Origin: Candidatus Stoquefichus sp. SB1
GTDB taxonomy: Bacteria; Bacillota_I; Bacilli_A; Erysipelotrichales; Coprobacillaceae
Length of the DNA: 64,000 bases
NCBI RefSeq assembly: GCF_001244545.1
Contig: NZ_LN852695.1
Span: 775,158-839,157 of the forward strand
Reading direction: 5' to 3'
Made by a program: the position numbers and the translations under genes. Numbering within the stretch: the first letter of the stretch is position 1; every line of letters begins with the position of its first letter. The notes under the pieces are model-generated. The model searched no databases. It was not told the origin of the DNA and saw nothing but the letters and a program-made list of their open reading frames with translations. Positions 1-64,000 of this stretch are shown here, piece after piece.

Positions 1-1
1 G

Positions 2-1096
2 GCTATTGAAATGATAGAAGCCAGTGAAAAACCATTTGTTTTTGTTGGAGGCGGTGCTGTTGCTGCTAATGCTTCTGTTGAATTAAGAGAATTTGTTGAG
101 AAAATTGATGCACCAGTTACAGATTCATTGATGGGAAAAGGTGCTTTTGATGGAACAAATCCTCGTTATACAGGAATGTTAGGAATGCATGGAACAAAAG
201 CAAGTAATCTAGGTGTTTCTGAATGTGATTTATTAATTGTTGTTGGGGCAAGATTTAGTGATCGTGTTACAGGAAATACTAAGAAATTTGCAAGACATGC
301 GAAAATTATTCATATTGATGTTGATGCAGCAGAAATCAATAAGAATGTTGTTGTGGATTTAGGTATTGTTGGTGATGCAAAAAGTGTTCTTAGTGCACTT
401 AATTTGTTGTTAAAACAACAAAACCATCCACAATGGTTAAAAGAAATTAGAGCCTTAAAAGATCAATATCCATTAACATATAATCCTGATATTTTAACAG
501 GTCCTTATGTTATTGAACAAATTGAAGCTTTAACTGATAATAATGCGATTATCTGTACAGAAGTAGGTCAAAATCAAATGTGGGCTGCTCAATATTATCA
601 TTATAAAAGACCACGCCAATTTATTTCGAGTGGTGGACTTGGAACAATGGGTTATGGTTTAGGAGCATCAATGGGTGCAAAATATGCAAAACCTGATCAG
701 TTTGTTTTTAATATCGCTGGTGATGGATGTTTTAGAATGAATATGAATGAATTAGCCACTGCATCTCGTTATAATGTCCCTATTATTGAAGTTATTTTAA
801 ATAACCATGTTTTAGGGATGGTTAGACAATGGCAAACTTTATTTTATGGTAAACGTTATTCAGCAACGATTTTAGATGATAAAGTTGATTTTTGTAAAGT
901 TGCTGAAGGTTTAGGATGTAAAGCTATTAAGGTCACAACAAAAGAACAAGTTGTGCCAGCACTTCAAGAAGCAATGGATCATAATGGACCAGTTGTGATT
1001 GAATGTGTCATTCAAGAAGATGATAAAGTATTCCCAATGGTAGCACCTGGTGCAGCTATTGATGAAGTCTTTGATCAAGATGACGTAAATGAATAA
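2..1096 (+). CDS. ilvB: Acetolactate synthase large subunit, 3' part (5' end outside window)
   Basis: The reading frame is already open at the first base, so this is the C-terminal part of a longer gene; the ATG at 11 is internal. Acetolactate synthase condenses two pyruvates (or pyruvate plus 2-ketobutyrate) in branched-chain amino acid synthesis, using thiamine diphosphate. Seen here are the central domain (GARFSDRVTGN, then IIHIDVDAAEINKN) and the C-terminal ThDP domain with the GDG...NN cofactor motif encoded at about 719-805 (GDGCFRMNMNE to LNN), followed by GMVRQWQ, typical of IlvB. A strong terminator follows at once and no ilvN is adjacent, so the regulatory subunit is either upstream or elsewhere. 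The biosynthetic class is favoured over catabolic AlsS by the RFSDRVTG segment. Confidence 0.93.
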   Translation, partial: AIEMIEASEKPFVFVGGGAVAANASVELREFVEKIDAPVTDSLMGKGAFDGTNPRYTGMLGMHGTKASNLGVSECDLLIVVGARFSDRVTGNTKKFARHAKIIHIDVDAAEINKNVVVDLGIVGDAKSVLSALNLLLKQQNHPQWLKEIRALKDQYPLTYNPDILTGPYVIEQIEALTDNNAIICTEVGQNQMWAAQYYHYKRPRQFISSGGLGTMGYGLGASMGAKYAKPDQFVFNIAGDGCFRMNMNELATASRYNVPIIEVILNNHVLGMVRQWQTLFYGKRYSATILDDKVDFCKVAEGLGCKAIKVTTKEQVVPALQEAMDHNGPVVIECVIQEDDKVFPMVAPGAAIDEVFDQDDVNE

Positions 1097-1100
1097 TTGA

Positions 1101-1139
1101 AAAATGGTTGATGATGAAAATCATCAACCATTTTACATT
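1101..1139 (+). terminator. Rho-independent terminator after ilvB
   Basis: A perfect 15-bp stem (AAAATGGTTGATGAT at 1101-1115 with its complement at 1120-1134) closes on a GAAA tetraloop, four bases after the ilvB stop codon. The right arm ends in TTTT. Confidence 0.85.
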
Positions 1140-1240
1140 TCTAATAAGAATTTAGAAGTGTCAGTCAATATGTTTGCTGAAAGCATTTGATAATAAGTTG
1201 CGCTGTGCTATAATATGAGTACGGAAGTCTTCAAGGATTA

Positions 1241-1486
1241 AATGAATATACATGTCTGATATATCTATTTGAGGTTCAGATACTGAATCCACTGATCAGG
1301 TCAATAGGACATAAATTAAAGCAGCTCAGATACAGAAGGACAAGACTGCTTCATAGAATAGAAAAGCTTGAAAAGAGGATGAAGCAGATTTGCTTTCATA
1401 AAAACAGGTATATGAAGATAACGGGAAGAAGTCAGGGCAGATACTGCAACAATCTGTCCAAGTATGACCATGAAAAGAAGACTTGA
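1241..1486 (+). pseudogene. Decayed fragment resembling an IS605-type TnpB (OrfB)
   Basis: An open stretch without a credible start runs from 1241 to a TGA at 1484-1486. It encodes a very basic segment (KLKQLRYRRTRLLHRIEKLE, then RMKQICFHKN and KITGRSQGRYCNNLSKYD). The order of a basic coiled stretch, an ICF motif and a TGR...GRY.N...YD motif is reminiscent of the middle of TnpB-like proteins of the IS200/IS605 group. No N-terminal part, RuvC catalytic motifs or zinc finger is present. If the reading is right, this is a dead remnant. The match is from memory of the family, not from a search, so confidence is modest. A hairpin with a T-tract follows at 1537. Confidence 0.35.
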
Positions 1487-1536
1487 AAAAGTTCTTATGA
1501 GAAAAAGAGAAATTGAAAATGATGGAAATGAAATTT

Positions 1537-1562
1537 AGGGCAATCATTATTGCTCTTTTTAT
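1537..1562 (+). terminator. Terminator-like hairpin after the decayed fragment
   Basis: An 8-bp stem with one G-T pair (AGGGCAAT at 1537-1544, ATTGCTCT at 1549-1556, loop CATT) is followed by TTTT. It may be the original terminator of the lost upstream gene. From 1563 to 1692 nothing further is seen. Confidence 0.5.
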
Positions 1563-1692
1563 GTCTGTTTTTAGCAGTTATCTGATGATAAGTCAAAGTT
1601 ATTAAGTGTGTTAGTTTTGAAACATAATAATTTTATTAGAAAGATAAAACATAGTTAATTTCATATAAATGAACATAATGAACCTAAAAAAC

Positions 1693-1719
1693 TGTACTAT
1701 AGTTAAACTCTTTAGTACA
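1693..1719. promoter_or_regulatory. Inverted repeat upstream of the SWIM gene
   Basis: TGTACTA (1693-1699) and TAGTACA (1713-1719) form a perfect 7-bp inverted repeat around a 13-base spacer, about 35 bases before the SWIM gene start. It could be an operator or a leader hairpin; nothing else in the window shares it. Confidence 0.3.
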
Positions 1720-1752
1720 ATAAAGTAAATTAGGTAAGAGGAGAGATGTATT

Positions 1753-3306
1753 ATGGGGCTTCTTGATATAGCTAGCAGTAGAACTATTAGTAGAGGATTT
1801 GATTATTATTTTAATGATTATGTGAAAGATGTTAAACAAATTAATGATTACGAATATGAAGGATATGTCAAAGGAAGTTTAAATGAACCTTATTTTGTTC
1901 ATATAAATATCAAACATCCTAAAAAATCGTATTGCAATTGTCCTTTTGCTAATGGAAATCGTATTTGTAAACATATGATTGCTTTATATTTCACAGTATT
2001 TGAAGATGAGGCAAATGAATATGAAGAATGGCTGAATAGTAGCTATGATGAATATGATGAGTATGACGAATATGAATATGATGATTATTCAATAGAGAAT
2101 AGTTTTAAAGAACCATTATTTTTTAATCAAGTTTTAGATAACTATCTTGATTCCTTGTCTGCCACTCAACTTAAAACCACACTCAAAGAAATACTTTTAA
2201 AAGACAAAGAAAGTACGTATTTTCAATATCTAAAAGATTATTATAAAACATATTTAGGTCAAGATTGTTCTGACTTATATTTCTTAGATTATTTAAATAA
2301 TAAAATAGAGGAAATAATATCATTTCATGATTATGATTATTATGATTTCTCCCAAAAAATTTTAACAAGAAAAGATAAAGAAAAACTGATCAAGTTATAT
2401 AATGAAAAACAGAATAGAAGTATTATTGAACAAATGATTTTAAAACCTAAACTCGCAGTTTTTGATGATTATCGTCATATAGTCTTATCATTAAAAAATC
2501 AGATAGAGGAAAAGACATTAAAAAATTTTTCAGAATTATTAACTTCTTACTTTGATACACTCAAAAGTTATAGAATTAGAAATACAATTCCTAAATCAAA
2601 TGTTTTAATTATTCTGGATATGATTAATAATTATTCAATCCATAACCAAGCAGAATCTTTATTAAAAAATGCTAAGTATATAGAATATATAGAATATTTA
2701 ATAAAGAATTCTATAGATGTTCATTTGTTATATGAAAATTTTATACAAGTTATTCAAAAGAATTATTTTAAAAATAAGGAGTATATACCAGATATATTAT
2801 TAGCATTTTATGTAAATGATAAAAATAATCAAGAAAAATTCAAACAATATATGATTTATAAATTTTTAGCAAATGGAGATTCAATAAGTTTAAGGTATTT
2901 AATGACATGTCATGATTTTTATAAAATATTTGATGAATTAGAATCAAAAATGAAAAATCCTTATTTATTAGCAAAATTATATGCTGGCAGTCATAAAATA
3001 GATAAATTATGGTCATTATTAAACCAAGATTATAATCAAAACTATTTATATGAATACGTTGAAGAATTAAAGGATGAGTATCAGGATAAATTGTATGAAA
3101 TTTTTATAAATCATTTTTATGAGACTTTAAAAGAAGGAAAATCAAGAGAAGTTTATCGAAAAGCAGTTAAAGATATAAAGGTTATTTATAAGTTAAATGA
3201 TGGTCATCAATTGGTTGATGGCATTATAGAAGATTTAAAGAATTCTAATTATAAAAAATGTGTTGCTTTGTTTGATGAAATCAAAAAAGCATATGAAGTT
3301 ATTTGA
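1753..3306 (+). CDS. SWIM zinc-finger domain protein
   Basis: This 517-residue protein carries a clear SWIM motif CxCx8CxH at residues 61-74 (C61, C63, C72, H74), a zinc-binding fold associated with DNA or protein contacts. It is followed by a very acidic, tyrosine-rich stretch (about residues 92-115, repeats of YDEYDEYDE) and then a long, mostly helical region with no motif I recognise. The ATG at 1753 is preceded by GAGGAGAG at suitable spacing. Bacterial SWIM proteins are often found with SNF2 helicases or MoxR/VWA genes; none is adjacent here. The gene stands alone, between a decayed transposase-like fragment and the mannosylglycerate locus, and no function should be assigned beyond probable zinc binding. 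Confidence 0.85.
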   Translation: MGLLDIASSRTISRGFDYYFNDYVKDVKQINDYEYEGYVKGSLNEPYFVHINIKHPKKSYCNCPFANGNRICKHMIALYFTVFEDEANEYEEWLNSSYDEYDEYDEYEYDDYSIENSFKEPLFFNQVLDNYLDSLSATQLKTTLKEILLKDKESTYFQYLKDYYKTYLGQDCSDLYFLDYLNNKIEEIISFHDYDYYDFSQKILTRKDKEKLIKLYNEKQNRSIIEQMILKPKLAVFDDYRHIVLSLKNQIEEKTLKNFSELLTSYFDTLKSYRIRNTIPKSNVLIILDMINNYSIHNQAESLLKNAKYIEYIEYLIKNSIDVHLLYENFIQVIQKNYFKNKEYIPDILLAFYVNDKNNQEKFKQYMIYKFLANGDSISLRYLMTCHDFYKIFDELESKMKNPYLLAKLYAGSHKIDKLWSLLNQDYNQNYLYEYVEELKDEYQDKLYEIFINHFYETLKEGKSREVYRKAVKDIKVIYKLNDGHQLVDGIIEDLKNSNYKKCVALFDEIKKAYEVI

Positions 3307-3349
3307 AAGTATTGAAATAAAATAATGGAAAGAAAAGGTAGATAATTGA

Positions 3350-4084
3350 ATGAAATTTGAAGATAGAGTATTAAAATATGAATTTCAATTGAATGATACA
3401 GATGATGAAATTATAGACTACATAAGAAAGAATAAGCAGCAAATCAATAAATTATCCATCCAAAAGATAGCAAGTGATCTTTATACAGTTCCTAACTCAG
3501 TTATGCGTCTTGCTAAGAAATTAGGATATACAGGGTTTTCTCAACTTAAGGTTTTAATTCAACAAGAAGAAAATGATGAAGATCAAATTGCAAAATCTCA
3601 AATTCCAAAGAATGTTATTAAAACAATCGAATTAATAGATTATAATAAACTTTATGATGCTGCTAAGAAAATGAAAATATGCAAAACTATTCATTTCCTA
3701 GGAGTAGGGGATTCTTTGTCTTATTGTGAAATGATGGTAAGACATGTGAGGTGTCTGGATAAGCGTGCTGAATATTATCAGAGTTATCATGATATTGATT
3801 TTCAATCAAGACATTGTGATAAAAATGACCTGTTGTTTATTATTAGTGCAAGTGGTGAGAATCAAAGGTTAATTGAAGTTGCTAAGGATGCTAAAGAAAG
3901 AGGGATCATAACAATTGGAGTGACTCATTTTAGTAAAAACGGGTTGAGTCAGGCTGTAGATATACCATTATATTTCTATGGTGAACCCAGAAAAGTAAAT
4001 GGTTATAACGTAAATGATAGAACAGGTTTGATGATTCTATTAAGAGAATTAAGTGAAGTTTTTTGGAGAATTTACTGTGTATAA
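3350..4084 (+). CDS. RpiR-family transcriptional regulator (HTH plus SIS), probable mng regulator
   Basis: The 244-residue protein has an N-terminal RpiR-type helix-turn-helix (about residues 36-63; IQKIASDLYTVPNSVMRLAK) and a C-terminal SIS sugar-phosphate-binding fold (about 95-230; IHFLGVGDSLSYC and DLLFIISASGENQRLI). RpiR proteins sense phosphosugars and repress or activate neighbouring sugar genes. It lies just upstream of, and in the same direction as, the mannosylglycerate-type PTS operon but is separated from it by a terminator that overlaps its own stop codon, so it is probably a separate transcription unit. In E. coli the equivalent regulator MngR belongs to the GntR family, so regulation here is of a different kind. 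The assignment to this operon is inferred from position only. Confidence 0.85.
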   Translation: MKFEDRVLKYEFQLNDTDDEIIDYIRKNKQQINKLSIQKIASDLYTVPNSVMRLAKKLGYTGFSQLKVLIQQEENDEDQIAKSQIPKNVIKTIELIDYNKLYDAAKKMKICKTIHFLGVGDSLSYCEMMVRHVRCLDKRAEYYQSYHDIDFQSRHCDKNDLLFIISASGENQRLIEVAKDAKERGIITIGVTHFSKNGLSQAVDIPLYFYGEPRKVNGYNVNDRTGLMILLRELSEVFWRIYCV

Positions 4085-4106
4085 ATACACAGTATTTTTT
4101 CTTTTT
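4074..4106 (+). terminator. Terminator overlapping the rpiR stop codon
   Basis: ACTGTGTA (4074-4081) pairs with TACACAGT (4086-4093) around TAAA, followed by ATTTTTTCTTTTTT. The TAA stop codon of the regulator lies in the loop. Confidence 0.75.
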
Positions 4107-4214
4107 TGGTAAATATGGTGGAAATATAAGGAAATTTCTGTGTATAAATTTGAATATGATATGATAGTCATTGTAAAGAAGACATGTCGAAAAATTGCGA
4201 AGAGGAGAGAGAAG

Positions 4215-6098
4215 ATGAAATTATCTGCACTAACAAGTGAATCATTAATTACATTAAATAATGATTTACAAACAAAAGAAGATGTTATTAGGACTTTGAT
4301 TTCAATGTTATATAAGGAAGGCAAGATTACAGATGAAGAAAAATTTCTAGCTGCGGTCATGGAACGAGAAGAAGTTACACCAACTGGTATTGATTCTGGT
4401 TTAGCAATTCCGCATGGGAAGTCATCTGCTGTTAAAGAAGCATCATTTGCTGTGATGACATTAAATAAACCAATCTTAAATTGGGAAAGTGTTGTAGAGA
4501 CAAATAAGGTACAATATATATTCTTATTAGCCATTCCACAAAATGACGAAGGGTCAACTCAGATGCAACTGTTAGCTGAAATGATGACAAAGATGTCTAA
4601 TGAAACTTATACAAAGAAGTTATTTGCTTCATCAACAGTTTCTGAGTTTTATCAAAATTTAGATATAGATACAAATCCTCAAGACATTAGAATGTTCGAT
4701 AAATCTATAGTTGCTGTAACAGCATGTGCTGCAGGAATTGCTCATACTTATATGGCTGCTGAAGCATTGGTAAAAGCTGGACAGGAAATGGGTGTCAATG
4801 TATTTGTCGAAAAACAAGGGGCTAATGGTATAGAAGATAGACATACAAATGCTCAATTAAAAAGTGCATCCGCAGCTATTTTTGCTGTTGATGTTGCAGT
4901 TAAGGAAGAAGAACGATTCTCACATTTACCAATTGTCAGAACAAAGGTTTCTGCCCCATTAAAGCAAGCTAAAGAAATTATTCAAGAAGCATTGGATAAA
5001 GCAGAGAAAACAAAGCGTGGTGAATTTGTGGAACATGATGATAAAGAAGAAAAAGGTTTTGTTGAAACTGTTAAAGAATCAGTTATGACTGGTATTAGTC
5101 ATGTTATTCCATTGATTGTTGCTGGTGGTATGATTGCTGCAATCTGTGTCATTGGTGCAAGATTGTTTGGATTTACAGATTTATTAACAACTGAAGGAAC
5201 ATGGCTGTTCCAGATTAAAGCAATGGGGAATGGTCTTTTAGGGACATTGATGGTACCAGTATTAGCTGCTTATATGGCATATAGTATTGGGGATAAACCT
5301 GCTTTGGCAGCTGGATTTGCTGCTGGGTTGTGTGCAAATATGGTTAATGGTGGTTTCCTTGTTGGAATGTTAGGAGGAATCTTAGCAGGATATACAATCA
5401 GATATTTAAAGAAATATATTCCTGCAAAAGGGACATTTGCTGGATTTGTCAGTTTTGTTGTTTATCCAGTATTCTCATGTCTAATTGTTGGAGTCATCTT
5501 ACTTCTCATTGTTGGTAAGCCTGTTGCATTTATCAATGAAACTCTTGTTAATGTTCTTGGTGGTTTATCAGGTTCAAATGCTGCATTGCTAGGAATTGTT
5601 TTAGGAATTATGGTTTCATTTGATTTAGGTGGACCAGTGAATAAAGCAGCTTATGCATTCTGTGTTGCAGCTATGGCAGAAGGTGTACTCATGCCGTATT
5701 GTGCATTTGCATCTATTAAAATGGTTTCAGCATTTGCAGTAACATTTGCGACAAAATTTAAAAAAGATTTATTTACACCTGAAGAAAGAGAAGTTGGGAA
5801 TTCTACTTGGTTATTAGGATTAGCTGGTATTACTGAAGGGGCTATTCCATTTATGATGGCTGATCCGATTCGTGTTATTTTCTCATTATGTACTGGTTCA
5901 GCAGTTTGTGGTGCAATTGTTGCTATGTTTAATATTGGATTAGATGTTCCAGGAGCTGGAATTTTCTCAATCTTTGTATTAACGGCTGATAATATGCCTG
6001 TGGCTATGTTCGTATGGTTCTTTGCTGCTGTTTTAGGAGCAATAATCTCAGCTGCATTATTAATCATTACAAGAAAACAAAAACTAAAGAAAGTCTAG
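4215..6098 (+). CDS. mngA: PTS transporter IIABC, fructose family, mannosylglycerate type (MngA-like)
   Basis: This 627-residue protein fuses three PTS parts: IIA (about residues 1-150, phospho-histidine H67 in AIPHG), IIB (about 165-260, phospho-cysteine C171 in TACAAGIAHT) and a membrane IIC (about 285-625; VIPLIVAGG, FDLGGPVNKAA, ITEGAIPF). The ATG at 4215 is chosen because GAGGAGAG lies just before it; an in-frame GTG at 4140 lacks such a site. Import with phosphorylation is inferred to be of 2-O-alpha-mannosyl-D-glycerate, because the next two genes encode a GH38 mannosidase and glycerate kinase, the same set as E. coli mngA-mngB plus glycerate kinase. The family also contains fructose and other mannoside transporters, so substrate rests on context. 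The IIB motif has AA where most fructose IIBs have PT or PS after the cysteine. Confidence 0.88.
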   Translation: MKLSALTSESLITLNNDLQTKEDVIRTLISMLYKEGKITDEEKFLAAVMEREEVTPTGIDSGLAIPHGKSSAVKEASFAVMTLNKPILNWESVVETNKVQYIFLLAIPQNDEGSTQMQLLAEMMTKMSNETYTKKLFASSTVSEFYQNLDIDTNPQDIRMFDKSIVAVTACAAGIAHTYMAAEALVKAGQEMGVNVFVEKQGANGIEDRHTNAQLKSASAAIFAVDVAVKEEERFSHLPIVRTKVSAPLKQAKEIIQEALDKAEKTKRGEFVEHDDKEEKGFVETVKESVMTGISHVIPLIVAGGMIAAICVIGARLFGFTDLLTTEGTWLFQIKAMGNGLLGTLMVPVLAAYMAYSIGDKPALAAGFAAGLCANMVNGGFLVGMLGGILAGYTIRYLKKYIPAKGTFAGFVSFVVYPVFSCLIVGVILLLIVGKPVAFINETLVNVLGGLSGSNAALLGIVLGIMVSFDLGGPVNKAAYAFCVAAMAEGVLMPYCAFASIKMVSAFAVTFATKFKKDLFTPEEREVGNSTWLLGLAGITEGAIPFMMADPIRVIFSLCTGSAVCGAIVAMFNIGLDVPGAGIFSIFVLTADNMPVAMFVWFFAAVLGAIISAALLIITRKQKLKKV

Positions 6099-6113
6099 AG
6101 GAAGAAAAAGAAA

Positions 6114-8684
6114 ATGGCAAAACAAGTACATATCGTTCCTCATATGCACTGGGATCGTGAATGGTATTTCTCAGCAGAAGAGTCAAAGTTATTATTAATT
6201 AATAATATGGAAGAAATCTTTGAAAGATTAGAAAATGATCCTCATTATCCTACATATACAATGGATGGTCAAACTTCTATATTAGAAGATTACTTAGCGA
6301 TGATGCCACAAAACAAAGAAAGATTAAAGAAGTTAGTTCAAGATGGCCGATTAATTATCGGCCCTTGGTATACACAAACAGATGAAATGGTTGTTGGTGG
6401 TGAATCCATTGTACGTAATTTGTTATATGGATATAAAGATTGTCAAGAGTTTGGTGAATGTATGAATATAGGGTACTTACCTGACTCTTTTGGACAATCA
6501 GGACAAATGCCAATGATTCTTAATGGTTTCAATATCTATCGGAGTATGTTTTGGCGTGGTACAAGTGAAAGAATGGGAACAAATAAAACAGAATTTTATT
6601 GGAAAAGTGATGATGGAAGTCAAGTTTTAACACAATTATTACCTCTTGGTTATGCAATTGGAAAATATTTACCAACGGACTTTAATGAATTGAAAATACG
6701 TTGTGATAAATATATGCCTGTTTTAGATCGAGGAGCATCTACTGATCATATACTGATTCCTAATGGTCATGATCAAATGCCATTACAAAAGAATATTAAA
6801 GATGTGATAGAACAACTTCATAACATATATCCTGATAAACAATTCTTTTTAAGTAGTTATGATCAGCTTTTTCAAGAATTAGAAAAGAAAAATGATTATG
6901 ATACAATTTATGGAGAATTATTGGATGGAAAATATATGCGCATTCATCGTTCTATTTTCTCATCACGTAGTGATCTAAAATCAATGAATACACTACTGGA
7001 AAATAAAATGACAAACATCTTAGAACCACTTGCTAGTATTGCTTATTCATTAGGTTTTGAATATTATCATGGGGCTATTGAATTAATATGGAAAGAAATG
7101 ATGAAAAATCATGCACATGATTCCATAGGATGCTGCTGTAGTGATAAAGTTCATTCTGAAATTATGAATCGTTTTATTATTGTGAATGAAAAAATAGATA
7201 GGCTTGTAGATTTTTATAAGAGAAAAATAACAGATGCTATTGATATGAAAATATCATTAGATAAATTAACAGTGTTTAATTTATTGCCTTATTCAAGAAC
7301 ACAAGTCATTGAAGCAGAAGTCACAACAAGAATGAAAGGATTTCAGTTAATGGATGAGACTGAACAGGAAATCTCTTATATTATTGTGCATCAGGAGGTT
7401 GTTGATGCTGGTTTAATTGATAGACAAATTGTTCATTATGGAAATTATGATCCTTTTGTCAAATATACAATTCAATTTATTCAAGAGATTCCATCAATGG
7501 GATATAAAACTTTCTTTATAAAAGAATCTGAAAAGGAAAAAGAAATCCAAGTCCAACAATGTCAAAATCTTGAAAATGAATTTTATCATATTCAATGTCA
7601 TTCTAATGGAACAATCGATATTTATGATAAACAAAATAATTATCAATATAACAATGTTCTGTTATTAGAAGATGGTAGTGATGATGGAGATGGATATGAT
7701 TATTCACCTTTAAAAGATGATTATGTTTTGACATCTCAAGATGTGAAAGCCAATATTTCTATACAAAAAAATGGATATAAAACAACTGCCATTATTGAAT
7801 ATGATTTTGATTTACCACGAGATTTACAGTCAAGGAGATTACGAAAAAAGGATGGTTCTATACATGTTAAATTGAATATAGAGCTGAAAGAAAAAAGTTC
7901 TTATATTGATATTCAAGTACATATTGATAATAAGATTAAAGATCATCGTTTGCGTGTATTGATTCCAACGTCTCTTCAAGGAAAGATGAGTGTCAGTGAT
8001 CATCAATTTGGAATGATGAAACGTCCTGTTTATGATGATGCTATGAAAGTGTGGGAAAAAGAAAAATGGTCAGAGAGACCTGATTCTATTTATCCTATGT
8101 TATCATATGCTGCTATTGAAAATAGTCATATTGCTGCTATTACTAATTCTATAAGAGAATATGAAGTGACTGGTCAAGATGATAATACCTTAGCATTAAC
8201 ACTTTATCGTAGTGTAGGCTATCTAGGAAAAGCAGACTTAGTGAGAAGACCAGGAAGACCATCAGGAATTAAAATGGAAACACCAGATTCTCAATTATTA
8301 AAAGAAATGACTTTTCACTTTGCATTAACAACATATCAACAAGAAGAAGACTTATCGCTTATTGCTAAAGATTATCTTACACCATTTATTTCTTATCATA
8401 AAATGCCATATAATGCTATGAAGTTAAACGATGTTGATTTTCGAACTCCTTATAACTATTCTTTATTCCAACAATTAAATGATAATGTAACATTAAGCAC
8501 ATTAAAAAAAGCTGAAAATGAAGATGCACTTCTTATTCGTGTCTTTAATACAAAACAAGATAATCAATCACTTCTAATGAATATTGCATTAGATCAAAGC
8601 GTTAATTTAAATGAAGAATATATACCATTCGATAATGACATTAAACATAATCAAGTGAAATCTTTCTTAATTAAAAAATCATGA
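6114..8684 (+). CDS. mngB: GH38 alpha-mannosidase (MngB-like)
   Basis: The 856-residue protein, close to the length of E. coli MngB, begins with the GH38 zinc site HMHWDREW (H10, H12, D14) and has the nucleophile motif YLPDSFGQSG with D124; PNGHDQMP and MKNHAHDSIGCC further support the family. There is no signal peptide, so it acts in the cytoplasm. After PTS import, the expected reaction is hydrolysis of mannosyl-6-phosphate-glycerate to mannose 6-phosphate and glycerate. It starts 15 bases after mngA, behind AGGAAG, and overlaps the glycerate kinase gene by four bases (ATGA), so the three are surely one operon. Other phosphorylated mannosides remain possible substrates. Mannose 6-phosphate would need ManA, which is not in this window. 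Confidence 0.9.
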   Translation: MAKQVHIVPHMHWDREWYFSAEESKLLLINNMEEIFERLENDPHYPTYTMDGQTSILEDYLAMMPQNKERLKKLVQDGRLIIGPWYTQTDEMVVGGESIVRNLLYGYKDCQEFGECMNIGYLPDSFGQSGQMPMILNGFNIYRSMFWRGTSERMGTNKTEFYWKSDDGSQVLTQLLPLGYAIGKYLPTDFNELKIRCDKYMPVLDRGASTDHILIPNGHDQMPLQKNIKDVIEQLHNIYPDKQFFLSSYDQLFQELEKKNDYDTIYGELLDGKYMRIHRSIFSSRSDLKSMNTLLENKMTNILEPLASIAYSLGFEYYHGAIELIWKEMMKNHAHDSIGCCCSDKVHSEIMNRFIIVNEKIDRLVDFYKRKITDAIDMKISLDKLTVFNLLPYSRTQVIEAEVTTRMKGFQLMDETEQEISYIIVHQEVVDAGLIDRQIVHYGNYDPFVKYTIQFIQEIPSMGYKTFFIKESEKEKEIQVQQCQNLENEFYHIQCHSNGTIDIYDKQNNYQYNNVLLLEDGSDDGDGYDYSPLKDDYVLTSQDVKANISIQKNGYKTTAIIEYDFDLPRDLQSRRLRKKDGSIHVKLNIELKEKSSYIDIQVHIDNKIKDHRLRVLIPTSLQGKMSVSDHQFGMMKRPVYDDAMKVWEKEKWSERPDSIYPMLSYAAIENSHIAAITNSIREYEVTGQDDNTLALTLYRSVGYLGKADLVRRPGRPSGIKMETPDSQLLKEMTFHFALTTYQQEEDLSLIAKDYLTPFISYHKMPYNAMKLNDVDFRTPYNYSLFQQLNDNVTLSTLKKAENEDALLIRVFNTKQDNQSLLMNIALDQSVNLNEEYIPFDNDIKHNQVKSFLIKKS

Positions 8685-9805
8685 AAATTGTTATAGCATG
8701 TGATTCATTTAAAGAAAGTATGAGTGCAAGAGAAGCTTGTCATGCAATAGAAAAAGGAATTAGGGCAGTTAATCAAACAGCAGACTGTCTTTGCATTCCT
8801 ATGGCTGATGGTGGTGAGGGAACAACTGAAGTTTTAATGAATGCTATTGAAGCATTACCATGTTTTGTAAAAGTTCAAAATCCATTTGGGCAAGAGATTG
8901 ATGCTATATATGGTATGAATAAAGAAGGTGTTGCTATTATGGAAGTCGCAGCAACATGTGGTATTGATTTAATCTCTCGGGAACAAAGAAATCCAACAAA
9001 GGGATTAAGTATTGGATTAGGGCAAATGATGAAAGATGCTATACATAGAGGAGCAAAGAAAATTATTATAGGACTAGGTGGTAGTGGGACAAACGATGGT
9101 GGTTATGGGATGTTGTGTGCTTTAGGGGCACAGTATTATGATAAAGATAATCAACTTCTTCCTACTGAGTTTACATCTATTCAGAGGATAGAGAGAATAG
9201 ATTTATCATCGGTTTATCAATTGTTAGATAGTTGCGAGATTGTTGTTGCAAGTGATGTTGATAATGTTTTTACTGGTGAAGAAGGAGCAACTTATATATT
9301 TGGTAAACAAAAAGGTGCAAATCAGCAACAGCTTGATTATTTGGAACAATCTCTCATTCACTTTCAAAATATTGTTTTTAGACAATATCATATTCAGTTG
9401 AATCGGGTCAAGAAAACTGGCTCAGCAGGTGGAATAGGCGGTGCACTTTATTTGTTAGGAGCTGATATGATGAGTGGTATAGACCTAGTTATGCAAGTCG
9501 CACAATTTGAGAAACATATAAAAAATGCTGATTATATTATGACTGGTGAGGGAAGCATTGACTCTCAAACCATTAATGGAAAAACAATCTCTGGTATAGC
9601 AAAGATAGCTTCTCAATATAATATACCTGTTATTGCATTTGGTGGAAGAGTAACAGAAGGAGCACAAAATCTTTATGATATAGGTGTTACAGCAATGTTT
9701 TCGATTACTAATGAGATAAAAACTTTAAATCAGGCACTTTTAGATGGACAGAAATATTTACAGATAACTTCTAAAAATGTATTTCGGTTGTTAAATAAGC
9801 TGTAA
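8681..9805 (+). CDS. glxK: Glycerate kinase (GlxK/GarK family)
   Basis: This 374-residue protein matches the glycerate kinase type 1 family in length and motifs: an N-terminal ACDSFKESMSA, PMADGGEGT, GLGGSGTNDGGYG, VASDVDNVFTG and TGEGSIDSQT. It phosphorylates D-glycerate, normally at the 2-position, giving 2-phosphoglycerate, which enters glycolysis at enolase (encoded at 34.1 kb). The ATG overlaps the mannosidase stop codon in an ATGA, showing translational coupling. Its presence directly after mngB is the strongest argument that the locus handles mannosylglycerate or glucosylglycerate-type compatible solutes and not simple mannosides. A probable terminator follows at 9841. Confidence 0.92.
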   Translation: MKIVIACDSFKESMSAREACHAIEKGIRAVNQTADCLCIPMADGGEGTTEVLMNAIEALPCFVKVQNPFGQEIDAIYGMNKEGVAIMEVAATCGIDLISREQRNPTKGLSIGLGQMMKDAIHRGAKKIIIGLGGSGTNDGGYGMLCALGAQYYDKDNQLLPTEFTSIQRIERIDLSSVYQLLDSCEIVVASDVDNVFTGEEGATYIFGKQKGANQQQLDYLEQSLIHFQNIVFRQYHIQLNRVKKTGSAGGIGGALYLLGADMMSGIDLVMQVAQFEKHIKNADYIMTGEGSIDSQTINGKTISGIAKIASQYNIPVIAFGGRVTEGAQNLYDIGVTAMFSITNEIKTLNQALLDGQKYLQITSKNVFRLLNKL

Positions 9806-9840
9806 GTGATTATTGGTTTGTATTTGATATATTTCTATAT

Positions 9841-9882
9841 GTGTGGATTCCATCTTATACAAGGATGGATGAAACACTTTTT
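9841..9882 (+). terminator. Probable terminator of the mng operon
   Basis: GTGT and TTCCATC (9841-9854) pair with GATGGA and ACAC (9864-9877), interrupted by a small internal loop, and a run of five T follows. Weaker than the others in the window. Confidence 0.45.
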
Positions 9883-10452
9883 AAATACTTATAATCCAAA
9901 AGTGAATTATTTTTAATTTTGGTCAATAGTTATGACTTGATGCTAAGAAATGAAAATTAATCGCATGCAGACTGTTTCTGTTTTGATAGTAGTTAGTTGT
10001 ATAATCTATATATTAAGCTATACTATGCCAGACAGAAAGGAATCAGCGTAGCATCGTATGTGATGGTTAGAAGAAAAGTGGGGTATAGGGCTATTAGTAA
10101 GGAAGTATCAGCAAATCAACAGGCCACAGCTGAAAAGGTGGAGAAACTACAATCAACTAGTTGCAGATTGAGTAATAAAAAATAGTCAGTTCATCATTAT
10201 AGCTATAATATGAATCAGAGAAAGAGTAGTTGGTTATAGTGATAAAAATGGATTGGTTATTGAAATAAAAAAACTATAAAACAGATTCTTATCATACTTA
10301 CAGATAATACATTATCTGATAGATATGAGAAACTGAGATATAGTTTTAAACAGAAGGCAAGAAACAATCTTAACTGGCTATAAGTCAGCTAAAATTATTT
10401 TATAATTTCTTTTATTTTTGTCAAAAAAAGACATGAAATTATTTTAAGTTTC
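9883..10452. other. Gene-poor interval, no recognisable feature
   Basis: About 570 bases without a gene I can support. A 62-codon open stretch at 9997-10185 opens on TTG without a ribosome binding site and has many near-frame stops around it; its product (VRRKVGYRAISKEVSANQQA and on) is not recognised. The interval could be a decayed gene or mobile element, but I see no inverted repeats or target-site duplication. Confidence 0.4.
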
Positions 10453-11247
10453 TTATGATCTGTTTTGTTGAACAAGTGTTGAATATTGAATACAGATTAA
10501 ATCAGCAATGACAACAAGTGGATAAGGATGACTGGCAAAATCATTTCGACTATGATAACGAATATATGCATCTATATAAGGGAGAGAAATACTAAAATTT
10601 GATGTTATCATATATATTTTAGGTTTTGTTTTTAAATTTTTAAAAGGTTTTGTGCGTTGAAAAACACGATCGAAATAAGTTCCAGATTCTGAGAAGATAA
10701 TAATTAAAGTATCTTCATCAGCATTATTGATATAATCAACCTGATCAATAAACTTGATACAAGTAAAAAGAATTTTACCATTTGTTTGTAAATCATATTG
10801 TAAATTCAAAGCAACGTTTTCTGATTGCATATATCCAAAAGCAGCAACTTTTTTATATTGATGTATATCTTTTACCAATTGTTGAATATCATTCTCTATA
10901 TGACTATTATAGAGGGTTTTTAAATTATCTATAACACTTAAAATATAAGATTTACATAAAGATTGAGATTCAAAGTCTTTAAAATTAAATTTTCCTTTGG
11001 CATGTTCATGTTCAATTGCATATTTTGCTATTTGAATTTTTAATGCATTAAAATCCTTTAAACCAATATCTCGACAAAAACGTGAAATACTAGAATTAGA
11101 AACATAACAATTTTGAGCAAAATCAGTTAAAGTAAATTCTTCTAAATCATGTATGTTTTCAATAATAAATTTTGCTATTTTATAATTATTAGAATCCTTT
11201 GGTTCACTATTGATAGTAGATAATAGAATAATCATCAAATTAAACAT
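10453..11247 (-). CDS. RpiR-family transcriptional regulator
   Basis: The chosen start is the ATG at 11245-11247 (264 residues), which follows GAGGG on the minus strand; a longer frame reaching 11328 would run into the upstream gene and has no such site. The N-terminal part carries an RpiR helix-turn-helix (FTLTDFAQNCYVSNSSISRF) and the C-terminal part a divergent SIS-like fold (KKVAAFGYMQSENVALNL, TLIIIFSESGTYFDRVF). RpiR proteins sense sugar phosphates. It may control the divergent NagB-like/PTS IIC pair 1 kb away, whose shared promoter region contains palindromes, but this is inference. It lies downstream of the RDD gene on the same strand with a gap of about 65 bases. Confidence 0.8.
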   Translation of the reverse strand: MFNLMIILLSTINSEPKDSNNYKIAKFIIENIHDLEEFTLTDFAQNCYVSNSSISRFCRDIGLKDFNALKIQIAKYAIEHEHAKGKFNFKDFESQSLCKSYILSVIDNLKTLYNSHIENDIQQLVKDIHQYKKVAAFGYMQSENVALNLQYDLQTNGKILFTCIKFIDQVDYINNADEDTLIIIFSESGTYFDRVFQRTKPFKNLKTKPKIYMITSNFSISLPYIDAYIRYHSRNDFASHPYPLVVIADLICIQYSTLVQQNRS

Positions 11248-11311
11248 TATTTTTCCCTCTTTTCGACATATGATTATATTATATATATCATGAAAATTGG
11301 GAGAATACAAT

Positions 11312-11878
11312 TTATTTCTTGATGACAAGTGTATTTGCTATTTTGTCATGAAAAGCTTGTGACATTGGCTGAAAATATGCATAACCAATAGAGATGATTG
11401 TAAGAGCATAAGCAATATATTTGAGTGGTGTCACAAAATGTACTAAGCCAAATAATGGCAGCAATTTTCTTAAATATGTTGCGGTTATCACAATCCCACC
11501 TTCTAAAATAACAGCGCCAAACAATTCTCTTTTGATCATTGTTAGTAATGTCACGTCATGAGTATCTTGATCAATAACCTGTATTTTACATAATTTCTTT
11601 CCTAATGTTTGACCTTTCCATACAAAACTAGGAATAATAACATAATAAATAATACCAATGATAATCGCATATACACCAAGTAATAAACCAATTTGAAAAC
11701 TATATTCATTCAATTCAAACATATAAGGTTGTAGATAATCATCACCACGAAAATAAAACGTAATAGGAATAACAGCAAGCATGTTGGTTAAATACCAATC
11801 TATCACCATAGCAAAAAATCTACGCATTCTTATTTCAATTACATCATATTTATTCATTGTTAATTTTTTATGAGCCAT
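11312..11878 (-). CDS. RDD-family membrane protein
   Basis: This 188-residue protein has the RDD hallmarks: the arginine-and-aspartate motif RRFFAMVIDW in the first membrane segment, WKGQTLGKKLCKIQVID after the second or third segment, and the C-terminal FHDKIANTLVI. About four hydrophobic segments are visible. The minus-strand ATG at 11876-11878 follows GTGAGGT. RDD proteins are small polytopic membrane proteins whose roles are mostly unknown (some have been linked to ion or compatible-solute handling), so no specific function is claimed. Its position between a NagB-like gene and an RpiR regulator does not obviously inform its job. Confidence 0.85.
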   Translation of the reverse strand: MAHKKLTMNKYDVIEIRMRRFFAMVIDWYLTNMLAVIPITFYFRGDDYLQPYMFELNEYSFQIGLLLGVYAIIIGIIYYVIIPSFVWKGQTLGKKLCKIQVIDQDTHDVTLLTMIKRELFGAVILEGGIVITATYLRKLLPLFGLVHFVTPLKYIAYALTIISIGYAYFQPMSQAFHDKIANTLVIKK

Positions 11879-11954
11879 TTTCTTTACCTCACTTTCTGTA
11901 TGGAGATGAGTATATCAATCTTCATACAAGATACCAATTTATTTCCATAACATC

Positions 11955-11985
11955 AAAAACTTTTCCAAATGATGGAAAAGTTTTT
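11955..11985 (-). terminator. Terminator after the nagB-like gene
   Basis: A perfect 12-bp stem (AAAAACTTTTCC at 11955-11966, GGAAAAGTTTTT at 11974-11985) lies just past the end of the minus-strand NagB-like gene and reads out into T residues on that strand. Confidence 0.8.
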
Positions 11986-11994
11986 AAAAAGAGA

Positions 11995-12714
11995 TTAAAG
12001 TCTTTTGTAATCTTCCATGTTTAATAAAGATGCTGCTTCTTTATCACAAATGACTGTAAAATTTGGATGAAGTTTTAAGACGGTTGCTGGTAATTCATCC
12101 GTAATTGGTGAATCTAAGACTTGTTTTAAAATTTCAGCTTTTTCTTTACCAGTCACAATCATAACCAGATGTTTAACACGCATTAAACTTTTTGGTCCCA
12201 TTGACAAAGTTACAGGTAAATGTGGTTTCGCTGGATACGTTGGATTAGCAGCGTTTTTTGTTTGACGATCCATAGGATATGTATAACTGTCCATTGGTGT
12301 ACATCTTGGGCAGTTACTGCAGAAATGTCCATCGAATCCTAAACCGATTAACATCACATCAAGACCACCTGCATCACGAATTTCCTTATCGTATGTTTCC
12401 CAATTTTCCATAGTTGTTGTATGAATTCTTTCTTCTGGAATATGGGCATCCTTAAAGAATAATTCTTGCATTTCTTCCCAGTTGGGACCATAAGGTTTAT
12501 CAAGATATGGTGCTTCATCAAATAAATAGTATTCAATATCTTTGAATTTCTCCTGATCTTTGACATAAGGAATCATCATTTTGTACAAATTGATTGGGGA
12601 TCTTCCAGCAGTTAAAGAAATATTAACTCTTTTATCCTGCATCATTGTACCTAGTAAAATGTGCATTGCACTTTCACTCATTTTTTGTTCATTTTCTTCA
12701 ATAATTAATTTCAT
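11995..12714 (-). CDS. Glucosamine-6-phosphate deaminase/isomerase-like protein (NagB superfamily)
   Basis: The 239-residue protein aligns by eye with the NagB/6-phosphogluconolactonase fold: ISLTAGRSPINLYKMM near the phosphate-binding loop, YLFDEAPYL matching the DEY region, and IGLGFDGHFCSNCP (H130) where classical NagB has GxGxDGHIAFNEP. The replacement of the FNEP segment by FCSNCP puts it in a divergent branch, similar to what I remember of E. coli YieK. It probably acts on an amino-sugar phosphate, but classical NagB activity cannot be assumed. The start at 12712-12714 follows AAGGAGG. It is divergent from a cellobiose/lactose-type PTS IIC, which suggests that the transporter supplies its substrate. 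A clean promoter is visible at 12761-12790. Confidence 0.75.
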   Translation of the reverse strand: MKLIIEENEQKMSESAMHILLGTMMQDKRVNISLTAGRSPINLYKMMIPYVKDQEKFKDIEYYLFDEAPYLDKPYGPNWEEMQELFFKDAHIPEERIHTTTMENWETYDKEIRDAGGLDVMLIGLGFDGHFCSNCPRCTPMDSYTYPMDRQTKNAANPTYPAKPHLPVTLSMGPKSLMRVKHLVMIVTGKEKAEILKQVLDSPITDELPATVLKLHPNFTVICDKEAASLLNMEDYKRL

Positions 12715-12760
12715 AAATTTTTTCCTCCTTAGTGTTAAGGATAAGACTCACACAGGCCCT

Positions 12761-12790
12761 ATTATATAGAAGTCAATCATCAAAAAACAA
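12761..12790 (-). promoter_or_regulatory. Promoter of the nagB-like gene
   Basis: On the minus strand, TTGTTT (12785-12790) and TATAAT (12761-12766) are separated by 18 bases and point at the NagB-like gene. Confidence 0.6.
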
Positions 12791-12793
12791 TTC

Positions 12794-12832
12794 ATTTCCA
12801 CAAGTTGGAAATATTTTCGACAATATGGAAAA
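12794..12832. promoter_or_regulatory. Candidate operator between divergent nagB-like and PTS IIC genes
   Basis: ATTTCCA (12794-12800) and TGGAAAT (12806-12812) form a perfect inverted repeat around five bases. A second, weaker repeat TTTTC...GAAAA spans 12814-12832. Both lie exactly between the two divergent promoters, the expected place for a shared regulator such as the nearby RpiR protein. Confidence 0.4.
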
Positions 12833-12835
12833 CAG

Positions 12836-12865
12836 TTGAAATGATGGACTTAACAATCATATAAT
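12836..12865 (+). promoter_or_regulatory. Promoter of the PTS IIC gene
   Basis: TTGAAA (12836-12841) and TATAAT (12860-12865), spacer 18, lie about 30 bases before the IIC start. Confidence 0.6.
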
Positions 12866-12896
12866 CATGGTACAGTTCAAGAAGGGAGGAACATTT

Positions 12897-14267
12897 ATGA
12901 AATTTATGGAAAGATTTAATGCTCTTGCTGATCGTACACTTGTACCACTTGCAAACAAGTTAGGAAATCAAAGGCATTTAGCAGCTATTCGTGATGGAAT
13001 GGTTGTCGCAATTCCATTATCTATTTTAGGAGGGGTCTGCTTAATTATTTCAACACCACCATTTAAGCCAGATACTTTACCAAATTGGGGATTCTTTAGT
13101 GATTTATTGATGGGTTGGTACAATTGGGCACAAGCCAATAAAGCGATGCTACAATTGCCATACAATATGACAATGGCATTAATGGGGCTGTTTGTTGCAT
13201 TTGCAATTGCGTATCATTTGGCCAAGAAATATGAAATGCCAACATTAAATGCATCAATTGTTTCAACTGCTGTTTTCTTAATTGTGACATCACCAGTTGT
13301 TTCAGCTGTTCCAGCTAGTGTTATGGCAGAAGGAACAGCAGTCACTGATTTATTAGGAATGGCAGGAAATTACATACCTACAACATTTTTAGATGCCAAG
13401 GGTATATTCACAGCAATTATTGTTTCGATTGGCTGTGTGGAAATTATGCATTTTATGTTAAAGAAAAATATTCGTTTTAAAATGCCAGAAGGGGTACCAC
13501 CAGCAATTACATCTTCATTTGATGCAATCATGCCTTTATTTGTTTGTGTCGTTGTTTTCTATGCACTTTCATTATTTGTACAGAATATAAGTGGTGAACT
13601 TTTACCAAGTATGATTATGACACTCTTAGCACCAGCAATATCAGGTTTAGATTCTTTATTAGGAATTTGTTTGATTACAATTATTGCTCAGACTTTTTGG
13701 TTCTTTGGTTTACATGGCGCTAGTATTACACAACCCATCAGATTGCCATTCATGCAAATGTATTTAGTGGCTAATATTACAGCATTTACTGCTGGTGAAC
13801 CAGTTGTTCATTTCTTTACACAGCCATTTTGGTCTTATGTCATTACACTTGGTGGCGGAGGAGCAACACTTGGATTATGTATCTTATTGCTCCGTTCAAA
13901 ATCAAAGGAATTAAAAACATTAGGGAAACTTTCTATTGGTCCAGCAATCTTTAATATTAATGAACCGATTATCTTTGGTTTGCCAATGGTTTTAAATCCA
14001 TTAATGATGATTCCATTTATCTTTGTACCGGTTGTGAATTCTATCATTGCTTATGGATGTATGGCGTTTAATATTGTTGGTAAAGGAATTATTGAAACAC
14101 CATGGACAACTCCTGCACCATTAGGGGCAGCGTTGGGATGTATGGATATCAAAGCAGGAATACTAGTGATTGGATTAATACTGTTAGATATATGTTTATA
14201 TTATCCATTCTTTAAATTGATGGAGAAACAAAAATTAGATGAAGAAAATGGAGTTCAAACAATTTAA
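12897..14267 (+). CDS. PTS system IIC component, cellobiose/lactose family
   Basis: The 456-residue membrane protein has the lactose/cellobiose-family IIC signatures: KLGNQRHLAAIRDGM near the start, WFFGLHGASI in the middle and FNINEPIIFGLPMVLNP in the C-terminal half, with about ten hydrophobic segments. The ATG at 12897 follows GGGAGG; an upstream in-frame ATG at 12867 lies within the promoter region. It is the sugar channel of a PTS enzyme II and needs separate IIA and IIB proteins, neither of which is encoded next to it. A matching orphan IIB lies at 58.7 kb. Being divergent from an amino-sugar-phosphate-type enzyme, it may import an amino sugar or a beta-disaccharide; the substrate cannot be read from the sequence. 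Confidence 0.88.
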   Translation: MKFMERFNALADRTLVPLANKLGNQRHLAAIRDGMVVAIPLSILGGVCLIISTPPFKPDTLPNWGFFSDLLMGWYNWAQANKAMLQLPYNMTMALMGLFVAFAIAYHLAKKYEMPTLNASIVSTAVFLIVTSPVVSAVPASVMAEGTAVTDLLGMAGNYIPTTFLDAKGIFTAIIVSIGCVEIMHFMLKKNIRFKMPEGVPPAITSSFDAIMPLFVCVVVFYALSLFVQNISGELLPSMIMTLLAPAISGLDSLLGICLITIIAQTFWFFGLHGASITQPIRLPFMQMYLVANITAFTAGEPVVHFFTQPFWSYVITLGGGGATLGLCILLLRSKSKELKTLGKLSIGPAIFNINEPIIFGLPMVLNPLMMIPFIFVPVVNSIIAYGCMAFNIVGKGIIETPWTTPAPLGAALGCMDIKAGILVIGLILLDICLYYPFFKLMEKQKLDEENGVQTI

Positions 14268-14326
14268 TATCAATATAAGGATAAACTCACACACACGATA
14301 AAACTCTATTTTTAAATAAGATAATC

Positions 14327-14370
14327 AAAAAAATCTTGATTAGATATTATTTCTATTCAGGATTTTTTTC
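14327..14370 (+). terminator. Terminator after PTS IIC
   Basis: A 13-bp stem with one wobble pair (14327-14339 with 14357-14369) ends in a run of seven T. The 130 bases that follow, up to the next gene, hold only AT-rich sequence and its ribosome binding site. Confidence 0.65.
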
Positions 14371-14506
14371 TATTATAGGTAAAATGGAAAATACATAAAG
14401 ATATTATGATATGGTGATAGTGAAAATATTTGGAAAAAGTTTTTACAAAATATATATCTATGCAATTCTATAAAAATAGATTATATATAAAGAGAGGAGA
14501 ATGATT

Positions 14507-16537
14507 ATGCTAAGTGGAAGAATGTTAAAAATATTAGAATATCTTGATAAACATCAGAATACTTCATATAAGGAAATAGCAGAAGATTTAAAAATAAAAG
14601 AACGCTATGTAAGATATGATATTGATAAAATTAATGACTATCTGTATTTATGTCATTTTCCTTTGATTGAGAAACAATCAAAAGGAAAGATATTATTTCC
14701 AAATATAGATATATCTTTATTAAAGAATGAAGAACATTTCTTTTATTCAGCAAATGAAAGGTTATCTTTAATATTGCTTATTTTATTATATGATGCATCA
14801 CATTTAAAACTTAATAAATTAAGTGAAGATCTTCAAGTTTCACGTTCAACAATCAAAAAAGATATGAGTGATCTTGAAAAAGAATTATATAAAAAGCAAT
14901 TAACAATTGAATATACTGATCATTTTGAATTGCATAGTGATTCAAAAAGTATTATGAGTTTAAGAGTTTATGAGCTCTCTAAATACATTTCTTTATTAAG
15001 AGATAAAAATATGCCTAAAAATTCATTCCAGGATTATGTATATCACCTTATTATCAGTTATTTTGATAATGTTCCATTGAAAGAACTATTTCAATGGATT
15101 GATAAAATCTTAGAAGATAATAATGAAATGAATGATGAAGGTTATCAATTTTTTGCAGCGAATATTATTCTTTTAGCCTATTATATTTTAGGAAATAAAG
15201 CATTACCACCAACAATTGGTTTTGATGCTCCCCGAACATTCGAAAAATATAATGAAGAGATTTTAGCTTTTGAAGATATCATTCAACAAGAAATAACTCA
15301 CTATTATCGAGGAACATTGATAAGACTTTTAGAATATCTAGATAGTAAAGATGGACTTTATGATTATTTGAATCCAACAAAGATTGAAACTATTATGAAT
15401 GATTTAGTGAACAGAATGTCAGAACTTTTAAATGTAGATTTCTCACAAGATGGAATTTTATTAGAAAGTCTTGCCCACCATCTGCCACCACTTCTTAAAA
15501 GAATTCATACGAAAAGATACATGTATCATGATTTAAAGGTTGTTATTCCAGAACAAGATCTTTACATATATGAAACTTTAAAAAGAGCTCTTAAAGATAT
15601 TGATATCTTAAAAGATTTGAAAAATCAAGATGAAAAAGTTTATCTAGCTGTACATTTTATTGTGAGTATGAATAGATTAAAAGAATCATCTTATAAACAT
15701 ATTATTATTGTTTGTAACTATGGTTATGGAACGTCTGCAATGTTAAAAGAAACACTCACAAGTGAATTTCAGGTTAAAGTCATTGATATACTCCCACATT
15801 ATAAACTATCATCTTTTGGAGAATTTGAAGACGTTGATTATATTGTTTCAACTTTATCATTAAAGAATACTTTTGGTAAAGTAAATATTGTTGTCAATCC
15901 ACTTTTGACATCACAGGATTATGCGAAATTAGAAGAAGCGGGCCTAATGAGAAAAAAAGTAAATGTAAATTATCATGCATTAGCAAATAAATTATATTTC
16001 TTAGAAAAGTCAGAACGTCAAAAAGTCCTTCATATTATTCAAAATGAACTTGGTTATACTGAGACGAAATTGGTAAAACCCATTTATAAAGTGAGTGATT
16101 TATTAAGAATGGAATGTATTCAAGTCATAAATCAGAAAATGGATTGGAGAAAATCAATATATGATAGTGCTGAATTGCTTGAAAATCAAGGAATAGTTAC
16201 ACCTGAATATGGTGAGAAAATTGTTACAGAGATTGAAAGAATTGGTTTTTATTGTGTTACTGATGGATTATTTGCTTTATTTCATGGACGTAATGATGAT
16301 TATGTTTACCGAAGTGGTATGAGTTTGATTGTTAATAAACAGGATATGATTTTTGATGATAAGATTGTTAAAGTGGTTTTTTGTTTGGCAAGTAAAGATA
16401 AAAAAGATCAAATTCCAGCCATGATTTTATTAATGAGAATGATTAAGAATACTGATTTTTTGTTGAGAATTGAATCAGCGGTAACATCAAGTGAAGTTTT
16501 AACAATCCTAAAAGAATGCGAGAGGAAGGTTTTATAA
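14507..16537 (+). CDS. PTS-regulated transcriptional activator (HTH, PRD, IIB-like and IIA-like domains)
   Basis: This 676-residue protein is a BglG/Mga/MtlR-type regulator. In order it shows an N-terminal winged HTH (NTSYKEIAEDLKIKERYVRY), a second HTH (about residues 90-130; LSEDLQVSRSTIKKDM), two PRD domains (about 180-385), a IIB-like domain with a possible phospho-cysteine (IIIVCNYGYGTSAML, about 400-490) and a fructose-type IIA-like domain (about 530-676; GLFALFHG histidine). Phosphorylation by the PTS would report sugar supply. AGGAG at 14495-14499 sits one base before an ATG at 14501 and seven before the ATG at 14507, so the latter is preferred. The next three genes encode a fructose-type IIA, IIC and IIB, with two-base spacing to the first, so it almost certainly activates its own PTS operon. 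Confidence 0.88.
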   Translation: MLSGRMLKILEYLDKHQNTSYKEIAEDLKIKERYVRYDIDKINDYLYLCHFPLIEKQSKGKILFPNIDISLLKNEEHFFYSANERLSLILLILLYDASHLKLNKLSEDLQVSRSTIKKDMSDLEKELYKKQLTIEYTDHFELHSDSKSIMSLRVYELSKYISLLRDKNMPKNSFQDYVYHLIISYFDNVPLKELFQWIDKILEDNNEMNDEGYQFFAANIILLAYYILGNKALPPTIGFDAPRTFEKYNEEILAFEDIIQQEITHYYRGTLIRLLEYLDSKDGLYDYLNPTKIETIMNDLVNRMSELLNVDFSQDGILLESLAHHLPPLLKRIHTKRYMYHDLKVVIPEQDLYIYETLKRALKDIDILKDLKNQDEKVYLAVHFIVSMNRLKESSYKHIIIVCNYGYGTSAMLKETLTSEFQVKVIDILPHYKLSSFGEFEDVDYIVSTLSLKNTFGKVNIVVNPLLTSQDYAKLEEAGLMRKKVNVNYHALANKLYFLEKSERQKVLHIIQNELGYTETKLVKPIYKVSDLLRMECIQVINQKMDWRKSIYDSAELLENQGIVTPEYGEKIVTEIERIGFYCVTDGLFALFHGRNDDYVYRSGMSLIVNKQDMIFDDKIVKVVFCLASKDKKDQIPAMILLMRMIKNTDFLLRIESAVTSSEVLTILKECERKVL

Positions 16538-16539
16538 AC

Positions 16540-16989
16540 ATGAATGATATTATACAAAGTGATTGTATTCTTTTAGAATTGGATTGTCATAGTAAGGAAT
16601 CTGTCATGGAACAATTGGTATTATGTTTAGAAGAAAAAGGAGTTATATCGCAAGGTGATGATTTTTTAAAAACTCTTTTAGAAAGAGAAAGTATTTTTCC
16701 AACATCAATAGGAAAACTCATTGCTATACCTCATGGTATTAGTGAATGTGTTAAACATCCAAGTTTATGTATTGGGAGATTAAAAAAACCAATTTTATGG
16801 GATAAAGAAAAAAATGAATATGCTATTTTTATTATTATGATTGCTGTTCCTATTACAAATGAAAATAATATTCATATTCAAATTATTTCTTATTTAATGA
16901 GGCATTTAATGCATGATGAATATATTGAAAAACTTTTGATTTCAGATAAACAAGGGATATTAGAATTGTTAAAAGGAGTTGATCAGTGA
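16540..16989 (+). CDS. PTS system IIA component, fructose family
   Basis: The 149-residue protein is a fructose-type IIA domain. The phospho-histidine lies in KLIAIPHGIS, preceded by ERESIFPTSIG, the usual order. The start ATG at 16540 is two bases after the regulator stop codon and is served by AGGAAGG inside the end of the regulator gene; an in-frame ATG at 16516 would overlap it and lacks a site. It passes phosphate from HPr to the separate IIB encoded two genes downstream. The gene overlaps the IIC gene by one base (TGATG), so translation is coupled. Confidence 0.9.
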   Translation: MNDIIQSDCILLELDCHSKESVMEQLVLCLEEKGVISQGDDFLKTLLERESIFPTSIGKLIAIPHGISECVKHPSLCIGRLKKPILWDKEKNEYAIFIIMIAVPITNENNIHIQIISYLMRHLMHDEYIEKLLISDKQGILELLKGVDQ

Positions 16990-18035
16990 TGAAAAAACAT
17001 TTCATTGATTTAAAGAGACATCTTTTAACAGGGACTTCTCATATGATACCTTTTGTTGTAGCAGGTGGAATTATTTTTTCAATATCTATTATGCTTAATA
17101 AAAGTGCTCAAATACCAACAACAGGAATATTAGGTGATATTTCTCGAATTGGATTAGCTGGTTTGAATTTGTTTATTCCTGTTTTAGGTGCTTATATTGC
17201 ATTTAGTATTGCCGATCGACCTGGTTTAGCCCCAGGAATGATTGGCGCTTATTTAGCTCAAGAGGTGCAAGCAGGATTTTTGGGAGGTATTATAGCAGGT
17301 TTTATTGCTGGGATTGTTGTTAAACAGTTAAAAAAGATTGAATTACCAACAACATTAAAATCGATTGGTACAATTTTTTTGTATCCATTAGGAGGGACAC
17401 TCATAACTGGTGGGATTGTCATTTGGGGGATTGGAGCTCCGATTGCATGGATTATGCAATGTTTAACAAATTGGCTAGCTCAGTTAAGTGATATTGGGAA
17501 AATCCCTTTAGGAATGATTTTAGGAGGAATGACGGCATTTGATATGGGTGGCCCAATTAATAAAGTTGCAACATTATTTGCTCAAACACAAGTTGATAGT
17601 TTACCTTATCTCATGGGTGGAGTTGGAGTTGCGATTTGTGTACCACCTCTTGGACTAGGACTTGCGACTCTTCTAGCACCACATAAATATAGTGATGATG
17701 AAAGACAGGCAGGGAAAGGTGCTCTTTTAATGGGATGTGTTGGCATTACTGAAGGAGCAATTCCATTTGCTGCAAATGATCCACTAAGAGTGATACCATC
17801 AATTGTCATTGGAGCTATTATTGGAAATGTTTCAGCATTTCTATTTGGTGTTTTAAATCATGCACCATGGGGAGGGTTAATAGTTCTTCCCATTGTTGAA
17901 AATAGACTTGGTTATATTTTCTCGGTATTGATAGGAGCCATTGTTACAGCTCTTCTCGTTAATTTTTTAAAGAGCAAGAAGATTGATAGAAAAATAGTTG
18001 AAGATGATTTTGAAATAGAGTTTGAGCAATTATAA
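16989..18035 (+). CDS. PTS system IIC component, fructose family
   Basis: This 348-residue membrane protein begins with the usual fructose-IIC sequence TGTSHMIPFVVAGG and contains FDMGGPINKVA and ITEGAIPFAANDPLR, the substrate-channel signatures of the family; about ten hydrophobic segments are visible. The ATG at 16989 overlaps the IIA stop; a GTG three bases earlier is possible. AAGGAG lies just upstream. The IIA, IIC and IIB proteins are separate, unlike the fused MngA at 4.2 kb. Substrate is not certain: fructose, mannose or a mannoside are all known for this group, and the adjacent GH92 mannosidase favours a mannose-containing sugar. Confidence 0.9.
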   Translation: MKKHFIDLKRHLLTGTSHMIPFVVAGGIIFSISIMLNKSAQIPTTGILGDISRIGLAGLNLFIPVLGAYIAFSIADRPGLAPGMIGAYLAQEVQAGFLGGIIAGFIAGIVVKQLKKIELPTTLKSIGTIFLYPLGGTLITGGIVIWGIGAPIAWIMQCLTNWLAQLSDIGKIPLGMILGGMTAFDMGGPINKVATLFAQTQVDSLPYLMGGVGVAICVPPLGLGLATLLAPHKYSDDERQAGKGALLMGCVGITEGAIPFAANDPLRVIPSIVIGAIIGNVSAFLFGVLNHAPWGGLIVLPIVENRLGYIFSVLIGAIVTALLVNFLKSKKIDRKIVEDDFEIEFEQL

Positions 18036-18048
18036 GGGGGAAAATAAA

Positions 18049-18360
18049 ATGAAAATTGTTGGCGTTACATCATGCCCATCAGGTGTTGCACATACATATT
18101 TAGCGGCTGAAGCGTTAGTTCTTTCAGGAGAAAAATATGGCATAAAAGTTATTATAGAAACACAAGGAGGCGCAGGAATAGAAAACGAGTTAAGTGATCA
18201 GGATATTGAAGAAGCTGCTTGTGTGATTTTATCTAATGATATCTTTATTCAAAAATGTGAACGTTTTATAGGTAAGAAAGTTGTTAAATTCAGTGTTTCT
18301 GATATTATAAAAAAATCTGATGCCATTATTTTAAAAATAAAAGATGCTTTCATTGACTAA
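18049..18360 (+). CDS. PTS system IIB component, fructose family
   Basis: The 103-residue protein has the phospho-cysteine C10 in GVTSCPSGVAHTYLAAEAL, diagnostic of fructose-type IIB. The ATG at 18049 follows AAGGGGG; the frame is open further upstream but without a better start. It takes phosphate from the IIA at 16.5 kb and hands it to the sugar in the IIC. It ends the PTS part of the operon with a terminator whose stem includes its last bases. Confidence 0.9.
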   Translation: MKIVGVTSCPSGVAHTYLAAEALVLSGEKYGIKVIIETQGGAGIENELSDQDIEEAACVILSNDIFIQKCERFIGKKVVKFSVSDIIKKSDAIILKIKDAFID

Positions 18361-18394
18361 GAATATTGTAGAAAATTACAATATTCTTTTCTTT
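18359..18394 (+). terminator. Terminator overlapping the IIB stop codon
   Basis: AAGAATATTGTA (18359-18370) pairs perfectly with 18377-18388 and is followed by a T-rich run. The first two bases belong to the TAA stop codon. It separates the PTS operon from the mannosidase gene, which must have its own promoter or depend on read-through. Confidence 0.8.
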
Positions 18395-18492
18395 ATGGTT
18401 ACTTTTTGTAAAAAAGAATTACAAATATTCTAACTTATAAAAAGGCACATGAAATGCTATTATGACGGTGTAAAAAGAGAGGAAGGGAAAAG

Positions 18493-21400
18493 ATGAAAAA
18501 GAAAGTGAAAATTGTAAAGGGATTATTAGCTGGAACATTGTCATTCACTAGTTTTTCGGCGGCTGCTTATGCGACAGTAAAAGATGTATCAGCTGTTGAA
18601 AAAGAAAAGAGTTATACCCAATATGTTGATCCATTTGTTTCTACAGAAGTTGATTATGGTCAGTTGTTTCCAGGAAGTGTAGTACCAAATGCTCTTGTGA
18701 AATTAAGTCCAGATACTTATCCTCATGATACATTGGATCATGCTGGATATGATTATAAGAAGACTCAGATTCAAGGGTTTTCACATACACGTATTGAAGG
18801 TGTAGGAGGGCAAGGTGCTGGTGGAGATGTTTTGATAACACCAACCTATGTACAATATACAGCAAGACCAAATTCAAAAACGCGTGCTATGAGTTATGAG
18901 AAGTCAACTGAAGAAGCAAAACCAGGATATTATAAGGCAGAGTTAACACCAAATGTTGGGAAAGATGATAGTGCTAAAGCTGATTCATCAATGGGTAAAA
19001 TCAAAGCCGAGATGACAAGTGATCAAAGAACTGGATATCATCGATATACATTTCCAAAAGCAGGAAATGTTAATATTATGGCTGATTTAAATTATACATA
19101 TCATGGAACTGATGTTCGAAATGCAACTTTAGATATTATTGAAGAAAATAATCAAACAACGACTTTAGGTGGTCGATTTAGTGGTAAAAATGTTGGTGGA
19201 AGTGGAAAATATACAATGTATTTTTACATGGAAACAAACAAAGCTACAAATAATGTTAAAACTTGGAACGGAAAGAAATTAACTGATAAAAAATCACAAA
19301 CAGGAAATGATTTAGGAGCTATTTTAAATTTTGATGTTGAAGATAATGAAACAATTGATGTGAAAGTCAGTATTTCTCCAATTAGTGTTGCTCAGGCAAA
19401 AATAGATATGCATAATGAAATTGATGATTGGAATTTTGATGCTGTTTATCAAAAAGCAGACAGAGCATGGAATGATGTTTTAAGTAAAATCAAAATTGAA
19501 ACATCTAAAACAAGTGATCCAACGGGAGAATTAAAACAATTATTTTATACACATTTATATCATATGTTTATGACACCAATGAATGCAACAAGCACAACTG
19601 GAACATTTAGAGGAACAGATGGTAAAATTCATAATGCTAATGATTATACACATTATGATTCATGGACTTTATGGGATGATTATCGTAAATATCCAATGAT
19701 TGGTCTGGTCATGCCAGATGTTTATAAGGATATGGTTAAATCTATTGCTGATGCTTTAGATTATGGGATTGTCACATGGTCTCATGATAAGCAGCCTGTT
19801 CCAAATGTTAGAACTGAACATGCAGTTGCATTGTTAGCTGATGGAATCGCAAAAGGATATACTGATATTGATAATCTTGAAAGAGCGTATGAAGAGGCTA
19901 AGAAAATTGCAAATAAAGCAATTACAAGTGATGTTGAAAAATTAGGATATTTTGCAAATAGAGTAGACCGAACTGCTGAATATGCGTATGATGACTGGGC
20001 GTTATCAATTATAGCTGAAGCATTAGGTAAAAAAGATGAGGCACAATACTATTTAAAAAGATCGTTCAACTATAAAAATATGTTTAGAGCTAATGCCGTA
20101 CAATCACCATTTAGTGATAAGAAACTTGGTCTGTTATGGAATAAGGATGCTCAAGGAAACTGGCGAACTGATCAAGATCCTTCTAGTTATAATACAGGAT
20201 TATATCAAGGGAATATGTGGCAATATAGTTTATATGATTCTAATGATATAAATGGTTTAATGGAGTTGATGGGTGGCAAAGAATCGTTGTTAGAATCTTT
20301 ACAATATTTATTTGGTGAACATGATCCAGATAATGGGAAAGCTATGCAACACAATGCTGCTAATGAAGTTGAATTACATGCTCCATATCTATTCAATTTT
20401 GCTGGAAAACCAGCGAAAGCACAATATTGGATTCGCCAGATTTATACTGGAGAAACTTGGAATCAAAACTACGCAAGTGGAGCAACAAAAGAAAAAATGT
20501 ATAAATTATCTCCAAAAGGTTATTTAAATACAATGGATGATGATGCTGGAACAATGGCTATGATGTTTGTCTCAGCAGCTATGGGTATTTTCCCAATGAC
20601 TCCAGGGGATCCAACATTCCAAATTGGCTCACCATTCTTTGAAAAAGTATCATTAGACGTTGGTGGTGGAAAAACATTTACAATTGAAGCCAATAATGTT
20701 TCTCCAGATAACATGTATATTCAATCCGCTAAACTCAATGGGGTCAACTTCAATCGTACATGGTTAGATTATTCAGAAATTACTCGTGGTGGAACTCTTT
20801 CACTTGAAATGAGTGATAATGCTGATACAACATGGGCTCAAGATGGTGTGGCAGCTATTTCTAGTAGTGACACAGTACCTACATCATATTATGATAATGA
20901 TCCTTTAGAATATTCGAATGCAACATTTGAAGAATCAGTCATTAATGATGGAAGTATTGATCAAAGTATAGAATTAAAAGTTCATGGAACTGAATTTGTA
21001 GGAGATGTTCATGAGGATTTGACTTTAACAAATAAGATTGTCATTTCTAATGTTCCAAAAGGACTCATTGCTCATGCAGTAAAAAAGACCACTGATACTC
21101 TTGAAATTAACTTTACTGGAAAAGCAGAAAAACATAATTTAACTGATAGTATTAGTAATCTTAAAGTTGAAGTGAATGAAGCAGCAACAAAAGATAAGAT
21201 AACAAGTATTCGTTCAGTCAAGGATAATTTAAGAATTATGTTTAATGATGACACATTAAATTATTCAAGTACAAAATTAAAAGAGGCTTCAACTGATAAT
21301 GGAACAATTGTTGAAACATCAACAATTACATTAACTGGTGATGCTCAATTTAAAGGTGCTCATGGTGAAAACTTTGTTAAAACAAATAAAGTTTCATTTA

Positions 21401-24084
21401 CAAATGTACCAGCAGGATTAACTCCAGTTGTAAAAAAGATTGATGCAAAAACTGTGGTTTTAAGTTTTACTGGAAATGCTAAAAAGCATGACTATGATGT
21501 TGATTTGGCATTAGAATTTAACGATAATGCATTTGATGGTACAAAAGCAAATGTTATTAAAGGAAGTGCACTTTCAGGTATGAGTCCATTTGTTTTGGAT
21601 TTCTATAGAGATGAAAGAACAACTCTTAAAAATATGATAGAAGAAGCAAAAAAATTAAATCAAAGAGATTATACAAAGGCTTCTTATCAATCATTATTAG
21701 ACTGCATTGAAGAATACAAAGGTTTATTAGATCAAGACAAACCAAGTGAAAAAGATATTGAAAATGCAGTGGCAGAAATTAATCAGAAGTTAGAAGAATT
21801 AAAAGTTTTGGTTCTTAAAAAAGGAACAATGAGATTAGAAGCTGGTAAAAGTGATAGTTGGTCTGGTAATGGACTGAAGAATGAAGGAGATTATGATCTT
21901 GGTGGAACTTATGATGGAGCATGGATTGCTTATGATTCACTTGATTTTGATATTTATGATATTAAAACATTTGATGTTAGATATTCCTCAGCAAGTAGTA
22001 GAGTTCCAAATGATTGTACAATGGAAGTTCGTTTAGATGCAGTAGATGGTAAGTTAATTGCAACTGTTCCATTAAAGAATACAGCTTCTGGCTGGGGAAC
22101 ATTTGACATTTCTACAGTTGATATTGATTCATCATTGTTAAAAGGTCAGCATGATGTTTACTTTGTTATGCATGGAACAACTGATGATGCTCATCCATAT
22201 ACAGGTAATATAGATTATATGCAATTTAATGAAGAAAATGTTGTTAAAGAATTGGCAGTTCATAAATTTGAAGCAGAAGCAAAAGATGACTGGAGTGGTG
22301 GAACACTTAAAATTGAAGGAACTGATCAAAAGAATTTAGGTGGAACTTATAATGATGCATGGTTAAAATATAATCAATATGATTTTGATCAGTTTAATGA
22401 AGGTGAAATTGCTATTCGTTATGCTGCAAATACAAATTGTGGTGATAATGCAAGAGTAGAAGTGTATTTAGATCAGATGGAAGGAACGCCTATTTCTATA
22501 ATTGATGTTCCCATTACAGGATCTTGGAGTAGTTATGTAGAGGTTTCAAAAACTTTGAGTAATGATATTACTGGAAAACATGATATTTATTTTAAATTAA
22601 AAGTTGATTCAGCTCGTAGTAATTATGTTGCTAATATTGATTGGTTTGCTTTAAAAGAAAAGACTTTAGAGTTAAAGAAAAATAAATTAGAAGCTGAAGA
22701 AAGAGATGATTGGAGTGGTGGAAATCTTAAAATAGAGGGTGATGTTCAAAAAAATATAGGAGGAACTTATAACAATGCATGGTTAAAGTATAACCAAATT
22801 GATTTTAGTAACTTACGACTTGGAGAAATCGCAATTCGCTATGCTGCAAATACAAATTGTGGTGATAATGCAAAGGTAGAGTTCTATCTTGATGATATGG
22901 AAGGAATTCCTCTTTCTACAATTGAGGTTCCTATTACAGGATCATGGAATAATTATGTAGAAGTTTCAAAAGAATTAACAAAAAAAGTTACTGGAAAGCA
23001 TGATTTATATGTTAAATTAAAGGTTGACCCAGCACGTAGTCATTATGTGGCTAATATTGATTGGTTTGAATTAAGGGAAACAAATACTGTTGATAAAACG
23101 AAATTAAACGATTTATATAAAAAATCTGTTGTCATTCTTGATAACAGAGATATGTATGAACGTATAAGTTTTGAAAGAGTAAAAAGTTATTTAAATGAAG
23201 TTGAAGATATTCTTGATAACAAATCAGTCACACAAACTGAAATAGATTATGTAATGAGTAAATTACAGAAATCATTAGATTTATTAGAGTATCAGATTAT
23301 TAGTGACTTAGACGAATTAGTTACAGAGTTAGAAAAGGTATCTGGTGATTACACAAAGACAAGTTGGGATACGCTTCAATCAGCAATAAGTGTTGCTAAG
23401 AATATAAAAAAAGGTAGTGATTATTCAGTTTATAAAACAGCATATGATAAGCTTATCAATGCAAATACTCAATTGACATTATTGAATAGAGATATCTTAA
23501 AAGCAACAATTCTAAGAATGGAAACAGTGAATGTGGATTTGTATAAAGAAACGCATAAAGCTGACTTTGTAAATACTTTAAAAAATGCACAAACATTGAT
23601 AAATGAAAAATTAATAGAACAAACAGATTTAGATAAAATGACTGAACAATTAAATGCAGCTTACTCAGCATTAGAATTAAAAGTTATTTATACTGAATTA
23701 GGTAATTTAATTGATTCAACAAATCAATTAAAAGAAGCACATTATACAAAAGAGAGTTGGGAAAAACTTCAAACTATCTTAGAACAAGCTAGAAAAGTCT
23801 ATAATAATTCTGAAGCTTCACAACAAGAGGTCAATGATGCTGTAGATAAATTAGAAGATGCAATAAAACAGTTGGTAAAAGTTCCTGATGTAAATGTTGA
23901 CCCAAAACCTGATGATAAACCAAATATACCAAATATGGGAGATAAGCCTCATAATGGTAACATAAATGATATGAATAATCCTCAAACTGGAGATCAAATA
24001 AATATCATTTACTTTATAGGATTAATGGGATTATCTTTATTGTCTACTTTACTTATTTGTAAAAGAAAGAAAATTGAAAAGTAA
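18493..24084 (+). CDS. Cell-wall-anchored GH92 alpha-mannosidase with CBM6-like and FIVAR modules
   Basis: This 1,863-residue secreted protein has a signal peptide (KIVKGLLAGTLSFTSFSAAA), then a GH92 domain (about 40-800; YVDPFVST, QGFSHTRIEG, LWDDYRKYP). Its likely acid is E625 (ANEVELH) and base an Asp in MDDDAG (682-684). Two related modules of about 110 residues follow (about 812-1035), a FIVAR domain (about 1042-1107), three CBM6-like modules (about 1112-1245, 1256-1390, 1396-1530), four FIVAR domains (about 1533-1794), a proline-rich spacer and the sortase signal NPQTG (1829-1833), a membrane helix and KRKK. GH92 enzymes remove alpha-mannose from N-glycans or yeast mannan with calcium; linkage specificity cannot be read here. 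NPQTG replaces the usual LPxTG. It lies behind a PTS operon that could import the product. The start follows GAGGAAGG. Confidence 0.92.
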   Translation: MKKKVKIVKGLLAGTLSFTSFSAAAYATVKDVSAVEKEKSYTQYVDPFVSTEVDYGQLFPGSVVPNALVKLSPDTYPHDTLDHAGYDYKKTQIQGFSHTRIEGVGGQGAGGDVLITPTYVQYTARPNSKTRAMSYEKSTEEAKPGYYKAELTPNVGKDDSAKADSSMGKIKAEMTSDQRTGYHRYTFPKAGNVNIMADLNYTYHGTDVRNATLDIIEENNQTTTLGGRFSGKNVGGSGKYTMYFYMETNKATNNVKTWNGKKLTDKKSQTGNDLGAILNFDVEDNETIDVKVSISPISVAQAKIDMHNEIDDWNFDAVYQKADRAWNDVLSKIKIETSKTSDPTGELKQLFYTHLYHMFMTPMNATSTTGTFRGTDGKIHNANDYTHYDSWTLWDDYRKYPMIGLVMPDVYKDMVKSIADALDYGIVTWSHDKQPVPNVRTEHAVALLADGIAKGYTDIDNLERAYEEAKKIANKAITSDVEKLGYFANRVDRTAEYAYDDWALSIIAEALGKKDEAQYYLKRSFNYKNMFRANAVQSPFSDKKLGLLWNKDAQGNWRTDQDPSSYNTGLYQGNMWQYSLYDSNDINGLMELMGGKESLLESLQYLFGEHDPDNGKAMQHNAANEVELHAPYLFNFAGKPAKAQYWIRQIYTGETWNQNYASGATKEKMYKLSPKGYLNTMDDDAGTMAMMFVSAAMGIFPMTPGDPTFQIGSPFFEKVSLDVGGGKTFTIEANNVSPDNMYIQSAKLNGVNFNRTWLDYSEITRGGTLSLEMSDNADTTWAQDGVAAISSSDTVPTSYYDNDPLEYSNATFEESVINDGSIDQSIELKVHGTEFVGDVHEDLTLTNKIVISNVPKGLIAHAVKKTTDTLEINFTGKAEKHNLTDSISNLKVEVNEAATKDKITSIRSVKDNLRIMFNDDTLNYSSTKLKEASTDNGTIVETSTITLTGDAQFKGAHGENFVKTNKVSFTNVPAGLTPVVKKIDAKTVVLSFTGNAKKHDYDVDLALEFNDNAFDGTKANVIKGSALSGMSPFVLDFYRDERTTLKNMIEEAKKLNQRDYTKASYQSLLDCIEEYKGLLDQDKPSEKDIENAVAEINQKLEELKVLVLKKGTMRLEAGKSDSWSGNGLKNEGDYDLGGTYDGAWIAYDSLDFDIYDIKTFDVRYSSASSRVPNDCTMEVRLDAVDGKLIATVPLKNTASGWGTFDISTVDIDSSLLKGQHDVYFVMHGTTDDAHPYTGNIDYMQFNEENVVKELAVHKFEAEAKDDWSGGTLKIEGTDQKNLGGTYNDAWLKYNQYDFDQFNEGEIAIRYAANTNCGDNARVEVYLDQMEGTPISIIDVPITGSWSSYVEVSKTLSNDITGKHDIYFKLKVDSARSNYVANIDWFALKEKTLELKKNKLEAEERDDWSGGNLKIEGDVQKNIGGTYNNAWLKYNQIDFSNLRLGEIAIRYAANTNCGDNAKVEFYLDDMEGIPLSTIEVPITGSWNNYVEVSKELTKKVTGKHDLYVKLKVDPARSHYVANIDWFELRETNTVDKTKLNDLYKKSVVILDNRDMYERISFERVKSYLNEVEDILDNKSVTQTEIDYVMSKLQKSLDLLEYQIISDLDELVTELEKVSGDYTKTSWDTLQSAISVAKNIKKGSDYSVYKTAYDKLINANTQLTLLNRDILKATILRMETVNVDLYKETHKADFVNTLKNAQTLINEKLIEQTDLDKMTEQLNAAYSALELKVIYTELGNLIDSTNQLKEAHYTKESWEKLQTILEQARKVYNNSEASQQEVNDAVDKLEDAIKQLVKVPDVNVDPKPDDKPNIPNMGDKPHNGNINDMNNPQTGDQINIIYFIGLMGLSLLSTLLICKRKKIEK
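22261..23100 (+). repeat. Tandem 420-bp duplication encoding CBM6-like modules 2 and 3
   Basis: The units 22261-22680 and 22681-23100 align without a gap at an offset of exactly 420 bp (140 codons). The longest identical run covers 22420-22453 and 22840-22873. The first CBM6-like module upstream is clearly more divergent, so these two arose by a later in-frame duplication. Confidence 0.85.
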
Positions 24085-24090
24085 AATGAA

Positions 24091-24126
24091 GAAGGAAGAA
24101 ATATTATCTCTATATTTCTTCTTTTG
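24091..24126 (+). terminator. Terminator after GH92
   Basis: GAAGGAAGAAATA (24091-24103) pairs, with one or two wobbles, with TATTTCTTCTTTT (from 24113), ending in a T-rich run. Confidence 0.6.
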
Positions 24127-24228
24127 ATTTTCTTTAGAAATTCTTTGTCAAATATTCATAGTATTTCCATATAAATATGATAAGATTAAATAAAATTTTG
24201 ATTAAAAAATTGTATTCAAAGGAAAAAT

Positions 24229-26574
24229 ATGAGAAATAGAACTATAAAAGTAGGTGTGAATATGAAAAAAATAACTGGTTTGACACAAAGCGAAGTGAAT
24301 CAACAAAAAGAACTTGGAAATATCAATGTTTCTCCTAAGCCATTAGTGAAAACCAATCGACAGATTATTGTTGAACATGTTTTCAATTTATTTAATGCAT
24401 ATAACTTTGTGATTGCATGTGCTTTAGTAGCTGTGCAGGCATGGTCAAGTTTGTTCTTTGTTGTGATTGTGACTTCGAATACAGTTATCCGTATTTATCA
24501 GGAAATTAGATCACGTAATATGGTTGCTAAATTAAATTTGATTATATCTCCACAGACGAAAGTATTAAGAGATAATCAAATAGAAGCAATTGATAATGAA
24601 CAGATTGTTTTAAATGATGTGATTTATTTAGAAACAGGAAATCAGATTTCTGCTGATTCGATTGTTTTGGATACAACTGTAGAAGTTGATGAATCATTAT
24701 TAACTGGTGAAGTTGATCCCGTTCTTAAAAAAGTTGGTGATCATTTATTATCAGGAAGTTTTATTGTTTCAGGTGCCTGTCATGCAAAAGTTGAACATGT
24801 AGGTATTGATAATTATGCAACTAAAATTGCTAGTGAAGCAAGAAATCGTAAACCTGTTGTTTCAGAATTGGTAACATTTTTTAACAAAGTAACTAAATTC
24901 ACAAGTTTTCTTGTTTTGCCACTAAGTATTTTTATGTTATATCAGGCTTTAATCGTTCGTGATGAATCTATTACAATGGCAATTGTTAATACATCCACAG
25001 CTTTATTAGGAATGTTGCCAAAAGGTTTAGTCTTACTGACAAGTGTTTCTATGGCAGCCAGTGTTGTGCGATTGGGTAAAAAAGAAGTTCTTGTTCAAGA
25101 AATGTTTAGTATTGAAACATTGTCTCATGCAGATGTTTTGTGTTTAGATAAAACAGGGACATTAACAGAAGGAAAGATGCAGGTTCAGGATGTGATTTCA
25201 TTTGATCATTCATTGCCATATGATATTCATGAACTGATGACATCATTTGTAAATGGAAGTTTAGATAACAATGCAACCTTTCAGACTTTAGCTAATTATT
25301 TCCAGGGAAATACAAAATATGACACAAAAGATCGTATTTCATTCTCTTCTGCCCGTAAATGGAGTGCATCATTATTAGAAGGTGTGGGGACAATCATTGT
25401 AGGAGCTCCAGAATTTATCATCCCTGATTTATCCATGCCTCAGACAGTTGAAGAAGCAAGACAAAATGGGGCTCGTGTTTTATTGGTTGCCTATCACCCA
25501 TCTTTTGATGCATTTGAAGATGACTTAAAGAATGCAATACCTTTAGCTGCTATTGTTATTTTTGATCCATTAAGAAAAGATGCTAAAGAAGCCATTGCTT
25601 TCTTTAAAGAAAATGATGTTGCAGTCAAAGTTATATCAGGAGATAATCCAGTTACTGTTAGTGCTTTAGCAGCGCAGGCTGGAATTGATAATCCAAGTCA
25701 CTATATTGATGCGACAACTTTACAAACAGATGAAGATATTGAAAATGCTGTTATGCATTATAATGTGATTGGACGAGCAACCCCTCATCAAAAACATAAA
25801 ATGATTTTAGCATTGCAAAGTCATCAGCTTAAAGTTGCTATGACAGGTGATGGTGTCAATGATGTTTTGGCATTAAAAGATGCTGATGTTTCAATTGCGA
25901 TGGGTTCAGGTTCAGATGCTGCTAAGCAAATATCGCAATTTGTTGTTATTAGTGGTGAATTATCAACAATGGTTGATGTTGTTAAAGAAGGACGTTTGGA
26001 CACAAATAATGTTGAGCGTTCCGCTTCTATGTATTATCTCAAAACAATTTATACAATTGTGATTGCAATTGCAATGGTTATATTAAATATGCCTTATCCA
26101 TTTATTCCTTTTCAAATGACTTTATTAGATAACTTTGTTGAAGGCTTCCCATCTTTTATGATTTTGTTTGAAAAGAATATTAGTAAACAAAAAGAATCAA
26201 TTGGTAGACATACTTTACGTTATTCAGTTCCTAATGCTATAGCCATTATATGTAGTGTGATTACAATGAGTATCCTATCCACGAGATTGGGATTAGATAT
26301 GAATGAATTGTTTACAATCCTTTATTTTTCTACAGCCTTACTTGCTATTCATTTAATATATCGTATTTATTGTCCTATCAATTGGTATAGAGGTTTTGTT
26401 TTGGTTATTGATGTCATTGGGTTGATATTAGCAACGAGATTGTTTTGGGATTGGTTAGCTTTGGCACCTATTACAGATGTCTTAATAAAATATATTTTGG
26501 TTATTGTAGCTTGTGGTATTGTTTTATCAACAGTGATTTCTTATTTTATAAATTGTTATTTAGATAAAGAGTAA
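24229..26574 (+). CDS. Cation-transporting P-type ATPase (CtpE/Exp7-like)
   Basis: This 781-residue membrane pump has the P-type motifs: the actuator-loop motif LTGEVDP (usual TGES, here with Val), the phosphorylation site CLDKTGTLTE (D307 from this start), and the hinge MTGDGVNDVLALKDADVSIAMG. No N-terminal metal-binding CxxC domain is present, arguing against a heavy-metal pump. Length and the GEVDP motif resemble CtpE and the pneumococcal Exp7 protein; CtpE has been linked to calcium, but the ion is not established here. ATGs at 24229 (behind AAGGA) and 24262 (behind AGGTG) are both possible starts; the family usually begins near the second. It stands alone and ends in a strong terminator. 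Confidence 0.85.
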   Translation: MRNRTIKVGVNMKKITGLTQSEVNQQKELGNINVSPKPLVKTNRQIIVEHVFNLFNAYNFVIACALVAVQAWSSLFFVVIVTSNTVIRIYQEIRSRNMVAKLNLIISPQTKVLRDNQIEAIDNEQIVLNDVIYLETGNQISADSIVLDTTVEVDESLLTGEVDPVLKKVGDHLLSGSFIVSGACHAKVEHVGIDNYATKIASEARNRKPVVSELVTFFNKVTKFTSFLVLPLSIFMLYQALIVRDESITMAIVNTSTALLGMLPKGLVLLTSVSMAASVVRLGKKEVLVQEMFSIETLSHADVLCLDKTGTLTEGKMQVQDVISFDHSLPYDIHELMTSFVNGSLDNNATFQTLANYFQGNTKYDTKDRISFSSARKWSASLLEGVGTIIVGAPEFIIPDLSMPQTVEEARQNGARVLLVAYHPSFDAFEDDLKNAIPLAAIVIFDPLRKDAKEAIAFFKENDVAVKVISGDNPVTVSALAAQAGIDNPSHYIDATTLQTDEDIENAVMHYNVIGRATPHQKHKMILALQSHQLKVAMTGDGVNDVLALKDADVSIAMGSGSDAAKQISQFVVISGELSTMVDVVKEGRLDTNNVERSASMYYLKTIYTIVIAIAMVILNMPYPFIPFQMTLLDNFVEGFPSFMILFEKNISKQKESIGRHTLRYSVPNAIAIICSVITMSILSTRLGLDMNELFTILYFSTALLAIHLIYRIYCPINWYRGFVLVIDVIGLILATRLFWDWLALAPITDVLIKYILVIVACGIVLSTVISYFINCYLDKE

Positions 26575-26607
26575 ATCGAATGGTGAAAACCATTCGATTT
26601 TCTTTTT
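26573..26607 (+). terminator. Terminator overlapping the P-type ATPase stop codon
   Basis: AAATCGAATGG (26573-26583) pairs perfectly with CCATTCGATTT (26590-26600), followed by TCTTTTT. The stem begins inside the TAA stop. Confidence 0.8.
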
Positions 26608-26613
26608 GAAATA

Positions 26614-26640
26614 TGACTTTTGTCACTATCTACAATGACA
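26614..26640. promoter_or_regulatory. TGAC-N4-GTCA palindrome upstream of the sugar-sensing operon
   Basis: TGACTTTTGTCA (26614-26625) plus a further TGACA at 26636-26640, about 40 bases before the first sensor gene. The same architecture appears before the PTS operon at 30918, making a shared operator for the encoded response regulator likely. Confidence 0.5.
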
Positions 26641-26676
26641 TTAATCATGTTAAAATAAAGAAAATGAGGTGAATCT

Positions 26677-27639
26677 ATGGAACAACATGAAAAGAATAAA
26701 AAAGCATTAGTGGGAATTATCTTGACAATAACAGCAATGATTATAGGTTTGATAATAACTAGCTATATGGATCCACATGCTTCTTCACACAAAGTTTTTG
26801 GTGTGACTTATATGACAATGAATAATCCTTTTTATGAAGTCATCAATAATGAAATAGAAAAAGTTGTCAATCAAAGTGGTGATCATCTCATGACATTAGA
26901 TCCTGCTTTGAATGTAGAAAAACAAAATCAGCAGATTTATTCATTTATAAATCAACATGTTGATGGCATATTTGTGAATCCTATTGATTCACAAAAGATC
27001 AAACCTGCACTTCAAGCTGCTAAAAAAGCCAATATTCCTGTTATTGTTGTAGATGCACCAGTTTTGGATAAAGAATTAGTCAATTGTACAATTGTATCAG
27101 ATAATTATGATGCAGGTGTTCAGTGTGCTAATGATATGATGAATAGAATGGATAAAGCCAATATTATTCTTTTAAAACATTCAACAGTTCAATCAGCTAA
27201 AGATCGTATTGATGGCTTCTTAGATACAATAGCATCAAAACCACAATATCATATTGTGAATGAAGGTGAATGTGAAGGTCAATTGGAAATTGCCATGCCT
27301 ATGATGGAAAAGATGATATTGAAAACAAGTCAGGTCGATGTTGTGATGGCTTTAAATGATCCTAGTGCTTTAGGTGCATTAGCTGCTTTAGAAGCACAAA
27401 ATAGAGATGATGTTATTGTCTATGGAATTGATGGAACGCCAGATTTAAAATCATTGATTTTACAAAGTCATACAGTTGCTGGGACAGTTGCTCAGTCACC
27501 TATTTCACTTGGAAGAATTGCTGTTGAGCAAATGTATCAGGTGATTAATGGAAAAGAAGTCACAAGTGAAATTAAAATACCTGTTGTACTGATTAATAAA
27601 GATAATATTTCTCAATATGATGAAACGGGGTGGCAATAA
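26677..27639 (+). CDS. Membrane-anchored sugar-binding protein (RbsB family), LevQ-like
   Basis: This 320-residue protein has one N-terminal membrane segment (about residues 10-30) with no lipobox cysteine, followed by a periplasmic-binding-protein fold of the ribose/galactose type (FGVTYMTMNNPFYEVI, GIFVNPIDSQKI, IVVDAPV, VYGIDGTPDL, GTVAQSPISLGR). No ABC permease or ATPase is nearby. Instead a histidine kinase and response regulator follow, the first with a one-base overlap. The protein therefore probably presents an external sugar to the kinase, as described for LevQ in Streptococcus mutans or membrane-bound XylFII in clostridia. The start follows GAGGTG. The ligand is unknown; the downstream mannose-family PTS suggests fructose, mannose or a related sugar. 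Confidence 0.85.
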   Translation: MEQHEKNKKALVGIILTITAMIIGLIITSYMDPHASSHKVFGVTYMTMNNPFYEVINNEIEKVVNQSGDHLMTLDPALNVEKQNQQIYSFINQHVDGIFVNPIDSQKIKPALQAAKKANIPVIVVDAPVLDKELVNCTIVSDNYDAGVQCANDMMNRMDKANIILLKHSTVQSAKDRIDGFLDTIASKPQYHIVNEGECEGQLEIAMPMMEKMILKTSQVDVVMALNDPSALGALAALEAQNRDDVIVYGIDGTPDLKSLILQSHTVAGTVAQSPISLGRIAVEQMYQVINGKEVTSEIKIPVVLINKDNISQYDETGWQ

Positions 27640-28964
27640 TGCGTAAAACATATTTTCAATCTTTAACCTCATTAAGAGTATTTATGATTTTATTAAATCT
27701 TATTATTGTTATGTTTTATGGAACAATTGCCTTATTAACAACGAAGTATATTATACAAAATCATATAGCAAGAGATTTTTTAGATGAAGTTTCCTATATT
27801 CCACATCATCCAATGCTGGTGTTTTTAGGATCAATTTTAATGTTTGCAATATTGAGTTATATTATTTATTATCGAAGTGAACATGAGATAGTCAATAAGA
27901 AAATGAATATTATATATAATGGAATTGAATTTATTGTTTGTGCAATGATTATTTATCTTTTATATATGGGATATAATGGAATTATTTTATTGGTTTTTTG
28001 TGATTGCATTTATCATTTAAAAGATGATAAATATTCAAAATGGTTACTGACAGCGATGGTTTTTGTTTATCTGTTTGCAAGTTATGATGTATTTTCGGCT
28101 TTTGTACCAATGACAAATATGCAACAATATATGCTGGTTTATGATGCCAGTATACGCAGTATGTTAATGATTGGTAAAAATATTTTAGAGACTTGTAATT
28201 TGCTTTTGTTTATTGTTTTTATTATTGTTTATATTGCTCAGCAAATGCAGGAAAATGAAAATATTACAAAAGAGTTATCAATGATACACCAAGTCAATCA
28301 GGAATTAAGAAATTATGCAGCTATTACAGAAAAAATTGGTGAAAATAATGAAAGAAAACGTTTGGCTCGTGAAATTCATGATACATTAGGACATGCTTTG
28401 ACTGGAATTGCAGCAGGTGTTGATGCATGTATTGCGATGATTGATATCAATCCAGCAGCAACCAAAAAGCAGCTTCAAGTTGTTTCGAAAGTTGTCAGAG
28501 AAGGAATTGGTGATGTTCGCAATTCCTTGAATAAACTAAGACCTGGTGCTTTGGAAGCACATGGATTAAAGGGTGCTATTGAGAAAATGATTGAAGAATT
28601 TGCTGATGTTAGTGATTTGGAGATTTATCTTAATTATCAGTTGGAGCAGGTTGATTTTGAAAAGACAAAAGAAGATGTGTTATTTCGAATTATTCAAGAA
28701 AGTATTACGAATGCTTTAAGACATGGTGGTGCTGATAGGATTGATATAGATATTTATCAGCAGGATGATATTTTGATTCTTAAAGTTCAGGATAATGGTG
28801 TAGGCTGCAAGGACATTCAATATGGATTTGGATTAAAGCAAATGAGTGAAAGAGTGGCTATTATTAATGGAACTGTAATGTATGATGGAGATAATGGTTT
28901 TTTAACTGTTGTTAAAATACCAATACAAAGGGGAGAAAATTATGGTAAGAGTATTGATTGCTGA
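27639..28964 (+). CDS. Sensor histidine kinase (HisKA_3/NarL type), LevS-like
   Basis: The 441-residue membrane kinase has about six N-terminal hydrophobic segments (to about residue 205), a short coiled linker, the phospho-acceptor histidine H247 in LAREIHDTLGHALTGI, and a HATPase domain with ITNALRHGGA and DNGVGC...GFGLKQM. This motif order is that of the NarX/DesK class. The ATG at 27639 overlaps the stop of the binding-protein gene (TAATG). The gene overlaps the response regulator by 23 bases. It should autophosphorylate in response to the flanking sugar-binding proteins and pass phosphate to the regulator. Confidence 0.9.
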   Translation: MRKTYFQSLTSLRVFMILLNLIIVMFYGTIALLTTKYIIQNHIARDFLDEVSYIPHHPMLVFLGSILMFAILSYIIYYRSEHEIVNKKMNIIYNGIEFIVCAMIIYLLYMGYNGIILLVFCDCIYHLKDDKYSKWLLTAMVFVYLFASYDVFSAFVPMTNMQQYMLVYDASIRSMLMIGKNILETCNLLLFIVFIIVYIAQQMQENENITKELSMIHQVNQELRNYAAITEKIGENNERKRLAREIHDTLGHALTGIAAGVDACIAMIDINPAATKKQLQVVSKVVREGIGDVRNSLNKLRPGALEAHGLKGAIEKMIEEFADVSDLEIYLNYQLEQVDFEKTKEDVLFRIIQESITNALRHGGADRIDIDIYQQDDILILKVQDNGVGCKDIQYGFGLKQMSERVAIINGTVMYDGDNGFLTVVKIPIQRGENYGKSIDC

Positions 28965-29616
28965 TGATCAGGAATTAATTAGAGAGTCTTTAAAAATTGT
29001 ATTATCAACACATGATGATATTGAGGTCATAGCGACAGCAGGTGATGGATTTGAAGTCCTTGATGTTTTAAAGCGAGAAAAGATAGATGTGATTTTAATG
29101 GATATTCGAATGCCTAGAATGGATGGTGTTTTTTGTACCAAGGCTGTTAAAGAACAGTATCCTTCGACAAAGATTATTATTTTAACAACTTTTGATGACG
29201 ATGATTTTGTTTTTAGTGCTTTGCGTTATGGAGCAAGTGGTTATTTATTAAAAGGGGTTGGTATGCAGGAGTTATATCAGGCAATTTTAACAGTTGATCA
29301 TGGTGGTGCAATGATTAATCCTGATATTGCAACCAAAGTTTTTCGTATGTTTTCTAAAATGACACAAAACAATTACTCAGTACAGGTAGATGAAAGTTCT
29401 TTAAATGATATTAGTAAACCAGAATGGCGTGTGATTCAGCAAGTTGGATTTGGTTTATCAAATAAAGAGATTGCTCAAAAACTGTTTTTATCAGAAGGAA
29501 CAGTTCGTAATTATCTCAGTTCTATTCTTTCTAAACTTGCATTAAGAGATCGTACACAATTAGCTATTTGGGCTGTTCAGTCAGGTCAAACAACAAAGGA
29601 TTTTAAAGATGAATAA
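28942..29616 (+). CDS. LuxR/NarL-type response regulator, LevR-like
   Basis: The 224-residue protein has a receiver domain with the phospho-acceptor D54 in VILMDIRMPRMDG and the acidic pair DD at residues 8-9, then a LuxR-type DNA-binding domain (GLSNKEIAQKLFLSEGTVRNYL). The ATG at 28942 follows AGGGGAG; the longer frame from 28909 lies deep inside the kinase gene. It is translationally coupled to the kinase before it and overlaps the second binding-protein gene by 8 bases. The repeated TGAC-N4-GTCA sites before this operon and before the PTS operon are its best candidate targets. Confidence 0.92.
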   Translation: MVRVLIADDQELIRESLKIVLSTHDDIEVIATAGDGFEVLDVLKREKIDVILMDIRMPRMDGVFCTKAVKEQYPSTKIIILTTFDDDDFVFSALRYGASGYLLKGVGMQELYQAILTVDHGGAMINPDIATKVFRMFSKMTQNNYSVQVDESSLNDISKPEWRVIQQVGFGLSNKEIAQKLFLSEGTVRNYLSSILSKLALRDRTQLAIWAVQSGQTTKDFKDE

Positions 29617-30889
29617 AAAATATGGAATTATAAGTCTCATAATTATTTCTTGTCTTATTGCATTAGTGTGCTGGCCTCGAAAAGTTATATTAAGAATTGG
29701 TATTTTTGCTGGAAGTAACTGGGATGTGCCAAGTGGTGATTGTTATGTGATTATTGATGAAGCTATAGAACGTTTTGAAAAAGCTTACCCTTATGTTCAA
29801 ATAGAATATGATAGTGGTATTCTTAAAGAAGATTACTCAAATTGGTTATCTGAACAATATTTAAAAGGAAATGAACCGGATGTATTTATGATATTGAATC
29901 AGGATTTTAATACTTTAAGTTCATTAGGTGCATTGAAAAATTTAGATCATCTAATGGAAAATGATGAATTTGATAAAACACAATATTATCAAAGTGCTCT
30001 TCAAGCGGGTATTTATCAAAATAATCAATATGCATTACCTTATGAAAGCAATCCAACGTTAATGTTTGTAAATAAAACATTATTAGAAAAAGAAGGAATA
30101 GAAATGCCTCATAATGATTGGACACTGAATGATTTCTATAATATATGTCAAAAAGTAACTAAAGATAGTCATCATGATGGAATGATTGATCAATATGGAT
30201 GTTATAATTTTAGTTGGTTAGATTCTTTATATAGTCATGGTGTCCAATTGTTTGATGAAGAAGGACAGGAATGTTATTTAAATCAGGAATCAGTTAAGAA
30301 TGCAATTGCCTTTATTCAAAAGTTGAATCAATTAAATCAGGGACATACAATTACATCTTATGAATTTGATCAAGGACAAGTTGCTTTTTCACCAATGCCT
30401 TTTTCACAATATCGTACTTATAAACCTTATCCATGGCGTGTCAAAAAATATTCTAATTTTGAATGGGATTGTGTAAAAATGCCTTCACTTTCTACAAAAG
30501 AAAATAGTACACAAGTCTCTTCTTTATTAATGGGTATATCATCTCGAACAAGACATACAAAAACAGCATGGGAATTTTTAAAGATGCTAACATATGATGA
30601 ATATTCTCAAAAAGAACTTTTTCAATATTCGCAAGGGATTTCTTCATTAAAAAAAGTAACTCAATCACCAGATGCTCTTTCTTTATTAAATGAGGAAGAT
30701 AGTCAAGTTGATATGAGTTTATTAAATGAAGTTATGGAAAATACAGTGAATCATAATCAATTTAAAAAATATGAGTCAGCACTTCGACTGGTTGATACAC
30801 GGATTTTACAGATGATTCAAAATGATGAGGATTTAGATACATCGCTCATCACCTTACAAAAAGAAATAAACAAATATCTTAAAGAATAA
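29609..30889 (+). CDS. Membrane-anchored extracellular solute-binding protein (MalE-like), LevT-like
   Basis: The 426-residue protein begins with a single membrane segment (about residues 5-24; no clear lipobox) and continues as a type-1 extracellular solute-binding protein: AIERFEKAYPYVQIEYDSG, LPYESNPTLMFVNKTLLEK and the C-terminal WEFLKMLTYDEYSQ. It overlaps the response regulator gene by 8 bases and is the last gene of the sensor operon, closed by a perfect hairpin. With no ABC transporter present it is most simply a second sugar receptor for the kinase, the position held by LevT in the four-component LevQRST system. Ligand unknown. Confidence 0.82.
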   Translation: MNKKYGIISLIIISCLIALVCWPRKVILRIGIFAGSNWDVPSGDCYVIIDEAIERFEKAYPYVQIEYDSGILKEDYSNWLSEQYLKGNEPDVFMILNQDFNTLSSLGALKNLDHLMENDEFDKTQYYQSALQAGIYQNNQYALPYESNPTLMFVNKTLLEKEGIEMPHNDWTLNDFYNICQKVTKDSHHDGMIDQYGCYNFSWLDSLYSHGVQLFDEEGQECYLNQESVKNAIAFIQKLNQLNQGHTITSYEFDQGQVAFSPMPFSQYRTYKPYPWRVKKYSNFEWDCVKMPSLSTKENSTQVSSLLMGISSRTRHTKTAWEFLKMLTYDEYSQKELFQYSQGISSLKKVTQSPDALSLLNEEDSQVDMSLLNEVMENTVNHNQFKKYESALRLVDTRILQMIQNDEDLDTSLITLQKEINKYLKE

Positions 30890-30916
30890 CACACATGCAC
30901 ATGTGTGTTATTTTTT
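30885..30916 (+). terminator. Terminator between the sensor and PTS operons
   Basis: AATAACACACATG (30885-30897) and its complement at 30900-30912 form a perfect inverted repeat followed by a T-run. The stem starts before the TAA stop codon of the preceding gene. Confidence 0.8.
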
Positions 30917-30917
30917 G

Positions 30918-30974
30918 TGACAATTGTCATATTTGAATATGTAAAATGTCAGTCAAATATTATGACAAATGACA
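30918..30974. promoter_or_regulatory. TGAC-N4-GTCA operator region before the mannose-family PTS
   Basis: TGACAATTGTCA (30918-30929) is followed by TGTCA (30947-30951) and two TGACA copies (30963-30967, 30970-30974). The same palindrome precedes the sensor operon at 26614, so both are probably bound by the LuxR-type regulator encoded between them. Confidence 0.5.
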
Positions 30975-30981
30975 GATGGAA

Positions 30982-30995
30982 TGTAAACGCTTTAT
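30982..30995. promoter_or_regulatory. Candidate catabolite-responsive element (cre)
   Basis: TGTAAACGCTTTAT is one mismatch from the core TGNAANCGNTNNCA recognised by CcpA. It lies about 40 bases before the IIA gene, where binding would block transcription when preferred sugars are present. Confidence 0.45.
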
Positions 30996-31035
30996 TGGTA
31001 GAATGTAGATATCTTAAGAAGGAGGGGAATCAATA

Positions 31036-31458
31036 ATGAAATATGTTGTGCTTGTGAGTCATGGTCAGTTTGCTAAGGGATTAGCCAATGCCTTATCTAT
31101 GTTAGCAGGAGTAAGAGAGGAAGTTATCGCAGTTGGTCTTGAAGATGGTCAGTCGGCTGATGAATTTGCTTGTTTATTTCAGCAAAGTATCTCATCAATT
31201 ACGAAAGAAGATGAAATTATCTTGTTAGGAGATTTGATTGGTGGTTCACCATTAACAACTGCTCTTAATGTCATTACAGAATTAAAAATGAATGATCATT
31301 GTGTTGTCATTGGTGGAATGAATCTACCACTTGCGCTTACAACTGTCTTGATGAAAGATGCTTTTGATAAAGAGCAATTGGTTGAACAGGTTCTTTTAGA
31401 AGCACAAGGGGCTTTAAAAGAATTAAAACTAGAAGTAAGTGAAGAAGAGGATATTTAA
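31036..31458 (+). CDS. PTS system IIA component, mannose family (LevD-like)
   Basis: The 140-residue protein has the phospho-histidine H9 in VLVSHGQFAKG and the GDLIGGSP segment typical of mannose-family IIA. AAGGAGGGG precedes the ATG. It takes phosphate from HPr and passes it to the IIB encoded next. It is the first gene of a five-gene operon (IIA, IIB, IIC, IID and a small membrane protein) lying behind the two-component sugar-sensing operon. Confidence 0.92.
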   Translation: MKYVVLVSHGQFAKGLANALSMLAGVREEVIAVGLEDGQSADEFACLFQQSISSITKEDEIILLGDLIGGSPLTTALNVITELKMNDHCVVIGGMNLPLALTTVLMKDAFDKEQLVEQVLLEAQGALKELKLEVSEEEDI

Positions 31459-31474
31459 AGGAGGATAAAAAAAT

Positions 31475-31966
31475 ATGTCAGTTTCATTTATTAGAATTGA
31501 TGATCGTATGATTCATGGTCAAACATGTACACGTTGGGCACGTGAATATCCATGTGATGGCTTAATTGCTGTGAATGATAAAGCAGCACAAAATGATGTT
31601 TTAAAGGCTGCTTATAAAGCAGCAAGTGGTAAGAAAACTTTTGTTTGGACATTGGATGATTTTCAAAAGAAGTCAGCAAAAGTTCTAAGTAGTGATACAC
31701 GCTATTTTCTGATTACTAAAAACCCAATTGATATGTATAAAATTTTAGTAGAACAGGGGTTAAAATGTGGTATTGATACAGTGATTGTGGGACCATGTAA
31801 TGATCGTGAAGGTGCTATTAAATTGGGGAATAATCAATCAATTACACAAGAAGAGGCAGATGCTTTTGAAAAGATGGCTCAGGCAGGATATCAGATTAAA
31901 TTTGCTCTATTACCAGATGTTTCTATTGGAACTTGGGATGATTTTAAAGCAAAATTTGGATATTAA
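31475..31966 (+). CDS. PTS system IIB component, mannose family (LevE-like)
   Basis: The 163-residue protein begins with SFIRIDDRMIHGQTCTRW, placing the phospho-histidine at H14 as in ManX/LevE IIB domains. It starts behind AAAGGAGG, 16 bases after the IIA gene. IIA and IIB are separate here, as in LevD/LevE, and not fused as in E. coli ManX. Confidence 0.92.
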   Translation: MSVSFIRIDDRMIHGQTCTRWAREYPCDGLIAVNDKAAQNDVLKAAYKAASGKKTFVWTLDDFQKKSAKVLSSDTRYFLITKNPIDMYKILVEQGLKCGIDTVIVGPCNDREGAIKLGNNQSITQEEADAFEKMAQAGYQIKFALLPDVSIGTWDDFKAKFGY

Positions 31967-31987
31967 TAATGGAAAAGGAGAATGATT

Positions 31988-32827
31988 ATGGAGATTAGTT
32001 GGATTCAAGCCGCCTTGCTAGGATTATTTGCTTGTTTATCAAGTATGCCAGGTTTAGGGGGAACATCAGTAGGAAATTATACTTTGGGAAGACCATTGGT
32101 TGGTGGTTTGGTTTGTGGAATTATTTTAGGTGATATTGCAACTGGAATTTTAGTTGGTGTCGCTATGCAGGTTGTTTATATTGCTTTGGTAACTCCTGGC
32201 GGAACTGTATCAGCAGATGTTCGTGCAGTGAGTTATATTGGTATTCCATTAGCAATGATTGCGATTAAAAGTTATGGATTAGATGCTGGTTCAGCAGATG
32301 GTCAAGCCCTAGCAACTTCATTTGGTACGATGGTTGGGACTTTAGGAACAGTTTTATTCTATGGAACAGCAACTATCAATTTAGTATGGCAACATGTTGG
32401 ATGGAGTGCAGTTGAAAAAGGTGATTTTAAGAAATTATATGTTGTTGATATGGTTTTACCTTGGATTTCTCATATTTTATGTTCATTTATTCCAACCCTT
32501 ATTATGTGTAAGATGGGTGCTCCAATGGTTGATTTAATTAAAACTTATTTACCAATGGATGGAATTGCTATGATGACATTATTTACTGTTGGTTCATTAT
32601 TGCCATGTGTGGGAATTGCTATTTTATTAAAACAAATTGTAACAAAAGCAGTTGATTTTATTCCTTTCTTCTTTGGTTTTACTTTAGCAGCAGCATTAGG
32701 AATTAATTTAGTGTCAGCGACAGTTATCGCTGGTATGTTCGCTTTGATTAATTATCGTATTAAGATGTTAATGGTTCATAAACCAGCTGTTGAGAATATT
32801 GATGATGATGACGAGGAGGATATATAA
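31988..32827 (+). CDS. PTS system IIC component, mannose family (LevF-like)
   Basis: The 279-residue membrane protein matches mannose-family IIC (PTS-Man IIC): GGLVCGIILGDIATGILVGVAMQVVYIALVTPGG near the start and about seven hydrophobic segments. AAGGAG lies one base before an ATG at 31982 and seven before the ATG at 31988, so the latter is chosen. With the IID protein encoded next it forms the sugar channel. A short acidic tail ends the protein (DDDDEED). Confidence 0.92.
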   Translation: MEISWIQAALLGLFACLSSMPGLGGTSVGNYTLGRPLVGGLVCGIILGDIATGILVGVAMQVVYIALVTPGGTVSADVRAVSYIGIPLAMIAIKSYGLDAGSADGQALATSFGTMVGTLGTVLFYGTATINLVWQHVGWSAVEKGDFKKLYVVDMVLPWISHILCSFIPTLIMCKMGAPMVDLIKTYLPMDGIAMMTLFTVGSLLPCVGIAILLKQIVTKAVDFIPFFFGFTLAAALGINLVSATVIAGMFALINYRIKMLMVHKPAVENIDDDDEEDI

Positions 32828-32829
32828 AA

Positions 32830-33666
32830 ATGGATAAGAAATTAACAAAAAAGACGCTGACAAAGTCATTTCATAATTGGTATTATGGAAATCTAACATG
32901 TTTTTCTCAAGAACATATGCAAACATTTGGTTATTTATGTTCAATGTTACCAATTGTTGAAGAATTGTATAAGACAAAAGAAGAACAGGCAAGATCCATG
33001 AAAACCTATACAGCTTTCTTTAATACTGAACCACAGGTTGGATCAGTTATTGTAGGAATGACTGCTGGTCTAGAAGAGGCACGTGCAAATGGAGCAGAAG
33101 ATGTTGATGATGAAACAATCAATGGTTTACGTGCCGGATTAATGGGACCATTAGCTGGAATTGGTGATTCATTGGTTGTTGGAACAGTTATTCCGATTTT
33201 ATTAGGCGTGGCAATGGGAATGTCTTCAGGGGGTTCACCACTTGGTGCAATCTTCTATATTATTGTTTGGAATCTATTTGCTTATTTTGGAATGAAATTC
33301 TTATATTTTAAAGGTTATGAATTAGGTGGAAAAGCTGTAGAGTTCTTAGTTGGTTCACAAGGAGAAGCTTTAAGAGAATCAATTACAATGCTTGGTGGAA
33401 TTGTTATTGGAGCAGTCGCTGCAACATGGGTAAATGTTCAGACATCATTTACTATGATTGCTAAAGGAGCAGAAAAACCATATTTAGATTTACAAAATAC
33501 ATTAAATAGTGTCTATCCTGGATTTTTAACAGCAGCATTTGTTTTATTATGTTGGTATCTCTTATCTAAGAGAAAAATGTCACCAATTAAAGTCATGCTT
33601 TTATTAGTTATTATTGCATTTGTTGGTGTTTTGGTTGGATTCTTCAATCCAGGATTAGCTTATTAG
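32830..33666 (+). CDS. PTS system IID component, mannose family (LevG-like)
   Basis: The 278-residue protein has the IID signatures FHNWYYGNLTCFSQEHMQTFGY, GLRAGLMGPLAGIGDSLVVGT and a C-terminal membrane segment. It starts two bases after the IIC stop and completes the mannose-family permease. IID is unique to this family, so the family assignment of the whole operon is firm. Sugar specificity within the family (mannose, fructose, glucose, amino sugars) is not visible. Confidence 0.93.
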   Translation: MDKKLTKKTLTKSFHNWYYGNLTCFSQEHMQTFGYLCSMLPIVEELYKTKEEQARSMKTYTAFFNTEPQVGSVIVGMTAGLEEARANGAEDVDDETINGLRAGLMGPLAGIGDSLVVGTVIPILLGVAMGMSSGGSPLGAIFYIIVWNLFAYFGMKFLYFKGYELGGKAVEFLVGSQGEALRESITMLGGIVIGAVAATWVNVQTSFTMIAKGAEKPYLDLQNTLNSVYPGFLTAAFVLLCWYLLSKRKMSPIKVMLLLVIIAFVGVLVGFFNPGLAY

Positions 33667-33681
33667 GAAAGGAGGTTTATC

Positions 33682-33951
33682 ATGGAAGCCAAATTAAAAC
33701 AATCATATATTCAAGAGATTCAATATCAAACACAAATGTTAAAAAATCTTCAAAGATGGTTAAGAAATTTATTTATTTTTTCCTCAATATCCTTAGTTCT
33801 TATTATTCTTGGAGCGTCTATTCATCCCATTTTAAAAATCATAGGTTATTTATTGATGATATTAAGTATAATTGGTTGTTTTCTAGTTGGACTTGGCTTT
33901 AAAAATGGTAAAGCAAATCTTAATAAGATCATAGATCAAGTAAAAGAGTGA
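33682..33951 (+). CDS. Small two-helix membrane protein at the end of the mannose-family PTS operon
   Basis: This 89-residue protein starts behind AAAGGAGG, 15 bases after IID, and is followed by a terminator, so it is a real member of the PTS operon. It has a charged, coiled N-terminus (about residues 1-25) and two hydrophobic segments (about 29-49 and 54-72), then a charged tail. I do not recognise the family. It is not the usual ManO/DUF956 protein seen in many mannose PTS operons. S. mutans also has an accessory gene (levX) after levG, but sequence relation is unknown. Confidence 0.75.
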   Translation: MEAKLKQSYIQEIQYQTQMLKNLQRWLRNLFIFSSISLVLIILGASIHPILKIIGYLLMILSIIGCFLVGLGFKNGKANLNKIIDQVKE

Positions 33952-33958
33952 GATAGAG

Positions 33959-33993
33959 ACCTGTTAGTATTCATTTATTAACAGGTTTTTTTA
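33959..33993 (+). terminator. Terminator of the mannose-family PTS operon
   Basis: ACCTGTTA (33959-33966) pairs with TAACAGGT (33979-33986), followed by seven T. Confidence 0.75.
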
Positions 33994-34043
33994 AATAAAA
34001 ATGCACATTGCTTGTTTAAATAAATAAGATGTGATATCTTATA

Positions 34044-35423
<1,380 letters not shown>

Positions 35424-35425
35424 TG

Positions 35426-35462
35426 AAAATCATCACTTGATGAAGTGATGATTTTTCTTTTA
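35426..35462. terminator. Bidirectional terminator between eno and the rhodanese gene
   Basis: A perfect 13-bp stem (AAAATCATCACTT at 35426-35438, complement 35443-35455) with loop GATG and T-runs on both strands lies between two convergent genes. Confidence 0.85.
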
Positions 35463-35479
35463 CAAAATTGCATACATTA

Positions 35480-35785
35480 TTAAAAATAGATTTTTGAAGG
35501 GGGATTTAAAAAGGCTTGAAATCCACCTTCAAAATAGTAAGCTTTATAACCTAAGTTCCTTAATTGATAAGTAAGTTTTTTGGCAAGTCCACCACTATAA
35601 CAAATCATATAGATAGATTTATTCTTATCTATTGTTGAAATAAAGTTCATAAAGTCATGATAGGATACATGAATGAAATTTTTAATATGCAGTTTATCAA
35701 ATTGGAATTGATCGCGAATATCAATAAAAATAGCATCACTATTTATAAGCTGATATATTGCTTGTGGGTCAATGGCATAGTTCAT
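35480..35785 (-). CDS. Rhodanese-like domain protein
   Basis: The 101-residue protein is a single rhodanese domain: AIFIDIRDQFQFDKLHIKNFIHV matches the first conserved block, and the active-site loop has cysteine C62 in MICYSGGLAKKL. The loop CYSGGLA is shortened in charge compared with the common CxxGxR pattern, with Ala in place of the arginine position. GGAGGA precedes the minus-strand ATG at 35783-35785. Single-domain rhodaneses move sulfane sulfur, but partners are not evident; the neighbours are enolase and carD. Confidence 0.88.
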   Translation of the reverse strand: MNYAIDPQAIYQLINSDAIFIDIRDQFQFDKLHIKNFIHVSYHDFMNFISTIDKNKSIYMICYSGGLAKKLTYQLRNLGYKAYYFEGGFQAFLNPPSKIYF

Positions 35786-35885
35786 AATGTCCTCCTTTTT
35801 ATACTATATGTTTAAAAAGAAAAAGAGATAGGTCTATTTGTCTTGGGTGTGCATATGATATAAAGAAGTTGTTTGTAAAAAACTT

Positions 35886-35969
35886 CTGACTTTTTTCATG
35901 AAAAAGTGGTATAATATATAAGAAATCAACGTGTTGCTTGCTCAATCAGTTGAAGCTTGTGACACGTTG
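35886..35969 (+). promoter_or_regulatory. carD promoter and structured leader
   Basis: CTGACT (35886-35891) and TATAAT (35910-35915), spacer 18, form a promoter. The expected transcript starts just before an imperfect hairpin whose outer arms are CAACGTGT (35927-35934) and ACACGTTG (35962-35969), with an inner stem GCTT...CAA/TTG-AAGC. A T-rich run (TTTGTTTT) follows, so it could act as an attenuator. Confidence 0.45.
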
Positions 35970-36005
35970 CTTTGTTTTGGTGAAGTAAGAAAGGAGATTT
36001 GATAT

Positions 36006-36512
36006 ATGTATAAGGAAAATGATATGATTTTATATGGTTCACAAGGGGTTTGTCGTATTGTCGGTATGACTTCAAGAGAGTTTGGAGGAAATATGATTGA
36101 TTACTATATTCTTAAACCCGTTTATAGTGAAGGTTCTACAGTCTTTGTACCTGTTAATAATGAAGAATTAACGAGTAAGATGAAAAAAATCTTGTCATTA
36201 GATGAAGTCAAAGCTTTGATTCAAACTATGCCAGAAATGGAACTCATATGGATAGATAATGATAATCGACGAAAAGAAAAATATAAAGAAATTATTAAAA
36301 ATGGTAATCGAAATGAACTCATTAGTTTAATTAAAACTTTATATAAGCATCGTGAATCATTAGTAGAGAATGGTAAAAAATTTCATGCAACTGATGAAAA
36401 GTTTTTACAGGATGCTGAGAAAATCTTATATGATGAATTTAAGTATGTTTTAAATATTAAAGAAGAAGAGGTTGTTCCATTTATTATTGAACAGATAGAA
36501 ATGGTTTCGTAG
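36006..36512 (+). CDS. CarD-family transcriptional regulator
   Basis: The 168-residue protein has the N-terminal CarD/TRCF RNA-polymerase-interaction domain (NDMILYGSQGVCRIVGM, YYILKPVYSEGSTVFVPVNN) and a helical C-terminal domain rich in charged residues. CarD/CdnL proteins bind the beta subunit of RNA polymerase and help open promoters, notably of rRNA genes. AAAGGAG precedes the ATG. The gene is monocistronic, with its own promoter, a structured leader and a terminator that overlaps its stop codon. Confidence 0.88.
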   Translation: MYKENDMILYGSQGVCRIVGMTSREFGGNMIDYYILKPVYSEGSTVFVPVNNEELTSKMKKILSLDEVKALIQTMPEMELIWIDNDNRRKEKYKEIIKNGNRNELISLIKTLYKHRESLVENGKKFHATDEKFLQDAEKILYDEFKYVLNIKEEEVVPFIIEQIEMVS

Positions 36513-36536
36513 GTACAAATTTGTACCTTTTTCTTT
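36511..36536 (+). terminator. Terminator overlapping the carD stop codon
   Basis: AGGTAC and GTACCT (36511-36528) form a perfect palindrome around AAATTT, followed by TTTTCTTTT. The stem includes the last bases of the TAG stop. Confidence 0.7.
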
Positions 36537-36637
36537 TGGAAATACGTGGATTTATAGTCTATTTTGTTGAATTATTATATTAAAAAAATTTAGCTTAATC
36601 TTTGCTTGAGAATTGGTTCACATATCTTAATAAATAA

Positions 36638-36666
36638 TTGAAAATTAACTGCAACAATGTTATAAT
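36638..36666 (+). promoter_or_regulatory. pgk-tpiA promoter
   Basis: TTGAAA (36638-36643) and TATAAT (36661-36666) with a 17-base spacer. The start of transcription falls only a few bases before the GGAGGG of pgk, so the leader would be about 18 bases. Confidence 0.7.
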
Positions 36667-36689
36667 TCATTCATGGAGGGTTGACGAAA

Positions 36690-37874
36690 ATGGATAAAAA
36701 AACAATCAAAGATATTGAAGTCGCTGGAAAAACTGTCTTAGTTCGTGTAGACTTCAACGTACCTAGAAACAAAGAAACAGGAGAAATTACAAACGATAAT
36801 AGAATCGTTGCTGCTTTACCTACTCTAAAATATTTATTAGAACATGGACCTAAAGCAATTGTATTATTCTCACATTTAGGAAAAGTAAAAACAGAAGAAG
36901 ACAAAGCTAAAAATGATTTGTCTGTTGTTGCACCTAGATTATCTGAATTATTAGGAGTAGATGTTAAATTTGTAAATTGTACAAGAGGTGAAGAACTTGA
37001 AAATGCTGTTAAAGAAGCAAACAATGGTCAAGTGATCTTAGTACAAAATACACGTTATGAAGCTGGAGAAAGCAAAAATGATCCAGAACTTGGAAAATAT
37101 TGGGCATCATTAGGTGATGTATTTGTTGAAGATGCATTTGGTTCTGTACATAGAGCACATGCTTCTACAGCTGGAATCCCTGCTCATTTACCATCAGCAG
37201 CTGGTTTCTTAGTAGAAAAAGAAATTGCTTATATTGGAAAAGCTGTTAGTAATCCAGAAAGACCTATGGTTGCAATCTTAGGTGGAGCTAAAGTTTCTGA
37301 TAAGATTTTAGTTATTGAAAACTTGTTAAAAATCGCTGATAAAGTTATTGTTGGTGGAGGTATGACTTATACTTTCATGAAAGCAATGGGGCACAGTATT
37401 GGTAATTCTTTAGTTGAAGATGATCGTGTTGAAGTTGCTAAAGAAATTATTGCTAAAGGTGGAGATAAATTAATCTTACCTGTTGACTCTGTTATCAACA
37501 ATGCTTTTGCAGATTCTGGAGATATTAAAGAATGTGGTGAAGATGTACCTGATGGATATATGGGATTAGACATTGGACCTAAATCTGTTGAAAATATCAA
37601 AAAAGCTTTGGAAGGTGCAAAAACAGTGATCTGGAATGGACCAATGGGTGTATTTGAAATGGAACCATTTGCTAAAGGAACAATTGCTGTATGTGAAGCA
37701 TTAGCTTCTTTAGATGATGCAAATACTATTATCGGTGGTGGAGATAGTGCTGCTGCTGTTATGCAATTAGGATATGCTGATAAAGTTTCTCACATTTCTA
37801 CTGGTGGTGGAGCTTCATTAGAATACATGGAAGGTAAAGTATTACCTGGTATTGCTGCTATTGATGATAAATAA
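36690..37874 (+). CDS. pgk: Phosphoglycerate kinase
   Basis: Phosphoglycerate kinase makes ATP from 1,3-bisphosphoglycerate. The 394-residue protein has the N-terminal [11 protein letters not shown], the substrate-binding FSHLG and NTRY segments, [14 protein letters not shown], and the C-terminal nucleotide-binding GGGDSAAAV. The ATG at 36690 follows GGAGGG; an in-frame TTG at 36681 is less likely. It is followed by tpiA after 15 bases, forming a two-gene glycolytic operon without gap. Confidence 0.97.
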
Positions 37875-37889
37875 TTAGGGAGAATGAAA

Positions 37890-38633
37890 ATGAGAAAACC
37901 AATTATCGTAGGAAACTGGAAAATGAATAAAACAATTGCTGAAACAAAAGCTTTTGTTGAAGCAGTTGATGGAGCAGTGAAAGATACTGCTGATTGGGGA
38001 ATTGCAACTCCATATTTAGCATTACAAACTGCTAAAGAAAATGCTAAGAATTTAATTGTGGCTGCTGAAAACTGTCACTTTAAAGATAACGGTGCTTATA
38101 CTGGAGAAATCAGTGTAGAAATGTTGAAAGAAATTGGAATTGAATGGGTTATCTTAGGACATTCTGAAAGAAGACAATATTTTGGTGAAACTGATGAAAC
38201 AGTTAATGCAAAAATGTTACAAGTTTTACATAACGATATGACTCCAATCGTATGTGTTGGTGAAACTTTAGAAGAATATGAAGCAGGAACAACAAAAGAT
38301 GTTGTGAAAACACAAACAGTTGCTGCATTTAAAGATGTATGTCCTGCTTGTGCTGGAAGAGTTGTTATTGCTTATGAACCAGTATGGGCTATTGGTACAG
38401 GAAAAACTGCAACTAATGAAATTGCTCAAGATGTTTGTGCATATATTAGAAGCGTTGTTGCTGAATTATATGGTCAAGATGTTGCTGATAAAGTGAGAAT
38501 CCAATATGGTGGATCTGTAAAACCAGAAGGATTAAAAGAATTATTAGAACAACCTGATATTGATGGAGCATTAGTTGGTGGAGCTTCTTTAGTAGAAGAT
38601 TCTTACAAAGCTATGATTGCTGCATTAGATTAA
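37890..38633 (+). CDS. tpiA: Triosephosphate isomerase
   Basis: Triosephosphate isomerase interconverts dihydroxyacetone phosphate and glyceraldehyde 3-phosphate. The 247-residue protein begins MRKPIIVGNWKMNK with the catalytic lysine K12, and has the histidine loop ILGHSERR, the catalytic glutamate in AYEPVWAIGTGKTAT and the phosphate-binding YGGSVKPE. AGGGAG sits six bases before the ATG at 37890 but directly against an ATG at 37884, so the former is preferred and agrees with family starts. It lies in an operon with pgk and ends in a terminator. Confidence 0.97.
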   Translation: MRKPIIVGNWKMNKTIAETKAFVEAVDGAVKDTADWGIATPYLALQTAKENAKNLIVAAENCHFKDNGAYTGEISVEMLKEIGIEWVILGHSERRQYFGETDETVNAKMLQVLHNDMTPIVCVGETLEEYEAGTTKDVVKTQTVAAFKDVCPACAGRVVIAYEPVWAIGTGKTATNEIAQDVCAYIRSVVAELYGQDVADKVRIQYGGSVKPEGLKELLEQPDIDGALVGGASLVEDSYKAMIAALD

Positions 38634-38642
38634 TAATGAATG

Positions 38643-38674
38643 AGACTCATAATTATATTATGGGTCTTTTTTTA
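38643..38674 (+). terminator. Terminator of pgk-tpiA
   Basis: AGACTCATAA (38643-38652) pairs with TTATGGGTCT (38658-38667), one wobble, followed by seven T. Confidence 0.8.
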
Positions 38675-38707
38675 ATATAGAGAAATTTGAATCATGAATT
38701 TATCTGA

Positions 38708-38772
38708 TAATAAAAGAAAGAGAAAGGAAGTCGTTATTTCATTGATTAATGCAATGATTATAAGACTTCCTT
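38708..38772 (-). terminator. Long hairpin downstream of the TetR gene, probable terminator
   Basis: An imperfect hairpin of about 49 bases (outer arms AAGGAAGTC at 38724-38732 and GACTTCCTT at 38764-38772, inner arms TTAT/ATAA and TCATTG/CAATGA) ends just past the minus-strand TetR gene and is followed on that strand by a T-rich run (TCTCTTTCTTTT). Confidence 0.55.
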
Positions 38773-38787
38773 ATTATTGAATAGGAG

Positions 38788-39369
38788 TTATGACTTTTTA
38801 TTATGATATTTTATTTTATGATAGAATAATTCAGTTGGCTGATCACATAAAAGATAAAGATCTTCGCAGACATCTTGTATTGATATTTTATCATAGTTAT
38901 CTAACCAGCATTTTGTATAACTGATCATAGCATCAATCATATAAGATATGTTTAATTTAACTTTAATATCTTGACAAAGAATATCAAAATCTTGAATAAC
39001 AGATGACATAGGTTCTCTGATAACAGATTGAAAAAGAATTTCTTTAAATCGAAGGGATGGACATTTTAAAAGAGTTGAAATAATCAATCTGTTTTGATTC
39101 ACAACCTGAATATACCATTGTGTACATTTTCTGATATCATTGATATCAGGTGGTGTGTTTTGAAAATCAGCTTCAATATCTTGATAAATACTGTTAATTA
39201 AGTCATCAATAGTTTGATAGTGGATATAAAAAGTATTTCTACTAATTAAAGCATTTTTACAAATTTCTGAAATTGTAACTTTTTGATAATCTTTTTCATT
39301 GATTAAATCAAGAAATGTTTGTTTTATTATTTTTTCAGTCTTGATAAAACGTAAATCATTTTTGTTCAT
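38788..39369 (-). CDS. TetR-family transcriptional regulator
   Basis: The start ATG at 39367-39369 gives 193 residues; the frame is open to 39522 but that would overlap the divergent SDR gene. The N-terminal helix-turn-helix is clear (IIKQTFLDLINEKDYQKVTI then ISRNTFYIHYQTIDDLI). The C-terminal ligand domain is not assignable to a ligand. GAGGT lies about ten bases before the start. It is divergent from the SDR gene, with a candidate palindromic operator at 39397-39417 between them, so it probably represses that dehydrogenase and itself. Confidence 0.88.
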   Translation of the reverse strand: MNKNDLRFIKTEKIIKQTFLDLINEKDYQKVTISEICKNALISRNTFYIHYQTIDDLINSIYQDIEADFQNTPPDINDIRKCTQWYIQVVNQNRLIISTLLKCPSLRFKEILFQSVIREPMSSVIQDFDILCQDIKVKLNISYMIDAMISYTKCWLDNYDKISIQDVCEDLYLLCDQPTELFYHKIKYHNKKS

Positions 39370-39396
39370 TTTGTTAGATACCTCACAATTATAGGA

Positions 39397-39417
39397 CGTT
39401 ATGTATATTATATGACG
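39397..39417. promoter_or_regulatory. Candidate TetR operator
   Basis: An imperfect 21-bp palindrome with arms CGTTATGTAT and ATATATGACG-like ends (outer CGT...ACG matched, two mismatches per arm) lies between the divergent TetR and SDR genes. Confidence 0.35.
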
Positions 39418-39436
39418 AATTGATAAATATTGCAAA

Positions 39437-39465
39437 TTGAAAAAATATTGCTCATATTTTAGAAT
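39437..39465 (+). promoter_or_regulatory. Promoter of the SDR gene
   Basis: TTGAAA (39437-39442), 17-base spacer, TAGAAT (39460-39465), about 30 bases before the start codon. Confidence 0.6.
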
Positions 39466-39494
39466 GAATTTATAAAGAGATAAAGGAGGAAAAT

Positions 39495-40256
39495 ATGAAC
39501 AGATTAAGTAACAAAGTTGCAATTATTACAGGAGCAGCACAAGGAGTTGGTTTAGCAACAGTTAAAATGTTTTTAAAAGAAGGTGCATTTGTAGTTGGAA
39601 CAGATATTAATTATGAAAAATTAGATGAGAATATGAAAAAGTTAGGTGAAGAACATCTTATATGGTTTAAACATGATGTATCTAGCGAAGATGACTGGAA
39701 AAGAATTGTAGATGCAACAATTGAGAGATTTGGTAAATTAGATGTATTAGTTAATAATGCGGGATTTATTGTTGGTAAAAATGTTATGGAAGAATCACTT
39801 GAAGAATGGAACAAAGTTATGAGTGTAAGTGCAACAGGTGCTTTTCTTGGGATAAAGACATGTTCAAGTGTGATGGGAACTGAAGGACACAGTTCAATTG
39901 TGAATATTTCTTCTGGGGCTGGATTGGTTGGAGGTCCAAGAACCGGAAATGATGCTGCCTATAATACTGCAAAAGGTGGAGAAAGACTTTTGACTAAACA
40001 TAGTGCTCATGCATTAGCGTCAAAAAGAATTAGAGTGAATTCAATCCATCCGGGGTCAATTATGACAGATATGTTGAAAGCGTATCTTGAAATGGATCCA
40101 AATTGTATGGAGAGTAGTAAACCATTTTGTCCTTTATATCCTCACTATTCAGAACCAGAAGATATTGCTAATGCTATTATCTTTTTGGCATCAGATGAGT
40201 CCAAAACAATTACTGGAGCAGAACTTGCGGTTGATAATGGATTAGCATCTTATTAA
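39495..40256 (+). CDS. Short-chain dehydrogenase/reductase
   Basis: The 253-residue protein is a classical SDR: the nucleotide loop TGAAQGVG (residues 12-19), the NNAG motif (87-90), and the catalytic triad S139 or S140, Y156 and K160 (YNTAK). An aspartate at residue 37, at the end of the second strand, favours NAD over NADP. AAAGGAGG precedes the ATG. The overall shape is like secondary alcohol and hydroxysteroid dehydrogenases, which are common in gut Bacillota, but the substrate cannot be read from the sequence. Control by the divergent TetR gene is likely. Confidence 0.9.
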   Translation: MNRLSNKVAIITGAAQGVGLATVKMFLKEGAFVVGTDINYEKLDENMKKLGEEHLIWFKHDVSSEDDWKRIVDATIERFGKLDVLVNNAGFIVGKNVMEESLEEWNKVMSVSATGAFLGIKTCSSVMGTEGHSSIVNISSGAGLVGGPRTGNDAAYNTAKGGERLLTKHSAHALASKRIRVNSIHPGSIMTDMLKAYLEMDPNCMESSKPFCPLYPHYSEPEDIANAIIFLASDESKTITGAELAVDNGLASY

Positions 40257-40272
40257 GTTTATGATTCAATAG

Positions 40273-40300
40273 GGTATAGATTTTACATCTATGCCTTTTC
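40273..40300 (+). terminator. Terminator after the SDR gene
   Basis: GGTATAGAT (40273-40281) pairs with ATCTATGCC (40287-40295), one wobble, followed by TTTTC. The rest of the interval up to the helicase gene shows nothing further that I can name. Confidence 0.65.
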
Positions 40301-40462
40301 ATATATAATGAAATCAAAGATGTAAAAGTTGTCAATAATGAATTTATTATATATAGAGGATAAAACACATCGAAAGAAGCATATAAAACATCAGTTTATA
40401 AAATAGTTCTTGCATGTTTCATTGAATTCGTGGATACTAGGGAAGTAGAAACGAGGATAATT

Positions 40463-41899
40463 ATGAAATTTACAGAATTGAATATTGATAGAAGAATAAA
40501 AGAAGCGCTTGATAAGTTAGGATATAGTGAGACAACTGAAGTACAATCAATTGTCATTCCTGAATTAAAACAAGAACATGATGTTATTGTGAAAGCAAAA
40601 ACTGGAAGTGGGAAAACGGCAGCTTTTGCAATTCCGCTTATAGATGCGGTTGTTTTTGAAGAAAACAAACCACAAGTTTTGGTTTTAACACCTACTAGAG
40701 AGTTGGCAATACAAGTTAAAGAAGATTTTGATAATATTGGAACTTATAAGAAAATAAAAACTTTAGCTATTTTTGGAAAACAGCCATATAAATTTCAAAT
40801 ACAGGATTTAAAACAAAAAACACATGTTGTTGTGGCAACACCAGGACGTTTGTTGGATCATTTAAAAAGAGGTACATTTGATGCAAGTTGTTTAAAATAT
40901 TTAGTTTTAGATGAAGCAGATGAAATGTTGAATATGGGGTTTATTGAAACAGTTGAAGACATTATTGAACAATTACCTGTGAAAAGAACAACGTGTCTTT
41001 TTTCAGCAACCTTACCTGAAAAGATTCAGGAACTCACAGAAAGGTTTATGCAGGAACCTTTACAAGTTCATGTCAAACAATCACAAATTGTTGATCAGCA
41101 AATTGAGGCCTATGCATATGAAATATCAGGAGCTATGAAGAACGATTTTTTATTCAAATTAATTGTGCATGAAAAACCAGCAAGTGCCATTATTTTTTGT
41201 GAAACGCAGGAAAAAGTCGATACAGTTTATAATATGCTTATTAAAAATAGAGTTTCTGTACATAGAATTCATGGTGGCATGTTACAGTCTGAGCGTCTTT
41301 TGAATATGGAAGATTTCCGATTAGGGAAAGTTCAATTTTTAGTAGCAACTGATGTAGCTGCAAGGGGGATTGACATTGAAAATATTTCTCATGTCATAAA
41401 CTATGATTTACCCATGGAACCACAAAATTATGTTCATAGAATTGGTAGAACAGCAAGAAATAATAAAACAGGAACTGCGATTTCATTCATCACTCAAAAT
41501 GACCATAAACGTCGCATGCGTATAGAAGATTATACAAATTCATCATTTGAGATAAGAGATAATGAAACAATCTTACAAACAGTTGTGAATCATCAGTCAT
41601 TAAGTGAGCTTAAAAAGAAGATTGTTCGTAAGACGAAAAAGAATAATGAATTAAAAAAAGATATAACAAAACTTTATTTTAATGTAGGAAAAAGAAAGAA
41701 AATAGCTGCTGGAAACTTAGTTGGTGCAATATGTGCTCTTGATGATTTAGATGGTGATGATATTGGTGTCATTCAAGTTCAGGATACATGCAGTTATGTG
41801 AGTATTTTAAATGGTAAGGGTAAAACTGTTGCTCAAAGACTTAATCAAACGCTTATTAAAGGCAGAACAATGAGAGTAGAAATTGCCCATAATGAATAG
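40463..41899 (+). CDS. dbpA: DEAD-box RNA helicase, DbpA type
   Basis: The 478-residue protein shows the helicase motifs in order: Q-motif region (SETTEVQSIVIPEL), AKTGSGKTAAF, PTRELAIQ, TPGRLLDHL, VLDEADEML, SAT, DVAARGIDI and HRIGRTARN. After the helicase core a C-terminal DbpA-type RNA-binding domain (about 405-478; KLYFNVGKRKKIAAGNLVGA) is present. Length and domain order match Bacillus YxiN/DbpA, which acts on hairpin 92 of 23S rRNA during large-subunit assembly. The ATG at 40463 follows CGAGGAT. The gene appears to be transcribed alone. Confidence 0.9.
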   Translation: MKFTELNIDRRIKEALDKLGYSETTEVQSIVIPELKQEHDVIVKAKTGSGKTAAFAIPLIDAVVFEENKPQVLVLTPTRELAIQVKEDFDNIGTYKKIKTLAIFGKQPYKFQIQDLKQKTHVVVATPGRLLDHLKRGTFDASCLKYLVLDEADEMLNMGFIETVEDIIEQLPVKRTTCLFSATLPEKIQELTERFMQEPLQVHVKQSQIVDQQIEAYAYEISGAMKNDFLFKLIVHEKPASAIIFCETQEKVDTVYNMLIKNRVSVHRIHGGMLQSERLLNMEDFRLGKVQFLVATDVAARGIDIENISHVINYDLPMEPQNYVHRIGRTARNNKTGTAISFITQNDHKRRMRIEDYTNSSFEIRDNETILQTVVNHQSLSELKKKIVRKTKKNNELKKDITKLYFNVGKRKKIAAGNLVGAICALDDLDGDDIGVIQVQDTCSYVSILNGKGKTVAQRLNQTLIKGRTMRVEIAHNE

Positions 41900-41947
41900 A
41901 AAAAAGAATTGATAGTCTATATTAAGAAATTCTTAAGAATTGTTTTG

Positions 41948-41976
41948 TTGACATTAATTTTTAAAATGTATACTAT
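41948..41976 (+). promoter_or_regulatory. Promoter of the lipoprotein gene
   Basis: TTGACA (41948-41953), 17-base spacer, TACTAT (41971-41976), 24 bases before the start codon. Confidence 0.7.
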
Positions 41977-42000
41977 ATGTTTATAAACGGAGGGACAAAT

Positions 42001-42774
42001 ATGAAATTGAAAGGAATAATAGCATGTTTGTGCGCTATGATGTTAGTTGGTTGTGGAACTTCAGATAAAACAGCAGGATCAACATCTTCAAAAGAACTTT
42101 ATGAAAACCTAAATGGTAAAGAAACTCTAGCTGAAGTGATTAAGAAGATGAATAATGATGTTTCTTATGTGAAGAGTCTTACTGATGAAAATGGTAATAT
42201 TGTGAATAATGAAACTTATAAAATAGATGGACAACTTTGTTTTGTATCTAAATCTATCTTTGAAGAAGAATCATATGATACATTGTTTTATACAATTACT
42301 CAGGGTAAAAATTTCTATTCACTTTATTTAGGTAATGATAATACATATAAATGTGATATTATCAATGATTATTCTAATATTGTAAATCAAATACATGTAG
42401 ATTATTTAGCTGATAAAGCTTATGAAGTTTACAATGTAGAAAGAAAAGATGAAGGAGATCAAATCATTTTAACCATTCAATTAAAGATGACTGAGGATAC
42501 AGGTGGTGGTGTTGATGAAACAGAAACACGTTATGCATCAAATACTATGACAATCCGTAAAGATGGTTATATGACTAAAGAAGATATTGTTTATTATACA
42601 GATGATCAATTTTCCAAAGCAACAGGTGATATAAAGACCATTACATATTCTGATTTTAATAGTAAGAATCAAAAAGATTTTGAAAAAGAAATAGAATTAA
42701 TTGAATCTTGTGATGGATTAACAAATCAGGAAGTCAAAGAAAAATTAAACTTAACAGCTAATGGAGAAGCTTAG
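42001..42774 (+). CDS. Lipoprotein of unknown function
   Basis: The 257-residue protein has a lipoprotein signal peptide ending in the lipobox LVGC with C18 as the lipid-attachment site. The mature part is mostly hydrophilic, with no domain I recognise; the organisation (a short repeat-like region of beta strands, KIDGQLCFVSKS, YASNTMTIRKDGYMTK) recalls LolA/LppX-like outer lipoproteins of Gram-positives, but this is only an impression. The ATG at 42001 follows GGAGGG and a strong promoter. It is monocistronic: a terminator spans the stop codon. Confidence 0.8.
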   Translation: MKLKGIIACLCAMMLVGCGTSDKTAGSTSSKELYENLNGKETLAEVIKKMNNDVSYVKSLTDENGNIVNNETYKIDGQLCFVSKSIFEEESYDTLFYTITQGKNFYSLYLGNDNTYKCDIINDYSNIVNQIHVDYLADKAYEVYNVERKDEGDQIILTIQLKMTEDTGGGVDETETRYASNTMTIRKDGYMTKEDIVYYTDDQFSKATGDIKTITYSDFNSKNQKDFEKEIELIESCDGLTNQEVKEKLNLTANGEA

Positions 42775-42787
42775 GCTTCTCTTTTTC
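42764..42787 (+). terminator. Terminator overlapping the lipoprotein stop codon
   Basis: GAGAAGC (42764-42770) and GCTTCTC (42775-42781) with loop TTAG and a run of five T. The last codons and the TAG stop form the stem and loop. Confidence 0.75.
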
Positions 42788-42949
42788 ATTATATGAAAAA
42801 AAGAGCTTATTTTTGGAATGAATTTTCAATATAAATAGTGATATTCAACATAATTTGACATCTTAAATCCAAAACAAAGAAAAGCCATATGAAAATATTT
42901 TGGAAACCCTTACAATAAACTCACATTAACAAATGAGAGGAGAGTTTTT

Positions 42950-44290
42950 ATGAGTTTAGGTGATAAACTTACTGAAAAATTATTGATTGTCGCTTCAAAA
43001 ATCAGTAATCAAAGACATATGTCGGCGATAAAAAATGCATTTACTGCATTGCTTCCAATTATTATTACAGGAGCATTTTGTACATTATTTTCAAATGTTG
43101 TATGTTCAACGACAACAACTGGTATTTCTTTAGCAAAATTACCAGGTATGTCATGGTTAGAGAGTTTGACTGGAATGTTTACAGCAGCAAATTATGCAAC
43201 TTTGAATTTCTTGACTATTGGAACAGTTGTTCTTATCGCGATTGAATTAGGAAAACAATTAAAGCATAAAGAGATTGTTGTCCCTGTTATTGCATTGGCA
43301 TCATATATCAGTTTATGTGATACATTCACAAATGTCACTGTTGAAGGTGTTGAAGATTTGGTAAATGTTGCGAATGTGATACCAAAAGAATTTACAAATG
43401 CACAAGGATTATTCTTAGGTATGATTGTTGCAATGGTTTCTATAGAAATCTATTGTCGTATGGCTGATTCAGGTAAGTTAAGTATTAAAATGCCTGATAC
43501 AGTTCCAACAAATGTATCTCAATCATTTAATGTTTTATTTCCAGGTGTTTTAACAATTTTATTAATTTCTGGTTTTGGTTTATTATTCCAAAATGTCTTT
43601 GGAATTTCTGTATACAATGCAATCAGTGCTTGTATTCAAACACCATTACGTGGGGTTCTGACAGGCTTACCAGGATATTTATTGATCTTTGGATTATCAT
43701 GTGTATTCTGGGTTATTGGTATTCATGGAACACAGGTTTTAAAACCTGTTTATCAAGCAACGATGTTAGAAGCAGTTGTATCTAATACTGATGCGGTACA
43801 AAATGGACAAGCACCTCAATTTATTTTAAATGAAACATTTATTTCTTGTTTTACAACAATGGGTGGTGCTGGTATTACTATTGGTTTGGTTATTGCTTTA
43901 TTATTTGCCTCAAAGCGTGATGATTATAAAGCGATTGCGAAGTTATCTTTAGCTCCAGGATTATTTAATATTAATGAAACAATGACATTTGGATTGCCAA
44001 TTGTATTAAATCCAATGTTTATGATTCCTTTTATTTTAACACCAATCTTAACTGCATCATTTGCCTATATTATGACAACAATTGGTTTTTGTGGCACAAT
44101 GGTTTATGCTGTTCCATGGACAACTCCACCATTACTGATTGCCTGGTTAGGTTCAGGAGGAAGCATTGGGGCAGTGATTACTCAAGCTATTTGTATCGTG
44201 ATTTCTATAGCTGTTTATTTACCATTTGTCTTTGTCACAAATAAACAAGCAAAAAATGAAGCAGAAAAATTAGTTCAAATCGAAGAATAG
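42950..44290 (+). CDS. PTS system IIC component, cellobiose/lactose family
   Basis: The 446-residue membrane protein begins like the IIC at 12.9 kb (LIVASKISNQRHMSAIKNAF) and has CVFWVIGIHGTQVLKPVYQA and FNINETMTFGLPIVLNPMFM, with about ten hydrophobic segments. The family motif NEPxxFGxP here reads NETMTFGLP, the conserved proline being threonine. GAGAGGAGAG precedes the ATG. No IIA or IIB is adjacent. A GH1 enzyme of the phospho-beta-glucosidase type lies 1.3 kb downstream, so a beta-glucoside is the likely substrate, brought in as the 6-phosphate. Three TTTTGGA half-sites lie between 42811 and 42904. Confidence 0.88.
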   Translation: MSLGDKLTEKLLIVASKISNQRHMSAIKNAFTALLPIIITGAFCTLFSNVVCSTTTTGISLAKLPGMSWLESLTGMFTAANYATLNFLTIGTVVLIAIELGKQLKHKEIVVPVIALASYISLCDTFTNVTVEGVEDLVNVANVIPKEFTNAQGLFLGMIVAMVSIEIYCRMADSGKLSIKMPDTVPTNVSQSFNVLFPGVLTILLISGFGLLFQNVFGISVYNAISACIQTPLRGVLTGLPGYLLIFGLSCVFWVIGIHGTQVLKPVYQATMLEAVVSNTDAVQNGQAPQFILNETFISCFTTMGGAGITIGLVIALLFASKRDDYKAIAKLSLAPGLFNINETMTFGLPIVLNPMFMIPFILTPILTASFAYIMTTIGFCGTMVYAVPWTTPPLLIAWLGSGGSIGAVITQAICIVISIAVYLPFVFVTNKQAKNEAEKLVQIEE

Positions 44291-44304
44291 GAGAAACAAT
44301 AACT

Positions 44305-44577
44305 ATGTCAAAAAGAGTGAAAGATAAATATGAAGGTTTAACAGCTAGACAGATCAATATATTAAAGATGAAGGAAGAATTAAATAAACCTGATCCAAAT
44401 GCTATAAAACCATTTGAAAAATATAAAATATTAACATATATATTTAATCTTATTTTTCCTCCCTATGCCCTTTATCGTATTTGGAAAAAAGAATCACCTT
44501 TTTGCATCACAGAACGTGTTGGTCAAACAATGTTATGTGTTATTTATATGCTTGCACTTATTTCTATGAAACTATAA
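44305..44577 (+). CDS. Small membrane protein of unknown function
   Basis: This 90-residue protein starts 14 bases after the PTS IIC and has a basic, hydrophilic N-terminus (KYEGLTARQINILKMKEELN) and two hydrophobic stretches (about residues 47-62 and 72-88). I do not recognise it. Tight spacing and a shared terminator put it in one operon with the IIC; in view of that it may be an accessory to the transporter, but nothing in the sequence shows it. Confidence 0.7.
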   Translation: MSKRVKDKYEGLTARQINILKMKEELNKPDPNAIKPFEKYKILTYIFNLIFPPYALYRIWKKESPFCITERVGQTMLCVIYMLALISMKL

Positions 44578-44598
44578 GCCTGATTTCAGGCTTATTTT
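44576..44598 (+). terminator. Terminator overlapping the stop of the small membrane protein
   Basis: AAGCCTGA (44576-44583) and TCAGGCTT (44586-44593), followed by ATTTTCATTTT. The stem starts in the TAA stop codon. Confidence 0.65.
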
Positions 44599-44666
44599 CA
44601 TTTTATTAAAATATCAAACATACTTGAGAAAAGTTGTTATACTTGAAGTTGAAAGAGGGTGGCTTT

Positions 44667-45527
44667 ATGATTATTGATAAAATGTGTGCACTTAAAAATT
44701 TAACATCTCAAGAGAAAGCAGTTGTTGAATATATTTTAGATAATCCAAAAGATTTACTTGATATGAATGTTAATGAATTGGCAAAGGCAAGTTATACTTC
44801 ATCATCAACAGTCATTCGATTATGTAAAAAATTAGAAATGAAAGGTTTTGCTGATCTTAAATTTATTTATGCAGCTGAATTTCCAGTGATGATGAAACAA
44901 AGAGAAATGGTAAAGACAAAACCATTTGATGAATCATCTTCAATAGATGATATTATGAATACTCTCCCTTTTGTATATTTAAAAACAATGGATTATACAA
45001 AAAGTGTGTTATCAAGAAATACGATTATCAGAATTACAAATTTAATGAAACAGGCAAGAAGAATAGAGATTTATGGTGATGGAGTGAATTATGATTTAGC
45101 AAGAATGATGGCTTATCAATTTGAAAAAGTCCATAAAGATTGCTTTGTTTATAATGCTTCACATTGGGAACATATTAAGTATTTGGAATATCAAAAGATA
45201 CCCACATTAGCAATTCTTTTGTCTCATACTGGGAAGAATCCAATGGTGATTGATGCTGCAAAAAGATTAAAAGAAAGTGGTATTAAAACTGTTTCTATTT
45301 CATGTAATAGTGATATGCGATTAGCCAATATCACTGATGAGAATATTCAAATTATGGATGGTAGAAATCAATTGGAACTATCAACAACAACTTTTACAGT
45401 TGCTGTTCAATATGTTTTAGATATTTGTATAACATCTTTGATGTTACATCATATGGATATCATTGGTGAAGTCAGTTTAAAATTAGCTAATGCTAGAGCA
45501 GAATGGCAAAATGAAAAAGTGAAATAA
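44667..45527 (+). CDS. RpiR-family transcriptional regulator
   Basis: The 286-residue protein has an RpiR helix-turn-helix (about residues 36-57; NELAKASYTSSSTVIRLCKK) and a SIS domain (about 125-260; RIEIYGDGVNYDLARMMAYQ and LAILLSHTGKNPMVI). The ATG at 44667 follows GAGGGTGG; an in-frame ATG at 44634 lacks such a site. It lies between a beta-glucoside-type PTS IIC and a GH1 gene and probably controls both; a TTTTGGA palindrome before the GH1 gene, and TTTTGGA half-sites before the IIC, are candidate targets. Confidence 0.88.
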   Translation: MIIDKMCALKNLTSQEKAVVEYILDNPKDLLDMNVNELAKASYTSSSTVIRLCKKLEMKGFADLKFIYAAEFPVMMKQREMVKTKPFDESSSIDDIMNTLPFVYLKTMDYTKSVLSRNTIIRITNLMKQARRIEIYGDGVNYDLARMMAYQFEKVHKDCFVYNASHWEHIKYLEYQKIPTLAILLSHTGKNPMVIDAAKRLKESGIKTVSISCNSDMRLANITDENIQIMDGRNQLELSTTTFTVAVQYVLDICITSLMLHHMDIIGEVSLKLANARAEWQNEKVK

Positions 45528-45544
45528 ATATATCAAAATAACTT

Positions 45545-45580
45545 ATCATGAGTTCATGATTTTGGAGTGTTGTTCCAAAA
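45545..45580. promoter_or_regulatory. Two abutting palindromes before the GH1 gene
   Basis: ATCATGA-GT-TCATGAT (45545-45560) adjoins TTTTGGA-N7-TCCAAAA (45560-45580). Both have perfect 7-bp arms. A TATAAT lies downstream at 45616-45621. Operator function is inferred from position. Confidence 0.45.
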
Positions 45581-45613
45581 TGAAGAAAAAGGCAAGTCAA
45601 AATCAAAAAATAA

Positions 45614-47138
<1,525 letters not shown>

Positions 47139-47219
47139 AAATCATTCAATAATTCTCTTATTGTATGAGTTGATTGTCTGATAAAAAAACTTTATACTAG
47201 GTGGGATTGGAGGTTCATT

Positions 47220-48149
47220 ATGGAATTAAGTTTGTTATTAATGCAACAGATATGTCAGTTGTTTATTATGATTTTTTTAGGTTTTATGTTAGTGAAAACA
47301 AAAACATTAAGTACTCAAGATAGTAAAGTGATTTCAAAAGTTATTTTATTTGTTGTGTCACCTTGCGCTATTTTGACATCTTTTATGATTGAATTTACAC
47401 CAGATAAATTATTTGGTTTAGGATTGGCTTTATTAGGAGCTATTATTGTTCATATTATTTATATACCTTTAACAGAGTTATTAGGGAAAATATTCGGGTT
47501 TGCACCGATTGAAAAAGCAACTATTATATATTCTAATTCAGGTAATTTAATTATTCCTTTGGTAGGAGCTATTTTAGGAAAGAAATGGGTTTTGTATACG
47601 AGTGGATATATGATTGTCCAAACCATTCTTTTATGGACACATGCGAAAAGTTTAGTATGTAATGAAAGACAATATGATATAAAGAAGATTTTCTTAAATG
47701 TGAATGTTATAGCAATTATGATTGGTATTCTTTTGTTTCTGTCCCAGTTTCAATTACCTGCTTTGGTTGTGACAACTTTTGATAAAGTAGGGAGTATGAT
47801 AGGACCACTTGCTATGATTGTCATTGGCATGTTAATTGGTGAAATGAATTTTAAAGATATTTTTAGTGAAAAGAGAACTTATCTTATTTGTTTGATGAGA
47901 TTAATTGTTTATCCACTTATAACTGTTTTGGTATTTCGTCTTACTGGTTTATCAACGATTTCATCTGATGCGAATCAAATCTTTTTGATTACTATTTTAG
48001 CAGCCAGTGCACCTGCTGCAGCAACCATTACGCAATTTGCTCAACTATATAACAAACATCCTGGTTATGCCAGTATTATGAATGTGATGAGTGTTATCTT
48101 TAGTATTATCAGTATGCCTTTGATGGTTATGCTTTATCAATTATTATAG
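47220..48149 (+). CDS. AEC-family transporter (auxin efflux carrier family)
   Basis: The 309-residue membrane protein has about ten hydrophobic segments arranged as two halves (to about residue 145 and from about 165 on). Motifs such as VISKVILFVVSPCAILTSF, IYSNSGNLIIPLVGAILG and the C-terminal AAPAAATITQFAQLY are typical of AEC/YfdV-type carriers, which move organic acids or amino acids. GGAGG precedes the ATG. It is not obviously linked to its neighbours, a GH1 gene and a BrnQ transporter; the substrate is not known. Confidence 0.88.
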   Translation: MELSLLLMQQICQLFIMIFLGFMLVKTKTLSTQDSKVISKVILFVVSPCAILTSFMIEFTPDKLFGLGLALLGAIIVHIIYIPLTELLGKIFGFAPIEKATIIYSNSGNLIIPLVGAILGKKWVLYTSGYMIVQTILLWTHAKSLVCNERQYDIKKIFLNVNVIAIMIGILLFLSQFQLPALVVTTFDKVGSMIGPLAMIVIGMLIGEMNFKDIFSEKRTYLICLMRLIVYPLITVLVFRLTGLSTISSDANQIFLITILAASAPAAATITQFAQLYNKHPGYASIMNVMSVIFSIISMPLMVMLYQLL

Positions 48150-48198
48150 TTGCATTCTTTTCTCAATTTGTTACAATAATAAACATTGAGGTGTGAGT

Positions 48199-49485
48199 AT
48201 GAAGACATTAAAGAGAAAAGAACTCTTGTTTATAGGTTTAACATTATTTTCGATGTTTTTTGGGGCGGGAAATTTAATCTTTCCGCCATTTTTAGGGGAG
48301 CAGGCAGGCCATCTGGCTTGGCTTGCAATGTTTGGTTTTATTATCAGTGCAGTTGGATTACCAGTGCTAGGAGTGATTGCAGTCGCTAAATCTGGTGGTT
48401 TAAAAGCATTGGCTGGACGTGTCCATCCTCAATTTGCATTTATCTTTACGTTGCTGATTTATTTATCCATTGGACCATGTTTAGCCATTCCACGAACAGC
48501 AAGTACATCATTTGAGATGGCAGTTGTTCCTTTTATTGGTGATTATGGAAGCATTGCACAGATTATTTATTCATGTGTTTTCTTTTCAATTGCGCTCTAT
48601 ATGGCTTTGAATCCAGAGAAATTATCAGATCGTTTAGGGAAAGTTTTATGTCCGATTTTGTTATGTCTAATTGGGATTATTTTTGTTGGTAGTTTTTTTG
48701 CTGGAACTTTTCAATATGGTGCTAGTGTTGAACCTTATAGCAGTCAAGCATTTGTTCAAGGTTTTTTAGATGGATATCAGACAATGGATACAATTGCAGC
48801 TTTAAATTTTGGAATTATCATTGCTTTAAATATTCAAAGTAAAGGCATTAAGGATTCTAAAACAATTGTTTCTTCAACAATGAAAGCTGGTGTCATTGCT
48901 GGGATATGTCTAACATTGGTTTATTGTGCTTTGTTACATATTGGAGGACTAGCAGGATATATCAATGGTTATCATCTTAATGGGGCGCAAACACTGATGC
49001 AGTTTGTTCGCTATTTATTTCAAAATACTGGTGTGATTATACTAGGTGCAACTTTCTTTATTGCTTGTTTAAATACTTGTATAGGTTTAATTTGTTGTTG
49101 TAGTGAATACTTCTGTGAAATTGTTCCTCAAATCAGTTATAAAAAATGGGCATTTCTATTTGCGTTCATCAGTATGGTTATTTCTAATATTGGTTTAGAT
49201 ATGATTCTTAAGGTTTCTATTCCTGTACTCCATTTTCTTTATCCATTATCAATTGTTTTGATTGTTTTGGCATTTATACATCAGTGGATAGAGAGATATT
49301 CATATGTCTATCAAATCACAATGTTGTTGACAGGTATTGGAAGTATTCTTGGATTATTACCAGGACTAGGACTTGATTATCAATGGTTACATTATATTCC
49401 ATTGTTTGATCAATCATTAGGCTGGATAGTTTTTACTGTTTTAGGGTTTTTATTAGGAATAGTATTTTCTAAAAAAGAAAATTAA
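48199..49485 (+). CDS. brnQ: Branched-chain amino acid transporter (BrnQ/LIVCS family)
   Basis: The 428-residue membrane protein begins with the family signature FIGLTLFSMFFGAGNLIFPPF, followed by GLPVLGVIAVAKSGG and SIGPCLAIPRTASTSFEM, all characteristic of BrnQ sodium-coupled carriers for leucine, isoleucine and valine; about 12 hydrophobic segments are present. The ATG at 48199 follows TGAGGTG; a GTG six bases earlier is possible. It may complement the ilvB pathway at the start of the window, but no regulatory link is visible. Confidence 0.93.
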   Translation: MKTLKRKELLFIGLTLFSMFFGAGNLIFPPFLGEQAGHLAWLAMFGFIISAVGLPVLGVIAVAKSGGLKALAGRVHPQFAFIFTLLIYLSIGPCLAIPRTASTSFEMAVVPFIGDYGSIAQIIYSCVFFSIALYMALNPEKLSDRLGKVLCPILLCLIGIIFVGSFFAGTFQYGASVEPYSSQAFVQGFLDGYQTMDTIAALNFGIIIALNIQSKGIKDSKTIVSSTMKAGVIAGICLTLVYCALLHIGGLAGYINGYHLNGAQTLMQFVRYLFQNTGVIILGATFFIACLNTCIGLICCCSEYFCEIVPQISYKKWAFLFAFISMVISNIGLDMILKVSIPVLHFLYPLSIVLIVLAFIHQWIERYSYVYQITMLLTGIGSILGLLPGLGLDYQWLHYIPLFDQSLGWIVFTVLGFLLGIVFSKKEN

Positions 49486-49515
49486 CTGATATATTCTCTA
49501 GTTTTGTCGATAGAC

Positions 49516-49584
49516 TTGCAATTCAGTTTCAATATGTTATACTACTTAATAAATATAAGTCCTTTTAAAGGGCTTGTTTTCTTT
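49516..49584 (+). promoter_or_regulatory. Promoter and hairpin leader of the CaCA exchanger gene
   Basis: TTGCAA (49516-49521) and TATACT (49538-49543), spacer 16, give a start near 49550. Directly after it AAGTCCTT and AAGGGCTT (49557-49575) form a hairpin followed by GTTTTCTTT. The hairpin could be an attenuator, or a late terminator for brnQ read-through. Confidence 0.45.
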
Positions 49585-49603
49585 ATAATAATAAGGAGGA
49601 TTT

Positions 49604-50545
49604 ATGTTACTGAATATCATTTTATTAATTGTCGGTTTTGTTTTGTTGATTAAGGGTGCTGATGTGTTTGTAGAAGGAGCATCAAAAGTTGCTGCGTTAT
49701 TACATATTCCACAGATTGTGATTGGATTAACGATTGTGGCTTTTGGGACAAGTGCACCTGAAGCGGCTGTGAGTATTACTTCATCATTTCATGGAACATC
49801 AGGAATTGCGATTGGTAATATTATTGGGAGTAATATTGCTAATGTTTTATTAATATTAGGTGTGGCTGGAATGATTGGTGAATTAGTTGTTAAGAAAAAT
49901 ACTTTCTTTATAGAAACACCATTTGTTCTTGTGATTACTGTAGTCCTTTTGTTTTTAGGATATGCAGATGAAAATATTTCTCGCATAGATGGTGTTATTT
50001 TATGGCTTTTCTTTTTAGTCTTTTTATATTATTTATATCGTTTAACAAAACGTGGTGATGATAGTGCAATTGATGATATTCCTGAATTAGATGAAAATGA
50101 TCGTTTATGGAAACTCATTGTGATGATTGTTTTAGGAATTGTTTGTGTTGTTGTTGGAAGTCAGGTGACTGTTGATGCTGCCAGTCAAATTGCTCAGGCA
50201 TTTGGGGTGAGTGACCGTATTATTGGATTAACAATTGTTTCGATTGGAACTTCACTCCCTGAATTGGTAACGTCAGTGAGTGCTTCTTTGAAAGGTAGAA
50301 ATGATATTGCGATTGGAAATATTATTGGAAGTAATATTTTTAATATCTTGTTTGTGCTTGGAACAGCGGCTTTGGTTGCACCAGCTGGGATTCATTTTGC
50401 ACCTGGTTTCTTAATTGATGGATTGATTGCAATTGGTGCTGTTGTTATGTTTATGGTGTTTGTTGGAAAGAATATGAAGTTGAAAAAGTATGGTGCTTTT
50501 ATAATGTTGATATCGTATGTATGTTATTTGGTTTATATATTGTAA
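49604..50545 (+). CDS. Sodium/calcium exchanger family protein (CaCA)
   Basis: The 313-residue membrane protein shows the two alpha-repeats of the CaCA family in inverted halves: GLTIVAFGTSAPEAAVSI with GNIIGSNIANVLLILG in the first half and GLTIVSIGTSLPELVTSV with GNIIGSNIFNILFVLG in the second. These motifs hold the ion-binding Glu residues, so exchange of calcium against sodium or protons is likely. About ten hydrophobic segments are visible. A YrbG-type assignment fits the length. AAGGAGG precedes the ATG. It is transcribed alone and ends in a terminator. Confidence 0.95.
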   Translation: MLLNIILLIVGFVLLIKGADVFVEGASKVAALLHIPQIVIGLTIVAFGTSAPEAAVSITSSFHGTSGIAIGNIIGSNIANVLLILGVAGMIGELVVKKNTFFIETPFVLVITVVLLFLGYADENISRIDGVILWLFFLVFLYYLYRLTKRGDDSAIDDIPELDENDRLWKLIVMIVLGIVCVVVGSQVTVDAASQIAQAFGVSDRIIGLTIVSIGTSLPELVTSVSASLKGRNDIAIGNIIGSNIFNILFVLGTAALVAPAGIHFAPGFLIDGLIAIGAVVMFMVFVGKNMKLKKYGAFIMLISYVCYLVYIL

Positions 50546-50560
50546 AAAAATTCATGAGAG

Positions 50561-50595
50561 AAAGGGTTTACATGAAAAATGTAAGCCTTTTTATT
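50561..50595 (+). terminator. Terminator after the CaCA gene
   Basis: GGTTTACAT (within 50561-50573) pairs with ATGTAAGCC (50579-50587), one wobble, with AAA and TTTTT flanks. Confidence 0.7.
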
Positions 50596-50612
50596 TGGAT
50601 TTATGTATTATC

Positions 50613-50630
50613 TTGCTTGTTTTTTCACAA
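50613..50630. promoter_or_regulatory. Possible Rex-type redox operator before adhE
   Basis: TTGCTTGTTTTTTCACAA spans 18 bases with a good right half (TTCACAA) but a poor left half against the Rex pattern TTGTNA...TNACAA. Position, 50-70 bases before adhE, is right, but the match is weak. Confidence 0.25.
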
Positions 50631-50683
50631 GGAATATAGTATATTTACATTGTAAATTAAATTAATATTTCGGAGGAAAGAAA

Positions 50684-53353
50684 ATGGCAGAAAAAAAAGC
50701 TGTAAAAAAAGTTGAAGAACCAACTAATGAACAAATTGATGCTCATGTTGATGAGTTAGTTCAAAAAGCATTAGAGGCTCTTGAAAAGTTTGAATCTTTT
50801 GATCAAGATGCAGTTGACTACATCGTTGCAAAGTGTTCAGTTGCTGGGTTAGACCAACATGGTGTATTAGCAGAAGCAGCAGTTAAAGAAACAGGTAGAG
50901 GTGTTTTTGAAGACAAAGCTGTTAAGAACTTATTCGCTTGTGAATATGTAACAAGCAATCTTCGTCATTTAAAAACTGTAGGTATTATTAATGAAGATCC
51001 ATTAACTGGTATCACTGAAATCGCTGAACCAGTTGGGGTTGTTTGTGGTATCGTTCCAACAACAAATCCAACTTCTACAGTTATCTTCAAATCTTTAATT
51101 TCATTAAAAACAAGAAATCCAATTATCTTCTCATTCCATCCATCTGCTTATGAATGTTCAGTTCAAGCAGCTGAAGTTATCAGAGATGCTGCTGTTGCTG
51201 CTGGGGCTCCTGAAAACTGTATTCAATGGTTAGGATTACGTTCTATGTATGCAACAACTGCATTAATGAACCATCCAGGTGTAGCAACTATCTTAGCAAC
51301 TGGTGGTAATGCAATGGTTAAAGCTGCTTACTCTTGTGGTAAACCTGCTTTAGGTGTAGGTGCTGGTAACGTTCCTGCATATGTTGAAAAATCTTGTGTA
51401 TTAAAAAGAGCAGTTAACGATATCGTATTATCAAAATCATTTGATAATGGTATGATTTGTGCTTCTGAACAAGCTGCAATCGTTGACCAAGAAATCTATA
51501 AAGATTTTAAAGAAGAAATGAATCGTTTTAAAGTTTATTTCGTTAATGCTGATGAAAAAGCAAAACTTGAAACATTTATGTTTGGTTGTGCTTCTTATAC
51601 TGATAAAGTGAATGAAGCAAAATTAAATCCTAATGTTGTAGGTAAAGATGCAACTTGGATTGCTGAACAAGCTGGTTTCAAAGTACCAGAAGATACTCAA
51701 ATCATCTGTGCTGAATGTAAAGAAGTAGGTCCTAATGAACCATTAACAAGAGAAAAATTATCTCCAGTATTAGCTGTTTTAAAAGCAACTTCTACAAAAG
51801 ATGGTATTGAAAAATCAGCTGCAATGGTTGAATTCAATGGTTTAGGTCACTCAGCTGCAATTCATACTCAAAATCATGAAATTTCAGTAGAATTTGGTTT
51901 AAAATGTAAAGCAATTCGTGTTATTGAAAATGCTCCATCAACATTTGGTGGTATTGGTTCTGTTTATAATGCATTCATTCCTTCATTAACATTAGGATGT
52001 GGATCTTATGGACACAACTCAGTTTCTAATAACGTAAGTGCTGTAAACTTATTAAATATTAAGAGAATAGGGAGACGTAACAACAATATGCAATGGGTTA
52101 AACTTCCTCCAAAAATCTATTTTGAAAGAAATTCAATTAGATATTTAAGAGACATGAAAGTCATGGAAAAAGCAATGATTGTCACAGACAGAGGTATGTA
52201 CAATCTTGGTTATGTAGATAAGATCGAAGATGTTATTAAGAGAAGACGTAACAAAGTTGATATGGAATTATACTTTGATGTAGAACCAGATCCAAGTATT
52301 GACACTGTTAATGAAGGTGTTGAATTAATGAGAAAATTCCAACCAGATGTTATTATTGCATTAGGTGGAGGTTCTTCAATGGATGCTGCTAAAGTTATGT
52401 GGTTAATGTATGAACATCCAGAAGTTAACTTTGATGATATCAAACAAAAATTCATGGATATCAGAAAACGTGCATTCAAATTCCCTGAATTAGGAAAGAA
52501 AGCAAGATTAATTTGTATCCCAACGACTTCAGGTACAGGTTCAGAGGTAACTCCATTCGCTGTTATCACTGATAAACAAGCTAATAAGAAATATCCATTA
52601 ACTGACTACTCATTAACTCCAACAGTTGCTATTGTTGATCCAGAATTTGTTATGAGTTTACCTGCATCAATTGCTGCTGATACTGGAATTGACGTATTAA
52701 CTCATGCAGTAGAAGCTTATGTTTCTATCTTAGCATCTGACTTTACTGATGGATGGGCTAAACAAGCTGTTAAATTAGTATTTGATTACTTAGAAAGATC
52801 AGTTAAGAATGGTAAAAATGATCCAGAAGCAAGAGAAAAAATGCATAATGCAGCAACAATTGCTGGTATGGCATTCGCTAATGCTTTCTTAGGTATGAAC
52901 CACTCATTAGCTCATAAGATTGGTGGAGAATGGCATGTTCCTCATGGTCGTACAAATGGTATCTTATTACCACATGTTATTAGATATAACGGAACTATCC
53001 CTACTAAGTTAAATATCTGGCCAAAGATTGAAAACTATAAAGCTGATGTTAAATATATGGAATTAGCTCAATTAATTGGTTTAAATCCAAAAACTCCAGC
53101 TGAAGGTGTTGCTATGTTCGCTGATGCATGTGAAGAATTATGTGCAAAAGTTGGTGTTGCTTGCAACATTAAATCTCAAGGTATTGATAAAGATGCTTGG
53201 GAAGAATCAGTTCATAGAATGGCTATGAATGCTTATGAAGATCAATGTACTCCAGCAAACCCAAGAATGCCTATGGTACATGATATGGAAGCAATCTTAA
53301 GAATGATTTATGATTATGAATCTAAGTTTGCTGCTGAAGCATTAAAGAAATAA
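50684..53353 (+). CDS. adhE: Bifunctional aldehyde/alcohol dehydrogenase AdhE
   Basis: The 889-residue protein fuses an acetylating aldehyde dehydrogenase (about residues 1-440; catalytic C259 in NGMICASEQA, NTF-like GNVPAYVEKS) and an iron-dependent alcohol dehydrogenase (about 470-889; GGGSSMDAAKVMW, and the metal-binding histidines in NHSLAHKIGGEWHVPHGRTN). It converts acetyl-CoA to ethanol using two NADH and often forms long filaments called spirosomes. GGAGG lies before the ATG. The gene is monocistronic, and a weak Rex-like site precedes it. Its codon use is strongly biased (few CTG or CAG), as expected of a highly expressed fermentation gene. Confidence 0.97.
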   Translation: MAEKKAVKKVEEPTNEQIDAHVDELVQKALEALEKFESFDQDAVDYIVAKCSVAGLDQHGVLAEAAVKETGRGVFEDKAVKNLFACEYVTSNLRHLKTVGIINEDPLTGITEIAEPVGVVCGIVPTTNPTSTVIFKSLISLKTRNPIIFSFHPSAYECSVQAAEVIRDAAVAAGAPENCIQWLGLRSMYATTALMNHPGVATILATGGNAMVKAAYSCGKPALGVGAGNVPAYVEKSCVLKRAVNDIVLSKSFDNGMICASEQAAIVDQEIYKDFKEEMNRFKVYFVNADEKAKLETFMFGCASYTDKVNEAKLNPNVVGKDATWIAEQAGFKVPEDTQIICAECKEVGPNEPLTREKLSPVLAVLKATSTKDGIEKSAAMVEFNGLGHSAAIHTQNHEISVEFGLKCKAIRVIENAPSTFGGIGSVYNAFIPSLTLGCGSYGHNSVSNNVSAVNLLNIKRIGRRNNNMQWVKLPPKIYFERNSIRYLRDMKVMEKAMIVTDRGMYNLGYVDKIEDVIKRRRNKVDMELYFDVEPDPSIDTVNEGVELMRKFQPDVIIALGGGSSMDAAKVMWLMYEHPEVNFDDIKQKFMDIRKRAFKFPELGKKARLICIPTTSGTGSEVTPFAVITDKQANKKYPLTDYSLTPTVAIVDPEFVMSLPASIAADTGIDVLTHAVEAYVSILASDFTDGWAKQAVKLVFDYLERSVKNGKNDPEAREKMHNAATIAGMAFANAFLGMNHSLAHKIGGEWHVPHGRTNGILLPHVIRYNGTIPTKLNIWPKIENYKADVKYMELAQLIGLNPKTPAEGVAMFADACEELCAKVGVACNIKSQGIDKDAWEESVHRMAMNAYEDQCTPANPRMPMVHDMEAILRMIYDYESKFAAEALKK

Positions 53354-53361
53354 TAATGAAT

Positions 53362-53396
53362 AAAGGGTGTTGCTAATTTGCAACGCCTTTTCTTTT
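53362..53396 (+). terminator. Terminator after adhE
   Basis: GGTGTTGC and GCAACGCC (stem spanning 53362-53391, one wobble, A and T flanks) with loop TAATTT, followed by TTTTCTTTT. Confidence 0.8.
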
Positions 53397-53427
53397 GGCG
53401 TAAAATAGATTTGAGGATGTGATTGTT

Positions 53428-54294
53428 ATGTTTATTCAAACCCAAAAACAATATACGCAATTTGAAAGTGATGATCTTACAGAATTATTAGGACAAATGA
53501 CTTTTAAGATTAATAATTTTGGTTTATGGCAAAGTCAGCATGATACCAAAGTTCAATATATTTCTAATGATATTGAAATTGTTTATTATCGTGAAGGTGG
53601 TTCTATAACAAGAATTGGGAACAAGGAATATGAATGTCCACCAGGCAGTTTTCTGATTTTAGAACCTTATCAACTTAATGTCTCTATAAATCAAAAATAT
53701 TGCCAATATTCTTATTATTACTTTCATTTTGAAATAGAACCATTACATCTTAGAAAACAATTCTTATCAATGCTTACAAAACATGGTCATTTAATATATG
53801 CTCATGAAATGAAGGATTTTAGAGAAATGCTAGATCGTTTACTCATTGAAGCTAACGAAAAGGAAATCGGTTATTCTAGTATTATTACTTCTGCTTTGAT
53901 TAGAGTTGTTGTTGAAATTATGCGGGCACAATTAAAAAGAAGTCATGATAATCATATTCGCATTGTTCATTCACCTTATACAGATTTAGTCAATGAAGCT
54001 ATCCATTATATCCAAGAACATTTGTATGAATCTATTCGTTTGAATACAATGGCTCAAGATTTAGGTGTCTCAAAAGGTGTTTTATATAAAGCATTTATAG
54101 AAGTTCTTTCTATTCCTCCTGCTCAATATATTCATCAGGAGAAAATTCAATATGTACAAAGTCGTTTATTATTAGGAGAAAGTTTAACCGCTTTAGCACA
54201 GGAATTAGGTTATTCTTCAGCTTATCACTTATCTAAGGATTTTAAAAAGCAAGTAGGAGTAAGTCCAAGAGAATATAAGAAACATGTGAAATAA
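53428..54294 (+). CDS. AraC-family transcriptional regulator
   Basis: The 288-residue protein has an N-terminal cupin-like sensor domain (about residues 30-150; YYREGGSITRIGNKEYECPP and GSFLILEPYQ) and two C-terminal helix-turn-helix motifs (about 190-285; LNTMAQDLGVSKGVLYKAFI, ALAQELGYSSAYHLSKDFKK) ending in GVSPREYKK. The ATG at 53428 follows GAGGAT. The next gene, after a terminator on the same strand, is a flavin-dependent reductase that it may regulate. AraC proteins of this shape usually sense sugars or aromatics, but the ligand is not readable. Confidence 0.9.
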   Translation: MFIQTQKQYTQFESDDLTELLGQMTFKINNFGLWQSQHDTKVQYISNDIEIVYYREGGSITRIGNKEYECPPGSFLILEPYQLNVSINQKYCQYSYYYFHFEIEPLHLRKQFLSMLTKHGHLIYAHEMKDFREMLDRLLIEANEKEIGYSSIITSALIRVVVEIMRAQLKRSHDNHIRIVHSPYTDLVNEAIHYIQEHLYESIRLNTMAQDLGVSKGVLYKAFIEVLSIPPAQYIHQEKIQYVQSRLLLGESLTALAQELGYSSAYHLSKDFKKQVGVSPREYKKHVK

Positions 54295-54328
54295 AAAACA
54301 TATGCATAAATGTATATGTTTTTTACAT
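54293..54328 (+). terminator. Terminator overlapping the AraC gene stop codon
   Basis: AAAAAACATATGC (54293-54305) pairs with GTATATGTTTTTT (54312-54324), one wobble; the last stop-codon bases begin the stem. Confidence 0.75.
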
Positions 54329-54438
54329 AAATACGTATGTTTTGTATATTTGTAAGTGCTATCATATGGATAAAGAAATCATTGCATGTGAAATGAAGAA
54401 AGGAAAATGTATAAGGATAAATTATACAAGGATAGACA

Positions 54439-56373
54439 ATGAAATTATTAGAACCAATCCAAGTTGGAAAAATCACATTAAAGAATCGTATTATGTTTCC
54501 GCCAATGACCACAGGTTATGAGGAACGTGATGGAACGATAGGAAAGCAGAGCCTTCAATTCTATAAAAGATTAGCTGAAGGTGGGGTTGCCTATATTGTT
54601 TTGGGTGATGTTGCCCCTGTCAATACAGTTTCACCAACGCCTAAACTCTTTCATGATGGACAAGTTGAAGCGTTTAAGGCTTTGGCAGATGCACTTCATA
54701 CTTATGATTGTAAATTAGGAATTCAATTATTTCATCCTGAATATGATGTTGATGCTTTAGCAGAAATGTTTAAAAAAGGTGATATGCAGGCTGCAAGAGC
54801 GAAACTTCATCATGATATGTTGCATTATATTGATGAAGTGACAGAAGAACAATTAAATACGATTTTAGTGAAGATGGGTGAATGCGTGAAGCGTGCTTAT
54901 GTGGCAGGTGTTGATGTTATTGAAGTCCATGGGGATCGTCTTGTTGGTTCATTATGTTCAACTATTTTAAATCACCGAACAGATCATTATGGTGGATCTT
55001 TTGAAAATAGGACACGTTTTGCATTAAAGGTTGTGGAAACAATTAAAGCCAATGCACCAGATATTTGTATTGACTATAAATTACCTATTGTTACAGTTAA
55101 TGAAGATGGAACTTATAGAGGAAAAGGTGGCTTGATTATCGAAGAAGCTATTCAATTAGCCAAAATATTAGAAACAGTTGGTGTTGATATGATTCATGTT
55201 GGACAAGCCAATCATACTGGAAATATGAATGATACTATCCCAGCCATGGGAACACAGCCTTATTGTTTTATGAATGACTATACAAAACAAATCAAAAAGG
55301 CAGTTTCTATTCCTGTTTCTTCAGTAGGACGTATACTCACACCTGAAAATGGAGAAGCTCTAATTGAAAATGGAGTTTGCGATATTATTGGATTAGGACG
55401 TTCATTATTAACTGATCCTGACTTTGTTAAAAAATTAGAAGCAGGACAACAAGATAGAATTCGTTATTGCATGATGTGCAATAAAGGATGTACAGATGCT
55501 ATTCAAAATCGTCAATTCTTAAGTTGTGTATTAAATGCAGAGAATGGCTATGAATATGAAAGAGTTATAGCTCCTGCTACAGCTAAGAAAAAAGTGATTG
55601 TTGTTGGCGGTGGACCTGCTGGAATGGAAGCTGCTAGAGTTGCCAAGACAAGAGGGCATGATGTTATCTTATTTGAACGAGAAACAACATTAGGTGGTCA
55701 GTTGAATATCGCAAGTATTCCTCCTAGAAAATCAGAAATGACAAGAGCTATTCATTATTTAACAAATGAAATGAAAGTTCTTGGTGTTGATTTGCGATTG
55801 GGACAAAATGTATGTGCGAAATGTATTCTTGATCAAAAACCTGATAGTGTAATTATTGCTATAGGAGCATCTAATATTGATTTGCCAATACCTGGTCATG
55901 ATTTGCCTCATGTTTATGATGCATGGAAAGTTTTGAATCATGAGCAACTTCCAAGTGGTAATGTTGTTGTCATTGGAGGTGGTCTTGTTGGGGCTGAAAC
56001 TGCTGAATTATTAGCTGAGATGGGCTGCCATGTTTCTATTGTGGAAATGTTAGACGAAATTGCTAAAGAAGAATCTTCAACTGTCAAACCAACAATGTTT
56101 GAAACATTTAAAAAACATAATGTTAAATTATTAACCAAAACAAAAGTAACAGGAATTACAAAAGCATCTGTTGAAGCGGAAGATGAAAATGGAAAAGTTT
56201 CATTACCATGTGACTATGTTATCATGGCAGTAGGAGCAAAACCAAATGCCTTTGATACCACTGCTTTAATTGAGGCTGGTATTGATGTTCATATTGTTGG
56301 TGATTGTCATGAAAGAGCAGCTGACATTAATCGAGCTATTGAAGAAGGTTATTTAGCTGCAAATTCAATATAA
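54439..56373 (+). CDS. NADH:flavin oxidoreductase, old-yellow-enzyme/2,4-dienoyl-CoA reductase type
   Basis: The 644-residue protein combines an FMN-binding TIM barrel (about residues 1-335; VGKITLKNRIMFPPMTTGYE, HRTDHYGGSFENRTRF, IGLGRSLLTDPDF), a 4Fe-4S cluster motif (about 342-362; CMMCNKGC then a fourth Cys) and a C-terminal FAD/NAD domain (VVVGGGPAGMEAARVA, VIGGGLVGAETAELLAEMG). This is the architecture of 2,4-dienoyl-CoA reductase, enoate reductases and the bile-acid enzymes BaiCD/BaiH. It moves electrons from NAD(P)H to an alpha,beta-unsaturated carbonyl. No bai neighbours are present, so a bile-acid role is not implied. The ATG is preceded by AAGGAT. An AraC gene lies upstream and a terminator follows. 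Confidence 0.9.
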   Translation: MKLLEPIQVGKITLKNRIMFPPMTTGYEERDGTIGKQSLQFYKRLAEGGVAYIVLGDVAPVNTVSPTPKLFHDGQVEAFKALADALHTYDCKLGIQLFHPEYDVDALAEMFKKGDMQAARAKLHHDMLHYIDEVTEEQLNTILVKMGECVKRAYVAGVDVIEVHGDRLVGSLCSTILNHRTDHYGGSFENRTRFALKVVETIKANAPDICIDYKLPIVTVNEDGTYRGKGGLIIEEAIQLAKILETVGVDMIHVGQANHTGNMNDTIPAMGTQPYCFMNDYTKQIKKAVSIPVSSVGRILTPENGEALIENGVCDIIGLGRSLLTDPDFVKKLEAGQQDRIRYCMMCNKGCTDAIQNRQFLSCVLNAENGYEYERVIAPATAKKKVIVVGGGPAGMEAARVAKTRGHDVILFERETTLGGQLNIASIPPRKSEMTRAIHYLTNEMKVLGVDLRLGQNVCAKCILDQKPDSVIIAIGASNIDLPIPGHDLPHVYDAWKVLNHEQLPSGNVVVIGGGLVGAETAELLAEMGCHVSIVEMLDEIAKEESSTVKPTMFETFKKHNVKLLTKTKVTGITKASVEAEDENGKVSLPCDYVIMAVGAKPNAFDTTALIEAGIDVHIVGDCHERAADINRAIEEGYLAANSI

Positions 56374-56379
56374 TTCTTA

Positions 56380-56420
56380 AAAGATAGATATGTTTAGTGA
56401 CATATCTATCTTTCTTTTGA
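56380..56420 (+). terminator. Terminator after the flavin reductase
   Basis: A perfect 14-bp stem (AAAGATAGATATGT at 56380-56393, complement 56400-56413) with loop TTAGTG and a CTTTT tail. Confidence 0.85.
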
Positions 56421-56509
56421 GAGAAATTTAAAGAAACAAGTCAAAATACAAGTTTTCTATTTTATAAAGTGATATACTATATAGTGGTATCCACATTGGA
56501 GGTAATAAA

Positions 56510-58615
56510 ATGGAAAAAGATAATGCAGAATTGTCACAAGATATAGAATATCAACTTTTAATGACGTCTCTTAATGCTAGTGTTAGTAAACATTTATTAG
56601 ATGAACATTTTACATTAGTGACGGCAAATTCGCGTTATTATGAAATGTTTGGTTATAAAAAAGAAGAATATGAAAAATTGTATCATAATCGTCCTGATTT
56701 ATTTTATAAAAATGATCCTGATGATTGGCATGAACTGAGTCAGATTGTTATGGATACAATTCAACAAGGAAAAAATCGATATGATGCTATTGTACGTATG
56801 AGACATAAAAATGGACAAAGATTGTGGATTAAAGTTGTAGGAAACTTTACTGATGAATACGTGAATGGTTATCGCATCTCTTATTCAGTGATGATGGATG
56901 TTAGTGAATTAATGCAGAATAAGATTGAAAAAGAAACCACAGAAAATAATTTTCCTGGTTTAATCGCAAAATATAAAATAACTCAAGATGGATTAGAATT
57001 TTTGGATGGTAATTATCGTTTCCGTGATTTTTTTAGACAACATCTTTCTATTCATTTGAATGATATGTCAAAGGAAAATGGATTAGAAGAGGTAGCTGAT
57101 AATTATTCAAAATTACGCCAAGGAGAATCATTTATTTTTAATATTTCTCCATATGATGCTTACAATGAACAAAAATATTTAACAGTATCAGCACAATGTA
57201 TTGATAAGGATAAAGATGATCCTATCTATTTATTGCTTTTTTCAGATATTACAGAATTAACCTTACAAAAACAACAGCTTCAACAATATAATCAATCATT
57301 ACATAAATTAGCATTTTCTGATGAAGTTACAAAAGGTTATAATCGAAGAAAATTTGATTTGGTTGCTGGTGATGCAGTCCGTTCTCATAAACCAGGAACA
57401 TATGCAATGGTATGGCTCAATCTACAAAAGTTTAAGATTGTCAATGAAATTGCAGGCATTGAAGCCGGAGATATTGCACTCAAATATATATATCGTCAAT
57501 TGCGTGAACATTTAGATGAAGATGAATATGTTGCACGATTATTTTCAGATAATTTTGTTATTCTTATTAAAACAGATGGTGAAAAGAGTATTGAAGAGCG
57601 ATTAAATCAGTGTATACAAGATATCAATTCATATAATGATAAAGAGGAATATAAGTATTATTTAACTTTTATGGCAGGTATTTATTTGATTAATGAACCT
57701 GATATTTCTGTGACTTATATGCAAGATAGAGCACATGCAGCTATTAAATCAAGCAATGATCAAAATTCTGATTTATGTATTATGAGTTATTATAATGAAG
57801 CAATACGTATAAAAATGCTAGACGAAAAAGATATTGAAAATCGTATGAGAGAAGCATTAAAAAATGATGAGTTTGAAGTTTACTTACAACCTAAATATTC
57901 ATTAAAAAAGAAAACTATTTTAGGTGCCGAAGCTTTGGTAAGATGGAATCATCCTCAACGTGGTTTCCTTCCACCTTCTGAATTTATCCCAATTTTTGAA
58001 ACCAATGGTTTTATTATCCAATTAGATTTATATGTATTTGAAAAAGTATGTGAATGTCTTAAAAGATGGCAGGATGAAGGCAAAGAGATGCTGACGATAT
58101 CAATTAATATGTCAAGATCACACTTTTCTAAAAATGGTTTCTTAGATGAATATGTCAGAATTAAAAATAAATATGGCATTTCTGCAAAATATTTAGAGAT
58201 TGAATTAACGGAAACACTTGTTTTTGAAAATCCTGAAATATTCATTAATATTATTCAAAAAATTCATAAAGAAGGTTTCTCTTGTTCAATGGATGATTTT
58301 GGAAGTGGTTATTCGACATTGAATACTTTAAAAGATTTAGATGTCGATACAATCAAGTTAGATAAAGCATTCTTTTCATCTGAAAAGATGGAAAACAATA
58401 GAGAGAATATTATTATCGGAAGTGTTTTAGATATGGCTAAGTCCTTAGATATGGAAACAGTTGCTGAAGGTATTGAAACGATGGAACAAGTTGATTTCTT
58501 AAGTCAAACATCATGTGATTTGGTTCAAGGATATGTCTTTTCTAAACCTTTACCTATTTTATCATTTGAAAAATTATGGTTTGAACAAAATAAAAAAATA
58601 ACGATAGACTCCTAA
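56510..58615 (+). CDS. PAS-GGDEF(degenerate)-EAL protein, probable cyclic-di-GMP phosphodiesterase
   Basis: The 701-residue cytoplasmic protein begins with one or two PAS-like sensor regions (about 20-255; SRYYEMFGYKKEEYEKLYH and RYDAIVRMRHKNGQRLWIKV), then a GGDEF domain (about 270-425) in which the GGDEF signature is replaced by LFSDNF, so cyclase activity is unlikely. The EAL domain (about 440-695) keeps the key residues: EALVRW, INMSRSHF, LEIELTET, DDFGSGYSTL, DTIKLDK and AEGIET...GYVFSKP. This predicts c-di-GMP hydrolysis with the PAS and GGDEF parts as regulators. GGAGG precedes the ATG. It is transcribed alone, convergent with a PTS IIB gene. Confidence 0.9.
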   Translation: MEKDNAELSQDIEYQLLMTSLNASVSKHLLDEHFTLVTANSRYYEMFGYKKEEYEKLYHNRPDLFYKNDPDDWHELSQIVMDTIQQGKNRYDAIVRMRHKNGQRLWIKVVGNFTDEYVNGYRISYSVMMDVSELMQNKIEKETTENNFPGLIAKYKITQDGLEFLDGNYRFRDFFRQHLSIHLNDMSKENGLEEVADNYSKLRQGESFIFNISPYDAYNEQKYLTVSAQCIDKDKDDPIYLLLFSDITELTLQKQQLQQYNQSLHKLAFSDEVTKGYNRRKFDLVAGDAVRSHKPGTYAMVWLNLQKFKIVNEIAGIEAGDIALKYIYRQLREHLDEDEYVARLFSDNFVILIKTDGEKSIEERLNQCIQDINSYNDKEEYKYYLTFMAGIYLINEPDISVTYMQDRAHAAIKSSNDQNSDLCIMSYYNEAIRIKMLDEKDIENRMREALKNDEFEVYLQPKYSLKKKTILGAEALVRWNHPQRGFLPPSEFIPIFETNGFIIQLDLYVFEKVCECLKRWQDEGKEMLTISINMSRSHFSKNGFLDEYVRIKNKYGISAKYLEIELTETLVFENPEIFINIIQKIHKEGFSCSMDDFGSGYSTLNTLKDLDVDTIKLDKAFFSSEKMENNRENIIIGSVLDMAKSLDMETVAEGIETMEQVDFLSQTSCDLVQGYVFSKPLPILSFEKLWFEQNKKITIDS

Positions 58616-58632
58616 GAATCTATCGTTATTTT
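58595..58632. terminator. Bidirectional terminator between the EAL gene and PTS IIB
   Basis: A perfect 14-bp inverted repeat (AAAATAACGATAGA at 58595-58608 with its complement at 58619-58632) spans the end of the EAL gene, whose TAA stop lies in the loop; the IIB gene ends a few bases further on. Confidence 0.8.
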
Positions 58633-58648
58633 ATGCACTGATTAAATA

Positions 58649-58972
58649 TTATTTGTTTTTCCAATCTTCATACATTTTTAAAGCTTGATCTAAAACTTTT
58701 GATCCATCCATCATACCATAAGTACGCATATCAATAACTTCAACAGGAACTTCACCTTTTGTTTGTTCTTTGATTGAATTTAAACGGAAACGTACTTGAG
58801 GTCCTATAAGTAATACATCACATGGGTCAGCAGCATATTCAGTTGTTAGTGCAGTTTCACTAACAGCCCAGATTTTGCATTCTAAACCTCTTTCAGCAGC
58901 AGCTTTTTCCATACGAGTCACAAGTAAGCTTGTTGACATCCCAGCGCTACATGCTAACATAATTTTCATCAT
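58649..58972 (-). CDS. PTS system IIB component, lactose/cellobiose family (orphan)
   Basis: The 107-residue protein has the lactose/cellobiose IIB motif MLACSAGMSTSLLV (phospho-cysteine C8) and IGPQVRF. The minus-strand start at 58970-58972 follows AAGGAGG at nine bases; a second ATG directly follows. A TATAAT-like box lies on that strand at 59014-59019. It is alone: no IIA or IIC is adjacent. The window holds two IIC genes of this same family without a IIB (12.9 and 42.9 kb), so this protein could serve one or both, but IIBs encoded outside the window are also possible. Confidence 0.9.
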   Translation of the reverse strand: MMKIMLACSAGMSTSLLVTRMEKAAAERGLECKIWAVSETALTTEYAADPCDVLLIGPQVRFRLNSIKEQTKGEVPVEVIDMRTYGMMDGSKVLDQALKMYEDWKNK

Positions 58973-59070
58973 TCTATAAATCCTCCTTGTTATTTGTCTT
59001 TCTTTATATATATATTATACACCTAGTCATTTCAGAATGAAAGAATAATAAATAAAGAAATATAAAATTA

Positions 59071-59099
59071 TTGACTTATCTCTATGACTCCTTTACCAT
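59071..59099 (+). promoter_or_regulatory. Promoter of the VanZ gene, apparently leaderless
   Basis: TTGACT (59071-59076), 17-base spacer, TACCAT (59094-59099). The expected transcription start coincides with the ATG at 59106, and no Shine-Dalgarno sequence lies before it. Confidence 0.5.
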
Positions 59100-59105
59100 A
59101 GTGTT

Positions 59106-59789
59106 ATGGAAAAGAAAAATAGATATTTTCAATGGATTTTTTTATTAGGAATTGTTGTGAGTTTTGGGGTACAATTTGTATATATTCTCTTACCTCAATG
59201 GACATTAACATTGTTACAAAAACTTATTTTATTAAGTATTCAAATGATTTCCATTGGTAGTTATACACATTTTCGACTCATTAATTCAAGTTTAAAAGAA
59301 AGGAAAAAAGGTTTTTTGAAAGCACATTGGATTGTGTTTGTCATATATTGTCTAAATCTTATATACGTTTTATTTTTAGATCCTGATTTTGGCAGGCAAG
59401 TGTTTAAGGAAACATTATCTTTTGAAGAATACTGGAAATATAATGTTAATTTAGATTTGTTTGAAACAATACAATTATTTATCAGAGGTTATCAAAATCA
59501 TATTGTGAGTTTAGAAACATTATTAAGAAATATATTAGGGAATTTAATTGTTTTTATGCCTATGGCTTATTTTTTACCAGTTTTATTTGCTTGTCAGAGA
59601 AAAGTTTATATTTTTTTGCCAACACTTTTTATGATGGTTTTAAGTGTTGAAGTTTTACAGGTCATATTCAGAATAGGAAGTGGCGATGTTGATGATTTAT
59701 TTTTAAATGTTGTGGGGGCTTTTTTGATGTATTTATTTTTGAAATGCTTACCACTTGAGCATATTTATGCATTAAAAGAAAGGAATTAA
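59106..59789 (+). CDS. VanZ-family membrane protein
   Basis: The 227-residue membrane protein has about six hydrophobic segments. The VanZ signatures are in the second half: NILGNLIVFMPMAYFLP and EVLQVIFRIGSGDVDDLFLNVVG. VanZ gives low-level teicoplanin resistance in Enterococcus, but most VanZ-like genes have no known role. The ATG at 59106 has no visible ribosome binding site and lies seven bases from a -10-like box, so it may be translated from a leaderless message. The next gene starts two bases after its stop, making it the first of a three-gene operon (VanZ, NusG-II, HdeD-like/papain-like). Confidence 0.85.
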   Translation: MEKKNRYFQWIFLLGIVVSFGVQFVYILLPQWTLTLLQKLILLSIQMISIGSYTHFRLINSSLKERKKGFLKAHWIVFVIYCLNLIYVLFLDPDFGRQVFKETLSFEEYWKYNVNLDLFETIQLFIRGYQNHIVSLETLLRNILGNLIVFMPMAYFLPVLFACQRKVYIFLPTLFMMVLSVEVLQVIFRIGSGDVDDLFLNVVGAFLMYLFLKCLPLEHIYALKERN

Positions 59790-59790
59790 A

Positions 59791-60138
59791 ATGAAGAAAA
59801 AGGATATTATTGTGATTGTTGTATTGTGTTTAGTTATTGGAATTGGTTATTTTGTTTATCAAATGTTTCAGGGAGAAAAGAATATTGTTGAAGTATATTA
59901 TAAAGATAAGTTAATTCAACAAATTGATATTTCAATAGATAAGACATATACTTTTGAAGGAAGTTATGGAAAATTTAATTTAGAAGTCAAAGATCATCAG
60001 TATCATGCTGTTGATGTAGAATGTCCAAATCATGATTGTGAAAAAATGGGTTGGGTGAAAGAAGGAAGTTCAAAAACAATTATGTGTTTACCTAATGAGA
60101 TTTATGTTGTACAAGCAGAAACTGAGGACGCATTTTAA
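59791..60138 (+). CDS. NusG domain II protein (membrane-anchored)
   Basis: The 115-residue protein has one N-terminal membrane segment (about residues 5-24) and an extracytoplasmic NusG-II domain with the signature ECPNHDCEKMGWV. Proteins of this type often sit next to FMN-binding domain genes and ApbE/Rnf- or EET-like electron-transfer loci in Bacillota; an FMN-binding protein gene is in fact 1.3 kb downstream. It is coupled to VanZ before it (two bases) and overlaps the next gene by one base (TAATG). Role unknown. Confidence 0.88.
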   Translation: MKKKDIIVIVVLCLVIGIGYFVYQMFQGEKNIVEVYYKDKLIQQIDISIDKTYTFEGSYGKFNLEVKDHQYHAVDVECPNHDCEKMGWVKEGSSKTIMCLPNEIYVVQAETEDAF

Positions 60139-61361
60139 TGAAAAATAAATTTCATTTTTTTCTAACATTCCTGCTAGGAATGTTATTTGTTTTTATAAGT
60201 ATTTTTGCCTTTGTATATTCATCTTATTTTGTATATACAATTGTCATTTTGCTTGGATTGATTATTCTTGTAGATGCCTTGTTTAATATTGTTAAAATGT
60301 TAAGTACTCATAAGAATCATTTTTTACAATATTTGATTCACATCATGATTGGTATATTATTCCTTCTTTTTCCTCAATTGCCTTTTTCATTTGTTATTGT
60401 TATTTTTGCTTTGTATATATGTATTGCTGGATTATCACATTTTATAACTTATTGTTATTATCGAAAAGAAAAAGTAAATGGCAGAATGATCTTCTTACTT
60501 GCTTCCATTGTTTTTCTTGCTGGTGGTGTATCGTTTTTGCTGTCACCCTCAGTACATGCTCAAGAAATGACAATCATTTTTGCTATTTATAGTTTATATT
60601 TAGGTGTGAAATATATTTCTCAATCCATTCGTGAATTGTTATCAGAAAATCGTGTGAATTCTTTAAAAAGACATATTCGTGTTTCGTTACCTGTTTTTAT
60701 GGTAGCATTAATGCCAAGAATAGTGATTGAATATATAAATGAACATTTAGAAACAGATGATATTATTGTTGAGGCATCTCGTACAGGTGATTTAGAAGTA
60801 TTGATTCATGTGAGTAAAGATGGTTTTGGAGCGATTGGACATGTTGATATTTGTTATAATCATGAAGTCATAGCGTATGGTGCATACGATGAAGCATCAA
60901 CTCGTTTATTTGGTGCCATTGGTGATGGGGTTTTATTTATTGTAGATAAGCAAAAATATATTCCGTTTTGTAAACAGGATGATCCAACGAGCCATGTTTT
61001 TGGTTATACACTTTCATTAGATGAAGTACAAAGAACCCATATTGAAGAAACAATTCAAAAGTTTAAAGAGAATCTTATTGCATGGCAACCACCGATTTAT
61101 TATCATGCAAAAGCAAATGATTATGCGAGTCGTTTGTACAGTCACACTCAAGCACAATTCTATAAATTTAAAAAAGGACAATTTAAATATTATTTTGTAA
61201 TGACAACAAACTGTGTATTATTGGCTGATCGTATTATTGGTAAGTCTGGAATAGATATTGTCAATATGAATGGAATTATTACACCAGGAACATATTTTAG
61301 TTATTTTGAGGAAGAAGCTAAAAAAGAAAATTCAAGAGTATTATCAAAAACACTATATTAA
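60138..61361 (+). CDS. HdeD/DUF308-like membrane protein fused to a permuted papain-like domain
   Basis: The 407-residue protein has an N-terminal half with about six hydrophobic segments in paired hairpins (residues 5-175), similar to HdeD/DUF308 proteins. The C-terminal half (about 190-400) is soluble and has a histidine in AIGHVDICYN (H235) and a cysteine in TTNCVLLADRI (C359), in the His-before-Cys order of circularly permuted papain-like (LRAT/YiiX/NlpC-P60-like) hydrolases. The family identity is my inference from the motif order and not a confirmed match; a non-catalytic role is possible. It overlaps the NusG-II gene by one base and ends the VanZ operon. Confidence 0.6.
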   Translation: MKNKFHFFLTFLLGMLFVFISIFAFVYSSYFVYTIVILLGLIILVDALFNIVKMLSTHKNHFLQYLIHIMIGILFLLFPQLPFSFVIVIFALYICIAGLSHFITYCYYRKEKVNGRMIFLLASIVFLAGGVSFLLSPSVHAQEMTIIFAIYSLYLGVKYISQSIRELLSENRVNSLKRHIRVSLPVFMVALMPRIVIEYINEHLETDDIIVEASRTGDLEVLIHVSKDGFGAIGHVDICYNHEVIAYGAYDEASTRLFGAIGDGVLFIVDKQKYIPFCKQDDPTSHVFGYTLSLDEVQRTHIEETIQKFKENLIAWQPPIYYHAKANDYASRLYSHTQAQFYKFKKGQFKYYFVMTTNCVLLADRIIGKSGIDIVNMNGIITPGTYFSYFEEEAKKENSRVLSKTLY

Positions 61362-61405
61362 AGTAATAGAGAGGATAAATGCAAATGATGTATTTATCTT
61401 TTTTA

Positions 61406-61458
61406 TTGACAAATCATAAAATATGTAATATATTACATATATAGGTAATGTATTACCT
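61406..61458 (+). promoter_or_regulatory. Promoter with two tandem operators before the FMN-binding/MarR operon
   Basis: TTGACA (61406-61411) and TATATT (61429-61434), spacer 17. A perfect 20-bp palindrome ATATGTAATATATTACATAT (61421-61440) covers the -10, and AGGTAAT-GT-ATTACCT (61443-61458) follows. Both contain GTAAT-N2-ATTAC, with centres exactly 20 bp apart, two helical turns. Confidence 0.7.
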
Positions 61459-61470
61459 AAAGGAGAATAT

Positions 61471-61863
61471 ATGAAAAAGGGACTTTGGATTATTTTAGGA
61501 ATCGTTGTTGTGTTAGGATGTATCGTTTTTATTTTGTTTCAAAAACAGATACAGGATGTTAAAGATTTGAAATATAGTAATATTGTCATGAATGATGTTG
61601 ATAATGGAACTTATGAGGGTGATGTTGAAACAATGCTTATTAAGGTAAAAGTCAATGTGACTGTTAATAATCATAGAATTCAACAAATAGATATTTTAAA
61701 ACATGATAATGGTTTTGGGGCTCCAGCAGAAGATATAGTTCAATCCATGATTCAAAACAATGATTATCAAGTTGATATCATAAGTGGGGCAACTTATTCT
61801 AGTGAAGTTATCAAAAATGCTGTGAATCAGGCTTTACAGAAAGGAGTTCATAAGAATGGATAG
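61471..61863 (+). CDS. FMN-binding domain protein
   Basis: The 130-residue protein has one N-terminal membrane segment (about residues 4-24) and an extracytoplasmic FMN-binding domain: GTYEGDV, KHDNGFGAPAEDIV and the flavin-attachment motif DIISGATYSS. In this family FMN is linked to the threonine by ApbE, though no apbE is in the window. AAGGAGA precedes the ATG. It is the first gene of an operon with a MarR regulator and a flavodoxin, the MarR gene starting eight bases before its stop. The operon looks like a self-regulated extracytoplasmic flavin electron-transfer module. Confidence 0.9.
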   Translation: MKKGLWIILGIVVVLGCIVFILFQKQIQDVKDLKYSNIVMNDVDNGTYEGDVETMLIKVKVNVTVNNHRIQQIDILKHDNGFGAPAEDIVQSMIQNNDYQVDIISGATYSSEVIKNAVNQALQKGVHKNG

Positions 61864-62323
61864 AGATGAATTGTTAGTAGGAATGGATAATGAGCGTATT
61901 TTGTTTGGGTTGTTCTTTGCGTTTGGTAATAGATTACAGGCAGCAGGAGATACTTTTTATGATGAAATCACATGTAAACAATTCTTTTTATTAATATGTT
62001 TATCACTTTTTCAAGATGAAGCACCAACTGTTAATCAATTATCAGAGGTTATGGGAAGTTCGCATCAAAATGTTAAACAGTTGATTAATAAACTTGAAGA
62101 AAAAGGGTTTCTTCAAACAGTAAGTGATCAAGTGGATAAACGCAAAATGAGAATTATTCAAACAGATAAAATGGCTGAATTAAAAGTAAAATATGAAAAA
62201 CAGGAATTGGCATTTATGGAACAGTTATACAGTGGTTTAACACCACAACAAATAGCAAGTACATTACAAGTTATCAAGATTATGGAAAATAATCTGATGA
62301 AAATCAAGGAGAATGGAAAATGA
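61856..62323 (+). CDS. MarR-family transcriptional regulator
   Basis: The 155-residue protein has the MarR winged helix: VNQLSEVMGSSHQNVKQLINKLEEKGFLQ, followed by the wing DQVDKRKMRIIQT. It overlaps the FMN-binding gene by eight bases and the flavodoxin gene by four (ATGA), so it is expressed with the genes it most likely controls. The tandem GTAAT-N2-ATTAC palindromes over the promoter at 61421-61458 are the natural target; MarR dimers bind palindromes of this size. The signal it senses (redox, phenolic, drug) cannot be read. Confidence 0.9.
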   Translation: MDRDELLVGMDNERILFGLFFAFGNRLQAAGDTFYDEITCKQFFLLICLSLFQDEAPTVNQLSEVMGSSHQNVKQLINKLEEKGFLQTVSDQVDKRKMRIIQTDKMAELKVKYEKQELAFMEQLYSGLTPQQIASTLQVIKIMENNLMKIKENGK

Positions 62324-62829
62324 AAATAATCGTTGTTTATAAAAGTAAAACAGGTTTTTCTAAACAATATGCAAAATGGATTCAATCATCATTAAATTGT
62401 GATATGCTTTCTTTGAATCAAGTCAAAACTTTGGATGGATATGATATGGTAATTTATGGTGCAGGATTGATGGCAGGGCAAATCAATGGATTAAAAAAGT
62501 TTCAGTCATATATAAAGAATCAAAAAATTGTTATTTTTGCAACAGGAGCTATTTCAAAAGAAGCAACAGAGATTATTGAAAAAGTGAAAAAAGATAATCT
62601 GTCTTTATTTAATCAAGATGTTCCATTTTATTATTTTGAAGCGGGTTTGAATTATGATAAAATGGGCTTTTTTTCAAAAAGGATGTTAAAAATGATGTAT
62701 CATTCATTAAAGAAAAAAACAGAAAAAACAATGGAAGAAGAGGAAATGATGATAGCACTTGCTAAGAGTCATAATCATGCAAAACAAAGTGATATTTTAC
62801 CACTTATAGAAACTATAAAGCAGAGTTAG
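62320..62829 (+). CDS. Flavodoxin-domain protein
   Basis: The 169-residue protein begins with IIVVYKSKTGFSKQYAKWI, the flavodoxin phosphate loop, and continues with MVIYGAGLMAGQI and VIFATGAISKEATEI, the remaining FMN-contact loops of a flavodoxin fold (flavodoxin_5-like). There is no membrane segment. It is coupled to the MarR gene by an ATGA overlap. With the FMN-binding protein it would form a cytoplasmic and extracytoplasmic flavin pair. A terminator spans its stop codon. Confidence 0.88.
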   Translation: MKIIVVYKSKTGFSKQYAKWIQSSLNCDMLSLNQVKTLDGYDMVIYGAGLMAGQINGLKKFQSYIKNQKIVIFATGAISKEATEIIEKVKKDNLSLFNQDVPFYYFEAGLNYDKMGFFSKRMLKMMYHSLKKKTEKTMEEEEMMIALAKSHNHAKQSDILPLIETIKQS

Positions 62830-62850
62830 TATTTAACTCTGCTTTTCTTC
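62817..62850. terminator. Bidirectional terminator between flavodoxin and Dabb genes
   Basis: A perfect 12-bp stem (AAAGCAGAGTTA at 62817-62828, complement 62834-62845) with loop GTATT; it overlaps the ends of both convergent genes. Confidence 0.85.
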
Positions 62851-63138
62851 GATATAGTAATCAACGGATACACTAGAAGTTCTAACTTCATGCATATGTT
62901 TTTTAACAACATCACAATGATAGGGATCATTTTGATAAGCTGCTAGTGCAGCTTCATCAGCGACAATTGTTTCTAGGATAATATCGTAAGATCTTTCACT
63001 ATGTAAAAAATCAATGCCTACCTGGATATCTATAAGTGTATCAACTCTTCCTTTCATAGACATAAGAATGTCACGTGCTTTTTGACAGTTTTCTAAACTG
63101 TTATCTTTTAATTTGAAACAAACGATATGTTTAATCAT
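62833..63138 (-). CDS. Dabb (stress-responsive A/B barrel) domain protein
   Basis: The 101-residue protein is a single dimeric alpha/beta barrel: IKHIVCFKLKDNSLENCQKA at the start, IDIQVGIDFLHSERSYDIIL and AYQNDPYHCDVVKKHMHEV are the typical blocks. GGAGG lies before the minus-strand ATG at 63136-63138. Dabb proteins have varied or unknown functions, so none is assigned. It is convergent with the flavodoxin operon and divergent from the ABC permease gene. Confidence 0.9.
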   Translation of the reverse strand: MIKHIVCFKLKDNSLENCQKARDILMSMKGRVDTLIDIQVGIDFLHSERSYDIILETIVADEAALAAYQNDPYHCDVVKKHMHEVRTSSVSVDYYIEEKQS

Positions 63139-63267
63139 GCTTTATTTCCTCCTTATTATGAAATGATTATATACGAAAAACAAAAACTTTACTACTTTTT
63201 CACATAGTTTTTTGATTATTTCCATGCATTCATTTCATAAACTAAAAGTGTAAAAGGAGGAATGGAA

Positions 63268-64000
63268 ATGATTAAAAATGCGATGTTAAGTATTAAGAAA
63301 AATCTGGGGAAAACAATGTTATTATTCGTCTTAATGTGTGTCATTGCAAACTTAGTTATTGCAGGATTGTCTATTAAGAGTGCAACAACGAAATCAATGG
63401 AACAAGTGAGAACATCTTTAGGAAGTGATGTAACCCTTTCTTATAACATGCAAAATATGATGCAAAATAGAGATAAGGGTGCCACAATGGATGAAGCAAT
63501 TAGTCATATAACGGTATCTATGGCTGATCAACTGAAAACATTAAAGTATGTAGATAGTTATAATTATACAATAAATGTTGGAGTGACAAGTGATGATATT
63601 GATCCAGTTGCAATGAGTTCAGATTCTGAGTCATCAACTAAAACTCGCCAAGGACCACAGAACAATGGAGACCAGCCAAAAATGTTAGATGATAATGATT
63701 TTACTGTTGTTGGTAATACAACAATGGCTCATTTATCAGACTTTACAGAAGGAAACTATGTTTTAAAAAGTGGTCGTTTATTAACAAGTGATGATGAAAA
63801 GAGTACAAATTGTGTCGTTGAAACAAATTTAGCAAAGGATAATGATTTAGCTGTAGGTGATCAATTAACAGTTACATCAACAAATGATGATAATGAGGAG
63901 ATTTCTGTTCAATTAACAATTGTTGGTATTTATGAAATTGAAACATCAAGTCAAATGGGTGGCATGATGAGTAATCGTCAAAACCCAATTAATCAAATTT
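63268..64000 (+). CDS. ABC transporter permease (FtsX/MacB type), 5' part
   Basis: The reading frame is open from the ATG at 63268 to the end of the window without a stop, so the gene continues outside. AAAGGAGG sits seven bases before this ATG (and one base before an ATG at 63262). The product starts with MIKNAMLSIKKNLGKTMLLF, a membrane segment (to about residue 35), then an extracytoplasmic domain of the MacB periplasmic-core type (SATTKSMEQVRTSLGSDVTL, ALKSGRLLTSDDE-like, VTIVGIYEIETS-like). Such permeases usually act with a separate ATPase; it should lie beyond the window. Substrate unknown; peptides or lipoproteins are common for the family. Confidence 0.85.
   Translation, partial: MIKNAMLSIKKNLGKTMLLFVLMCVIANLVIAGLSIKSATTKSMEQVRTSLGSDVTLSYNMQNMMQNRDKGATMDEAISHITVSMADQLKTLKYVDSYNYTINVGVTSDDIDPVAMSSDSESSTKTRQGPQNNGDQPKMLDDNDFTVVGNTTMAHLSDFTEGNYVLKSGRLLTSDDEKSTNCVVETNLAKDNDLAVGDQLTVTSTNDDNEEISVQLTIVGIYEIETSSQMGGMMSNRQNPINQI

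Follow-up and report, generated by a model that had tools for sequence, protein, structure and literature searches.

A DUF308/HdeD-like membrane protein of Candidatus Stoquefichus fused to a predicted cytosolic, permuted papain-like domain

Do three tightly packed genes of Candidatus Stoquefichus sp. SB1 form one envelope system, as an earlier note on this DNA proposed, and what might the third of them, a fusion of an HdeD-like membrane protein with a further domain, do? The genes lie in the window, by which we mean the whole 64,000-nucleotide stretch of DNA that was analysed. The open reading frames that the note had described are present, and Pfam assigns each of them:

59106-59789, + strand: VanZ-family membrane protein, 227 aa (Pfam PF04892, E 5.9e-20)
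59791-60138, + strand: membrane-anchored NusG domain II protein (NusG_II), 115 aa (Pfam PF07009, E 8.8e-19)
60138-61361, + strand: fusion gene, DUF308/HdeD-like six-helix protein plus C-terminal domain (Pfam DUF308, E 1.8e-9 to 1.1e-10)

No NCBIfam name scored above its cut-off for VanZ, NusG_II or the fusion protein. A single base separates VanZ from NusG_II, and NusG_II overlaps the fusion gene by one base (TAATG), so the three are likely co-transcribed. The FMN-binding (FMN_bind), MarR and flavodoxin genes just 3' of the fusion gene look like a separate unit, since they are preceded by a near-consensus promoter-like match (61406-61434), followed by two palindromes at 61421-61459 (ATATGTAATA/TATTACATAT and TAGGTAAT/ATTACCTA). 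The arrangement resembles an autoregulatory MarR operator.

The case for a single envelope system rests on the operon-like packing, which recurs in Candidatus Stoquefichus massiliensis (the best named homologue of the fusion protein, 75% identical, with identical gene order), and on NusG_II adjoining the fusion gene in Longibaculum and VanZ adjoining it in Beduini. However, a neighbour survey of 60 related genomes, 25 of which carry the fusion gene, and of 41 distinct named loci gives a different picture. NusG_II adjoins the fusion gene in 3 of the 25 genomes (G000, G001 and G019); in the remainder it lies on another contig or at a distance, and it is absent from G031 and G049. It is present in 46 of the 60 genomes regardless of the fusion gene. 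VanZ sits beside the fusion gene at 2 of the 41 loci (Stoquefichus and Beduini only), streptococcal fusion genes have neither VanZ nor NusG_II alongside, and among the 25 genomes all three genes occur together in only two, both of the window's genus. The neighbourhood is not conserved across genera, and a tally of neighbours for a conserved partner found none that was dominant; GDPD, an AI-2E transporter, a HAD hydrolase and others each occur at a few loci. As NusG_II and VanZ are seldom beside the fusion gene and its neighbours differ by group, the set is local, and VanZ and NusG_II are incidental neighbours rather than conserved partners. That the three genes constitute one system, as first suggested, is now very improbable.

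The usual streptococcal neighbour of the fusion gene is an AI-2E-family transporter, which directly adjoins it at L058, L060, L068 and about 27 other loci (downstream in streptococci and Granulicatella, upstream in Globicatella); a functional link between the two is possible. In Thomasclavelia-like genomes (L035, L037, L039, L041, L042 and L045), a glycerophosphodiester phosphodiesterase and a large AdhE-like gene precede the fusion gene, and a CTP-synthase-like gene follows it in several. Several consecutive genes occur directly 3' of the fusion gene at the clostridial loci L074 and L109, including one for an FkbH-N-like protein at L074. The pooled neighbour proteins include four instances of DHHW/AlgX-like (SGNH, O-acylation-type) families, for which these two loci are a possible source.

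The fusion gene itself is found in Erysipelotrichales, Oscillospiraceae, many streptococci, Granulicatella, Globicatella, Isobaculum, Aerococcaceae and one Saccharibacteria contig (L082, 1749-3020). There is also one clear full-length copy in Arachnia propionica (Actinomycetota, 68% GC; L075, 7710-9047), and the copies in Arachnia propionica and Saccharibacteria suggest that the gene has spread between phyla. A search with the C-terminal domain was positive in 32 of 392 genomes of the wider group, with nearly all matches in open reading frames of 408-481 aa, a length that accommodates the membrane part. The protein can be divided as follows:

60138-60635, + strand: DUF308/HdeD-like six-helix membrane part, residues 1-166 (Pfam DUF308, model helices, charge counts in 49/49 sequences)
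60636-60749, + strand: K/R-rich basic linker, short hydrophobic segment between P185 and P193, amphipathic stretch (alignment, models)
60750-61361, + strand: permuted papain-like (NlpC/P60-type) domain, H235...D251...N358-C359 (invariance, model, hhalign, Foldseek BFVD)
60840-60842, + strand: codon of predicted catalytic His235 (GHVD motif)
61212-61214, + strand: codon of predicted catalytic Cys359 (TNCV motif)

The six-helix HdeD-like membrane part that the note had recognised is borne out by the DUF308 match, detected in 25 of 26 family members, and by six helices in the model (residues 2-26, 28-57, 62-77, 80-110, 117-135 and 141-167). Lysine and arginine make up 22.5% of loops assigned inside versus 5.7% of those assigned outside, a bias shared by all 49 sequences counted, and by positive-inside counting both termini of the six-helix part are predicted to be cytoplasmic. 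The hydrophobic stretch after the basic linker is ~10 residues long, lies between invariant prolines 185 and 193, and is followed by a charged amphipathic stretch. Both the full-length and the C-terminal models break the helix at P193, where model confidence is low. Its length is insufficient to span the bilayer, and the segment is probably an interfacial anchor. Given termini placed inside by charge and a segment too short for crossing, the catalytic domain is most likely cytosolic. Peptidoglycan, which had been raised as a substrate, becomes unlikely because the domain is predicted to face the cytoplasm.

Residues H235, D251, N358, C359, G234, G248, G262, G264, G379, P383 and G384 are invariant in all 104 homologues (K343, Y352, D237 and others nearly so), and H235 and C359 are also invariant in a smaller set of 26. 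H235, D251, N358 and C359 are retained in homologues down to about 23% identity. As judged from these alignments, the invariance is well beyond chance, and the conservation of the two residues on which the note based its permuted papain-like reading is upheld. A histidine that precedes the cysteine, with both invariant, is the order expected of this superfamily.

An AlphaFold2 model of the C-terminal domain, built from an alignment of 53 sequences, has a pLDDT of 82.5 and a pTM of 0.78. Its top match among the viral models of BFVD, based on Foldseek, is a 'Cysteine peptidase' (E 2.7e-3, prob 1.00), and weaker matches are a Pithovirus lecithin retinol acyltransferase (LRAT, prob 0.77) and a PPPDE protein (prob 0.63). 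Foldseek comparison of the full-length and C-terminal models with the PDB gave no significant match, a PDB sequence search with the fusion protein found none, and viral contigs searched with the A2 and Lnb_N queries yielded no relatives. Profile comparison by hhalign, with column-shuffled profiles as controls, gave a score of 34.3 against a Lnb_N/DUF4105 set (controls: mean 14.7, sd 2.6, max 25.3); this set came from plasmid records, retrieved with a query made up of DUF4105 motifs, in which several of the retrieved genes are annotated as DUF4105. Scores were 26.8 against C92/YiiX (control max 19.9) and 16.6, at control level, against bacterial LRAT profiles (control max 20.0). The hhalign probabilities were only 34-49%. 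When the Lnb_N alignment is extended, three motifs line up with their counterparts: GH, YG and the catalytic NC.

Invariant His before Cys, above-control Lnb_N and C92 scores and the Foldseek matches together support placement of the C-terminal domain in the permuted papain-like (NlpC/P60) superfamily, in agreement with the note. Of the relatives that the note had put forward for comparison, the YiiX profile gave similarity above the controls, and LRAT gave a viral model match but stayed at control level by profile. Domain order, invariant residues, superfamily-level similarity and topology by charge are shown for the fusion protein.

Which relatives are closest? For Lnb/DUF4105 (PF13387, Lnb_N; the Bacteroides lipoprotein N-acyltransferase), the closest profile, the GH, YG, NC order is shared, and both proteins combine a membrane part with a permuted papain-like domain. 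However, in Lnb the catalytic domain comes first, with the helices after, and is periplasmic by its Pfam name, whereas in the fusion protein the membrane part comes first and the domain is predicted to be cytosolic. The Pfam Lnb_N model is matched weakly by 4 of 53 family members (best E 9.3e-4), and two members checked singly against PF13387 scored 15.5 and 15.1 bits, below the cut-off of 22.2. Because the Pfam cut-off and the architecture both fail, Lnb_N membership is unsupported, and on these comparisons the fusion protein is not an Lnb. A Lnb_N search of 295 genomes of the phylum returned a lone weak match, L110, which lacked the motif on reading and was discarded.

For YiiX/Peptidase_C92 (PF05708), the permuted order is shared and profile similarity exceeds the shuffled controls, but the Pfam model does not reach the fusion protein and YiiX has no DUF308 part. 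LRATs work at membranes. LRAT/HRASLS (PLAAT) proteins (PF04970) share the His and the later N-C motif, but PF04970 has no match in the fusion protein and LRATs lack a six-helix membrane module. HdeD/DUF308 proteins share the N-terminal module, but HdeD itself is not known to carry a catalytic domain at its C-terminus.

Permuted NlpC/P60 enzymes act on lipids. Two reports (PMC12994826; PMC7387801) describe Lnb as N-acylating lipoproteins, LRAT and HRASLS as transferring acyl chains, and YiiX-like enzymes as acting on lipids. In Staphylococcus aureus, the permuted NlpC/P60 protein LnsA is needed for N-acylation and, likewise, works with a membrane protein, LnsB (PMC7387801). Unlike the fusion protein, these are two separate proteins, LnsA having a predicted signal peptide and LnsB being CPBP-like rather than DUF308. 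Lnb and LnsA act outside the cell, whereas the catalytic domain of the fusion protein is predicted inside.

Might the fusion protein nonetheless be a Gram-positive counterpart of Lnb, a lipoprotein N-acyltransferase with its domain outside the cell that acylates diacyl- or lyso-lipoproteins? The Lnb_N profile match and the LnsA precedent are consistent with this, as is a Gram-positive-enriched branch of the DUF4105 tree in PMC12994826, which may overlap with the fusion family. Yet it takes segment 184-200 as a seventh transmembrane helix, where the hydrophobic stretch is short, proline-bracketed and broken in both models, and the domain order is opposite to that of Lnb. Moreover, all 25 related genomes carrying the fusion gene and 8 of 10 other, named genomes, four streptococci included, encode Lit, which places an acyl chain on the amine of the lipoprotein (PMC13251419); they therefore have an N-acylating enzyme in any case. 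Lit and the inward topology together make the N-acyltransferase reading less likely, and we consider it doubtful. Our best guess is then an acyltransferase or phospholipase working on the inner leaflet; its main competitor is a juxtamembrane peptidase.

The fold does not dictate acyl chemistry, since peptidases (PPPDE) are found among the permuted papain-like enzymes as well. The His and Cys residues would suit just as well a cysteine peptidase or PPPDE-like deconjugating enzyme that faces the cytosol, is anchored by the HdeD module and trims a protein associated with the membrane; the Foldseek matches to the 'Cysteine peptidase' and the PPPDE protein fit this reading. Nevertheless, the nearest profiles, Lnb_N and C92, belong to families that the literature links to lipids, and no conserved neighbouring protein substrate is encoded at the fusion-gene loci; we regard a peptidase, too, as unlikely.

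We rate at about even the chance that the fusion protein is a membrane-embedded, permuted papain-like thiol enzyme that serves as a cytosol-facing acyltransferase or phospholipase on inner-leaflet lipids. The six-helix DUF308 module would anchor the enzyme, with the catalytic domain hanging into the cytoplasm and docked on the inner leaflet by the proline-bracketed segment. H235, helped by D251 or Y247, would activate C359 at the start of a helix, and C359 would accept, in thioester linkage, the acyl chain of an inner-leaflet lipid before handing it on to an acceptor lipid, a protein amine or hydroxyl, or water. The acyl chemistry, the donor and the acceptor are what we infer here. Against this reading stand the empty PDB comparison, the low hhalign probabilities, the control-level LRAT score and the variable neighbours.

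This widespread enzyme family is uncharacterised, and among the papers searched none ties DUF308/HdeD to an acyltransferase or to such a domain. Tentatively, and with somewhat less than even confidence, we propose an undescribed one-polypeptide enzyme of streptococci and gut Erysipelotrichales that works from the cytoplasmic side of the membrane, acylating or remodelling lipids (or membrane proteins). It would be a relative of the Lnb branch turned inward, in which a permuted papain-like domain is attached to an HdeD-type module. Permuted papain-like enzymes are newly recognised as lipoprotein- and phospholipid-acyl enzymes of bacteria. If the proposal is true, a family present in common oral streptococci would have its active site across the membrane from theirs, pointing to inner-leaflet acyl chemistry that nobody has assigned, and it would account for a class of genes whose sole recognised feature at present is the DUF308/HdeD part.
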